Below are positions 1 to 36,437 of a stretch of 36,437 nucleotides of DNA, piece after piece. The notes under the pieces were generated by a model. It worked only from the letters and a program-made list of their open reading frames with translations, was not told the origin of the DNA and did no database searches. Position 1 is the first letter of the stretch. Each line of letters begins with the position of its first letter. A program made the position numbers and the translations under genes. Origin of the DNA: a virus; IMG/VR virus record IMGVR_UViG_3300010160_000118, positions 1 to 36,437 of that record; one strand, written 5' to 3'.

Positions 1-72
1 GAGCGTTGTTCCTTCGGGCAACTTATATCCGCCAACTATTCCGTCTTCAATATAAACAATCAATGGTTTCAT
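1..72 (-). CDS. Hypothetical protein, 3' end outside window
   Basis: Only the first 24 codons are present; the gene runs off the left edge. It starts with ATG at 72 behind a strong ribosome binding site (GGAGGATAT directly before ATG). The visible residues begin MKPLIVYIEDGIVGG, which looks like a short beta-rich opening. It follows the 83-292 gene in the same minus-strand train. The function is not recognisable. Confidence 0.6.
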   Translation of the reverse strand, partial: MKPLIVYIEDGIVGGYKLPEGTTL

Positions 73-82
73 ATATCCTCCT

Positions 83-292
83 TTAATCCACCATATGATC
101 ATAAATCAGATCATAAAAAAGATTGGGATGATTTTCTTTTAACGCATCAAGATCCTCGTCACTCATCTTAGTGCCATCCTTATACTGGCCAGCACTAAAG
201 AATGCATCGCAGAAGTCTGGAGCGTCTCTGCCATCAATACCTTCGAGCTCAAGTGAGCTAGTGTCGACAACCCGTCCGTTCAGCATTATCAT
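83..292 (-). CDS. Small acidic hypothetical phage protein (69 aa)
   Basis: The chosen start is the ATG at 292, whose ATGA overlaps the stop of the upstream gene (289-537). The frame stays open further upstream, but a longer start would overlap the neighbour heavily. The protein is acidic and Asp-rich, with a central stretch reading DAPDFCDAFFSAGQYKDGT and the end LFYDLIYDHMVD. It resembles small soluble proteins of unknown role that are common in phage early regions. No catalytic motif is visible. Confidence 0.7.
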   Translation of the reverse strand: MIMLNGRVVDTSSLELEGIDGRDAPDFCDAFFSAGQYKDGTKMSDEDLDALKENHPNLFYDLIYDHMVD

Positions 293-537
293 ATAGCTTC
301 CTCCACTGGTTTGATTTGGTAGCCATATGCCCAATGCCCATTGTCCAGATCGAAAACACAGTTCTCGATAATGGTTGTGGGCACCCAAGGCACAAGGAGT
401 CCATTTTCTTTCTCACCTGGACGAACGAGTTCGATGCGTTTGACTTTCGCCTCTTGCCATCCCTCGTTGCCAAAGCTTCCGCGCCACCAAACGGTGTCGC
501 CCTGCCTAATCTCTTGAGGTGTCAGTTTGGCATTCAT
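289..537 (-). CDS. Hypothetical protein (82 aa)
   Basis: ATG at 537 overlaps the stop of the 534-908 gene by ATGA, and its own stop overlaps the next start, so it is translationally coupled on both sides. The sequence (MNAKLTPQEIRQGDTVWWRG..., later GYQIKPVEEAI) is Trp-rich and probably beta-stranded. The DTVWWRG segment recalls small SH3- or KOW-like barrels, but this is only an impression. Function unknown. Confidence 0.75.
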   Translation of the reverse strand: MNAKLTPQEIRQGDTVWWRGSFGNEGWQEAKVKRIELVRPGEKENGLLVPWVPTTIIENCVFDLDNGHWAYGYQIKPVEEAI

Positions 538-908
538 CGCATCATCTCCTCGATGAACATCGGGGTATACTCGCCAACATAAGCCCAGCGGGTATTGAAG
601 TAGAAGTATTCTTCAGCTTCATCCCAACTCCACTTGTTGTCGAGTTGAAGTGTGTGAATGCAGGAATAGATTCCATACACCGCCACTTGTGTTCCGTGTT
701 GTCCATCTCGATGGGAAAGCCCGAGGAAAGCTTTGTCCAAGCCATCGAGTAGGATGATGTTTTCCTTGTGCTCGTCGTCAGCGTAGATGTCGATGAACTT
801 TAGTATCTTCATTCTTGCGGCCAACTCTTTGGTCGACTTGCCCTGAAGAATACGAATAAACTCGTCTTTGGTTAGCTTCTTCTTACTAGATTTCTTCTTG
901 GTAGCCAT
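534..908 (-). CDS. Hypothetical protein with lysine-rich N-terminus (124 aa)
   Basis: The protein opens with a very basic tail (MATKKKSSKKKLTKDEF), followed by a mostly helical, acidic and aromatic body ending EEYFYFNTRWAYVGEYTPMFIEEMMR. The tail could contact nucleic acid or act as a flexible anchor. The 5' end overlaps the upstream gene by 23 nt and the 3' end overlaps the next start by ATGA. No family is recognised. Confidence 0.75.
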   Translation of the reverse strand: MATKKKSSKKKLTKDEFIRILQGKSTKELAARMKILKFIDIYADDEHKENIILLDGLDKAFLGLSHRDGQHGTQVAVYGIYSCIHTLQLDNKWSWDEAEEYFYFNTRWAYVGEYTPMFIEEMMR

Positions 909-1272
909 TGGATTCCTTTCTCATAAGGGCATCGACTTTGGCTTCGATGGCCTTGATGGTTCCGACAAACGCGTCGAGTTCACTCTTCTTTAAGACTCCA
1001 GAATTGAAGTGATAATACATTTCATCACTGGCAACCCTTCCTTGGCTTGTGTATTCAAACACAGGGCCGACGTGACACACTGCTCTATAACCTTTGGGGT
1101 TGGAGTAGTAGAACGCATAAGCTCCGCCCTCTGACAAGGTAGGAACTCTGTTTGTTCTGATGGTCACCTTCCCTTTCGGGAAGTCTGCGGTTGCTGTTCG
1201 GTCGATAGGGGTTAGCCCCAGCCTGCGCTGGAGCGTTCCCTTCTCGGCTACGACTTCGATAGGATAACTCAT
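886..1272 (-). CDS. Hypothetical protein (128 aa)
   Basis: ATG at 1272 overlaps the stop of the 40-aa gene upstream (ATGA). The first 80 residues look beta-stranded (KGKVTIRTNRVPTLSEGGAYAFYY), and the last 40 look helical and possibly coiled (KKSELDAFVGTIKAIEAKVDALM). It is part of the same coupled minus-strand train. No motif allows a function to be given. Confidence 0.75.
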   Translation of the reverse strand: MSYPIEVVAEKGTLQRRLGLTPIDRTATADFPKGKVTIRTNRVPTLSEGGAYAFYYSNPKGYRAVCHVGPVFEYTSQGRVASDEMYYHFNSGVLKKSELDAFVGTIKAIEAKVDALMRKESNGYQEEI

Positions 1273-1391
1273 TTGGTTTCCTCCAAGGCTTGTTCGGCCC
1301 GTTTAACAAGTTCAGTCATCGGCATGTTCGGGTCGTTGTGGAAGTCCACAAAGTCCTGCAATGCGGCTTTCAATTTATCGGTGTTACTCAT
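1269..1391 (-). CDS. Very small hypothetical protein (40 aa)
   Basis: This short ORF fills the gap between its neighbours exactly. It starts at ATG 1391, whose ATGA overlaps the upstream stop, and ends in a TGA that overlaps the next ATG at 1272. The peptide begins MSNTDKLKAALQDFVDFHND and ends RAEQALEETK, a single amphipathic helix or helical hairpin. Double start/stop coupling is the main argument that it is real. Function unknown. Confidence 0.65.
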   Translation of the reverse strand: MSNTDKLKAALQDFVDFHNDPNMPMTELVKRAEQALEETK

Positions 1392-1555
1392 TTTGTTTCC
1401 TTTCTATAGTTTTCGACTAATTGTTTGATAGGTTCGTGGTCAATGTAACTTAGTAGATCTTCAACCAATTCGTGCGTCGATTGGCCATAAAATCTCTCGT
1501 ATACAAACTCACACTCTGCTTCTGTACAAGTATCTAAGTATTTGTCAGCTTTCAT
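1388..1555 (-). CDS. Small acidic hypothetical protein (55 aa)
   Basis: It starts at ATG 1555, overlapping the stop of the 1552-1737 gene (ATGA), and its TGA overlaps the next ATG at 1391. The peptide (MKADKYLDTCTEAECEFVYE... ending VENYRKETK) is acidic and predicted helical. The precise coupling on both sides and filled gap support coding. No family recognised. Confidence 0.65.
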   Translation of the reverse strand: MKADKYLDTCTEAECEFVYERFYGQSTHELVEDLLSYIDHEPIKQLVENYRKETK

Positions 1556-1737
1556 TTGCCTAACCTCACCATCAGTGTGCCGATGACAAGCTCCAAGTAG
1601 ATCATTACCGAATGACTACCGCGATAGAGTTCAAAGCCGAGAGGCCGAAACTCCACGTTAGCCACGATGGCATTGTTGAATTTGTTCGCGAAGAAGTGGA
1701 AACGCATCCACCCCCAACCAAGCTTAACTTTGATCAT
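1552..1737 (-). CDS. Small hypothetical protein, possibly membrane-associated (61 aa)
   Basis: The start at ATG 1737 was chosen because GAGGAG lies 7 nt upstream. The frame is open further upstream but would then cover the neighbouring gene. The protein begins MIKVKLGWGWMRFHFFANKF and ends with a hydrophobic stretch (MIYLELVIGTLMVRLGK), which could be a short membrane-contacting segment. It overlaps the upstream gene by 14 nt and the downstream start by ATGA. Function unknown. Confidence 0.65.
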   Translation of the reverse strand: MIKVKLGWGWMRFHFFANKFNNAIVANVEFRPLGFELYRGSHSVMIYLELVIGTLMVRLGK

Positions 1738-2077
1738 TGTCGTTCTCCTCATTGTTAATTGTTTCTTCAATACTGATTCCCTGCTCGAGCTTGCGAGCAC
1801 GGAACAACCAGTCACCAGTCCACGAGCGGATAACCGCAAGCAAACGGCGGAAGGTTGGGTAACGCCACGGACGTTCCAGCTCACCCAAGGCAAGCTTTGT
1901 CCATCGAGCATCACCAATCTTCACGTTCAGTTCATTGGGCACGATGGTGTCGTCGGGGTAGATGTCGCCAGCCACCTCAGCCACACCAGTGTTGAGGCGA
2001 AACTTCCGCCCCAAGTTATGACCTTTTAGGATCTCGATCATCTGGGCATCTACCCAGATTTTGTCGCCAGCTTTCAA
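1724..2077 (-). CDS. Hypothetical protein with TTG start (117 aa)
   Basis: The best start is TTG at 2077, because AAAGGAG ends 5 nt before it; the first in-frame ATG is 12 codons later and has no comparable site. The N-terminal half looks beta-rich (MKAGDKIWVDAQMIEILKG), the centre is Trp/Arg-rich (WRYPTFRRLLAVIRSWTGDWLF), and the C-terminus is very acidic (EETINNEENDNDQS). The stop of the 2074-2214 gene overlaps the TTG. No family recognised. Confidence 0.7.
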   Translation of the reverse strand: MKAGDKIWVDAQMIEILKGHNLGRKFRLNTGVAEVAGDIYPDDTIVPNELNVKIGDARWTKLALGELERPWRYPTFRRLLAVIRSWTGDWLFRARKLEQGISIEETINNEENDNDQS

Positions 2078-2214
2078 TTGATCTCCTTTTCTACTATCTT
2101 GAGAAGACGCACGATGAGAATCGCGCTACACACAAGACACGCTGGGATGATCATGAATGCCATCAATAACTGGATGATGATAGTCATCACCTCAAAGAAG
2201 TCGCCCCAAATCAT
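2074..2214 (-). CDS. Small single-pass membrane protein (46 aa)
   Basis: This short gene fits exactly between its neighbours: ATG 2214 overlaps the upstream TGA and its own TGA overlaps the TTG at 2077. Residues 9-39 (VMTIIIQLLMAFMIIPACLV and on to ILIVRLL) form one long hydrophobic helix. A charged tail (KIVEKEIN) follows, presumably cytoplasmic. Small inner-membrane proteins in phage early regions can alter host envelope functions, but nothing here says which. Confidence 0.65.
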   Translation of the reverse strand: MIWGDFFEVMTIIIQLLMAFMIIPACLVCSAILIVRLLKIVEKEIN

Positions 2215-2444
2215 TGGGCAACCTCAAAGGTTAACCGAGTACCAAACGCGCGGTTGTTGTGGTGAAGCTTGGTCAAAGCTTCCGCACGGGACTGATGCGC
2301 ATCGCGCACCGCGTCCTCCTCGGTCAAGCCCTCACCAGTCCAGCCTTCAATGCTGGCCATATAATAACGGCCGTTCAGACTTCCGTCCGAAGACACGCCG
2401 TGTTTCACTTCAATGACTATCTTACCTTCGTTATTCAGTTTCAT
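2211..2444 (-). CDS. Hypothetical protein, HicB-like strand/helix pattern (77 aa)
   Basis: The sequence reads MKLNNEGKIVIEVKHGV, then RYYMASIEGWTGEGLTEEDA, then VRDAHQSRAEALTKLHHNN. The pattern of strands, a short 'YMASIEGWTGEGLTEEDAV' turn and an Ala-rich helix recalls the partial RNase H fold of HicB-type antitoxins. The link is weak, and no HicA toxin gene is adjacent. It is the first gene after the 2492-2537 hairpin, so it may begin a transcript segment. Confidence 0.65.
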   Translation of the reverse strand: MKLNNEGKIVIEVKHGVSSDGSLNGRYYMASIEGWTGEGLTEEDAVRDAHQSRAEALTKLHHNNRAFGTRLTFEVAQ

Positions 2445-2491
2445 ATTTACTGATTCTTTCTTGGTTAGTGTTACTCTTGTTTCCAGCCTAT

Positions 2492-2537
2492 CGGCTAGAC
2501 TTGTGCCCCCGTGCTAGGGGGGCACTCTGTCTATCCG
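2492..2537. terminator. Long two-part hairpin in the 2445-2615 gap
   Basis: The inner stem GTGCCCCC (2503-2510) pairs with GGGGGCAC (2518-2525) across a 7-nt loop. An outer stem, CGGCTAGAC (2492-2500) with GTCTATCCG (2529-2537), adds eight pairs around one mismatch. There is no U-tract on either side, so it may be a transcript-processing or stabilising element rather than a classical terminator. The remaining 170 bases of the gap hold no gene that I can see. Confidence 0.5.
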
Positions 2538-2615
2538 CCTAGTTCTTTCCGTGCCAGAGCGTTGGTGATGGGGTTTGGTAAGCCAACCAAATCCACAACT
2601 TAATTGTCTCGGCAC

Positions 2616-2900
2616 TCATCCGCAGAGAACCCAAGCCAGCCCGTGCTGTTTGGTTACCTTGTTCTTCTGATACGCTTGGTCGGGAGTCATCATAGCTTTC
2701 TTGATGATCGCCCGATGGATGTCAGTCAACGCATACTGATACTCCAAGCCTTCTTTACGCTTGAGCGCGATAGTGGCTCGGCTCTGGCGGTTCGCCATCT
2801 TGACGTTCCTTTGCCAGTCTTTCTTATTCAGTCTGCGACCATAGTAAGCTTGGCTTGCATTGGTCATGATATACTTGGGGTCGATAGATCTACCGATCAT
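2616..2900 (-). CDS. Small basic hypothetical protein (94 aa)
   Basis: ATG at 2900 is preceded by a near-perfect ribosome binding site (AGGAGGATAT). The protein is strongly basic in the middle (YGRRLNKKDWQRNVKMANRQ, then ALKRKEG) and helical, which suggests nucleic-acid contact. It ends at the hairpin-containing gap, so it may be the last gene of its transcript. No known motif is visible. Confidence 0.65.
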   Translation of the reverse strand: MIGRSIDPKYIMTNASQAYYGRRLNKKDWQRNVKMANRQSRATIALKRKEGLEYQYALTDIHRAIIKKAMMTPDQAYQKNKVTKQHGLAWVLCG

Positions 2901-2909
2901 ATATCCTCC

Positions 2910-3029
2910 TTAATCCTGTTGCCGATACAACGCGTTGAGTTCCTCGGGATTGTCTTGATATGCAATCTCAAGTTCAATCTGTTGGAGTTGAGCTATTGCT
3001 ATGGCTAGTTCATTGTTGTCTTTGTTCAT
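2910..3029 (-). CDS. Very small hypothetical protein (39 aa)
   Basis: This ORF fills the gap between two supported genes. ATG 3029 overlaps the upstream stop (ATGA), and its TAA is followed directly by the ribosome binding site of the next gene. The peptide (MNKDNNELAIAIAQLQQIEL... NPEELNALYRQQD) is a single acidic helix with heptad-like Leu/Ile spacing. Function unknown. Confidence 0.6.
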   Translation of the reverse strand: MNKDNNELAIAIAQLQQIELEIAYQDNPEELNALYRQQD

Positions 3030-3388
3030 TTAGTTACCTCCTTCTCTTTCATAATATTAGTAATCATATCCACATCACCGAGTATTTTCAGAAGCCTATC
3101 GGCAACTTCAAATCGGGAGAAGTATGTGTATCTGAAATAAGGGTCTCCTCCTTCGTATTCGTTGGGGTAAACCTTTTCAGATTTAACCCAGAAATACTTT
3201 TGCTTCTTCTCACTATCCGTTAGATTTGACCCATAAGGTTCAAACATATTGCCCCTATATTCGTTTTCCACATTCTCATAACTTAACCCCGCAAGCCGTT
3301 CGACTGCCCATTTAAGGGGTATATTTTCGATTTTCCGATCAACGGATTCAACACTTTTTATAATATCCCAAACTTGATCGCAGTTCAT
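3026..3388 (-). CDS. Hypothetical protein (120 aa)
   Basis: Starts at ATG 3388 with an ATGA overlap on each side. The protein begins with a helix (MNCDQVWDIIKSVESVDRKI). The middle is rich in Tyr, Phe and Asn (NVENEYRGNMFEPYGSN), and the end is charged (NIMKEKEVTK). It looks globular and soluble. I do not recognise a family. Confidence 0.75.
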   Translation of the reverse strand: MNCDQVWDIIKSVESVDRKIENIPLKWAVERLAGLSYENVENEYRGNMFEPYGSNLTDSEKKQKYFWVKSEKVYPNEYEGGDPYFRYTYFSRFEVADRLLKILGDVDMITNIMKEKEVTK

Positions 3389-3750
3389 ATGTCCCTCCCT
3401 CCGCTTTGGGTGATGACCATCTTCTGCTTGGTCATCTTGGATATGTGAGCTCTGCGACGGAACAGTTGTCCAGGTGCGTCGCAGTCATCCCTGTCCGCAT
3501 CCATCCAGCTTGCGTAGTCCAGCGAGTGAATGAACATATCATCATAGTAGTTGGGTAAAGGAATCTCGGATTCGAAGAGATACCAGTGAGTCCAGCTATC
3601 GTCCGATGGTTCCTTGGACACGTCGAATATCCGCTTACCCACATATGCGGGCAAGGTATGGTGGTTGCGGCATCCAGACTTGATGACCCTACCGTGGTAA
3701 AGCTCACCGTTTATCTGGACAGAATGCCTACCGTTGAATTCGTCATTCAT
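3385..3750 (-). CDS. Hypothetical protein (121 aa)
   Basis: ATG 3750 was chosen rather than the earlier in-frame start at 3777 because its ATGA overlaps the stop of the upstream zinc-finger gene. The sequence is rich in His, Asp, Tyr and Trp (CRNHHTLPAYVGKR, DSWTHWYLFESEIPLPNYYDD, MDADRDDCDAPG), so metal binding is possible but unproven. It ends in ITQSGGRDI. No family recognised. Confidence 0.75.
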   Translation of the reverse strand: MNDEFNGRHSVQINGELYHGRVIKSGCRNHHTLPAYVGKRIFDVSKEPSDDSWTHWYLFESEIPLPNYYDDMFIHSLDYASWMDADRDDCDAPGQLFRRRAHISKMTKQKMVITQSGGRDI

Positions 3751-3950
3751 TTGTTTACCTCGCCGTAGCCATCGCATTCCTCGCAGTGCGAGGCCATGCC
3801 GTTAGGCCATACATTGTTCCAATCCAAGCCCGTGCCCTTGCAAACAGGGCATGCGGTCTTGGTTGGGTCGGCGCTTAAGGCTGTGCCAGCCGCATAAGCC
3901 CCGAACTGCTCGGGACTCCAGCGGGTCTGGCCGTTGATCTCGCGGCTCAT
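3747..3950 (-). CDS. DnaJ-type zinc-finger-like small protein (67 aa)
   Basis: Two cysteine pairs are clear: CPVCKGTG (residues 34-41) and CEECDGYG (56-63). These match the CxxCxGxG repeats of the DnaJ central domain, so one zinc ion is probably bound. The family is known for binding unfolded protein or partner proteins. Phages often carry such single-zinc mini-proteins, whose roles are mostly unknown. The gene is ATGA-coupled on both sides. Confidence 0.75.
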   Translation of the reverse strand: MSREINGQTRWSPEQFGAYAAGTALSADPTKTACPVCKGTGLDWNNVWPNGMASHCEECDGYGEVNK

Positions 3951-4252
3951 ACGGTTTCCTCCTCAACTTTCTTCGACTTGTCGAATACCTTCATCGAGTA
4001 GTCGAACATCAGTTCTGCTACCTTCTCTGGAGAGACGCGCCCAAGCACATCGTTATTCTCCGCGAGCTTGACTAGGTCACCTTCAGGGTCAAACACGGCA
4101 ACCTCTGCCGTGGTCTCACCTCTGTCGCAGTGGAGCCAAGCTCCGAACTGAACGCTGACTTCGTATCCGTTATTGAAACGGACGAAGAAGCCCTTGTCCT
4201 GCAACCTCCCCTCACCAGCTTGGTGAATCTCAAACGCTGACTTGTTACTCAT
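3947..4252 (-). CDS. Hypothetical beta-rich protein (101 aa)
   Basis: ATG 4252 opens the gene, and its stop overlaps the zinc-finger gene start by ATGA. Strands such as GFFVRFNNGYEVSVQFGAWL and TAEVAVFDPEGDLVKL suggest a compact beta fold, followed by a helical, charged tail (KVFDKSKKVEEETV). Similar small proteins occur in many phages without an assigned role. Confidence 0.75.
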   Translation of the reverse strand: MSNKSAFEIHQAGEGRLQDKGFFVRFNNGYEVSVQFGAWLHCDRGETTAEVAVFDPEGDLVKLAENNDVLGRVSPEKVAELMFDYSMKVFDKSKKVEEETV

Positions 4253-4272
4253 TTGTTTTGTTTTCCTTTTGG

Positions 4273-4524
4273 TTATTGCGAGCGACCGCCATTGTCCAGC
4301 ACATTCCGAAGTGCCGAACGCTGACCGACCCTGCGCGAAATTCGTTTGTAGTTATCAAAGCTTTCAGGACTCATCACATTGATTGCCCCACCCGTCTTAT
4401 CCGAATAGACCATCGCACCTTTGACCTTCTCTTCGGGGTGCAGGAATGCACAGCCCTTGCACTTGGAGAAGCCTAGGTTGATACGCTCGGCCTCGATAAG
4501 ATCATCACAGATCACACACTTCAT
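4273..4524 (-). CDS. Small treble-clef-like zinc-binding protein (83 aa)
   Basis: Cys3 and Cys6 (MKCVICDDLIEAERI) and Cys22 and Cys25 (SKCKGCAFLHPEE) form two CxxC knuckles 15 residues apart, typical of a one-zinc ribbon or treble clef. The basic C-terminal half (YKRISRRVGQRSALRNV) could contact nucleic acid. ATG 4524 overlaps the upstream stop (ATGA). Function is inferred only at fold level. Confidence 0.7.
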   Translation of the reverse strand: MKCVICDDLIEAERINLGFSKCKGCAFLHPEEKVKGAMVYSDKTGGAINVMSPESFDNYKRISRRVGQRSALRNVLDNGGRSQ

Positions 4525-5006
4525 CGCCCGACCTTCCGTGCTGGCCAGAGCAGTCTGATCTTCTCGCGATACTTGTCAGCCACGCTTGGGATGGTGGCAA
4601 ACCTAGCCTTGCGGACATACCGACGAATAGCCTCGGCCACCGAATCGTGGGGGCAGTAAAGCTCCGCATCCTTGGGGTCTTTGACCTGCCCGCGGGACTC
4701 CTGCAAGGAACGCTGGTAGGTATGAGCCTTGGGGGTTACTAGCTTGTGCTTGTAAACTCCATTGGTCACGAACCCGAAAGCCATAGTCAGCTTGGCATCG
4801 GGCTCCCTGATACTGATCTCAAGGTCACCAATCTTAAGCTTGCGGTTGGCAGGCATCGACGCTCTGCGAGCCTGCGGGATATGGGGCTTGCGCAAGTCCA
4901 TCTGCAAGTCCTCCCATCTTTCACTGCCAGACATAGGGTCATGCACCTCGTGTGCATTGGCCTGCTTGCGTAGCAGACCGAAGTCTTGAAGGTATGTGTC
5001 ACTCAT
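4521..5006 (-). CDS. Hypothetical protein (161 aa)
   Basis: ATG 5006 was chosen because it overlaps the stop of the 49-aa gene (ATGA); the frame stays open upstream without a better site. The protein has an Arg/Pro-rich N-terminal half (LRKPHIPQARRASMPANR), a probable beta segment (LKIGDLEISI), and a basic helical C-terminus (AIRRYVRKARFATI, KIRLLWPARKVGR). It could bind nucleic acid, but no named domain is evident. Confidence 0.7.
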   Translation of the reverse strand: MSDTYLQDFGLLRKQANAHEVHDPMSGSERWEDLQMDLRKPHIPQARRASMPANRKLKIGDLEISIREPDAKLTMAFGFVTNGVYKHKLVTPKAHTYQRSLQESRGQVKDPKDAELYCPHDSVAEAIRRYVRKARFATIPSVADKYREKIRLLWPARKVGR

Positions 5007-5152
5007 GCCCATACTCCCCGTGCGGCGTTCCACACGTAGTGCGTTTCCGACTCTGTCAACGGCCTGCCGAGTTTGGCACTCAGGCACTGCCACGTCTCTT
5101 CGACGTCGCATCCGTTCTCGAACAACTCAATCACCATATCTTTCATATTCAT
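5003..5152 (-). CDS. Very small hypothetical protein (49 aa)
   Basis: The ORF fits exactly between its neighbours. ATG 5152 shares one base with the upstream TAA (TAATG), and the TGA overlaps the next ATG at 5006. The peptide (MNMKDMVIELFENGCDVEE... LTESETHYVWNAARGVWA) looks like a two-helix unit. Function unknown. Confidence 0.65.
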   Translation of the reverse strand: MNMKDMVIELFENGCDVEETWQCLSAKLGRPLTESETHYVWNAARGVWA

Positions 5153-5358
5153 TAGGATTGGAGTCCTGTGATATATCCTTGGATGCGTTTGAGCTTCATG
5201 CGCTCCTCTTGGTAGTCCTCGGCCAGCTTGCTAACCGCATCGACTATCCAGTTCTGGTAGCTTTCGATATCTTGCTCTGACTTAATCCCACTAGATAGGC
5301 AGACGAGCCTATGCTTGATTCCTGATATCATTCCCGCGTGTGCCACTGTCTTGTTCAT
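5152..5358 (-). CDS. Small helical hypothetical protein (68 aa)
   Basis: This is the first gene of the leftward early train. ATG 5358 has an AGAAAGG site 9 nt upstream. Residues 28-58 (EQDIESYQNWIVDAVSKLAE, EERMKLKRIQG) are strongly helical and probably coiled. The upstream non-coding DNA holds a promoter-like TATAGGG box at 5409-5421, about 50 nt from the start. Function unknown. Confidence 0.7.
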   Translation of the reverse strand: MNKTVAHAGMISGIKHRLVCLSSGIKSEQDIESYQNWIVDAVSKLAEDYQEERMKLKRIQGYITGLQS

Positions 5359-5408
5359 TTCGTTTTACCTTTCTGGAGGGGTTGCCCCTTGGGGTTCCTC
5401 GCTACAAT

Positions 5409-5421
5409 CCCTATACGCACC
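5409..5421 (-). promoter_or_regulatory. Repeated promoter-like box GGTGCGTATAGGG (copy 1)
   Basis: On the minus strand this 13-mer reads GGTGCGTATAGGG and sits 51 nt upstream of the 5358 start. An identical copy at 6644-6656 sits 68 nt upstream of the 6576 start. TATAGGG resembles the initiation part of T7-type single-subunit RNA polymerase promoters, but no such polymerase is in this window. It could equally be an operator or another phage-specific signal. Confidence 0.4.
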
Positions 5422-5432
5422 GATGTCCCCCT

Positions 5433-5464
5433 CCCCCTACGGGAACGACCCGATAGGTAGGGGG
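5433..5464. repeat. G/C-tract hairpin upstream of the left gene train
   Basis: CCCCCTAC (5433-5440) pairs perfectly with GTAGGGGG (5457-5464), and GGG (5441-5443) pairs with CCC (5449-5451) inside, leaving a 5-nt bulge. It lies between the divergent 5358 and 5571 genes. It could insulate the two transcription units or end a transcript entering from the right. Confidence 0.45.
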
Positions 5465-5508
5465 GATGGATGTTGGAAGATGAAAGCTGGTGCACAGGAT
5501 GCACGGAT

Positions 5509-5531
5509 TCTTTGAATCCTTGATTCAAAGA
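5509..5531. promoter_or_regulatory. Perfect 10-bp palindrome, operator-like or terminase-binding-like
   Basis: TCTTTGAATC (5509-5518) and GATTCAAAGA (5522-5531) are exact inverted repeats with a 3-bp spacer. The site lies immediately before the -35-like TTGACC of the small terminase gene. Part of it (GGATTCTTTGAA, 5505-5516) is repeated exactly after that gene. It may be a repressor operator or a packaging recognition site. Confidence 0.5.
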
Positions 5532-5535
5532 TGCA

Positions 5536-5564
5536 TTGACCTTATGCACAATGCCCGATAAGCT
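5536..5564 (+). promoter_or_regulatory. Promoter-like TTGACC ahead of small terminase gene
   Basis: TTGACC (5536-5541) is followed 17 nt later by a poor -10 candidate, TAAGCT (5559-5564). The start codon is at 5571, only 7 nt after that, and there is no ribosome binding site. A transcript from here would be leaderless or nearly so. The -10 match is weak. Confidence 0.35.
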
Positions 5565-5570
5565 AGGCTT

Positions 5571-6035
5571 ATGCCTAAAGCCTTGGCTATAGATTGGAAA
5601 GCGGTTGAACGTGACTTCGTTGGAGGCAAGAGTCGTAGCTTCATTGCATCGCAGTATGGTATCAGCATCAACACTTTGGATAGCAGATCGAGGAGATGCA
5701 AGTGGGTTGCACGGAAGTTGGAGAATATTGTTCAGATAAAACAGAGAGTTGATAAGCAGATTGTTCAGACTGCCACCGATAAGCAGGCTCAATATCTGTC
5801 GAGGATCGCTAATCAAGTTGACCATAGTTTGGATGTCCTCGAATCTCAGATGCCTAGCGACAGGAAGGAATTGCGTGAACATATCGACGTGCTTGAGAAA
5901 GTGGACAAGATAGCTCGCCCTGCATTGGGCTTGGCTTCGCAGAATCAAGGAAGCAACGGGAAAACGATCGTGAACCTCGCGGTTCTTCGAAGCGACGATG
6001 CGATGAAGCAGGCCATCGACATTACAGCTAGTTAA
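5571..6035 (+). CDS. terS: Putative terminase small subunit
   Basis: The 154-aa protein begins with a helix-turn-helix region (residues about 7-45: IDWKAVERDFVGG, FIASQYGISINTLDSR) of the type found at the N-terminus of small terminases. A long helical, partly coiled segment and a polar C-terminus follow, and the length is normal for TerS. TerS recognises viral DNA for packaging and recruits the large subunit. Here it is 15.4 kb from terL and on its own in a plus-strand island between minus-strand genes. It has repeats on both sides and no Shine-Dalgarno. A regulator with the same HTH is the alternative. Confidence 0.6.
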   Translation: MPKALAIDWKAVERDFVGGKSRSFIASQYGISINTLDSRSRRCKWVARKLENIVQIKQRVDKQIVQTATDKQAQYLSRIANQVDHSLDVLESQMPSDRKELREHIDVLEKVDKIARPALGLASQNQGSNGKTIVNLAVLRSDDAMKQAIDITAS

Positions 6036-6048
6036 GCTTGGTATCATA

Positions 6049-6075
6049 GATTCTTGGATTCTTGGATTCTTTGAA
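6049..6075 (+). repeat. Tandem GATTCTT(T)G repeats after the small terminase gene
   Basis: GATTCTTG (6049-6056), GATTCTTG (6057-6064) and GATTCTTTG (6065-6073) are arranged head to tail. The last copy extends to GGATTCTTTGAA (6064-6075), identical to 5505-5516 on the other side of the gene. The arrangement suggests iterated protein binding or a cassette boundary. Confidence 0.6.
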
Positions 6076-6082
6076 ATAAAAA

Positions 6083-6114
6083 GGGGAGGGGGGAGGTTTC
6101 CCTCCCCCCTCTCC
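6083..6114 (-). terminator. Strong Rho-independent terminator for the 6124-6576 gene
   Basis: A 14-bp stem (6083-6096 with 6101-6114, one G-U pair) of nearly pure G/C closes a 4-nt loop. Read on the minus strand it is followed directly by TTTTTATTT. It sits 10 nt past the stop of the 6124 gene. It may also slow transcripts coming rightward from the small terminase gene. Confidence 0.75.
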
Positions 6115-6123
6115 AGTGTTTCC

Positions 6124-6576
6124 TTATCCTCGCTTTGCCAGCACCGCCTCAATTTGAGCCTCGGTGCATCCTGCATCCTTCATCTGCTTAATCAATTTCG
6201 CATCCTTGTTAGCCAAGGCCGTTTCGATGATGGTGCGTCCCGTCTTGGTATCGGCATAGACCCGAAGGGCGGTGCGTTTCCCCTCTGCAATCAATTTCGA
6301 TTCGAGTGCCATTTTCGCAATCGAAAGGTCGTTGAACCTTGCCACCGCTTCCTCAACCTTGGATGCTAATTGAGCACCCTTGGTCTTGGTGATTAGGGCA
6401 AACTCCTTCTTCGGGCAGAGCCGTCCTGCATCAGTGATGAGGGCAGAGCCATCCCATCGTCCAAACACCGCTTTGAGTGTTCGGCCACTTTTTGTGGAGC
6501 GTTCGGGTTTGATACTCACCGATGCCTGAATGGGTTCAGCGGTGAAGTGTTGTTTTGCGATTTCCATATTACTCAT
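6124..6576 (-). CDS. Hypothetical helical protein (150 aa)
   Basis: ATG 6576 is preceded by AAAGGAA about 11 nt upstream. The N-terminal third is basic (SIKPERSTKSGRTLKAVFGR), the middle looks beta-stranded, and the rest is helical (LASKVEEAVARFNDLSIAKM). The end, KQMKDAGCTEAQIEAVLAKR, resembles a small UBA- or SAP-like helical module. The gene is a single-gene transcription unit, with the TATAGGG box upstream and a strong terminator downstream. Function unknown. Confidence 0.7.
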   Translation of the reverse strand: MSNMEIAKQHFTAEPIQASVSIKPERSTKSGRTLKAVFGRWDGSALITDAGRLCPKKEFALITKTKGAQLASKVEEAVARFNDLSIAKMALESKLIAEGKRTALRVYADTKTGRTIIETALANKDAKLIKQMKDAGCTEAQIEAVLAKRG

Positions 6577-6598
6577 TTGATTTGTTTCCTTTTAGTTT

Positions 6599-6680
6599 CC
6601 CCCCTCCCCCTCCCCCTATCGGGGGTATGGTTTGCGGGACAAACCCTATACGCACCCCCTCCCCCACCCCCCTTCCAGCC
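6599..6680 (-). promoter_or_regulatory. G-tract leader region with promoter-like box (copy 2)
   Basis: The minus strand carries closely spaced runs of five or six G (around 6599-6618 and 6652-6670), able to form G-quadruplexes. A CCCCCGATAGGGGG hairpin also lies here (on the plus strand CCCCCTATCGGGGG, around 6612-6625). GGTGCGTATAGGG (6656-6644) is the second copy of the 5409-5421 box. Together they form the upstream region of the 6124-6576 gene. Confidence 0.4.
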
Positions 6681-6730
6681 AGCCATAATACTGTTGTATG
6701 TACTTTAAAAATTTAATTTATTTTTATGGA

Positions 6731-6758
6731 TTGACCTAGAGTCAAGGACGAATACACT
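6731..6758 (+). promoter_or_regulatory. Promoter-like site overlapping a palindrome
   Basis: TTGACC (6731-6736) and TACACT (6753-6758) are 16 nt apart, a good sigma70-type match. The -35 box is half of the inverted repeat TTGAC-CTAGA-GTCAA (6731-6745), so a bound repressor could block it. The ATG at 6765 lies where transcription would start, implying a leaderless message. Confidence 0.5.
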
Positions 6759-6764
6759 AATTTC

Positions 6765-7037
6765 ATGCCAATCGGGAAAGAAAAAACATTGGGTGCGTTT
6801 TCCGTACCGTATACAAATCCAAGCTTGGACTTAGGAACTACGATACCCGGGCTTCCTTCTCCCTATTCTATTGAAGAAGAGAAAAAGAAAGAACTACTCA
6901 AAGAAATTGAAAAATTACTGCAAGAAATTAAAAACAAAAAAATAGGAGTTTTAGGTTCTGAAAAAACTAAATTTAACAACAGTGAAAATGCTTTGGATAT
7001 TCCGACATTTTCTTCTCCAAAATATACAAGTATCTAG
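6765..7037 (+). CDS. Small lysine/glutamate-rich coiled-coil protein (90 aa)
   Basis: This isolated plus-strand ORF between two minus-strand genes is more AT-rich than its surroundings. Residues 34-60 (SIEEEKKKELLKEIEKLLQE, then IKNKKIG) form a strong coiled coil. Flanking segments are Pro/Ser-rich and probably unfolded. It has promoter-like boxes directly upstream but no ribosome binding site. It behaves like a moron gene with its own promoter. The function is unknown, and whether it is expressed is uncertain. Confidence 0.5.
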   Translation: MPIGKEKTLGAFSVPYTNPSLDLGTTIPGLPSPYSIEEEKKKELLKEIEKLLQEIKNKKIGVLGSEKTKFNNSENALDIPTFSSPKYTSI

Positions 7038-7087
7038 TTTTACTTTTCAGCGATCAAAGTAACGCCAAGCCGAGCCGCATGGCAAGG

Positions 7088-7840
7088 TCAATCCACTTTG
7101 TCTTTACCATCGGTCTTGGCTTGTTCTTCTTTCAGGTAGTTCAGGTAATGGGACATGCTTCCGCGGTAGGTGTAGCCGCCGTCATGCCCAAGATCAATTT
7201 TCGTATCGAGCATAATCTTGTATCCTAAATCGCGTAGCTTGGAGCAAAAGAAGAAATCCTCCGAAAGCATTTGATCGCCCTTGATGCCCGTCTCAAATAT
7301 ATTCTTAATCTCGGTATATCCCCCGTCTACCTTTGAGGTATCTTTCTCGGAATAAAAACCTCTCTCGGTGTCTAGCAAATGCCGCATAGCTTTTCGGGAA
7401 ACGCGAAGGAACCCAGTCCCGACGGCTTCAACTTCAATCAAGCCCCGCTCGTCCGGCTCTTCCTTGCCGCGGATCATCTTTACGGTGAAGTGACAGTGGT
7501 TGTGGATCTTCTTGCGATAAGTCCCGGCCACGACATCCTCATCATGCAAGCTCAACTTCAACAGATCCTCGGGGTCCCAGGAAATGTCTGAGTCAATCCA
7601 AACAATACTTTCCCAGTCGTTCTGGTCGCCCTTAAAGATCTCGGAAACTATTTTGTTCCTAGCCATTGTAATAAGTGAGTGGTTGGACAGGAACAGGACA
7701 TTCAATTTCAATCCGTTACTTTGGAACAGGGCGCTAGATTTAACCAAAGAGTTGGTATAGTTAACCGTTACGTTGCCACCGTATGCCGGCGTGGCGACCA
7801 CAATGCCATTTGTTTTCCTAGGTTTGTGTTGTTTGCTCAT
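7088..7840 (-). CDS. GT-A fold glycosyltransferase-like protein (250 aa)
   Basis: AAAGGAG lies 7 nt before ATG 7840. The N-terminus (GIVVATPAYGGNVTVNY) is typical of nucleotide-sugar-binding GT-A enzymes. The metal-binding DxD motif is present as IVWIDSDISW (D83, D85). SEDFFFCSKLRDLGYKIML fits the acceptor/catalytic region, and a following His (LGHDGG) could be the third metal ligand. Phages use such enzymes to glycosylate DNA, virion proteins or host surface polymers; the substrate cannot be told here. It is downstream of the 7852-8930 genes. Confidence 0.75.
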   Translation of the reverse strand: MSKQHKPRKTNGIVVATPAYGGNVTVNYTNSLVKSSALFQSNGLKLNVLFLSNHSLITMARNKIVSEIFKGDQNDWESIVWIDSDISWDPEDLLKLSLHDEDVVAGTYRKKIHNHCHFTVKMIRGKEEPDERGLIEVEAVGTGFLRVSRKAMRHLLDTERGFYSEKDTSKVDGGYTEIKNIFETGIKGDQMLSEDFFFCSKLRDLGYKIMLDTKIDLGHDGGYTYRGSMSHYLNYLKEEQAKTDGKDKVD

Positions 7841-7851
7841 TTGCGTCTCCT

Positions 7852-8484
7852 TTATGCGGGCTCTTCTCTTTTATGGATGTCGTAGTAGAACGAATCTGTG
7901 TCTTCCGTCACCCATCTGTCGGACTGATTCTCCACAGAAGGTAGCTTGGTGTCCACCTTAAATTGTTTGAGATTCTCCGGAAGCTTTTTAGTTACCCAGT
8001 TGGAGTCTCTCCAGAAGATTCTATTGTTGGGCATGCAAAGTAAGTATCCATCGTCCGCGGCGAACACATGTCCGCATTTGTAATCGGAAGGCTCGTCGCT
8101 GTACGGGTTATTGAACCAGTCCACAGTAAACAGGTAGGTACTCCAGACTTTGGCTCCGTCCCTCAAAACAATCTGGGCGCGGTGATAACCCAGAAAGCTG
8201 TACTCAGTCACAGTCACGTTCTCGGAGAAGCAATCCCAAAGCTGTTTATAATTAAACGGGATATCGTTGGTGGGCTCATGCGTGTAAATCTCAGACATGG
8301 GGACTCGGCTTCGAAGCATCCCTGCATCGGTCATTACATGGAAGGTGAGAATGGTTCCGGGGTATGACTGCAAGGCAAACACGTATACGTTGTAGAATTC
8401 GTTTCTATCTGTCTCGTCTTTGGTAAAGAACGACTTCCTGACCTTCGCTTTGAAGCTTGGAATGTTTTCGTTGAGTGTGGGCAT
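7852..8484 (-). CDS. Hypothetical protein (210 aa)
   Basis: ATG 8484 follows the upstream TAA immediately. The protein looks like a mixed, mostly beta globular protein, rich in Tyr, Trp and Phe (DRNEFYNVYVFALQSYPGTI, WSTYLFTVDWFNNPYSDEPS, DDGYLLCMPNNRIFWRDSNW). There is no signal peptide or membrane segment. It sits between a glycosyltransferase gene and small unknown genes, without a motif that suggests function. Confidence 0.7.
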   Translation of the reverse strand: MPTLNENIPSFKAKVRKSFFTKDETDRNEFYNVYVFALQSYPGTILTFHVMTDAGMLRSRVPMSEIYTHEPTNDIPFNYKQLWDCFSENVTVTEYSFLGYHRAQIVLRDGAKVWSTYLFTVDWFNNPYSDEPSDYKCGHVFAADDGYLLCMPNNRIFWRDSNWVTKKLPENLKQFKVDTKLPSVENQSDRWVTEDTDSFYYDIHKREEPA

Positions 8485-8715
8485 TTACAATCTTCGGCGC
8501 CGGTTGTTTTTCCGCCTCTTACCCAACGGGGCTGTCCGGTACCGAGCCATTTTTTTTTCGGGTGCAGGCTTCCAAAGCAAACAGTCAATGTCGTGGTTAA
8601 CGGAATTCTCCATCGCCCAAGAATAAAAGCGATAACCAAAACCAGTCCAACACATGAAGTAACTCCATACGTGCCCCAGGGCGTAATACAGATGAGATAA
8701 GATTCGATGCTTCAT
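8485..8715 (-). CDS. Small hypothetical protein with basic tail (76 aa)
   Basis: ATG 8715 overlaps the upstream stop (ATGA). The first 35 residues are aromatic and hydrophobic (LSHLYYALGHVWSYFMCWTG), possibly membrane-associated. The end is extremely basic (KRRKNNRRRRL), suggesting binding to nucleic acid or acidic lipid. No family recognised. Confidence 0.65.
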   Translation of the reverse strand: MKHRILSHLYYALGHVWSYFMCWTGFGYRFYSWAMENSVNHDIDCLLWKPAPEKKMARYRTAPLGKRRKNNRRRRL

Positions 8716-8930
8716 GGGAGGGTAACGTTTCGGTCGTCGAGTAAAGAGTGAAGTTCATCGCGCACATTTTCATAAGCGTTGAGTTGGTCGGGATCTGAGA
8801 TTTCATGTTTAATCTTCGAACGGAGAAAGATTCCAAGATCCGTAATGACCATCGCCATATCGTGTGCGCTCATAGCATATCTAAAATTGGTCTCCTCCTC
8901 GGGGAGATTAAACTCAAGGGTTGCCTTCAT
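8712..8930 (-). CDS. Small phage protein of the MKATLEFNLPEE type (72 aa)
   Basis: It begins MKATLEFNLPEEETNFRYAM and ends YENVRDELHSLLDDRNVTLP. This matches from memory a family of small phage proteins with a short beta-strand opening and two helices, function unknown. It is first in a four-gene minus-strand group (8930 to 7088). Minus-strand boxes TTTACA (8968-8963) and GATACT (8945-8940), 17 nt apart, could drive it. There is no clear ribosome binding site. Confidence 0.75.
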   Translation of the reverse strand: MKATLEFNLPEEETNFRYAMSAHDMAMVITDLGIFLRSKIKHEISDPDQLNAYENVRDELHSLLDDRNVTLP

Positions 8931-8954
8931 CGTCCGGGCAGTATCTCAACTGGA

Positions 8955-8982
8955 TTGACTTCTGTAAAGGGCAAAATACAAT
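8955..8982 (+). promoter_or_regulatory. Sigma70-like promoter with repeated -35 box
   Basis: TTGACT (8955-8960) and TACAAT (8977-8982) are separated by 16 nt. The 12-mer GGATTGACTTCT occurs at 8952-8963 and again at 8987-8998, so a second TTGACT (8990-8995) lies 33 nt before the GTG start of the fibre-like gene. Either box could drive it. Confidence 0.55.
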
Positions 8983-9022
8983 TGGGGGATTGACTTCTAA
9001 CTAATTAAGACCACTATGGTGT

Positions 9023-10093
9023 GTGCCGACTCTGTTCCCTCTTCAAGTACGTACTATCGATAACGTGCTTGCCAGCCAGATAGCTGGCTTATTCCAAAAT
9101 GGGGCAATCTTACGACTACCGTTAACGTCCCAATATTTTGTAGACGCCAACAGAACTGATACCTACGTCGAAGACGGTAACCTTTTAACCCCATTCAAAA
9201 CTCTGGCCGCGGCTTATTCTGCCGCTAAAATTGGGGCTACAAGTACAAACCCAAAGTATATTAACTTGCTCAGTAGCATTACTGAAAATTTGACGATGGA
9301 CACTGGCTATGTTGGGATTCAAGGATTCACTAATTCAGGGGTAAGAGCCCCATTGTATTTAAATGGTACCATCACCATTGCCCCAACTTCCGGAACAATT
9401 ACCGACAATTTTTTTGGCATCACAAATTTGGCTATTCTCAAACCTGAAGTGACCAGTGGCAATTGCATTGATGTGCTGGGGGGTGCTGTTCCCCTGAGAG
9501 TATTTTTAGAATCAGTTTGGTTTCAAAACGGAAGCCCCAATTCTTTTGGGGTAAACATTAATAACACTGGCACATCAAGTGTTGTTAATGGGCAATTGTG
9601 TCAATTTTCCCCGTTTGCCACTGGCGGAGGAGTTAGTGTGGTAAACGGAACTTGCAACATGGTTGATTGCGATTCCACCGGGGGATCTGCAACTTGCGTT
9701 GACATGTTTAGGGTGGCTAGTGGGGGTAGGCTTAACTTCGTTCGGTGCCAACTCGAGAGTAACGCCACTCAGATAGTAAACTGCACTGGCGGAGATTACG
9801 GAGTTTCTGGTTTTAATCTCACGCTCGCCCAAACTTTGTTGACTAACAATAGGTTGACCGGGCACGGGATAACTTTGGCTTCCGCGTGTCTTGTATCGAT
9901 AGGTACATGCGGGCTTAACGTTCTCACTGGATCTGGGGCCAAAGCCATCAATGGGGTGGCTTCGGCCGATCTGTTTACTTTTCCATATTCACTGGTTCTG
10001 TTTAATAGTGTGAGTTTCGTGAACGCAACCGGCGTTCTTACCCGAAACACTAACGTTACCACCAATAAGGTGGCATACTCGGTAATGAGCTAA
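9023..10093 (+). CDS. Tail fibre or spike-like protein, beta-helix-like (356 aa)
   Basis: The only possible start is GTG 9023 (a stop lies seven codons upstream), and it has no ribosome binding site. Residues 5-28 carry the motif FPLQVRTIDNVLASQIAGLF, shared with proteins at 28781 and 29872. Residues about 39-67 (YFVDANRTDTYVEDGNLLTP, then FKTLAAAYSAA) match the usual opening of phage pectate-lyase-like beta-helix proteins. The rest is a Gly/Asn/Thr/Val-rich series of short strands, as in spikes and fibres. It is probably a receptor-binding or virion surface protein expressed outside the main late operon. Confidence 0.6.
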   Translation: MPTLFPLQVRTIDNVLASQIAGLFQNGAILRLPLTSQYFVDANRTDTYVEDGNLLTPFKTLAAAYSAAKIGATSTNPKYINLLSSITENLTMDTGYVGIQGFTNSGVRAPLYLNGTITIAPTSGTITDNFFGITNLAILKPEVTSGNCIDVLGGAVPLRVFLESVWFQNGSPNSFGVNINNTGTSSVVNGQLCQFSPFATGGGVSVVNGTCNMVDCDSTGGSATCVDMFRVASGGRLNFVRCQLESNATQIVNCTGGDYGVSGFNLTLAQTLLTNNRLTGHGITLASACLVSIGTCGLNVLTGSGAKAINGVASADLFTFPYSLVLFNSVSFVNATGVLTRNTNVTTNKVAYSVMS

Positions 10094-10547
10094 GTTAGCC
10101 TCAAAGGGCTATATTTCTTTGTTTTATCCCCAAAGGGCTACGATTTAGGGTGGGGGTATGCTTTAGGGTGGGGGGTCAAAAATGGGTACCCCCACCCAAA
10201 TTTTGAACCTTGGGTCCTTGTCTAAGTGTATGTTTACTATTAATATATATAAATATAAAGAAAGAGAGGGTGGGGGTGGTCCCACTGGGTGGGGGTATCC
10301 CAACTCGTTCCGGGTGTTTGCACACACACGCCACACACACAAAGCTGTAGGAACAACGAGTTCAAAACCACCCCTACACCCCCCACCCTACCACCCTTCG
10401 AATCATAGAATCTTCAACACCAAGGATATAGATAAATTTGACCATGAATTCGACCCCCCACCCAACCCATGTATCAACGACTTATAGATCCTACATATGG
10501 TCTACGTAAGTCTCTTTGCTGAAAGCAGAAGTGCTTCCACCTCTATA
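10094..10547. other. 454-bp non-coding region between convergent genes, G/C-tract rich
   Basis: The region separates the fibre-like gene from the protease gene. It holds a short hairpin (TAGCC 10096-10100 with GGCTA 10107-10111) followed by a T-rich stretch, probably terminating the fibre gene. CAAAGGGCTA is repeated at 10102-10111 and 10131-10140. GGGTGGGGG tracts recur around 10148, 10166, 10268 and 10286, with complementary C-tracts near 10187, 10377 and 10455. A CA-rich stretch lies at 10320-10341. I see no convincing gene here. Confidence 0.6.
10148..10197. repeat. 11-bp inverted repeat of G/C tracts
   Basis: GGGTGGGGGTA (10148-10158) is the exact inverse complement of TACCCCCACCC (10187-10197), with a 28-nt loop. 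The loop has another GGGTGGGGGG, so the top strand could alternatively form a G-quadruplex (GGG-T-GGGGG-N9-GGG-T-GGGGGG). Confidence 0.6.
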
Positions 10548-11483
10548 TCAAGGACTTTTAGTTACCGACACCTGAACCACCTTATAATCCCCGTTTCTTA
10601 GAATATGAGCTTCGGCTGTAGTGCCTGGCTTTAACGAACGTACAACCCTTACAATATCGCGTTGGGATGTAATGGCCACATTAGCCAGAACAAGGACAAT
10701 GTCGCCCGTATTGAGCCCACAGGAGCGCACAGTGCGTGTTATTTGAAGTCCTTGGTCACATCCCGGAAGGGCGATACCCGTAGATACCGTTTTGCCCAAC
10801 ACCCCCAAATATCCATCCTTTGTGGTTTTTGATTTCATGTCTTCCAAAAACTTGACCACGTCTACCGCCGAGACGCAGTACGCAAACTCCTGGGATGACT
10901 CCCTTGGTTGATCCGTCAAAGAGATTAAACCCAAAACCATGGCGACAACCTCTCCCTTATGGTTGACCAATGGACCGCCCGAATTGCCCTTGCAAACCAA
11001 AGCATCTGTATATAAGAATCTTTCTCCTTTCTCCGTGCCGGCGGCTGAAACAATACCTGTCGATAAGGTGCGGGAAAATCCCAAAGAGTTGCCGATGGCG
11101 TAAACAGGGGTGCCCGGGGCTGGTGGAAATTGTGTATTGAAAACTGCCGGCGGCAGGTGGATAGGCTTGTCAAAGTCGTTTTTAACTTTAATAAAGGCTA
11201 GGTCCAGCAGGGTGTCTTTATAGACCACATCACCGTCAAACACCACCGAATCGTCTCCGTCGTCGCAAATGATGCTTGCCAAGTCGGATTTATCCACTAC
11301 GTGCGCCGCCGTAATAACTCCTCCCTCAACCGCTATTCCCGTCCCCCGCGAAGATTTCTCCGGAGAGATTACTTGAATCCGTACTACAGAAGGAAGTATT
11401 TGATTCTCGGTTCGCGCATGCGACGCAAGAAAGACCGACAAAAGTCCCAGCACCTGAATCCAACGATTGTTAAGAATATGCAT
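10548..11483 (-). CDS. Secreted HtrA/DegP-like serine protease with PDZ domain (311 aa)
   Basis: ATG 11483 has a strong site (AGGAGGAG, 4 nt spacing). Residues 1-23 are a signal peptide with a hydrophobic core (VLGLLSVFLASHA). The trypsin-like fold carries all three catalytic residues: His61 in VITAAHVV, Asp94 in LLDLAFIKV and Ser168 in CKGNSGGPLV. Residues about 224-311 form a PDZ-like domain (YLGVLG, then LNTGDIVLVLANVAITSQRD). HtrA proteases act in the periplasm on misfolded or specific envelope proteins. The protein is shorter than DegP and has one PDZ, as in DegS. It is last in the minus-strand module, after a secreted 3D-domain protein and a small membrane protein. Phage copies appear rare. 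Confidence 0.88.
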   Translation of the reverse strand: MHILNNRWIQVLGLLSVFLASHARTENQILPSVVRIQVISPEKSSRGTGIAVEGGVITAAHVVDKSDLASIICDDGDDSVVFDGDVVYKDTLLDLAFIKVKNDFDKPIHLPPAVFNTQFPPAPGTPVYAIGNSLGFSRTLSTGIVSAAGTEKGERFLYTDALVCKGNSGGPLVNHKGEVVAMVLGLISLTDQPRESSQEFAYCVSAVDVVKFLEDMKSKTTKDGYLGVLGKTVSTGIALPGCDQGLQITRTVRSCGLNTGDIVLVLANVAITSQRDIVRVVRSLKPGTTAEAHILRNGDYKVVQVSVTKSP

Positions 11484-11545
11484 ATTACTCCTCCTAGTAA
11501 CGCAGCGATTCCCAAGAGGAAGGAGTTTAGCAGTATATCATGCAT
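11384..11545 (-). CDS. Small membrane protein overlapping the protease gene (53 aa)
   Basis: ATG 11545 has a GAGGAG site 7 nt upstream. Residues 4-30 (ILLNSFLLGIAALLGGVICI, then FLTIVGF) form one strong transmembrane helix. A cysteine-containing basic tail follows (RCWDFCRSFLRRMREPRIK), predicted cytoplasmic by the positive-inside rule. It overlaps the upstream gene by 8 nt and the protease gene by 100 nt in another frame. The layout is holin-like or that of an inner-membrane partner of the protease; both are inference. It could also just support translation coupling. Confidence 0.55.
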   Translation of the reverse strand: MHDILLNSFLLGIAALLGGVICIFLTIVGFRCWDFCRSFLRRMREPRIKYFLL

Positions 11546-11798
11546 TGTTTTTCTCCTCTCGTTCGACAAACTCTTTTAGTGCTTCAACAAATGCGTAACT
11601 TGCCAAAGCTTGTTTGTCCTTCTGAATAGTCTCCCATCCAGCTTGCGCCAATACTGCGTGAGCCTTGTCGTCTATGTCAAGATCTAATTCCACCATTTCG
11701 ACCGTTCTTTCTGCCAAAATTGTAATCTTCGGCAGTTCCTCGTCTTTGGGGTTAGATGGAACCCTATTAATTTTTAGTTTGCTGTTTCGTTTTTTCAT
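11538..11798 (-). CDS. Hypothetical protein (86 aa)
   Basis: ATG 11798 shares a base with the preceding TAA (TAATG). The N-terminus is basic (MKKRNSKLKINRVPSNPK), and the rest is acidic and helical (TVEMVELDLDIDDKAHAVLA, ending KEFVEREEKNNA). It has no signal peptide, unlike its neighbours. Its last codons carry the ribosome binding site of the membrane ORF. Function unknown. Confidence 0.7.
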   Translation of the reverse strand: MKKRNSKLKINRVPSNPKDEELPKITILAERTVEMVELDLDIDDKAHAVLAQAGWETIQKDKQALASYAFVEALKEFVEREEKNNA

Positions 11799-12205
11799 TA
11801 TTTGTACACCTCCACCCACGGATGCATTGGCATATTGCCTAATGCAACCATAGCTTGTTTTTCTGTTTTGTAGAAAAGATCCACAACCGGTAGCTTACCG
11901 CGGGACGCTTTTTTGGCAACAACTGCCGTACCCGTATCAATCGCCTTAAATTCCTTCCCATCGATAACCACCGTACTCCCGTACGGTATAATCTTCGGGT
12001 CAACTGCACACGATCTTCCAGACTTCAAGGTGTAGCCAGTCGAAGACCTGAACCTCGATGTGTCCGGATCCTGGCCAGTCCAATAGGCTGTAAGCCTTAC
12101 CTTAATTTTTCTGGTAGGCTTTTTGAGCTGCGTTTCAATCATTACATTGGAGGCCAACGTGGGGACTGAAAACAGCATAGCTAAGGCTATGACGAGTTTC
12201 TTCAT
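11798..12205 (-). CDS. Secreted 3D-domain protein, probable peptidoglycan-active enzyme (135 aa)
   Basis: ATG 12205 was chosen because a clean signal peptide follows (MKKLVIALAMLFSVPTLAS); a TTG at 12226 would add seven residues. The mature part is a 3D (three-Asp) domain of the MltA/YuiC double-psi barrel type. It begins RLTAYWTG and carries Asp69 in SCAVDPKIIPYGS, Asp90 in KAIDTGTAV and Asp109 in VVDLFY. In this family the aspartates belong to the glycan-cleaving site of lytic transglycosylases. It probably acts on the cell wall in the periplasm, for entry or release. It is distinct from the CHAP endolysin in the late operon. Confidence 0.8.
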   Translation of the reverse strand: MKKLVIALAMLFSVPTLASNVMIETQLKKPTRKIKVRLTAYWTGQDPDTSRFRSSTGYTLKSGRSCAVDPKIIPYGSTVVIDGKEFKAIDTGTAVVAKKASRGKLPVVDLFYKTEKQAMVALGNMPMHPWVEVYK

Positions 12206-12231
12206 AAAGATGCTTCGAGCGTCCAACTACT

Positions 12232-14361
12232 CTAAACAGTAGCCGTAGCCTCGTCAACGGGGATTTTCCATAGCACCTTACCTTGGATCGTCACCCGCTC
12301 GATACCTTTCGTCGTCATCAGCTTAGCCAATCGCTGCCCCATCTTTTCCGGCGTGGACGCGTAGTGTCGCGTCAAGTTAGTCAAAGTTGCGTCGTTGAGC
12401 ATTTGATTGAGCAGTTGAGTGGCCGACCCCTTCCATGTTTTTTCTTTGGGGTTTGCCTGGTTAAACCCGATGAGGAATTCATCAAGCAACTCCGAGAAGG
12501 CGTGGTTGGGGTGAGTAGTTCGAGTGTCTTCAAGAATATCAGCGTGGTGATAGCACTTAACCTGAAACCGGTTGGAGCATTTCAACTCCTCAGGAATTTC
12601 AAAGTCGGTTAACCACCGGGCAAACGCCGGGAGCTCACCATCGAGGATCCTCTGAAGCTCTTGTGATTGCGGGAAGTCCATTCCTTTAGAAGAAGCCTTA
12701 AACAACATTAGCTTATCTAATATGCTTGCATCCGTGTATGGGACAGCCCGCATAGAGTCTGGATCGTCATTAAGAGTTACAAACACTCTTCCGCTCCACT
12801 CAATGGTGGCGGGATTCTTCCACATAGCGCGGTAACGATGGCGCCGATTGGCAACAAACTTCTTCACCGTGTTGGAGAAGAGCAAGTGCTTTTCGTGGCT
12901 GGTTGACGCGATAGTATCATCAACGTTAAGTACGCCCACCTCAAACATCTCCGAGTTGAACTCACTCTCCCCGGAGATGTGGCCCGAGGCATCGCAACCA
13001 CCACCCATCAGCCTGGATACAATCTGAGTTCCCATAAGCGTCTTTCCGACACCTACCGGACCGGCAATAAATATCGCTTGGCCCTGAGACTGCTTCCCGC
13101 ATTTGGCCGACACGTAGAAATGATGGAGCCAAGCCAAGAAGTATTGCAACGAGTCATGGGGCTGAAAGAACCCGTCCAGGAATTTTGCGATCCAGGGAAA
13201 TCCGTCTCCCCACTTTTCGCAAGGTTCCGACCGCGGCTCAAGCACCTTAACCCTGGATATATTCAAGACGGTACGCCCACCCATATAGACGACCTCCTCT
13301 TTACTAAACAAGATAGGGCCGGCATCGTCCACGCGGCGTGTTTCGCGTACACGCAAAACAGTCTGATCAACTTCACACATTCCCCCACGCTGCATAGGCG
13401 CAAGAGACAGTCCGTAGATCCCAGCAATATCCTTACGGGTAGTCTCGGAATCTGTGTCGCGCCAGATACCACGACCGTCCTGCCTCCAGTACCGCTTGCC
13501 GTCAAAGTAATAGTTAGCAAGAGGCGCGCCCAAACGATCCTCTTCAAACTCCTTAACCCAGCCCGCGCCAAGGATTTCTGACCAGCTATAGAAACTCTTG
13601 TCCTGCGAGAAGCTGACGATTCCGGTGGGAGTAACCACGCAAGCAGTCGGATTGTCTGAGGTTGCAGTCCAGAACGCATTGGTTCTTCCATTGACCTCGA
13701 GGTTACCGAGTAGCTTGTCTGGGTACATTTCATGTACGCGATTACGTACACGATCCATCGGAATCTCTACGGGCCCTTCCCCGCGGTACTTGTGGTCCGC
13801 GTCAATCGTCGACGCAAACCAGCTATACAAAGTCTCTGTCCTTAAAGGCACATCTCCTACTTTGGTCATCGGCAAGTACCAAGCGTAGTACTGCTCGGGC
13901 TTAACATGATTGTCATCAAGCCCAGCAAACAAACGCTTTGCCCCCAGCTCTTTAGCAACTCGCTTTAAGAACGCTGGCAATAACCCAACTGGAATTTGCA
14001 TGGGTGTTTCAAACATCCAAATAACCCGCGCACCTCCACTCGGAGTACGGTGAGCAAACATGGGTTTTAATCCAGCCTTGGCTTTGGCCCCAACCCCAGA
14101 GATAAACTCTTCAGATGTAAGTTCACAATCATAGTCTGCAATGAACGCATGCATCTTTGCCGGGGGGTTATCTCTGGTGACACGCATAGCCGCGGCACGA
14201 CCTTCGAATCCACTAACAAACATTCCATCAGTAGAATTCTGAACGGCCCAACGTTTTGCAACTTCCGGCTCAAGACTCGGTGGTTGACTGACATTGCCAT
14301 CCCAAGGAGTGCAAGGATTAGCAATAGACGATGATAAATTAGGTATACGAAAGAGGTTCAT
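12232..14361 (-). CDS. Primase-helicase: possible PrimPol domain with SF3/D5-like ATPase (709 aa)
   Basis: ATG 14361 overlaps the polymerase stop (ATGA). The C-terminal ATPase has Walker A GPVGVGKT (434-441), Walker B VLNVDD (477-482) and a sensor motif FVTLND (527-532), the layout of phage D5/SF3-like replicative helicases. The N-terminal 200 residues resemble archaeo-eukaryotic primases: FIADYD (D76, D78), then PSGGARVIW and FAGLDDNH (D149/D150). The usual sxH histidine is not obvious, so primase activity is less sure. It should unwind, and perhaps prime, phage DNA for the adjacent polymerase. Confidence 0.8.
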   Translation of the reverse strand: MNLFRIPNLSSSIANPCTPWDGNVSQPPSLEPEVAKRWAVQNSTDGMFVSGFEGRAAAMRVTRDNPPAKMHAFIADYDCELTSEEFISGVGAKAKAGLKPMFAHRTPSGGARVIWMFETPMQIPVGLLPAFLKRVAKELGAKRLFAGLDDNHVKPEQYYAWYLPMTKVGDVPLRTETLYSWFASTIDADHKYRGEGPVEIPMDRVRNRVHEMYPDKLLGNLEVNGRTNAFWTATSDNPTACVVTPTGIVSFSQDKSFYSWSEILGAGWVKEFEEDRLGAPLANYYFDGKRYWRQDGRGIWRDTDSETTRKDIAGIYGLSLAPMQRGGMCEVDQTVLRVRETRRVDDAGPILFSKEEVVYMGGRTVLNISRVKVLEPRSEPCEKWGDGFPWIAKFLDGFFQPHDSLQYFLAWLHHFYVSAKCGKQSQGQAIFIAGPVGVGKTLMGTQIVSRLMGGGCDASGHISGESEFNSEMFEVGVLNVDDTIASTSHEKHLLFSNTVKKFVANRRHRYRAMWKNPATIEWSGRVFVTLNDDPDSMRAVPYTDASILDKLMLFKASSKGMDFPQSQELQRILDGELPAFARWLTDFEIPEELKCSNRFQVKCYHHADILEDTRTTHPNHAFSELLDEFLIGFNQANPKEKTWKGSATQLLNQMLNDATLTNLTRHYASTPEKMGQRLAKLMTTKGIERVTIQGKVLWKIPVDEATATV

Positions 14362-16148
14362 TTTTTGTACCTCATCGCATCTGTCGCTTCTGCACCTATT
14401 GGACAACCCTCAAGCCAGTCGGGGCAAATACTCATGAGGCGTTCAATCTCACCAGCTGGAACAGAGTTGTCAACTTCGCAAACGGCCTCGTCGTGAATAT
14501 GCATGACCACTGGGAACCCTGCTTTTTCTAACCTAAGAACAGCGTGCCCCATAACGTCACGCGCTACAGCTTGAACAAGATTCTCGCATAGTTTACCACC
14601 GTAGAAAGGAATTTGAGAACCCCCTCTTTCCACACACGCTGTCCAGGACGGCTTTCTTGCTTTCCCACTTTTATCGTAGCGTTGCTTTTCAGGCCACTGC
14701 GACATAATGTTACGGTACGTTAAAACCCTTCCGCTGGGCAGACCCACCTCGAATTGCTTGTCAGCTTTGGCCCTTTGAAAATCTCTCTCGAGCTTTCTCC
14801 ACAAACCCAAGATAGGTTCATTTCTTAACCGAAAATCATTTACAATTTGATTCGATTTTGTTTCCGTAATGTCTAACCCGTATTGCATCTTGGCGATTAA
14901 TGCAAACTTTTTAGATCCTGCGCCGTACCCCAAGCCCAACACCATAGCTTTTACAAGTTGATATAATGGCCCGTCAATCTTCTTTAATGTCCCTTTTGGG
15001 CCATCCCATAAACCCATGTTTTTTGCGGCAGCCTCGTAGATGCCATACCCGCTACGGATGGCGTCCAACAAACCTTCATTCCCCGACAGCCAAGCCAAAA
15101 CCCTTGGCTCAATCTGTGCTAAATCACAAATGATAAATTTCTTACCTTCCCGAGGAATAATACAACCACGCAAATCAACCCCGAACATTTCATTTCTGGG
15201 AAGATTCTGTACATTGAATTTAGAATCCCCCGACCAACGACCGGTATGAGCGCCCATATACTTCATGCCGTAAGCCATCGTCCCGTCTGGGCGAATCCTA
15301 CTTTCCATTACTTTTAATTTGGCCAGCAAGGAATTGGCTTTCCGCCAGTCTCGCATAATCCCCACAAACGGAACTTGGTCTCCGTAGGTCTTTTCCCATT
15401 CAGCGCATTCTTCCGAACTTTCGGCCAATGAGGTTGGCCAAGGAATTGCCGCTTTAGCGCATTCCCTCCTAAATGCTTTTGTAGACAGCACCACCCCTTC
15501 TGTTTCTTCAATCCATGGAAGCTTCTGCTCTGACTCCCATGTCACTCTCTGTAGCGTCTTTATAGCGTCTTTAACTGCTTTAGCATCTACCTGAATCCCC
15601 TTCCAACCCATCTCAATTGTGTGCCTAGACAACTCTCTTTCAACCGGAAGCATGCACGCGTTGTATTGATTATAAATTTCCAAACATGCTTTCGAATCTT
15701 CCCTGGCGTACTCTAACACCTCTTTACCAAATTCGGTGTTCTGAACATCCTCCCACCTCTTGGAATGCATCTTATCCCGAGGATTTTTGTCTATCTGTTT
15801 ACCTAAAAGCTCCCGAGAAGCTCCCGCCAAATTTCTTGGAGCCCCAACTGCAACAGATAAGTTGGCGGTGCAATCCCAACTTGCGGGCTTAACCTTAACC
15901 TGGCCTAGCTCGCGCAGTCTCTCAATAACGGCCCCGTCAAAACTATAATTATGGGCCACCCATTGACCCCCCTCGATTCTATCCCAAGGCGCTGTTTTCG
16001 TGGGGCCAACGTAATCTAATCCTATCCCTTGAATAGATACCAGATAGATATCTGAGGCCGGGTCCCGGAGATAGTGCCATTGCCCTTTAGTGGTTATAGA
16101 TATATCTTTGTCGTAGTAAGTTTCAAAATCAATTGCGTATGTTTTCAT
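14358..16148 (-). CDS. DNA polymerase, family A with 3'-5' exonuclease (596 aa)
   Basis: The exonuclease domain has Exo I DFET (D7, E9), Exo II HNYSFD (D71) and Exo III YAREDS (Y147, D151). The polymerase domain has HTGRWSG (301-307), motif A IICDLAQIEPR (D342), motif B K400 to Y408-G409, and motif C HIHDEAVCEV (H552, D553, E554). All catalytic residues are present. No 5'-3' exonuclease domain is present, as in other phage family A enzymes. It replicates the phage genome together with the primase-helicase whose start overlaps its stop. Confidence 0.95.
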   Translation of the reverse strand: MKTYAIDFETYYDKDISITTKGQWHYLRDPASDIYLVSIQGIGLDYVGPTKTAPWDRIEGGQWVAHNYSFDGAVIERLRELGQVKVKPASWDCTANLSVAVGAPRNLAGASRELLGKQIDKNPRDKMHSKRWEDVQNTEFGKEVLEYAREDSKACLEIYNQYNACMLPVERELSRHTIEMGWKGIQVDAKAVKDAIKTLQRVTWESEQKLPWIEETEGVVLSTKAFRRECAKAAIPWPTSLAESSEECAEWEKTYGDQVPFVGIMRDWRKANSLLAKLKVMESRIRPDGTMAYGMKYMGAHTGRWSGDSKFNVQNLPRNEMFGVDLRGCIIPREGKKFIICDLAQIEPRVLAWLSGNEGLLDAIRSGYGIYEAAAKNMGLWDGPKGTLKKIDGPLYQLVKAMVLGLGYGAGSKKFALIAKMQYGLDITETKSNQIVNDFRLRNEPILGLWRKLERDFQRAKADKQFEVGLPSGRVLTYRNIMSQWPEKQRYDKSGKARKPSWTACVERGGSQIPFYGGKLCENLVQAVARDVMGHAVLRLEKAGFPVVMHIHDEAVCEVDNSVPAGEIERLMSICPDWLEGCPIGAEATDAMRYKK

Positions 16149-16432
16149 TTTTGTTTTTTTAAGGGGAACATTTCCTCAAAAACCAACAGTCGTCCGAGCA
16201 TATCGGAAATTTCGAAAGTGATTCTGTCGTAAGTGTTCTGATTTTTAGTTATTTTTCTTTTGTGTAATAATATTTCCAAGGCATAAAGTACAATTTCTGC
16301 TACCTCATTGGGCGGAATCCCATGACGTAAAAGAGTTGCAAATTCAGCCTCGATCTCCTGCCGTTCCTTACCCACAAAGGGATAAGGAACGACAATAAGT
16401 TCGTCAGCCAGCCTAGAACTGGCCAAAGCCAT
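16145..16432 (-). CDS. Hypothetical helical protein (95 aa)
   Basis: Stop and start overlap the polymerase gene (ATGA), and ATG 16432 shares one base with the upstream TAA. The protein is mostly helical (KERQEIEAEFATLLRHGIPP, NEVAEIVLYALEILLHKRKI) with a charged end (FEEMFPLKKQK). Its position directly before the polymerase suggests a replication accessory, but no motif confirms this. Confidence 0.7.
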   Translation of the reverse strand: MALASSRLADELIVVPYPFVGKERQEIEAEFATLLRHGIPPNEVAEIVLYALEILLHKRKITKNQNTYDRITFEISDMLGRLLVFEEMFPLKKQK

Positions 16433-16776
16433 TATTCCACAATAATGACTGAATCTTTGCTAACTGGTTCAACTCCGCCCTCAGGCTCAATTAGCCCCTT
16501 TTTACGAAGGTATTCTTCATTCATCGGGATTGAAGTAGGCACTCCGTTTTTATCAACAATGCTGGACTCAAGTTCAAGAACGGGTGTAGCCAATTCCTCG
16601 TTCTTGCGGAATCCCTCTCCGCCGAGTAAACCGTTTAGTAAATTCGTAATATGCGGAAATAAACCACTTAATACGTCTCTCTCAATAGGGTTAGCCTCCT
16701 TGTCCCGAGGCAAAAGCTCAATACTAATTTTATCAGTTCCGACTTCGTTTTTAATTTGTATAGATAGTTCAATCAT
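16432..16776 (-). CDS. Hypothetical protein (114 aa)
   Basis: ATG 16776 lies inside the end of the upstream gene (8-nt overlap). The N-terminus looks like two beta strands (MIELSIQIKNEVGTDKISIE), the middle is helical and Leu-rich (GLFPHITNLLNGLLGGEGF), and the C-terminal third is acidic and probably flexible (EPEGGVEPVSKDSVIIVE). No family recognised. It is co-transcribed with the replication genes. Confidence 0.7.
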   Translation of the reverse strand: MIELSIQIKNEVGTDKISIELLPRDKEANPIERDVLSGLFPHITNLLNGLLGGEGFRKNEELATPVLELESSIVDKNGVPTSIPMNEEYLRKKGLIEPEGGVEPVSKDSVIIVE

Positions 16777-17134
16777 TTGTTTGTTCTTTCTGGTGTGGGA
16801 TTAATTCGAGGACGGCGGCCCTAACCCTATGGCGAACGCTTGAGCATTCTCCTTCAAGATCGGCCAAGGATGTGAGGAGCTCCTGGCAGAACTCCCTCAA
16901 TCCTTCGTTCTCTGTTTCTAACCGCCCGTTCTCTTCCACGAGAGTTGAGGCTGTTTTATGGTTGGTTTCTGCCAGATCTGTTACACGTTTGTAAAACTGA
17001 TGGACACGGTGAATTTCCCTTTGCATATATTCAGGGTTCTTCCGCATAGTATCAGCGTCAATTAGCTCGTTAAGACTCATATGCTCACCCCCGGGTTTAA
17101 AACAATGATCGGTTCCTTTGTGTTCTTTAGACAT
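16769..17134 (-). CDS. Coiled-coil hypothetical protein (121 aa)
   Basis: ATG 17134 has AAGGAAGG 6 nt upstream. Residues 33-105 form a long coiled coil (TDLAETNHKTASTLVEENGR, LETENEGLREFCQELLTSLA), probably giving a dimer. The N-terminal segment has His and Cys (GTDHCFKPGGEHM) and may be unstructured. It overlaps the next gene by 8 nt. Function unknown. Confidence 0.7.
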   Translation of the reverse strand: MSKEHKGTDHCFKPGGEHMSLNELIDADTMRKNPEYMQREIHRVHQFYKRVTDLAETNHKTASTLVEENGRLETENEGLREFCQELLTSLADLEGECSSVRHRVRAAVLELIPHQKEQTND

Positions 17135-17188
17135 AAAAATCCTTCCTTTAAAAGGTAATCCAATTCTGCAACAATCTCTTTTTCTCGT

Positions 17189-17320
17189 CTATCTTTTTCT
17201 TTTTCTTTTAGGTTTTTCACTTGACACCTTACCTTTCCTTTTTAGTTGCGCAGCACTTTTGGTTTCTGTTTGCTGTGGACGAGCAAAACCAGTTTTCCCC
17301 CAAACCCAATTAAATATCAT
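17189..17320 (-). CDS. Tiny, extremely basic protein (43 aa)
   Basis: This short ORF fills the gap between two supported genes; its ATG 17320 overlaps the end of the 17310-17495 gene by 11 nt. It begins MIFNWVWGKTGFARPQQ and ends SSEKPKRKRKR. Roughly a third of its residues are Lys or Arg, with a polybasic C-terminus, so binding to nucleic acid or polyanions is likely. The coding call rests on position and coupling only. Confidence 0.5.
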   Translation of the reverse strand: MIFNWVWGKTGFARPQQTETKSAAQLKRKGKVSSEKPKRKRKR

Positions 17321-17495
17321 TTGAGGTCCCTTTCATTTTTTCAATTACTTTTATTACCTGAGCCGCATGTTCTTTATGCGTAAAAAGAAATATTGATGTG
17401 GTTCTTTCTTCTTCAGGGTCAGAACCAAATATAATAACCTCAAACCATCTCTTAGTAATCCAAACAAATAACTTAAGAAGCAACGAATCAATCAT
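17310..17495 (-). CDS. Small hypothetical protein, hydrophobic N-terminus (61 aa)
   Basis: ATG 17495 overlaps the upstream stop (ATGA). The first 25 residues are hydrophobic (MIDSLLLKLFVWITKRWFEV), perhaps an amphipathic membrane anchor. The rest is charged and helical (KEHAAQVIKVIEKMKGTSND). Function unknown. Confidence 0.65.
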   Translation of the reverse strand: MIDSLLLKLFVWITKRWFEVIIFGSDPEEERTTSIFLFTHKEHAAQVIKVIEKMKGTSNDI

Positions 17496-17803
17496 AAAGT
17501 TTTTCCTTTTTTACATTTGTATACAAGAAATATTGCTCGAACCAGAGCGCGCTCTAAGTGAGCAATAGCGTCCTCCCCACTTGAATCGGGGTTAAGCCTA
17601 TTCCCATCCAGTTGCATCATAGCCTGCGTTACGTGGGAAATAAGACGGTCCGCATTATATCTTCGACTGTCAGTGTGAAACCACTGCCCAAATGCACTTT
17701 TGTCAGATCCTTGCCCCATAATTCTACATATAATTTCTTCCGCCTCGGCAACAACCGAAAGGATTGTCGGAGCCAACTCCTTGTTTATTTTGTTCGAATC
17801 CAT
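17492..17803 (-). CDS. Putative DUF5664/MazG-like nucleotide-phosphohydrolase-type protein (103 aa)
   Basis: ATG 17803 is preferred because AAAGG lies 5 nt upstream; a GTG at 17833 would add ten residues. The central part is an all-helical pattern reading SRRYNADRLISHVTQAMMQL, LDGNRLNPDSSGEDAIAHLE, RALVRAIFLVYK. The 'DG...NPDSSGEDAIAHL' arrangement resembles the dATP/dGTP diphosphohydrolase N-terminal (DUF5664) family, which trims dNTP pools or supports base modification. The match is from memory and incomplete; metal-binding acids would need alignment. Confidence 0.55.
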   Translation of the reverse strand: MDSNKINKELAPTILSVVAEAEEIICRIMGQGSDKSAFGQWFHTDSRRYNADRLISHVTQAMMQLDGNRLNPDSSGEDAIAHLERALVRAIFLVYKCKKGKTL

Positions 17804-17873
17804 ACACCCTTTACTTGCGTTGTGTTTAGACACTTACAGCCCATCCATTCAGATAGAAATTGAATTGATTGGC

Positions 17874-17954
17874 GGAGGACGTCCGGTGTTTCACGCGGCA
17901 GGACACACCTGACCTGTCGGCGCTTCTCGCGCCGCACCATACCGGAACGTCTCC
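17874..17954 (-). ncRNA. GC-rich three-way-junction RNA element between genes
   Basis: The 135-nt gap between the 17969 and 17803 genes folds strongly. An outer stem pairs 17874-17887 with 17941-17954, with one bulged base on each side. Inside are the hairpins CAGG-acaca-CCTG (17899-17911) and CGGCGC-ttctc-GCGCCG (17918-17934). On the minus strand it lies in the mRNA just before the MazG-like gene. It could be a leader regulating that gene, an RNA processing site or a small RNA. A DNA role such as origin cruciform is also possible. Confidence 0.5.
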
Positions 17955-17968
17955 CCTTTTTCATCTTT

Positions 17969-18688
17969 TTAGATTAAGCTAGAAGCCCAAGCCTGGAATT
18001 CGTCGTTGTTTGTTCCAGCTAACTTAAATGTGGGCGTAAACCAACTCCCCATGGTATTGGTGTTTAGCTTGCTATTCACCTGGTACCTACCCTTAGTCAA
18101 TCCGCCCCGAAGGACAGTTTGACTGTCGGTAAGCAGTTGGCGACCCGCCCCGCGGTATGCACTCTTTGTAAGATTATACTGCGCCAGGGCATAGTTTCTT
18201 TTATCCGGACCCTCCAAAGAGAAGACCGGATTTTTATCCTTTGGCTCTGAAACCAAAAGAGTCAACACAAGGAATGGAATATATCGGTCGACATCGTCGG
18301 ATTCCGAAATATCCAAAGATCCACCCGCGGCTTCAACCTCAGCTTGTGAGGCGAAAATCTTTGGGATTACATCTGTCCCGTATGGGATTTCCTGGATGTA
18401 TTTCTTTTGGATGTGGGTAATGATTGCCTCCATGGCGGCATCCTTACTACCAACCACAAGTTCCTTGTTGAACACAAAGGAACCCGGCTGAAAGTTGTTG
18501 CTTAGATTTCCCGTTTTCCCCACAAGGTTAATCCTTGGGATAAGAAAATCGGAAGCCTTAAACTCTCCGTCTACTCCAGCGTTGCGGTTGGTGATTGTGG
18601 GAGACTTGCTAATCTCTGCCACAGCCAATGCCTTATCTTCATTAGCCTCTACCACTTCTTTATCTTTTTTACTGAATGATGTTTTCAT
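17969..18688 (-). CDS. Hypothetical replication/recombination-associated protein (239 aa)
   Basis: ATG 18688 overlaps the stop of the Cas4-like nuclease (ATGA). An acidic N-terminus is followed by a globular, mostly beta part (FLIPRINLVGKTGNL, FQPGSFVFNKELVVGSKDAA, SWFTPTFKLAGTNNDEFQAW). Phage proteins of this type, next to nucleases and helicases, are often ssDNA-binding or annealing proteins. That role is inferred from context; no diagnostic motif is visible. It is the last gene before the structured element. Confidence 0.6.
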   Translation of the reverse strand: MKTSFSKKDKEVVEANEDKALAVAEISKSPTITNRNAGVDGEFKASDFLIPRINLVGKTGNLSNNFQPGSFVFNKELVVGSKDAAMEAIITHIQKKYIQEIPYGTDVIPKIFASQAEVEAAGGSLDISESDDVDRYIPFLVLTLLVSEPKDKNPVFSLEGPDKRNYALAQYNLTKSAYRGAGRQLLTDSQTVLRGGLTKGRYQVNSKLNTNTMGSWFTPTFKLAGTNNDEFQAWASSLI

Positions 18689-19548
18689 TTTATTTGTTTT
18701 ATCTCTTTATTTTTTCTTAGTTGATAAGACGGCTCACCGCGCGTCATTGCTTCGGCAACAATGAGGTCGTCTTCCAGTTGTTCTTTCGCCACGGTCTTTT
18801 GACCGCGAGGCGCCTTGGCCGCAACTAGATCGGCCAAATCTGTAAACTTAATCTCACACGCAGAGCTAAACTCCTCGGGAGTAAGTTTTTCTTTTACCAA
18901 ATTCCAAGCCTTTTGCGAATCTTTAATTTCCCTGCGTCCCTGGATTTCTTTTAATCCGTAGCCTGGAATTTCTCCGCCTTCTTTAGCGAATTCTAAATTG
19001 TGCTTGCGCACGCTAGAGCACCAAGCTTCCATCACCATTGCAATTCGTTGGGCTTGAGACCGGCGCTCTGGAGTTGATAATTGGCTTGGCTGAAATAATT
19101 CGGGGAGTTGAGCGTCGTGCGCCATATCGTAAGCTTTAACAATTTCCATAGTGGCTCCGTGAACTGCTGGGCAGTCTGCTAGTTTGTGACAGTAAACGCA
19201 CTGATCCCCAGGCGTATAATCGGCCTCTGTATGATTTTTGCATTTGTCGATGATTCCTTTTATTCGTTTGTGAATTCGCTCATAGTCTGCCTCCCGGGTA
19301 AACGCATGAGTGAAGATAAGATCTAGACGGGGTTGAAGAATATGAACAGTAACTTCTTTAATATAATCGTGTTTATCAAAAACCCCAAGAGTATAAGCCC
19401 ACATTTGAGCGTTATGCTCGGCGTCGTCAACGGGGTTAAACCCAAATTTATAATCAATAAGATGAGCCTTGTCCCCGCGAATCATTAATCGGTCTACAAA
19501 ACCCCATTGATCAAAAACCTCTAGTTTGATTTCTTTGAGATCAAGCAT
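18685..19548 (-). CDS. Cas4/DUF2800-like PD-(D/E)XK nuclease, C-terminal part (287 aa)
   Basis: The catalytic core motif is KAHLIDYKFG (Asp and Lys of D-x-K), followed by the helix motif NAQMWAYTLG (QxxxY-like). Cysteines CVYC-x5-C may bind iron-sulphur or zinc, as in Cas4/AddB nucleases. The usual first acidic motif (GTAMHYACE) is in the preceding frame (19541-19777), so the protein seems split. ATG 19548 is a possible restart with GGAG 10 nt upstream; a TTG at 19578 also exists. The enzyme would process DNA ends in recombination or replication. Confidence 0.75.
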   Translation of the reverse strand: MLDLKEIKLEVFDQWGFVDRLMIRGDKAHLIDYKFGFNPVDDAEHNAQMWAYTLGVFDKHDYIKEVTVHILQPRLDLIFTHAFTREADYERIHKRIKGIIDKCKNHTEADYTPGDQCVYCHKLADCPAVHGATMEIVKAYDMAHDAQLPELFQPSQLSTPERRSQAQRIAMVMEAWCSSVRKHNLEFAKEGGEIPGYGLKEIQGRREIKDSQKAWNLVKEKLTPEEFSSACEIKFTDLADLVAAKAPRGQKTVAKEQLEDDLIVAEAMTRGEPSYQLRKNKEIKQIK

Positions 19549-19777
19549 CGGTAGATAACTCCGAGCGTAAACGCTCAATGTAATCCAGGCATTTCATTAC
19601 AAGTTTGGTTTCATCTGCGTTTAATTTTGAAAAGTCAGACATTTCGCAGGCGTAATGCATAGCAGTTCCACGCTGCGTAACTATGTGGACCTCCCCATCC
19701 CGTTTAGGTTCATATCCCGGACATAATTCCCGGCTTTTTAGGGTGCTCGGGCTATATCTTGCGTGTTGTGTATCCAT
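19541..19777 (-). CDS. Cas4/DUF2800-like nuclease, N-terminal part (78 aa)
   Basis: It begins MDTQHARYSPSTLKSRELCP and continues to GTAMHYACEMSD, the characteristic opening of DUF2800/Cas4-like nucleases with the first active-site Glu. The frame stops at TGA (19541-19543), exactly where the remainder continues in the +1 frame. Reading GCT, skipping one T, then GAT would give a fused protein of about 363 aa, the normal size for the family. See the finding on the split. Confidence 0.7.
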   Translation of the reverse strand: MDTQHARYSPSTLKSRELCPGYEPKRDGEVHIVTQRGTAMHYACEMSDFSKLNADETKLVMKCLDYIERLRSELSTDA

Positions 19778-19821
19778 CAGCGTGCCAAGGATTGTGACCT
19801 CAAAAACAAAATCGTCAAGGG

Positions 19822-21117
19822 CTAATTATGGGTGAGCAAGTCCCCGTCATTTAGCAAATCAATATTACGAAGTTTCGATTTCACCGATTTACTTACCTCC
19901 TCTTCAACGGAGTTGGCGGCAAATAGAATATATTGCAGCGCGGGAGTTTTAGCTCCCGTGCGATGGATACGACCTAGGGCCTGTTTAAGATCAACGGCAG
20001 AATACGTAGGACTAATTAAAGAAACTCTTGGCCTACCGTGTAAATCGTGCAGGTTAACGCCAACACCACCGGCAGCAATTTGGCAGATTATTAAGTAAGA
20101 CTTGTTCGCTTGAAAGGAGCCAATCGCCGCCTCCCTCTCTTCAGCTGTCTGATCCCCTAGAATATAAACCGGTTTGTGTTTCTTCATTCTCTCACCAATC
20201 GCCCCCAATGTTTGCTTGAAATTCACAAAGCACACAACACTTTTGCCCTCCTCTATTAGTTCTTCCGCCATTTCCGATATGACCGGGGCGCGGAGTAGTT
20301 CAATTTCTTGCCTCATACGCAATCGTTTGGTTAAAGGATTTTCTGGGTCAACATCTGCGCGGGCTTTATTTTTTAACTCTAAAATTTCTTCTTCAACTTT
20401 TTGATATAATTCGCCTATCTTCGGTGAAATGTCTAGCACTTCAGCATTAACTTGGTTGCTTGGGAAGGCGTCCCCCAGTTCGCTAATGCGCACTCTAACA
20501 CCCCTAGCTGGAAATATTTTTGAGTGAATGTCGGTTAACACGCGTTTCCCACCGCGGAATGTCATACCACCCCACGGAGCTTTTACTACCCCGTTTTTAT
20601 GGAGCCACTTAAAATAGTCTACTCCGTTGTGAAGTCCCAGAAGCCGGCCCGTAAAGCGCATATCTAAAGGACTTCCAGCCGCAGTGGCAGAAAGCATCAA
20701 TACGTTTGACCCGGCTGCGGCCTCAAGCATTGCTCCATTTTGCGACTTGTAACTCTTACAACGATGAACCTCGTCGAATATGTACAGAAAGTTTTTCCCC
20801 CTGTATTTCCAATCCCACTGTTTGTTCCCCAGTTTAGTTATAAATTCGGTATTACCAGTCCGCAACTTTTCATAGTTAAGTACAAATTTTGGGTGTAGCC
20901 CAAAAGTGCTACACCAATTTCTCCAGGCAGGAAGTACAATTTTGGGGGCTACGACGGCAAACTCAAACCCAAGTTCTTTTGCTACAGCGCAAGCCGTGAC
21001 AGTTTTTCCAGTCCCAGTATCAGAGCAATCCAGCGCGATCGAGTGGCTCCGAATTGCCTGAAGTATAGTACTTTTTGACTTCTCCTGCCACGGGCGCAAC
21101 TGCACAAGCGTCGGCAT
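19822..21117 (-). CDS. SNF2/SF2-type DNA helicase (431 aa)
   Basis: Helicase motifs occur in order: Q-like LRPWQEK (7-13), Walker A SDTGTGKT (32-39), motif II DEVH (115-118), motif III SAT (143-145), and motif VI QALGRIHRTG near the end. The compact form resembles phage SNF2-like DEAD/DEAH helicases used in replication or recombination. ATG 21117 was chosen; a GTG three codons earlier is also possible. It overlaps the upstream nuclease by 98 nt and probably works with it and the Cas4-like enzyme. Confidence 0.88.
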   Translation of the reverse strand: MPTLVQLRPWQEKSKSTILQAIRSHSIALDCSDTGTGKTVTACAVAKELGFEFAVVAPKIVLPAWRNWCSTFGLHPKFVLNYEKLRTGNTEFITKLGNKQWDWKYRGKNFLYIFDEVHRCKSYKSQNGAMLEAAAGSNVLMLSATAAGSPLDMRFTGRLLGLHNGVDYFKWLHKNGVVKAPWGGMTFRGGKRVLTDIHSKIFPARGVRVRISELGDAFPSNQVNAEVLDISPKIGELYQKVEEEILELKNKARADVDPENPLTKRLRMRQEIELLRAPVISEMAEELIEEGKSVVCFVNFKQTLGAIGERMKKHKPVYILGDQTAEEREAAIGSFQANKSYLIICQIAAGGVGVNLHDLHGRPRVSLISPTYSAVDLKQALGRIHRTGAKTPALQYILFAANSVEEEVSKSVKSKLRNIDLLNDGDLLTHN

Positions 21118-21421
21118 GTTTATCACGCACTAACTCAAGCCAATCTTTTGCAGCCATTGTAACAAGCCACTCGCACTTGTTTTTTCTATGGGCCACCACT
21201 GGCACACTCTTGCCACAATCTCGTTTTGCCTGCTCCATAGCTTTATTAATGTTGAGGGCTTCAACCCGTTTGACTTCAAAGTGAAATGGGAGGTTGGAGA
21301 CAACGTCCGGCGATTCCGGACTGCCGGAAAATTGCCTGCCACGCCTCGCTTCGTAACCCTCCGCTTTGAGGACGTCGCGCCACTCACGCTCTCCAACTTT
21401 GCCTTTTGTACAACTGTTCAT
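21020..21421 (-). CDS. Hjc/VRR-NUC-like PD-(D/E)XK endonuclease (133 aa)
   Basis: The motifs are those of Holliday-junction-resolvase-like phage endonucleases: KGKVGEREWRDVLKAEGY (conserved Glu), SGSPESPDVV (Asp), then FHFEVKRVEALN (ExK), then a helix NKAMEQAKRDCG. The length fits. It is the first gene of the leftward replication operon, next to the SNF2 helicase, and would cleave branched DNA before packaging. There is no clear ribosome binding site upstream of ATG 21421. Confidence 0.8.
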   Translation of the reverse strand: MNSCTKGKVGEREWRDVLKAEGYEARRGRQFSGSPESPDVVSNLPFHFEVKRVEALNINKAMEQAKRDCGKSVPVVAHRKNKCEWLVTMAAKDWLELVRDKHADACAVAPVAGEVKKYYTSGNSEPLDRAGLL

Positions 21422-21463
21422 AATTTAAGGGTGTGCTCATCGTGCGGGTAGAGTGAACTTAAA

Positions 21464-21477
21464 TTGACAACTGTCAA
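21464..21477. promoter_or_regulatory. TTGACA-AC-TGTCAA palindrome in the divergent promoter region
   Basis: This perfect 6-bp inverted repeat with a 2-bp spacer lies between the divergent replication and late operons (start codons at 21421 and 21484). It presents a consensus -35 TTGACA on each strand. It may be overlapping divergent promoters, an operator or both. No convincing -10 box was found in the right place for the rightward gene. Confidence 0.5.
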
Positions 21478-21483
21478 GTTAAT

Positions 21484-23217
21484 ATGCAGATTACTTTCTT
21501 GCCTATAGAAAAATATGGAAAGTCCTGGCCCGATGGGGCAGGAGATCTCGACATCGAATTACTGGCTTTTAAAGCGGGATTGAAACCCGAAGACGGAGGT
21601 CTTGGTAAAGCCCAACACTTTAAAAACGTAGTAAATTTGCTTTGGCCATACCACAAAACAAAAAACAAAAACGGTTTTTATTGGCACCCTTGGGCCGATT
21701 GGATGATTGAACGTGCTTGCGAAGAAAACTATTTGGCGATATCTGGTCCAAAATCCTCCGCCAAGACTTCCACCATGGCCATGTGGGGACTCGTCAACTG
21801 GTTGTGCGCCCCGCATGAGACATTGGTTTTGGTTACCACAACTAGCGTGCGGGAAGCGCGTAAACGGTTGTGGGGTTCAATTAGAGAACGCTACATGCAA
21901 GTTCCCGGCTTGCCCGGAAAGCTAGTAGACTCTATGGGAAAAATTGTATTGGATGTTTCGGAATCTGGAGAAGCCTCCGACCGCTCTTCAATTACCCTGG
22001 TTCCCTCAAGCCCAGACAAAGAAAAGGAGGCCACCGCCAAACTGATTGGGTTAAAAAACAAAAGAGTCTTTCTTATTGTCGACGAGGCAACTGACGTAAC
22101 AAATTCCGTGTTTGAAGCCATCAATAACTTAAATGCAAACCCGCAGTTTCAATGCGTTGCCCTTGGAAACTTTAATTCGCAATATGATCCCTTCGGTGTT
22201 TTTTCTACCCCCAAAGACGGGTGGAATTCGGTAACCGTAGAAGCAGACGAATGGGAAACAAAAAGTGGCAAATGTATTCATCTGGACGGACTCAAAACAC
22301 CTAATATTGAGCACAACGACAAATGGCCCTTCTTACTTACGTCCAAACAAGTAAAATACGCTATTGAGAATGAGGGGGAAAACTCTTTGTCTTTTTGGCG
22401 TTTTATTAGAAGTTTCCCCGCCCCTGTCGGCGCAGAGGAGGGAATCTATTCTGAAGCCGACTTTAGAAAATATGATGTTACTAAAGAGCCCCGGTGGTCA
22501 ACCCCTCCGTTGTTCTTAGCCGGTTTCGACCCCGCCTTCACAAACGGGGGAGATAGATCAGTCTTAGCCGTGCTTAAATACGGCCAAAGTGAGGAAGCGG
22601 GTCCGGCTGTTGCACTCCATAAGTTTCATTATTTACGGGAGGATGTGACCAAGCCCGAGCCCCGAAACTTTCAAATAGCCAGAGAAGTCATGCGCGTTTG
22701 CCAAGAGTCTGGCATACCGCCCGAAAGACTGGCCATAGACGCAACAGGAGCGGGCGACCCTTTTTGCGACATCTTGGCGGAGCTTTGGTCCCCCCGGATT
22801 CTTCGAATCAAATTCGGTGAGAGAGCATCTAGCCTCCCAGTCAGCATTACTAACCCAATCAAAGGTTCAGATAAGTATACTAATCGAGTTACGGAGTTAT
22901 GGTTTTCTGGGGTAGAATATATGAGAGCCGGGCAACTCAAGGGAGTAGTGCCGGATTTAGCCAAAGAAATGACGGGCCGCAAATACAACACCACTGGGGG
23001 CGGAAAGGTTACAGTAGAGCCAAAGAGAGATTATAAACTCCGATTGGGGCGCTCCCCCGATTTGGCGGATGCTTTCTTTTTAGGCTTAGATTTAGCGAGG
23101 CAGAAATTGGGTATTCACGCTGGGTCTTTGGTTGGGGGCAAACTTCGGTCTAGTTGGGCAGATCAAGCAAGAAAACTAGATCAAGTAATCCCCGATTCAG
23201 CCTTCCTCGGTAGCTGA
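21484..23217 (+). CDS. terL: Terminase large subunit (577 aa)
   Basis: The ATPase has Walker A GPKSSAKT (88-95, with Ala in place of the usual Gly before Lys) and Walker B VFLIVDEATD (D200, E201). Coupling residues follow (CVALGNFNS). The C-terminal RNase H-like nuclease has Asp349 in AGFDPAFTNGGDRS, Asp419 in LAIDATGAG and a third acid in SPDLADAFF (about 526-529). The enzyme cuts concatemeric DNA and drives it into the prohead through the portal encoded next. It starts the rightward late operon. No ribosome binding site is seen before ATG 21484. Confidence 0.95.
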   Translation: MQITFLPIEKYGKSWPDGAGDLDIELLAFKAGLKPEDGGLGKAQHFKNVVNLLWPYHKTKNKNGFYWHPWADWMIERACEENYLAISGPKSSAKTSTMAMWGLVNWLCAPHETLVLVTTTSVREARKRLWGSIRERYMQVPGLPGKLVDSMGKIVLDVSESGEASDRSSITLVPSSPDKEKEATAKLIGLKNKRVFLIVDEATDVTNSVFEAINNLNANPQFQCVALGNFNSQYDPFGVFSTPKDGWNSVTVEADEWETKSGKCIHLDGLKTPNIEHNDKWPFLLTSKQVKYAIENEGENSLSFWRFIRSFPAPVGAEEGIYSEADFRKYDVTKEPRWSTPPLFLAGFDPAFTNGGDRSVLAVLKYGQSEEAGPAVALHKFHYLREDVTKPEPRNFQIAREVMRVCQESGIPPERLAIDATGAGDPFCDILAELWSPRILRIKFGERASSLPVSITNPIKGSDKYTNRVTELWFSGVEYMRAGQLKGVVPDLAKEMTGRKYNTTGGGKVTVEPKRDYKLRLGRSPDLADAFFLGLDLARQKLGIHAGSLVGGKLRSSWADQARKLDQVIPDSAFLGS

Positions 23218-23224
23218 AAGTTGA

Positions 23225-25558
23225 TTGACAGGGATAGCCGTCTCGCCCATACTAGGCGAACTTGTGGAACCCAAATACAACACACACTCGGTGCCCGATT
23301 CCGACTTGTTGACAATAAGTGAAAGCGGAAAAGCCCCCAAAACCCGAATTAGCGACCACAACGGGTTGCATAGCCTTTATCAAAATCTTTATTTAGCAGA
23401 CGAGGCGTCGGCTCGCGACCGCACCAGGATCATGGACATGTTTGACGGGGCGGCTCCCTACGACCCCGTCACTCTTCGTCGTTTGGGCCAGGGCTACCGA
23501 GCGAATTTAAACTTTGGCGAGGCTGGCGCTGACCTAGAAAAAGCTCTTACCTCTTACAATGATTTAGTGACATCTGTAGATAGATTGGTGACTGTAAAAA
23601 CTCGTTTTGGGGATGAGAGCCAGCGCGAAGAATACGGTTCAATTATTGCCGAAGAATTTCACCGTTTAATCACAAAAGACTGGCCGAGCTTTTATTTTAA
23701 ACAACAACTTCTTTCCTACTACTTCGTCTCCCAAGGCTTAGGGATTGCTTTTTTTGAGGATGAACGAAATTGGCATTGGAACGTATGCCCTATCGGGGAT
23801 TTCTTTATTCCAAGAGGAACCTCTGCGACCGAGGACAAAGTAGAGATTGCTTGCGTTCGTCGGATTTATTTGACCCACGAATTGTTCCGGTACATTGAAG
23901 ACCCCAAAATTGCAGCGCAGGCCGGCTGGAATGTGGACGCAGTTCGAGAAGCTATTCGTGACGCCACCACTACCTTCCCTCAAGATGGATTTAATTGGGA
24001 AGAGTTGCAAAGACAAATTAAAGATAACGATTTGTATTTTGCTCATGTACGCAGCAGAGAAGTACATGTAGTGCATTACTACGTGCGGGAGTTTGACGGG
24101 AGTTATTCCCACGCAATCGGCAGGAGAGATGGCAAGGGAGACTTTTTGTTTAAGAAGTTAAACCGTTTTAAAAGTGCCTCGGAGGCGTTCCACATATTTA
24201 CTTATGGTGTTGGGAATGGAATGTATCATTCTATCCGTGGTTTGGGGTATAAGATTTTCCCTCACATTCAGATGACTAATCGTCTTCGTTGCGCCATGGC
24301 GGATGGGGCAATGCTTCAGACTTCTGTTTTACTACAACCGCAGAGCGCTGAAGATGTTTCCCGAATGACAATGGCCTACTCCGGGCCCCTCTCTTTTCTC
24401 CCCCCTGGATTAAATGTTGTCCAAACTCAATTCCCCAACTTAGCCCAAAATGTCCAACCTATTGTAAATGAAATGGCGATGGTTCGCCAGAGTAATACCG
24501 GCTCCTACCGGACGCAGATGAACGCCCCCACGGGCAACCCGCGAACAGCCACAGAGGTTGAAGCTCAACTCGCCAACGAAGCCATTCTCACAACAAACTC
24601 AATGAACCTATTTTATGTTCCTTGGGGGAGATTGTTGAGAGAGCAGTTTAGGAGATTGCAGCGCGATACCTGGATTCCGGGGGAGATAGGGGCCGCGGAA
24701 GCTTTAAAATTCCGCCAAAGACTTGAAGAGCGCGGGGTCCCATGGCCGGCCGTACGGGCCGTGTACAGTGTAGATGCCGTAAAAGCCGTTGGTCTTGGTT
24801 CCCCAGCCGCTCGTCTGGCTACTTTCAATGAATTTATGGGAATGTTGCCCCGATTCGATGAGCTGGGCCAAGTCAATGCAATGCGCGACCGCATCGCGGC
24901 ACGAGTGGGGTATGACCAAGTTGATAGGTACTTGCCCAACCCCACAGTCAAGAATCGTATTCCGGCCGACGCAAAGATTGCGGAGTTGGAGAATGGGGCC
25001 ATGCAAGCGGGAAGGTCGGTCACCGTTCTCCCCAATGAAAACCACGCCATTCATTTATCTGTTCATTTGCGCGAGTCCCAACCAATTGTTGAAGCTGTTC
25101 AAAATAATCAACTCGAAGACAAACAGGGTACGCTTCGATTTTTGACCATGATGTTTCAACATGTAAACGAACATTTTATTAAAATTGCTGAAGACCAAAC
25201 AAAAGCTCAAGAAATAGGACAGATTAAGATGGCGATGAATTTAATGCGCGAAGCCGTAATGAATTTACAACGAGACGTGGAAGAAGACATTCGTAAGGCA
25301 GCCGAGCAAGAACAACAAATGGCTTTAGAGCAAGGCCAAGTTCCCTCTATTTCGCCGCAAATGCAAATGAAAATGCAAGAGCACCAGCTCGATATGCAAT
25401 TGAAACAAGAACGAGCCGCCCTAGAAAATCAATTTAAAGAGATGGAACTCCGACAAAAAATGGCTTTAGAAGACGCGCAAACCAAACAAAAATTAGCTTT
25501 ACAAGATGCGCAAGCTGCGGCTAACCTACGAACCGCGATGAATACCACCGCTGCTTAA
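23225..25558 (+). CDS. Portal protein (777 aa)
   Basis: It follows terL by 7 nt. The likely start is TTG 23225; no ATG occurs until residue 70, which would cut into the conserved MDMFDGAAPYDPVTLRR region. The N-terminal two-thirds have the mixed alpha/beta clip and stem pattern of podovirus-type portals. The last 130 residues are a Gln-rich coiled coil (EEDIRKAAEQEQQMALEQ, QMKMQEHQLDMQLKQERAAL), as in long portal barrels. The dodecameric portal is the DNA entry channel and tail attachment point. Confidence 0.85.
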   Translation: MTGIAVSPILGELVEPKYNTHSVPDSDLLTISESGKAPKTRISDHNGLHSLYQNLYLADEASARDRTRIMDMFDGAAPYDPVTLRRLGQGYRANLNFGEAGADLEKALTSYNDLVTSVDRLVTVKTRFGDESQREEYGSIIAEEFHRLITKDWPSFYFKQQLLSYYFVSQGLGIAFFEDERNWHWNVCPIGDFFIPRGTSATEDKVEIACVRRIYLTHELFRYIEDPKIAAQAGWNVDAVREAIRDATTTFPQDGFNWEELQRQIKDNDLYFAHVRSREVHVVHYYVREFDGSYSHAIGRRDGKGDFLFKKLNRFKSASEAFHIFTYGVGNGMYHSIRGLGYKIFPHIQMTNRLRCAMADGAMLQTSVLLQPQSAEDVSRMTMAYSGPLSFLPPGLNVVQTQFPNLAQNVQPIVNEMAMVRQSNTGSYRTQMNAPTGNPRTATEVEAQLANEAILTTNSMNLFYVPWGRLLREQFRRLQRDTWIPGEIGAAEALKFRQRLEERGVPWPAVRAVYSVDAVKAVGLGSPAARLATFNEFMGMLPRFDELGQVNAMRDRIAARVGYDQVDRYLPNPTVKNRIPADAKIAELENGAMQAGRSVTVLPNENHAIHLSVHLRESQPIVEAVQNNQLEDKQGTLRFLTMMFQHVNEHFIKIAEDQTKAQEIGQIKMAMNLMREAVMNLQRDVEEDIRKAAEQEQQMALEQGQVPSISPQMQMKMQEHQLDMQLKQERAALENQFKEMELRQKMALEDAQTKQKLALQDAQAAANLRTAMNTTAA

Positions 25559-25562
25559 AAGC

Positions 25563-25859
25563 ATGACATTAAACGATTGGAATAAAAGACAAGATTTTAA
25601 GTTAGCCTGGAAAGGCTTCTATAAATCGGAACCGGGTCAGGCATTAAAGCAAGTGTTAACAAATTTAGGAATCCCCGTTCCGACACTTCCGCCCGCGGGA
25701 ATAGATTTTGTGGACTGGAACGCGACATTAAATTCGCGCCGAGAAGGTTATTACGAGGCAGTTCGAATTTTAGGAGCTCTGTCAGAAGAAGAAGCAGAAC
25801 CAACTAATCTCCCAGCTCCGTGGGAGAAAACAACAGCAGAAGAAGAAGAAACAAACTAA
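25563..25859 (+). CDS. Small hypothetical head-region protein (98 aa)
   Basis: It lies between the portal and scaffold-like genes. It begins MTLNDWNKRQDFKLAWKGFY, has a helical middle (REGYYEAVRILGALSEEEAE) and ends in an acidic tail (WEKTTAEEEETN). Small proteins at this position recur in phages with this gene order, but their role is not defined. Spacing to the portal stop is 4 nt. Confidence 0.75.
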   Translation: MTLNDWNKRQDFKLAWKGFYKSEPGQALKQVLTNLGIPVPTLPPAGIDFVDWNATLNSRREGYYEAVRILGALSEEEAEPTNLPAPWEKTTAEEEETN

Positions 25860-25876
25860 CCTAAGGAACACAAAAC

Positions 25877-27094
25877 ATGAGTGAAACAAACACAGCCACC
25901 CCAGAACCAGCAGTTGTAGGATCCGAAGGATCAGATAATTTAAGTTTTGCCGACGCTTTTGATGTTGGGTTTGAGGCTCTAGACAAAGCCCCGACACCCG
26001 AAGTTGCGCCAACCGCAACAGCCGTCGCAGCCCCCAGCGAAACAATTAAAACCGTTGAGACCACAAAAACAGAAGTTTCGGCATTAACTAACCCTTTAGA
26101 CATATTGACCAAACGGATGACAGGTCAGGAAGAAGTAAAAACTACCCCGGTTTCTTCCGACGAGATTGATGTTAAACCCCCGGAGAATCTTAAACCCGAA
26201 GCTCAAACTGCTTGGGCTCGTTTGACTAAAGATCTAAGAGACTCTAGGGCTAAAGTTAAAGAATTAGAAACAAAAACTTCAGAAGCCCCCGTCAATTCCG
26301 TCGAACAGATTGATTTACAAAATCAGTTAAATGCTTTAAAAGCCGAGAGAGACGAGTACGAAAGCGAGCTTAAGCTGTCCCGTTTAGAGTCCACAAAAGA
26401 GTATAAACAGGCCGTTACTGAGCCCCTACTTGACATTCAGCAAGAAGTATCAGAACTTGCGGAGCTTTATAAAGCAGACCCCAGGGGTATTTATGCGGCA
26501 ATGGTCGAGCCTAACGCGGCTACCCGCAGAGCCCTGCTAAAAGAAGCCACCGCTTCTTTTGACCCAATCGACGCTTTGGCAATTCGTTCTAAAGCTGAGG
26601 ATCTTCAGAAAGTTTTTGCTAGAAGAGATATCTTAACTAAAGACGTTCAGACAGTACTTCAAATGTTAGATACAGAGCAGAAACAGCAACAAGAACAGTT
26701 TTATAAACAAAGCCAACTAGAGGTTGAAACTGCGTACAAAAGTGAGTGGGAGAATCTTCAAAAAGAGAATGCCCTATTGCGCCCGATTGAAGGAAATGAA
26801 TCTTGGAATAATACCATCAATAGTATCCAACAGCAGGCCCTTCAGATTGAGAATACTGAACTTGACCCCAGGGCAAAAGCCAAATTGACGTTTAATGCTG
26901 CTGCGATGCCGGTAGTAATGAATGTATTTCAAGACTATGTTTCTAAGACTCAATCTCGCATTTCAGAATTAGAAGCTTTGACTAAAGAACTTAGGTCTAC
27001 ACTTCCATCCTCAGGCGGGTCTAGGGATAGTGGGCCAGAGGTTCCAGCCGATCTAGGTTTTGTAGAAGCCTTAGAGCGGGGCATGAAGCAATAA
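25877..27094 (+). CDS. Probable capsid scaffolding protein (405 aa)
   Basis: AAGGA lies 9 nt before ATG 25877. The protein is acidic, low in aromatic residues, and mostly helical or unfolded. It has coiled coils (LRDSRAKVKELETKTSEAP, LNALKAERDEYESELKLSR), a Pro/Thr-rich N-terminal third and a C-terminal helix (LGFVEALERGMKQ). Position just before the major capsid gene, size and composition fit a scaffold that guides prohead assembly and then leaves. No protease domain is visible in it. A similar C-terminal helix occurs in the 29139-29402 protein. Confidence 0.7.
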   Translation: MSETNTATPEPAVVGSEGSDNLSFADAFDVGFEALDKAPTPEVAPTATAVAAPSETIKTVETTKTEVSALTNPLDILTKRMTGQEEVKTTPVSSDEIDVKPPENLKPEAQTAWARLTKDLRDSRAKVKELETKTSEAPVNSVEQIDLQNQLNALKAERDEYESELKLSRLESTKEYKQAVTEPLLDIQQEVSELAELYKADPRGIYAAMVEPNAATRRALLKEATASFDPIDALAIRSKAEDLQKVFARRDILTKDVQTVLQMLDTEQKQQQEQFYKQSQLEVETAYKSEWENLQKENALLRPIEGNESWNNTINSIQQQALQIENTELDPRAKAKLTFNAAAMPVVMNVFQDYVSKTQSRISELEALTKELRSTLPSSGGSRDSGPEVPADLGFVEALERGMKQ

Positions 27095-27108
27095 ATTGTT
27101 AAAAGGTA

Positions 27109-27136
27109 TTGACACGTTCTAACCGGTTGATACATT
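27109..27136 (+). promoter_or_regulatory. Sigma70-like promoter ahead of the capsid gene
   Basis: TTGACA (27109-27114) and TACATT (27131-27136) are spaced 16 nt apart. It follows the scaffold gene stop by 15 nt and would start an RNA of about 220 nt before the capsid start codon. It would give extra capsid transcript independent of the terminase promoter. Confidence 0.6.
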
Positions 27137-27142
27137 TAGCTC

Positions 27143-27286
27143 GTTTGAGTCAGGTATAAAGATTGAGACCCTACTCGAACAAGACCTATAAAGATTGAGA
27201 TGGTCTAGCAGAAATCGGGCATTAAAAGCTCTGGGATGCCGCCAGGGAAAAGTTTTGAGAACATAGTAAAACTGGATAGCCCCGAT
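27143..27286 (+). ncRNA. Structured 5' leader of the capsid gene
   Basis: The 227-nt leader holds two hairpins displaying the same 14-nt loop, TATAAAGATTGAGA (27155-27168 and 27187-27200), on different stems (GTTTGAGT with ACTCGAAC; AGACC with GGTCT). A larger domain follows: an outer stem ATCGGG (27214-27219) with CCCGAT (27281-27286), enclosing hairpins CTCTGG/CCAGGG (27229-27247) and AGTTTT/AAAACT (27251-27273). The loop of the first hairpin (ATGCC, 27236-27240) can pair with GGCAT (27218-27222), a possible pseudoknot. No ORF explains this DNA. It is likely a regulatory or stabilising RNA for capsid expression. Confidence 0.65.
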
Positions 27287-27363
27287 AGGGACTAGCAGGA
27301 TTATTATAAATCACAACCGACCCTTTGCGCGAGTGAGGGGAAGGATGAAAGGAAATTACTAAT

Positions 27364-28758
27364 ATGGCTACTACTTATAGCATTCAACAGCTTCTTGTTA
27401 AAGAAGCGGGTCGTATCGGACCGGAGATTTATCGCCGGACGATCGATACCTCAGCTTGGCTCAAACTAACTAAACAGGAACAATTCCCTGAGGAGATGGG
27501 CGATGTAATCAGTTCGGTTACATTCGAACGTTTCTACCCCTCCAGCTCACTTGCTTCTGCCGCTGATACCGCGGTTGGCTACGCAGTCAACGATATCAAG
27601 TCAGACGCAGGAACTAACTGGCGGATCCTCGGATCAAATCAAAACACCCAGAACTACCAAACCTTCAACCCTTTCACCCAGGCCGTCAGCACGGCTGGTG
27701 ACGGATTGCCGGTGGCGTCTAGCTCTTCCTCTGGTAACGTTCTGCCCAAACCACTCACAGGAGTTACCTTTGGTCAGAAACTCCGCCAGTATTCGCTAGA
27801 ATGGGCCTCGGTTGATTCCCCCGATATCGCTCTCGAAGACTTGCGCTTTGCCGTTAAACGCAAAGAGCAGCTCTCGAACATCATGGATGTCTTGACTGAA
27901 TCGACCTCCTTGGTTTGGCAGGATCGTTACCGGACTCTATACACCAAGACGGTTGCACTTGAAGGAAACCTTGTTTACCCTAGCACCACTGCTAACGGTA
28001 TCGTTGCCTCTACTTCAGCTAGCTCTGGTGACGCAGCAGTTGTTTATAACGCTGTGACTGGTGGAGTCGGTACTGCTGCCTCTGGCACAATCACTGCCGC
28101 CAACTTGCCTAATAGCCAGTTGACGCAGGGAATCCTGAAGCGGCTCTATATGAAGCTCATTCGTGACGGCGCAGGATCTAAGGCCATGGGCCGTGAAAAC
28201 GGAGCACCCGTGTTCATGTTGATCTGCGGTGCCGAAACAAGTGAAAGCTTGATTCGCTTGAATGCGGATATCCGTCAGGATTTCCGGTATGCCAAGCCGA
28301 ATGAATTGCTCACGCCCCTTGGCATCGAGCGTTCTTACGGTGGCTTCTATCACTCAATTGATCCGTATCCCCCGCGGTTTGCCGTGTTTGATACGACTAA
28401 TGATAACCTTATCCGCGTGTATCCTTTCCGCAAGGAAACGACCACTAAGGGTACGGCTTATAATATCAACCCCGCGTACGAGACGGCTTCCTACGAAATT
28501 AGCTATATCTTCCATCAAGAAGTAATGCGTTCTGTAGTCCCCAGCCCAATCAACACGAACAACAAAATGGGTTTCAACCCCCAGAACTACCGTGGTGAGT
28601 TCAAGTGGGTTAACATCCTCGATCGTGAAAATAATCCGGACGGCAATGTCGGATATTTTCGCGGAGTTTGTGCGAGCGGTGCTCGTCCCGTGTTCCCGCA
28701 GTATGGCTACGTCATCCTGCATAACCGGGCCAGCATTAGCCTTGATTACGTTAGCTAA
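27364..28758 (+). CDS. Major capsid protein (464 aa)
   Basis: Starts at ATG 27364 after GAAAGGAAAT. It lies directly after the scaffold-like gene, with its own promoter and structured leader. The protein begins MATTYSIQQLLVKEAGRIGP and contains FPEEMGDVISSVTFERFYPS, a typical spine-helix and E-loop style opening of HK97-fold capsids of podovirus-like phages. The composition is Ser/Thr/Asn-rich in the middle, as expected of a shell protein. No N-terminal cleavage domain is apparent. Identification rests on position, length and general pattern. Confidence 0.85.
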   Translation: MATTYSIQQLLVKEAGRIGPEIYRRTIDTSAWLKLTKQEQFPEEMGDVISSVTFERFYPSSSLASAADTAVGYAVNDIKSDAGTNWRILGSNQNTQNYQTFNPFTQAVSTAGDGLPVASSSSSGNVLPKPLTGVTFGQKLRQYSLEWASVDSPDIALEDLRFAVKRKEQLSNIMDVLTESTSLVWQDRYRTLYTKTVALEGNLVYPSTTANGIVASTSASSGDAAVVYNAVTGGVGTAASGTITAANLPNSQLTQGILKRLYMKLIRDGAGSKAMGRENGAPVFMLICGAETSESLIRLNADIRQDFRYAKPNELLTPLGIERSYGGFYHSIDPYPPRFAVFDTTNDNLIRVYPFRKETTTKGTAYNINPAYETASYEISYIFHQEVMRSVVPSPINTNNKMGFNPQNYRGEFKWVNILDRENNPDGNVGYFRGVCASGARPVFPQYGYVILHNRASISLDYVS

Positions 28759-28780
28759 TTGAAGAAAGGAGATCTCTAAA

Positions 28781-29071
28781 ATGAGTTTTCCCCTTCAAAC
28801 GGCTACGCAAGACAATGTGCTTGCGGCTCAGGTTCGTGGTGTGTTGAATAAAGGCCCAGAGTGGACATCCACTTTGACCGGTTCTTCAGCCACAACGAGC
28901 CTGACGGCAATTGCCGACTCAACAGGCGGTACGGCTACCAACGGCATTGCTGCAATCACTGCCGGCGCTACTTACGCGCAAGCAGACCTGACCGCAGTTA
29001 AAAATGGTTTGGCTTCTGTTACCGCAAAGGTTAATACTATTTTAACCTTGTTGCGTAATCTGAATGCCTAA
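28781..29071 (+). CDS. Small virion-like protein with shared N-terminal motif (96 aa)
   Basis: It has a strong ribosome binding site (AAAGGAG) 22 nt after the capsid stop. Residues 3-22 (FPLQTATQDNVLAAQVRGVL) match the N-termini of the 9023 and 29872 proteins. The middle is Ala/Thr/Gly-rich and the end is a helix with heptad Leu/Val spacing (LASVTAKVNTILTLLRNLNA), possibly a trimeric coil. It may be a head decoration protein or short fibre. It is directly followed by a terminator, so it should be made at capsid-like levels. Confidence 0.7.
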   Translation: MSFPLQTATQDNVLAAQVRGVLNKGPEWTSTLTGSSATTSLTAIADSTGGTATNGIAAITAGATYAQADLTAVKNGLASVTAKVNTILTLLRNLNA

Positions 29072-29083
29072 ATAACTAATTGG

Positions 29084-29110
29084 TCCCCCGGGGTTCTATC
29101 CCCCGGGGGA
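29084..29110 (+). terminator. Rho-independent terminator after the capsid unit
   Basis: TCCCCCGGGG (29084-29093) and CCCCGGGGGA (29101-29110) form a perfect 10-bp stem with a 7-nt loop, followed by a T-containing run (TCATACTCTTTC). It lies 12 nt after the stop of the 28781 gene and would reduce transcription of the downstream genes. Confidence 0.75.
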
Positions 29111-29138
29111 TCATACTCTTTCAAGAAAGACAACTCTT

Positions 29139-29402
29139 ATGAAAAATATCTCTTTTCCCGTACCTAAAGGCTTTACACCTCCGGAAGGTGTTGCTGAAGG
29201 CGATTCGTTCGACTTCATGGCCAGCGGCTATTTCAAAGGACCAACCATGTATCTCACAGCAGTTGAAGGTGTAGAAGTTGATGAATCTGATGCTGAAGCT
29301 AAAGCAGAAAGTGCTGCTGAACAATCTTCCGGGAAACCCGAAGTTGAAATGGGAATGGTTGATGCCGTTGAAAAAGGAATGTCAGCGAACAAAATGGCGT
29401 AA
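29139..29402 (+). CDS. Acidic hypothetical protein (87 aa)
   Basis: ATG 29139 follows the terminator by 28 nt. An N-terminal part (ISFPVPKGFTPPEGVAEGDS, FDFMASGYFKGPTMYLTAVE) is probably a small beta unit. An acidic linker and a C-terminal helix (MGMVDAVEKGMSANKMA) follow. That helix resembles the scaffold-like C-terminus (LGFVEALERGMKQ), so it may bind the same partner. Function unknown. Confidence 0.65.
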   Translation: MKNISFPVPKGFTPPEGVAEGDSFDFMASGYFKGPTMYLTAVEGVEVDESDAEAKAESAAEQSSGKPEVEMGMVDAVEKGMSANKMA

Positions 29403-29406
29403 AGCC

Positions 29407-29631
29407 GTGGATAAGCTCATCTTGGCAGTTGTCAAACAAGCCTGGAATGATCTCCAGGATCTTGATGCTGGCAAGAAACCTGCCAGGCCCAAAGCCTGTT
29501 ATGAGCGGGAATCGTTTGAACTATGTTTCGAACTATTCTTGCCTTTGCTGGGTGTTGAGAGTTATACTGCCAATAAAATGAAATCCAGGTTATACCCTAC
29601 CCTCGATAGGATATTTAGCCATGGAAAATGA
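29407..29631 (+). CDS. Small hypothetical protein, GTG start (74 aa)
   Basis: GTG 29407 begins 4 nt after the previous stop; upstream in-frame starts would overlap the 29139 gene. It begins (GTG)DKLILAVVKQAWNDLQDL and contains a helical Cys-rich stretch (ACYERESFELCFELFLPLLG). The end (YTANKMKSRLYPTLDRIFSH) overlaps the start of the next gene by 11 nt. Function unknown. Confidence 0.6.
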   Translation: MDKLILAVVKQAWNDLQDLDAGKKPARPKACYERESFELCFELFLPLLGVESYTANKMKSRLYPTLDRIFSHGK

Positions 29632-29836
29632 TCATTTAATTACCCTTCTTGAGCGTACCGCCCGCATGGACGAGAAGCTTGATTCCTTGCTCGATGATCG
29701 CAACAAACACGATCAGCGAATCGGCAAGGTTGAGAAACATATCCACATGGGTTATGGAGTCGTGGCAGTCATGACATTCATGATTTCGACCTTTGCCGAG
29801 TTTTTTTGGTCAAAGATTTTTGGCAAGAACAGTTGA
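29621..29836 (+). CDS. XhlA-like membrane protein, holin-associated type (71 aa)
   Basis: An N-terminal amphipathic coil (LITLLERTARMDEKLDSLLD, DRNKHDQRIGKVEKHI) is followed by one membrane segment (GYGVVAVMTFMISTFAEFFW) and a short basic tail (SKIFGKNS). This is the arrangement of XhlA-type haemolysin/holin accessory proteins. It could take part in lysis or anchor a virion component. The main lysis genes are 2 kb further on. Confidence 0.65.
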   Translation: MENDHLITLLERTARMDEKLDSLLDDRNKHDQRIGKVEKHIHMGYGVVAVMTFMISTFAEFFWSKIFGKNS

Positions 29837-29860
29837 CAATTAAAAATAAGACTACACAAT
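29833..29860 (+). promoter_or_regulatory. Promoter-like site before the 29872 gene
   Basis: TTGACA (29833-29838) is a perfect -35 box, and CACAAT (29855-29860) lies 16 nt downstream. AGGAG (29861-29865) and ATG 29872 follow at once. The -10 and the ribosome binding site are so close that the box may be fortuitous. Confidence 0.4.
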
Positions 29861-29871
29861 AGGAGTACTTT

Positions 29872-30483
29872 ATGGATTCAATTCGCAACCCTTTTTTTGC
29901 CTCTGCTGTGGCAACCGTTGACCGCGTTTTAGCCGCTCAAGTAAATTCTATTTTTAGCACTCAGATTTTAAATAATTTAACGCCAGCGGATATTAACGCA
30001 TTTCCTAATCCTATTGTTAAATCTGGTTATTCTTTTGCAGCAACTGGAAGTACTACGGCCGATGTTTTACAAGCAACATATACTTTTCCTGGGGGATGCA
30101 TAGGACCTAATGGATATCTAGAGGGAAATATATTGATAAATTGTACCGCTTCAGCTAATGCTAAACGTATTAGGGCTTTTATTTCGAATACTAACAACGG
30201 TCTTTCTGGAACTCGATTTATTAATTATAATATCGGATCTTCAGCTACCTCTGTTATTGGTATGCGAGGATTTTATTTGTACAACACGGGGTCAGAAAAT
30301 TCTCAGATAACCCAGCCAGAAGTTTCTTCTGGAACCACAACTTCTACATCATCCTCACCTTTTCAAGAACTAACTATTGATACATCTCAAACTTTTTATG
30401 TAACAATTGCTCTTCAAAAAGATACTGCAGGTGAAGCAATGCAAACAAAATTAATACGTCTAAACACAGTATACGGAGCATAA
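29872..30483 (+). CDS. Probable virion fibre/receptor-binding-type protein (203 aa)
   Basis: AGGAG lies 6 nt before ATG 29872. Residues 7-28 (PFFASAVATVDRVLAAQVNS) carry the motif shared with the 28781 and 9023 proteins. The rest (about 45-200) is a beta-sandwich-like Ser/Thr/Asn-rich domain (GYSFAATGSTTADVLQATYT, LTIDTSQTFYVTIALQKD). The architecture, a short anchor and a C-terminal jelly-roll-like domain, suits a small fibre or head protein. Confidence 0.65.
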   Translation: MDSIRNPFFASAVATVDRVLAAQVNSIFSTQILNNLTPADINAFPNPIVKSGYSFAATGSTTADVLQATYTFPGGCIGPNGYLEGNILINCTASANAKRIRAFISNTNNGLSGTRFINYNIGSSATSVIGMRGFYLYNTGSENSQITQPEVSSGTTTSTSSSPFQELTIDTSQTFYVTIALQKDTAGEAMQTKLIRLNTVYGA

Positions 30484-30486
30484 TTT

Positions 30487-30780
30487 ATGCCAGACTTTTT
30501 TAGCGAAAACTTAGCTCCCTCGGTAACTCAGGAAACCGATGCCGCGCTTGTGGCCCTCGGCCAGCGTGGTTTTATTTACACAGATGACACGACCTTAGTT
30601 AATGGTAATTTTGCAGCTATTCAAATTATTGCCGATACTGTTTTTGCCGCTTTGACTGCCTTAAATTCTACAGTTGGCGGTCTAGTTGGTGTAACTCTTC
30701 CCGCTGGAACTATTATTTACGGACCGTTTACTAGTTACGATTTAGCCTCTGGAAAAGTAATTGCCTACAAGGCAGGATAA
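30487..30780 (+). CDS. Hypothetical virion-associated protein (97 aa)
   Basis: GGAG lies 8 nt before ATG 30487. It begins MPDFFSENLAPSVTQETDAA, has a central hydrophobic helix (IQIIADTVFAALTALNSTVG) and ends LPAGTIIYGPFTSYDLASGK, a beta ending seen in small phage structural proteins encoded near capsid genes. It sits between two fibre-like genes. The role is unproven. Confidence 0.7.
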   Translation: MPDFFSENLAPSVTQETDAALVALGQRGFIYTDDTTLVNGNFAAIQIIADTVFAALTALNSTVGGLVGVTLPAGTIIYGPFTSYDLASGKVIAYKAG

Positions 30781-30786
30781 ACTGCC

Positions 30787-31761
30787 ATGCCGAAACTCGG
30801 CTTAGGCGTAACAACATCGCAAACAAGCACACTCTTGTTGCCTCCGTCTTCTCAATACACGGGGACGAATGCTCTCTTATCTACTAGACTTTCTGATGCC
30901 CCCGGGCCCACAGCTAAAGTTGAAAGTTACAACTGTGATGACGCAGGATTCTATACTAATGACGGTTTTCCAATTTCAATAACTGGTTGGAAACACTATT
31001 CCCCCACATTCACTAATACTGTCGATTACAAATCTTTAGCCCCCCAATACTTTTTAAACGCATATCCTCCATATAGCCTTGAAGAGGGGCCCGCTGGCCG
31101 CCATTTAATCAAACAATTCGGTATTGGTAGCACCCTAATTGATTTTAATAGTCTAGCAAGGACTTATCCAGAGCCCCCAATGAGACAAATTACGTCGAGT
31201 ATAACTGGTGATGGGAGTGGCACTACCAACTGGGCAAAGTATGAAATGTACCAAAGTGTAAATATTCCAGTAGGTGCCACATCAGTTAAATTTGGGGCAA
31301 TGGTCTTGTGCCCGTCAAACGACCTTTTGCGGCCATATAATTTTGGCGGGGTATATATATTTGCTGGTCCTGGGGATGGGAAGCCGCCAGTTTCAGTAAA
31401 CTTTACGGCAATTTGCGGTTCATCGGTTCCAACTTTACCGGGGGAACAAGCAACTTATACAAATTATGAGGAGTCAACTAGCAATTCCTTGTTTATGTTC
31501 GCTGGTCCGTCAATATACTTATCAGAAACTAATAGATGGAATTCTAATTTGTATATAAAAGGCTCGAAATCGTTAGCCTCAACATATCAAACCTGGAAAC
31601 AAGTAAATGTTCAAACATCAATCCCCTTTGGCAATGCGGGGGTCGATAATACTAAACTTGCATTCTCAATGTATTTTGCAGAAAGTCATAGTTATTTAAA
31701 CGGCGACGGAACACCATCCGGAAGTATTTGGTTCTACGACCCATATGTTGTATTCTCTTAA
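30787..31761 (+). CDS. Tail fibre-like beta-rich protein (324 aa)
   Basis: Follows the previous gene by 6 nt. It has a short N-terminal linker (MPKLGLGVTTSQTSTLLLPP), then a mainly beta protein with many aromatic and polar residues (WAKYEMYQSVNIPVGATSVK, FGAMVLC, then TWKQVNVQTSIPFGNAGVDN). It ends with SGSIWFYDPYVVF. The pattern resembles carbohydrate-binding beta-sandwich modules (FGAMV... VYFAESH... IWFYDPYV) of fibres. It is probably host recognition, before the lysis cassette. Confidence 0.65.
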   Translation: MPKLGLGVTTSQTSTLLLPPSSQYTGTNALLSTRLSDAPGPTAKVESYNCDDAGFYTNDGFPISITGWKHYSPTFTNTVDYKSLAPQYFLNAYPPYSLEEGPAGRHLIKQFGIGSTLIDFNSLARTYPEPPMRQITSSITGDGSGTTNWAKYEMYQSVNIPVGATSVKFGAMVLCPSNDLLRPYNFGGVYIFAGPGDGKPPVSVNFTAICGSSVPTLPGEQATYTNYEESTSNSLFMFAGPSIYLSETNRWNSNLYIKGSKSLASTYQTWKQVNVQTSIPFGNAGVDNTKLAFSMYFAESHSYLNGDGTPSGSIWFYDPYVVFS

Positions 31762-31762
31762 A

Positions 31763-32155
31763 ATGACTATGAGACTCCTAGCCATTTCCATCCTCTGCCT
31801 TGCCCTTACATCCTGCGCTTCTACGAAGTATAGTTCGTCCGGCTCGTTGACTCTTCAGGCTACGACTGCTTCCGTATTGAAGGCGCAGTCCATAGCTCGT
31901 TCTATTCCTGCCTGCAAGCCCGTGGCTGATGAGCTGGACAATACCAAAGACCAGATCCTAAAGCTTCAGTCTCAGGTCGATAAGAACTTCAAAGAACGTT
32001 CGGAGATGGCCGAAAGACTTGAATATCTTGAGGCTAAGTACAGCCAATCGGTCGGTCTATTATGGAAATGGCGTTTGATTGGTATCGGCGGTATGCTTCT
32101 TTTGCCCGCATTTTTGGCCTTGCGTAATTTCTTTCCCTTTCTTAAACTCTTTTAA
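31763..32155 (+). CDS. Unimolecular spanin (u-spanin)-like lipoprotein (130 aa)
   Basis: ATG 31763 (or 31769) begins a lipoprotein signal, MTMRLLAISILCLALTSC, with the lipobox LTSC and lipidated Cys18. A periplasmic coiled coil (LDNTKDQILKLQSQVDKNFK, MAERLEYLEAKYSQSV) is followed by a C-terminal membrane segment (LIGIGGMLLLPAFLALRNFF). A lipid anchor in the outer membrane and a C-terminal anchor in the inner membrane in one chain define u-spanins, which fuse the two membranes in the last lysis step. It precedes holin and endolysin genes. Here the periplasmic part is coiled rather than beta-rich as in T1 gp11. Confidence 0.78.
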   Translation: MTMRLLAISILCLALTSCASTKYSSSGSLTLQATTASVLKAQSIARSIPACKPVADELDNTKDQILKLQSQVDKNFKERSEMAERLEYLEAKYSQSVGLLWKWRLIGIGGMLLLPAFLALRNFFPFLKLF

Positions 32156-32497
32156 GTGAAAAAGTGGCTAAAGGATAACGTCCAGGGGTTGGGCGCTTTG
32201 TCGTGCGGTTTGCTTTTATTCTTAGCACTAGGCCCAATTCTTCACGTTGCCGATCCCGGAGCCGGGGTTGTCGACCTCGGAGCCCTTCATGTTGTGCTAT
32301 TTGCTGGAGTTAAGCTACTCTTTGCAGTGACATTAGCTTGGCTAATAATCAATATTGAGTTTAAATTTTTAGATCAGTACATGGATAATAATGCTTTGGA
32401 GGATGACTGGCGGGAGTTAACCGGGCAGACTCGTGCGACCATATTGGTTGCCGTGTTCATAGGACTCGTTTTAGCCTTTGCCCTGTTATGCGGATAA
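32156..32497 (+). CDS. Holin-like protein, three membrane segments (113 aa)
   Basis: GTG 32156 follows the spanin stop directly. Three hydrophobic segments are seen: about 10-31 (LGALSCGLLLFLALGPILHV), 43-66 (LHVVLFAGVKLLFAVTLAWL, then IINI) and 94-112 (TILVAVFIGLVLAFALLCG). A charged loop lies between the second and third. Size, topology and position between spanin and endolysin fit a class I-like holin that permeabilises the inner membrane. Confidence 0.72.
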   Translation: MKKWLKDNVQGLGALSCGLLLFLALGPILHVADPGAGVVDLGALHVVLFAGVKLLFAVTLAWLIINIEFKFLDQYMDNNALEDDWRELTGQTRATILVAVFIGLVLAFALLCG

Positions 32498-33030
32498 TTC
32501 ATGCGCTGGCTCTGGCATCTCTATCTTTGCTGGGTACCGGAGAGGGAGTTGCTGAAGGAGTCGTACCGACGCGAGGAGAAAGACTATCGCGACTTATTGA
32601 AGTGGCTCGGCAAACCATTGGCCTTCGAGAAGGACCCGGAAACTCCGGGGCCGTGGTGGACGAGATCCTAGCTTCCGTTGGATTGGAAGGTAGTCGTGCT
32701 CCTTGGTGCGCGGCTTGGGTTGTTTATGTGGGGGACAAAGCTTTCGGCAAGAAGGCCAATCCCTTTCCCCGTTCTGCTTGGAGTCCAGCCTTTGTCTTTA
32801 AACCCACCTGGGATCGCGGTAAAGGCATCACCCCCGGCCCCGCCGATGCTTTTGGGATATACTTCCATAGCCTGCGTAGAGTGGCTCACACGGGGCTTAT
32901 AGAGCGAATTGAGGGTAAAATGGCTGTTACAATTGAGGGTAATACAAACGACAACGGAAGCCGGGATGGGGATGGGGTCTATCGCAAGCGAAGGCCGTTG
33001 TGTACAATGCTTGCAAGGAGCTGGTTATGA
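32488..33030 (+). CDS. Endolysin, CHAP/NlpC-P60-type peptidoglycan hydrolase (180 aa)
   Basis: ATG 32488 overlaps the holin stop. The first 24 residues look like a signal peptide or signal-arrest segment (IIHALALASLSLLGTG). The catalytic domain has Cys74 in APWCAAWVVYV, His134 in VAHTGLIE and Glu150/Asn152 in VTIEGNTNDNG, the classical CHAP triad arrangement. GLREGPGNSGAVVDEIL is the usual lead-in of this family. It would cut peptide bonds in peptidoglycan after release by the holin or the Sec system. Confidence 0.85.
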   Translation: MRIIHALALASLSLLGTGEGVAEGVVPTRGERLSRLIEVARQTIGLREGPGNSGAVVDEILASVGLEGSRAPWCAAWVVYVGDKAFGKKANPFPRSAWSPAFVFKPTWDRGKGITPGPADAFGIYFHSLRRVAHTGLIERIEGKMAVTIEGNTNDNGSRDGDGVYRKRRPLCTMLARSWL

Positions 33031-33428
33031 GTATTAAACTAGGAGCAATAGGAGTTCAGAAGATTTCCACTAAGTTGATGGAACAGGGTTTCCTCGTAAA
33101 TCTACCTGTTTACGATGACGGGTATGATTTAGTTACAGACTGGAAGGGCAATCTGACGCGGGTACAAGTTAAAACTACTATTGGAAATGAAGACAGTCGA
33201 CGTAGGAAATTAAAGTTTTTTGCCATAAGAGGTCCAGGCTTTGGCCACATGGAAAAAAGATTATACACTAAGGTAGATTGCGATGTTTTTATATTTTACC
33301 ACACATCTTTAGACGCGGTATTTGTGATCCCCAGGGAAAAGTTACCTCGCACAAAATCCATTTACCTTGAGCTTAATTGTAAATGGCGCGATAATTGGAA
33401 TGTACTAAAAGGAGTTTTGAATAGATGA
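33027..33428 (+). CDS. PD-(D/E)XK endonuclease, I-Ssp6803I/homing-like (133 aa)
   Basis: ATG 33027 overlaps the endolysin stop and has AAGGAG 6 nt upstream. The catalytic signature is DDGYDLVTDWKGNLTRVQVK (Asp, then QVK), after an N-terminal helix beginning SIKLGAIGVQKIS (GaiGE-like, with Gln in place of Glu). It ends with a VIPREKLP beta segment. These small nucleases are often free-standing homing enzymes or Hjc-like resolvases. Inserted in the late operon between endolysin and fibre genes, it looks mobile. The missing first Glu could reduce activity. Confidence 0.72.
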   Translation: MSIKLGAIGVQKISTKLMEQGFLVNLPVYDDGYDLVTDWKGNLTRVQVKTTIGNEDSRRRKLKFFAIRGPGFGHMEKRLYTKVDCDVFIFYHTSLDAVFVIPREKLPRTKSIYLELNCKWRDNWNVLKGVLNR

Positions 33429-34027
33429 GCAGCACACAATTGACTGGGAAGCAGAGAAATGTTTTGGCCAACACGGCTCCCGTTGTCTCCACTACTGGAG
33501 GAACGGGAGGTACGCAAGGCCCTCAGGGACCACAAGGCCCTCAGGGACCGCAAGGCCCACAAGGCCCCCAAGGCAATCCGGGAGTTTATATCGGTATTTT
33601 TAACGCTGTGTACCAAACTGGAATTAATTTGTTAGGGCCTACCTCACAAAGAACATTAGTTTACACTGTTCCCAGTTCAAAACGATTTATTATTCAAGAT
33701 TTTACTATTTTATTGACTTCTGTTTCCGGTTCAGAAAAAACAACTTTACCAACAGTCCGACTCTATAAAAGTTCTTCTTCTTCTTTATCCGGTTCAATTT
33801 ACCAGTTGACAAATAATTTTGATTTTAATGGTGTTACCACACCGGCTATTTTTGCAGCTGGGTACGTTGCCCGAGTTAATGTAAATTCCACAACCACAAT
33901 TAGGCCAACTGCCGCAAATGGCGAAAGTATTTATTTTGGAATAGATACGGCCTTTGACGGGGCCGGGCTAACAACCCCCTATACTACCATGCAAGCTACT
34001 TGTATTGTGGCTGGATACGAGTTGTAG
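33425..34027 (+). CDS. Collagen-like tail fibre protein (200 aa)
   Basis: AAAGGAG lies 10 nt before ATG 33425, which overlaps the nuclease stop. Residues 31-53 are collagen triplets, mainly Gly-Pro-Gln (GTQGPQGPQGPQGPQGPQG, then PQGNPG), encoded by a recent-looking GGCCCTCAGGGACC(A/G)CAA repeat. A beta-sandwich C-terminal domain of about 145 residues follows (RFIIQDFTILLTSVSGSEKT). Such proteins form trimeric rods with receptor-binding tips. Confidence 0.8.
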   Translation: MSSTQLTGKQRNVLANTAPVVSTTGGTGGTQGPQGPQGPQGPQGPQGPQGNPGVYIGIFNAVYQTGINLLGPTSQRTLVYTVPSSKRFIIQDFTILLTSVSGSEKTTLPTVRLYKSSSSSLSGSIYQLTNNFDFNGVTTPAIFAAGYVARVNVNSTTTIRPTAANGESIYFGIDTAFDGAGLTTPYTTMQATCIVAGYEL

Positions 34028-34036
34028 CGTTAACAG

Positions 34037-34066
34037 TTGACTCCGAAAAGCCAGTTGCCATACTAC
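34037..34066 (+). promoter_or_regulatory. Promoter-like TTGACT before the 34072 gene
   Basis: TTGACT (34037-34042) is followed 18 nt later by TACTAC (34061-34066). ATG 34072 lies 6 nt further on with no ribosome binding site, so a transcript from here would be leaderless. The spacing to the start codon matches that of 5536, 6731 and 8990. Confidence 0.4.
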
Positions 34067-34071
34067 TTGCG

Positions 34072-34455
34072 ATGAGTTTTCCTAATCCCGATATTTACGC
34101 CCGTGACTGCGGTTGCGGAACAGCCGGGGCAAACACCACTCCCCCACCCGCCAGTTTAGTCGCGGCAGCTCAAGAAGCAATTAGGTTGATAAGTGTTTCT
34201 ACCGCATTGAATTTCTCAAGTGTTGCCTCTGGCGATTTCGTTGATCTAACTATTTCTCTTTCCGGAGCTGCGGTCAATGACACTGTTTTTGCTACTTGTC
34301 TGGATATTGCTGGCCGTGGAGCTACCGATGGTAAACTTATTTTTGAGGCATTCGTATCCGCCACGAATACAGTTACTGTTCGGGCACATAATCCGACATC
34401 TGGCTCTATCGACCCAGCGTCGTATAATTTTAGAGTAACCATTATTAAAAGCTAA
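34072..34455 (+). CDS. Virion protein with Ig-like C-terminal domain (127 aa)
   Basis: ATG 34072 was chosen over earlier starts that overlap the previous gene; the product begins MSFPNPDIYARDCGCGTAG. The C-terminal 90 residues (STALNFSSVASGDFVDLTIS, AAVNDTVFATCLDIA, SATNTVTVRAHNPTSGSIDP) form a seven-strand-like domain. The same type recurs at the end of the next gene's product. The N-terminus has a Cys pair (CGCG). It probably decorates a fibre or tail. Confidence 0.7.
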   Translation: MSFPNPDIYARDCGCGTAGANTTPPPASLVAAAQEAIRLISVSTALNFSSVASGDFVDLTISLSGAAVNDTVFATCLDIAGRGATDGKLIFEAFVSATNTVTVRAHNPTSGSIDPASYNFRVTIIKS

Positions 34456-34467
34456 TAGGAGGATTAA

Positions 34468-35376
34468 ATGAGCTGCGATTGTAACACACTTGTAATTGGA
34501 GAATCCGGACCGCAAGGGCCCCAAGGATTTAATGGTTTTGATGGGACAAATGGTACTAATGGCATAAATGCTTTTAGCACATTGACTGCTACTTTTACTC
34601 AACCAAATGTTGCCCCAGCCGCGGGAAACACAGTTACAATTTCTGTTTCTTCAACGAATTGGATTGCTGTTGGCCAATCTCTTTTTATTGAGCAAGCCGG
34701 TTATTATACTGTAACAGCGGTTAACTCCAGCACTTCTTTGACTGTTAGCTTCCAAGTTACAGCTGGAATTTCAGCTGGAGCTTCTGTTTCCTCTGGTAGA
34801 AAAGTTTCTCCCGGCGGTCCGATTGGTTCAAATGCTTCCAATAGTTTTAGTTCAGTTATTGTAAATTCAGCTTTAGCCTCGAATCCATCCGCATTTCAAG
34901 TCTACGGATCTTCTGGATTTCCTTTGCTTCTGGTTAACGCTACACTCAACAAAGTTGGGCTTAACGTAACTCCAATCTCGACATCAAGTACTTTTACTGT
35001 TGGCGGATCTTTTGAATCTTCCGGGAATATTATTAGTTCCGGCGTGGTACAGGCCCCAAGATTCAGATTATCTTCAGCTGGCCCCGAATTATCCAAAGTT
35101 CTTTCTTACTCCACAACCCTTACCGTAACTCTAGCCGGAACTGTAGGAGCTGTTACTAGAGTCGATGCGACGGTAGCTGGTACAGCTGTAGGCGATATCG
35201 CTCAAATTGCCTATACATCCGATCCAGGCGGTACTTTTGAAATTGATGTTGTAGCCACTTGCATGGTTACAGCAACCAATACTGTATCTGTTACGTTTAC
35301 GAATTCTTCAACTAATGCGTATTCCGCTGTAAGTATTCCTTTAAAGTTTATCGTCTCAACATATAGCGCAGTGTAA
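34468..35376 (+). CDS. Collagen-like modular tail fibre protein (302 aa)
   Basis: AGGAGG lies 6 nt before ATG 34468. The N-terminus has Cys residues (MSCDCNTLVIGESGPQGPQG) and a collagen-like Gly-X-Y stretch continuing through GFNGFDGTNGTNG. A 'GQSLFIEQAGYYTVTAVNS' module, frequent in phage fibres, is next. After a Ser/Asn-rich linker comes a C-terminal beta domain (AVGDIAQIAYTSDPGG, ATNTVSVTFTNSSTNAYS) like that of the 34072 product. It is likely a trimeric fibre. Confidence 0.78.
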   Translation: MSCDCNTLVIGESGPQGPQGFNGFDGTNGTNGINAFSTLTATFTQPNVAPAAGNTVTISVSSTNWIAVGQSLFIEQAGYYTVTAVNSSTSLTVSFQVTAGISAGASVSSGRKVSPGGPIGSNASNSFSSVIVNSALASNPSAFQVYGSSGFPLLLVNATLNKVGLNVTPISTSSTFTVGGSFESSGNIISSGVVQAPRFRLSSAGPELSKVLSYSTTLTVTLAGTVGAVTRVDATVAGTAVGDIAQIAYTSDPGGTFEIDVVATCMVTATNTVSVTFTNSSTNAYSAVSIPLKFIVSTYSAV

Positions 35377-35377
35377 C

Positions 35378-36437
35378 ATGATATCAGACCCCAACAGACT
35401 CGTTGAGGGTATGGGCTCTTTTATTGGAGGGGCTAATTCAGCTGTTGACCCAGCTCTTTTGAGCCAAAATCAATACTCCTGGGCATCAAATGTTATTGTT
35501 AGGGACGGGTATTTACACACGAGACCAGGTTTCAGATTTGTAAAAACTCTTCCCACTGGGGTGATACAGGGATGCGCTTATTATAAATCTGAAAACATGA
35601 ATAGCCCACAAATTGTGGCTATGATAAATGGAAAATTGTACGATTTAGAGGCTTATTTTTCCGACCTTCCAGTTCGCGATATTTCGCCGGTACAAGAAAC
35701 TTATCCCTATATTTCTCAAACAGCATCCCTGGTCCAAGCAAATAATTTTCTTGTTTGCCAAGATGGTTTGTCTAGGCCAATTGTTTATGATGGGTCAAGG
35801 ACTTTTTATTCTTACGGGCTAAATCAAGACGCAGATCCAGCTGTGACATTGACTGATTGTTTTATAACTAGCGGATCCGCAACGGTTACAATTTCAAGCA
35901 AGGCGGGTCTTACAACAAACATGCTTGTCATAGCAGAGGGAGACCCCTCAAACTCCATTCTTCAAAAAGACACTTTTATATCGACCATTGGTTCCGACAC
36001 TCAAATAACTTTGTCCAAAACGGCTGTGTCTACAATAAAAACAACACTAAAATTCTACAATCCCGGCATTGTGAAAATTTCCACCTCAATTCCTGTTGGC
36101 AGTATTGTGACCTATGGAAATGGTAGATTATGGGTTGCTAATGGAAGAAATTTATACGCAGGAGATTTGGTTGGTTCTTCTTTAAACGCAGAAATAAAAT
36201 TTACGGAAACAATTTATCTTTCAGGTGGGGGGAGTTTTTATTTTGACTCCAACATAACTGGGTTAGCTTTTATCCCCGGGCCCGACACAACCACTGGACA
36301 GGGCGATCTTGTTGTATTTACCCGGACAAGCATCAATCTTGTGCGGGCTAGCGTTTACGACAGAACCTCATGGCAGAGCGTAGCTGGAATGCAACGGGTA
36401 ATTTTTCAAGGCCGAGGGGCGGAAGGATTTAATTCCA
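35378..36437 (+). CDS. Tail/DNA-stabilisation-type virion protein, 5' part (353+ aa)
   Basis: ATG 35378 follows the fibre stop by 1 nt, and the frame is open to the window's end. It begins MISDPNRLVEGMGSFIGGAN and continues QYSWASNVIVRDGYLHTRPG. The F.GG.n...W..N..vrdG...tRPG pattern is typical of podovirus head-tail connection, DNA stabilisation or tail-tube proteins. A series of blade-like repeats follows (YGNGRLWVANGRNLYAGDLV), suggesting a beta-propeller. It probably closes the portal or joins the tail. Confidence 0.65.
   Translation, partial: MISDPNRLVEGMGSFIGGANSAVDPALLSQNQYSWASNVIVRDGYLHTRPGFRFVKTLPTGVIQGCAYYKSENMNSPQIVAMINGKLYDLEAYFSDLPVRDISPVQETYPYISQTASLVQANNFLVCQDGLSRPIVYDGSRTFYSYGLNQDADPAVTLTDCFITSGSATVTISSKAGLTTNMLVIAEGDPSNSILQKDTFISTIGSDTQITLSKTAVSTIKTTLKFYNPGIVKISTSIPVGSIVTYGNGRLWVANGRNLYAGDLVGSSLNAEIKFTETIYLSGGGSFYFDSNITGLAFIPGPDTTTGQGDLVVFTRTSINLVRASVYDRTSWQSVAGMQRVIFQGRGAEGFNS

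Follow-up and report, generated by a model that had tools for sequence, protein, structure and literature searches.

The capsid gene of an uncultivated virus of bacteria was found to be preceded by a structured leader RNA of ~220 nt, in which compensatory base changes preserve a common fold and which stays strictly with the capsid gene. From the aligned relatives, we regard the fold, the covariation within it, and the strict linkage of the leader to the capsid gene as close to certain. Because matching mutations keep the fold in dozens of related viruses, the leader can be considered a genuine control element.

The window, i.e., the whole stretch of DNA analysed, is an IMG/VR virus record of 36,437 bases. 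It carries, in this order, genes for the large terminase, a 777-aa protein, a 405-aa protein, the capsid protein, and a small ORF; the 777- and 405-aa proteins, at the portal and scaffold positions, matched no family. The capsid ATG lies at 27364, and its product of 464 aa had no match in PHROGs or Pfam. An AlphaFold model of this product was consulted, built from 37 aligned relatives with a mean pLDDT of 63.9; an earlier model from 14 sequences was discarded, as its quality was too low. The model matched the N4 capsid with a Foldseek E-value of 1.8e-7 and a VIA-align Z of 13.8 (rmsd 7.9 over 272 residues), and phage Moo19 with a VIA-align Z of 13.6 (rmsd 5.2 over 256 residues). The structure matches were mostly phage capsids, with the N4 family on top, and the gene after the leader was taken, on the strength of this model, to encode an HK97-fold, N4-gp56-like major capsid protein. 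Elsewhere in the window, collagen-like GPQGPQ repeats were seen in two late ORFs (33425-34027 and 34468-35376, plus strand), and an ORF at 10548-11483 on the minus strand resembled a trypsin/HtrA-type serine protease when read by eye. The features of the capsid region are as follows.

27109-27136, plus strand: sigma70-type promoter, TTGACA-N16-TACATT with TG before the -10 element, matching at 10/12 positions and conserved in relatives
27143-27363, plus strand: structured capsid leader RNA, from alignment and pair counts, with a predicted start 7 nt downstream of the -10 element
27143-27180, plus strand: hairpin P1, carrying the first loop copy (27155-27168), 97.1% paired, 4 two-sided pairs
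27182-27206, plus strand: hairpin P2, carrying the second loop copy (27187-27200), 100% paired, 3 two-sided pairs
27218-27247, plus strand: H-type pseudoknot, invariant in group A, its S2 covarying in group B
27218-27222 with 27236-27240, plus strand: pseudoknot stem S1, GGCAT with ATGCC
27223-27228, plus strand: pseudoknot loop UAAAAG
27229-27234 with 27242-27247, plus strand: pseudoknot stem S2, CTCTGG with CCAGGG
27252-27317, plus strand: outer stem around a long two-part hairpin (27263-27307), 10 two-sided pairs in helices 5-7
27321-27340, plus strand: last hairpin before the ribosome-binding site (helix 8), 100% paired with one-sided changes only
27347-27353, plus strand: Shine-Dalgarno site GAAAGGA, read from the sequence
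27364-28758, plus strand: major capsid protein gene (HK97 fold, N4-gp56-like), as taken from the AlphaFold model and structure matches
28781-29071, plus strand: 96-aa ORF within the capsid unit, without a family match
29081-29113, plus strand: terminator-like hairpin closing the capsid unit; a strong hairpin follows the capsid in most relatives

Relatives were collected by a capsid protein search of viral contigs (32 loci), a search with an alignment of the relatives (61 loci), the exact twin-loop pattern (18 contigs), and a pseudoknot pattern (45 matches in IMG/VR). In group A, the capsid is 73-94% identical and the leader carries the twin hairpins; in group B, the capsid is 43-46% identical by the same measure, the twin hairpins are absent, and the pseudoknot is common to both. 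The leader type tracks the capsid type, with the 5' domain swapped between the clades. Within group A, identity was 85-91% over most of the noncoding leader (-250 to -101), whereas the adjoining portion of the upstream coding gene mostly reached 60-76%. No relative was found by DNA and protein searches of annotated phage records. Bacterial and archaeal genomes gave no exact pseudoknot match and one distant capsid, L150 (38% identical), on contig VFKX01000071.1, which belongs to a MAG binned as Candidatus Falkowbacteria. This contig may be a misbinned phage contig, so that it gives at most a tentative host link. IMG/VR contigs often ended in or just past the leader (L035, L036, L038, L040, L044, L045, L050, L055, and L062); the assemblies were probably broken there by a stretch near-identical between strains.

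The promoter and the capsid start lie, as the sequence-only reading had stated, just upstream and just downstream of the leader, and the promoter sequence occurs once in the window. That reading had set the leader at 27137-27363; its position before the capsid gene stood, while the RNA probably starts at about 27143 rather than at 27137, a start placed from the position of the -10 element alone. The base so predicted is the first G of P1 in 17/17 group A members. The mean unpaired probability over 17 group A leaders, computed without pseudoknots, was 0.07 for the first 6 nt and 0.64 for the Shine-Dalgarno site, the latter moderately above the leader mean of 0.43. In group C (L113-L119 and L136), the Shine-Dalgarno sequence was seen to be part of a short stem-loop, AUCC-UAGGA-GGAU, in which a U-A/C-G change is compensatory. 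The hairpin after the capsid gene or small ORF of most relatives was mostly of -21 to -30 kcal/mol, and a top of the GGGG-UUCUAU-CCCC type is conserved in most related loci. The arrangement is best explained by a self-contained capsid transcription unit composed of the promoter, RNA leader, capsid gene, small ORF, and terminator hairpin.

The region 27137-27363 folds at -61 kcal/mol (z -2.9), better than 200/200 shuffles, and the outer stem and two hairpins previously described for the downstream domain are present in the fold. In 19 full group A leaders, 98.6% of the instances of the 56 proposed pairs were kept, and 17 pairs showed two-sided compensatory changes vs 9.9 in shuffles, 4 of them in P1, 3 in P2, and 10 in the downstream domain, where the outer stem itself is invariant and the changes fall in the helices that it encloses. 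The covariation score was reached by 0/500 shuffles, and sliding the partners abolished the covariation. In 15 group B leaders, 12 two-sided pairs were counted vs 6.6 in shuffles, again with 0/500 shuffles reaching the score; one control on these pair counts (a) leaves the relatedness of the sequences in, which a further control (b) and the use of two independent clades mitigate. Covariation among homologous leaders had been named as a check on the fold, and strong compensatory change was the outcome in groups A and B. A candidate hairpin within the opening codons of the capsid gene, where a G-C/C-G exchange was apparent, was rejected, as several members break the pairing.

The 14-nt sequence TATAAAGATTGAGA occurs exactly twice, at 27155-27168 and 27187-27200, with starts 32 nt apart, and sits in the loops of two hairpins as had been claimed. 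With up to two mismatches, the window holds 4 matches vs 0.35 expected, a number reached by 0/100 shuffles. The stems that present the loops are unlike, AGG/CCU on GUUUGAG/CUCGAAC in one and AGACC/GGUCU in the other, and this holds across relatives as well. The identity of the loops was true of the window and of 15/27 distinct twin units, whereas in the other units the two loops show one to three differences, all of them transitions. The loop consensus across relatives is UAUAAARAYUGARA, with variation confined to those three positions and TATAAA invariant in both copies; the spacing is 32 nt in 26 of the 27 units and 33 nt in one. The twin hairpins are a version of the 5' domain peculiar to one clade, group A. 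The suggestion that a complementary RNA might be the partner of the loop found no backing, as the complement of the 14-mer was absent, at up to 1 mismatch, from 10 genome records. Further pattern matches to the loop hairpin elsewhere were set aside; none of them was a capsid leader, and they had the appearance of coding sequence.

Downstream of the twin hairpins, the pairing of GGCAT with ATGCC, offered earlier as a possible pseudoknot, proved real, since its second stem covaries in the distant clade. Group A is uninformative on this point because the pseudoknot never varies there. In group B, S2 shows two-sided change at three pairs (CUCUGG/CCAGGG, CUCCGG/CCGGGG, CUUCGG/CCGAGG, and CUCUGC/GCAGGG), and S1 is invariant in both groups. 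The group B 5' domain is a covarying pseudoknot of its own with a U-A/G-C exchange. In these leaders (e.g., L023:905-970), the second pseudoknot, GKCG/CGMC with CGCGG/CCGCG, was seen inside a variable outer stem, so that two pseudoknots stand in tandem. The pseudoknot is more widely conserved than the twin hairpins. Group C and L150 have a matching element order, with S1 as GAGC/GCUC and an extra hairpin inserted after the A-rich loop, which is suggestive of a pseudoknot extending to these leaders. The pseudoknot descriptor was satisfied by approximately 1-5% of shuffles of the leaders that satisfy it, and it misses L086, though the pairs of L086 are kept in alignment A3. Pseudoknots drawn by eye in the deepest groups (L117 and L120-L131) failed the descriptor test, and a match in L139 was unconvincing. 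A likeness of the GGCAUGG clade to the HDV ribozyme was likewise dropped, as the strand order differs from the HDV fold as generally known.

The tie to the capsid gene was examined by searching 23 records with a covariance model built on the group A leader. One significant copy per record was found in 20/23 records, always at the capsid gene, with E-values no worse than 1e-71 for group A and between 1e-7 and 1e-10 for group B; two remaining matches had E-values of 0.2 or more. Among the 45 pseudoknot matches in IMG/VR, the next feature was a capsid start in 36 and the contig end in 9. Nine group B genomes carry an unrelated gene upstream instead of the usual 400-aa gene, and promoter, leader, and capsid gene remain together in them. 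With its compensated noncoding fold and fixed place before one gene, the leader fits the general kind of a structured cis-acting mRNA leader.

As for its function, we tentatively favor, short of an even chance, a leader that stabilizes the capsid message while the ribosome site stays open. RNA polymerase would start on the first base pair of P1, so that a helix would enclose the 5' end from the outset. Decay that depends on the 5' end, whether by RNase E/RppH or, in other hosts, by RNase J, would then be hindered by the twin hairpins and the H-type pseudoknot, and the Shine-Dalgarno site past the last hairpin would remain open. The protein in greatest demand by the virus would in this way be made from a message that lasts long and is translated well. 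Tertiary contacts of the invariant loops and pseudoknot, or a protein bound to them, would probably reinforce the protection. This stabilizing, translation-supporting role is preferred because the message, with its closing hairpin, would be self-contained and end-protected; 5' stem-loops are known to stabilize bacterial mRNAs (PMC7509114), and the swapping of the 5' domain between clades suits a general protective role.

A 14-nt loop used twice and an almost invariant 31-nt pseudoknot would be superfluous for a plain stabilizer and point to specific recognition; from their invariance, a phage protein or RNA polymerase may also read the RNA. A translational operator, whose loops and pseudoknot bind the capsid or another phage protein and match capsid synthesis to assembly, is thus conceivable, if on the unlikely side. 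The tandem, near-identical loops on unlike stems, varying at three transition positions only, and the pseudoknot invariant in group A would suit such binding, as would the leader that stays with the capsid gene beside an unrelated upstream gene in nine group B genomes and goes with the capsid type; T4 gp32 offers a precedent in acting on its own leader, where the pseudoknot lies 67 nt ahead of the gene 32 start (PMC3014915). Yet the end of the pseudoknot lies ~100 nt ahead of the Shine-Dalgarno site, no repressing alternative fold came up in a cursory look at group A, and linked inheritance explains the co-segregation equally well. A cis antiterminator like put, with the first ~65 nt binding the polymerase and allowing read-through of the 29081-29113 hairpin into later genes, seems improbable. 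It would account for two stem-loops that form as the polymerase leaves the promoter, in position and size as in HK022 putL (PMC9378689), for the conserved terminator-like hairpin downstream, and for TATAAAGAT in loop 1, which resembles a -10-like pause signal, also a putL feature. Group B, however, combines an equivalent unit and hairpin with a 5' domain that is very different; this reading also leaves the pseudoknot and 3' domain unexplained, and the 29081-29113 hairpin may merely end the capsid unit.

Two further readings have very little in their favor. A compact, nearly invariant pseudoknot with an A-rich loop amid variable stems recalls a riboswitch, in which the pseudoknot or the twin loops bind a small molecule reporting the cell state, but the 45 pseudoknot matches lay before a capsid gene or at a contig end and never at a metabolic gene, no Rfam riboswitch matched, and an alternative terminator or anti-Shine-Dalgarno stem was not seen in groups A and B. 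It is just as improbable that the repeats act in the DNA, as transcription factor or sigma sites or -10-like elements, and fold incidentally. The 32-bp spacing, about three helical turns and fixed in 26/27 units, and the TATAAA constant in both copies accord with such sites, whereas the stems, both hairpins included, change by compensation in RNA-pairing partners, which a site in duplex DNA does not need. Beyond the stabilizing role preferred here, we consider it a rather speculative prospect that the leader represents a new class of capsid-linked cis-regulatory RNA in many uncultivated phages, with a protein reading the pseudoknot core and exchangeable 5' domains to set capsid dosage as particles assemble.

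Each phage particle takes hundreds of capsid subunits, whose production must keep pace with that of scaffold and portal, and there is hardly any record of a dsDNA phage capsid gene being controlled through its leader RNA. Since the covarying RNA accompanies a single gene in clades whose capsids are only ~45% identical, it is a ready test system, and the leader might give a transferable element for stable, high expression.

At the gathering thresholds of Rfam release 15, no family matched the window or 14 related loci, and matches at E ≤ 10 were far under threshold and on the opposite strand; no capsid leader RNA of this kind was found in the open-access literature. Together with the covariation and the fixed place before the capsid gene, this upheld the proposal of a new phage regulatory RNA with a conserved structure. 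Among known systems, the T4/T2 gene 32 leader likewise places an H-type pseudoknot upstream of the coding region for an abundant phage protein, and its mRNA is unusually stable (PMC3014915). In the same review, from 2010, the T4 gene 32 pseudoknot was described as perhaps the sole viral one in translational autoregulation (PMC3014915). In contrast, the leader in the window precedes a capsid gene and has, in addition, the twin hairpins next to the promoter and another folded domain; the T4 operator is single-stranded and A+U-rich from the pseudoknot to the ribosome site, where our leader has ~90 nt of conserved stems, and no homology between the two leaders was found. HK022 putL comprises two stem-loops in ~70 nt just downstream of its promoter (PMC9378689), a layout shared by P1 and P2 (27143-27206), adjacent stem-loops that together take up ~65-70 nt immediately behind a sigma70-type promoter. 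Unlike putRNA, the leader adds a conserved pseudoknot and a 3' domain and has identical large loops, and it lies in a late capsid unit, whereas put acts on early genes. With ompA-type 5' stem-loop stabilizers, it would share a 5' end in a stem, if the start predicted from the -10 element is right, and an open ribosome site downstream, but it is far larger, has invariant loops and a pseudoknot, and belongs to a phage gene. The pseudoknot of E. coli rpsO (S15) involves the ribosome site, whereas that of the window lies ~100 nt upstream of it; the two are alike in that the rpsO translational operator also contains a pseudoknot (mentioned in PMC3014915). Taken together, the structured cis-acting mRNA leader is a known kind of element, of which the family, host gene, and architecture described here appear to be new.
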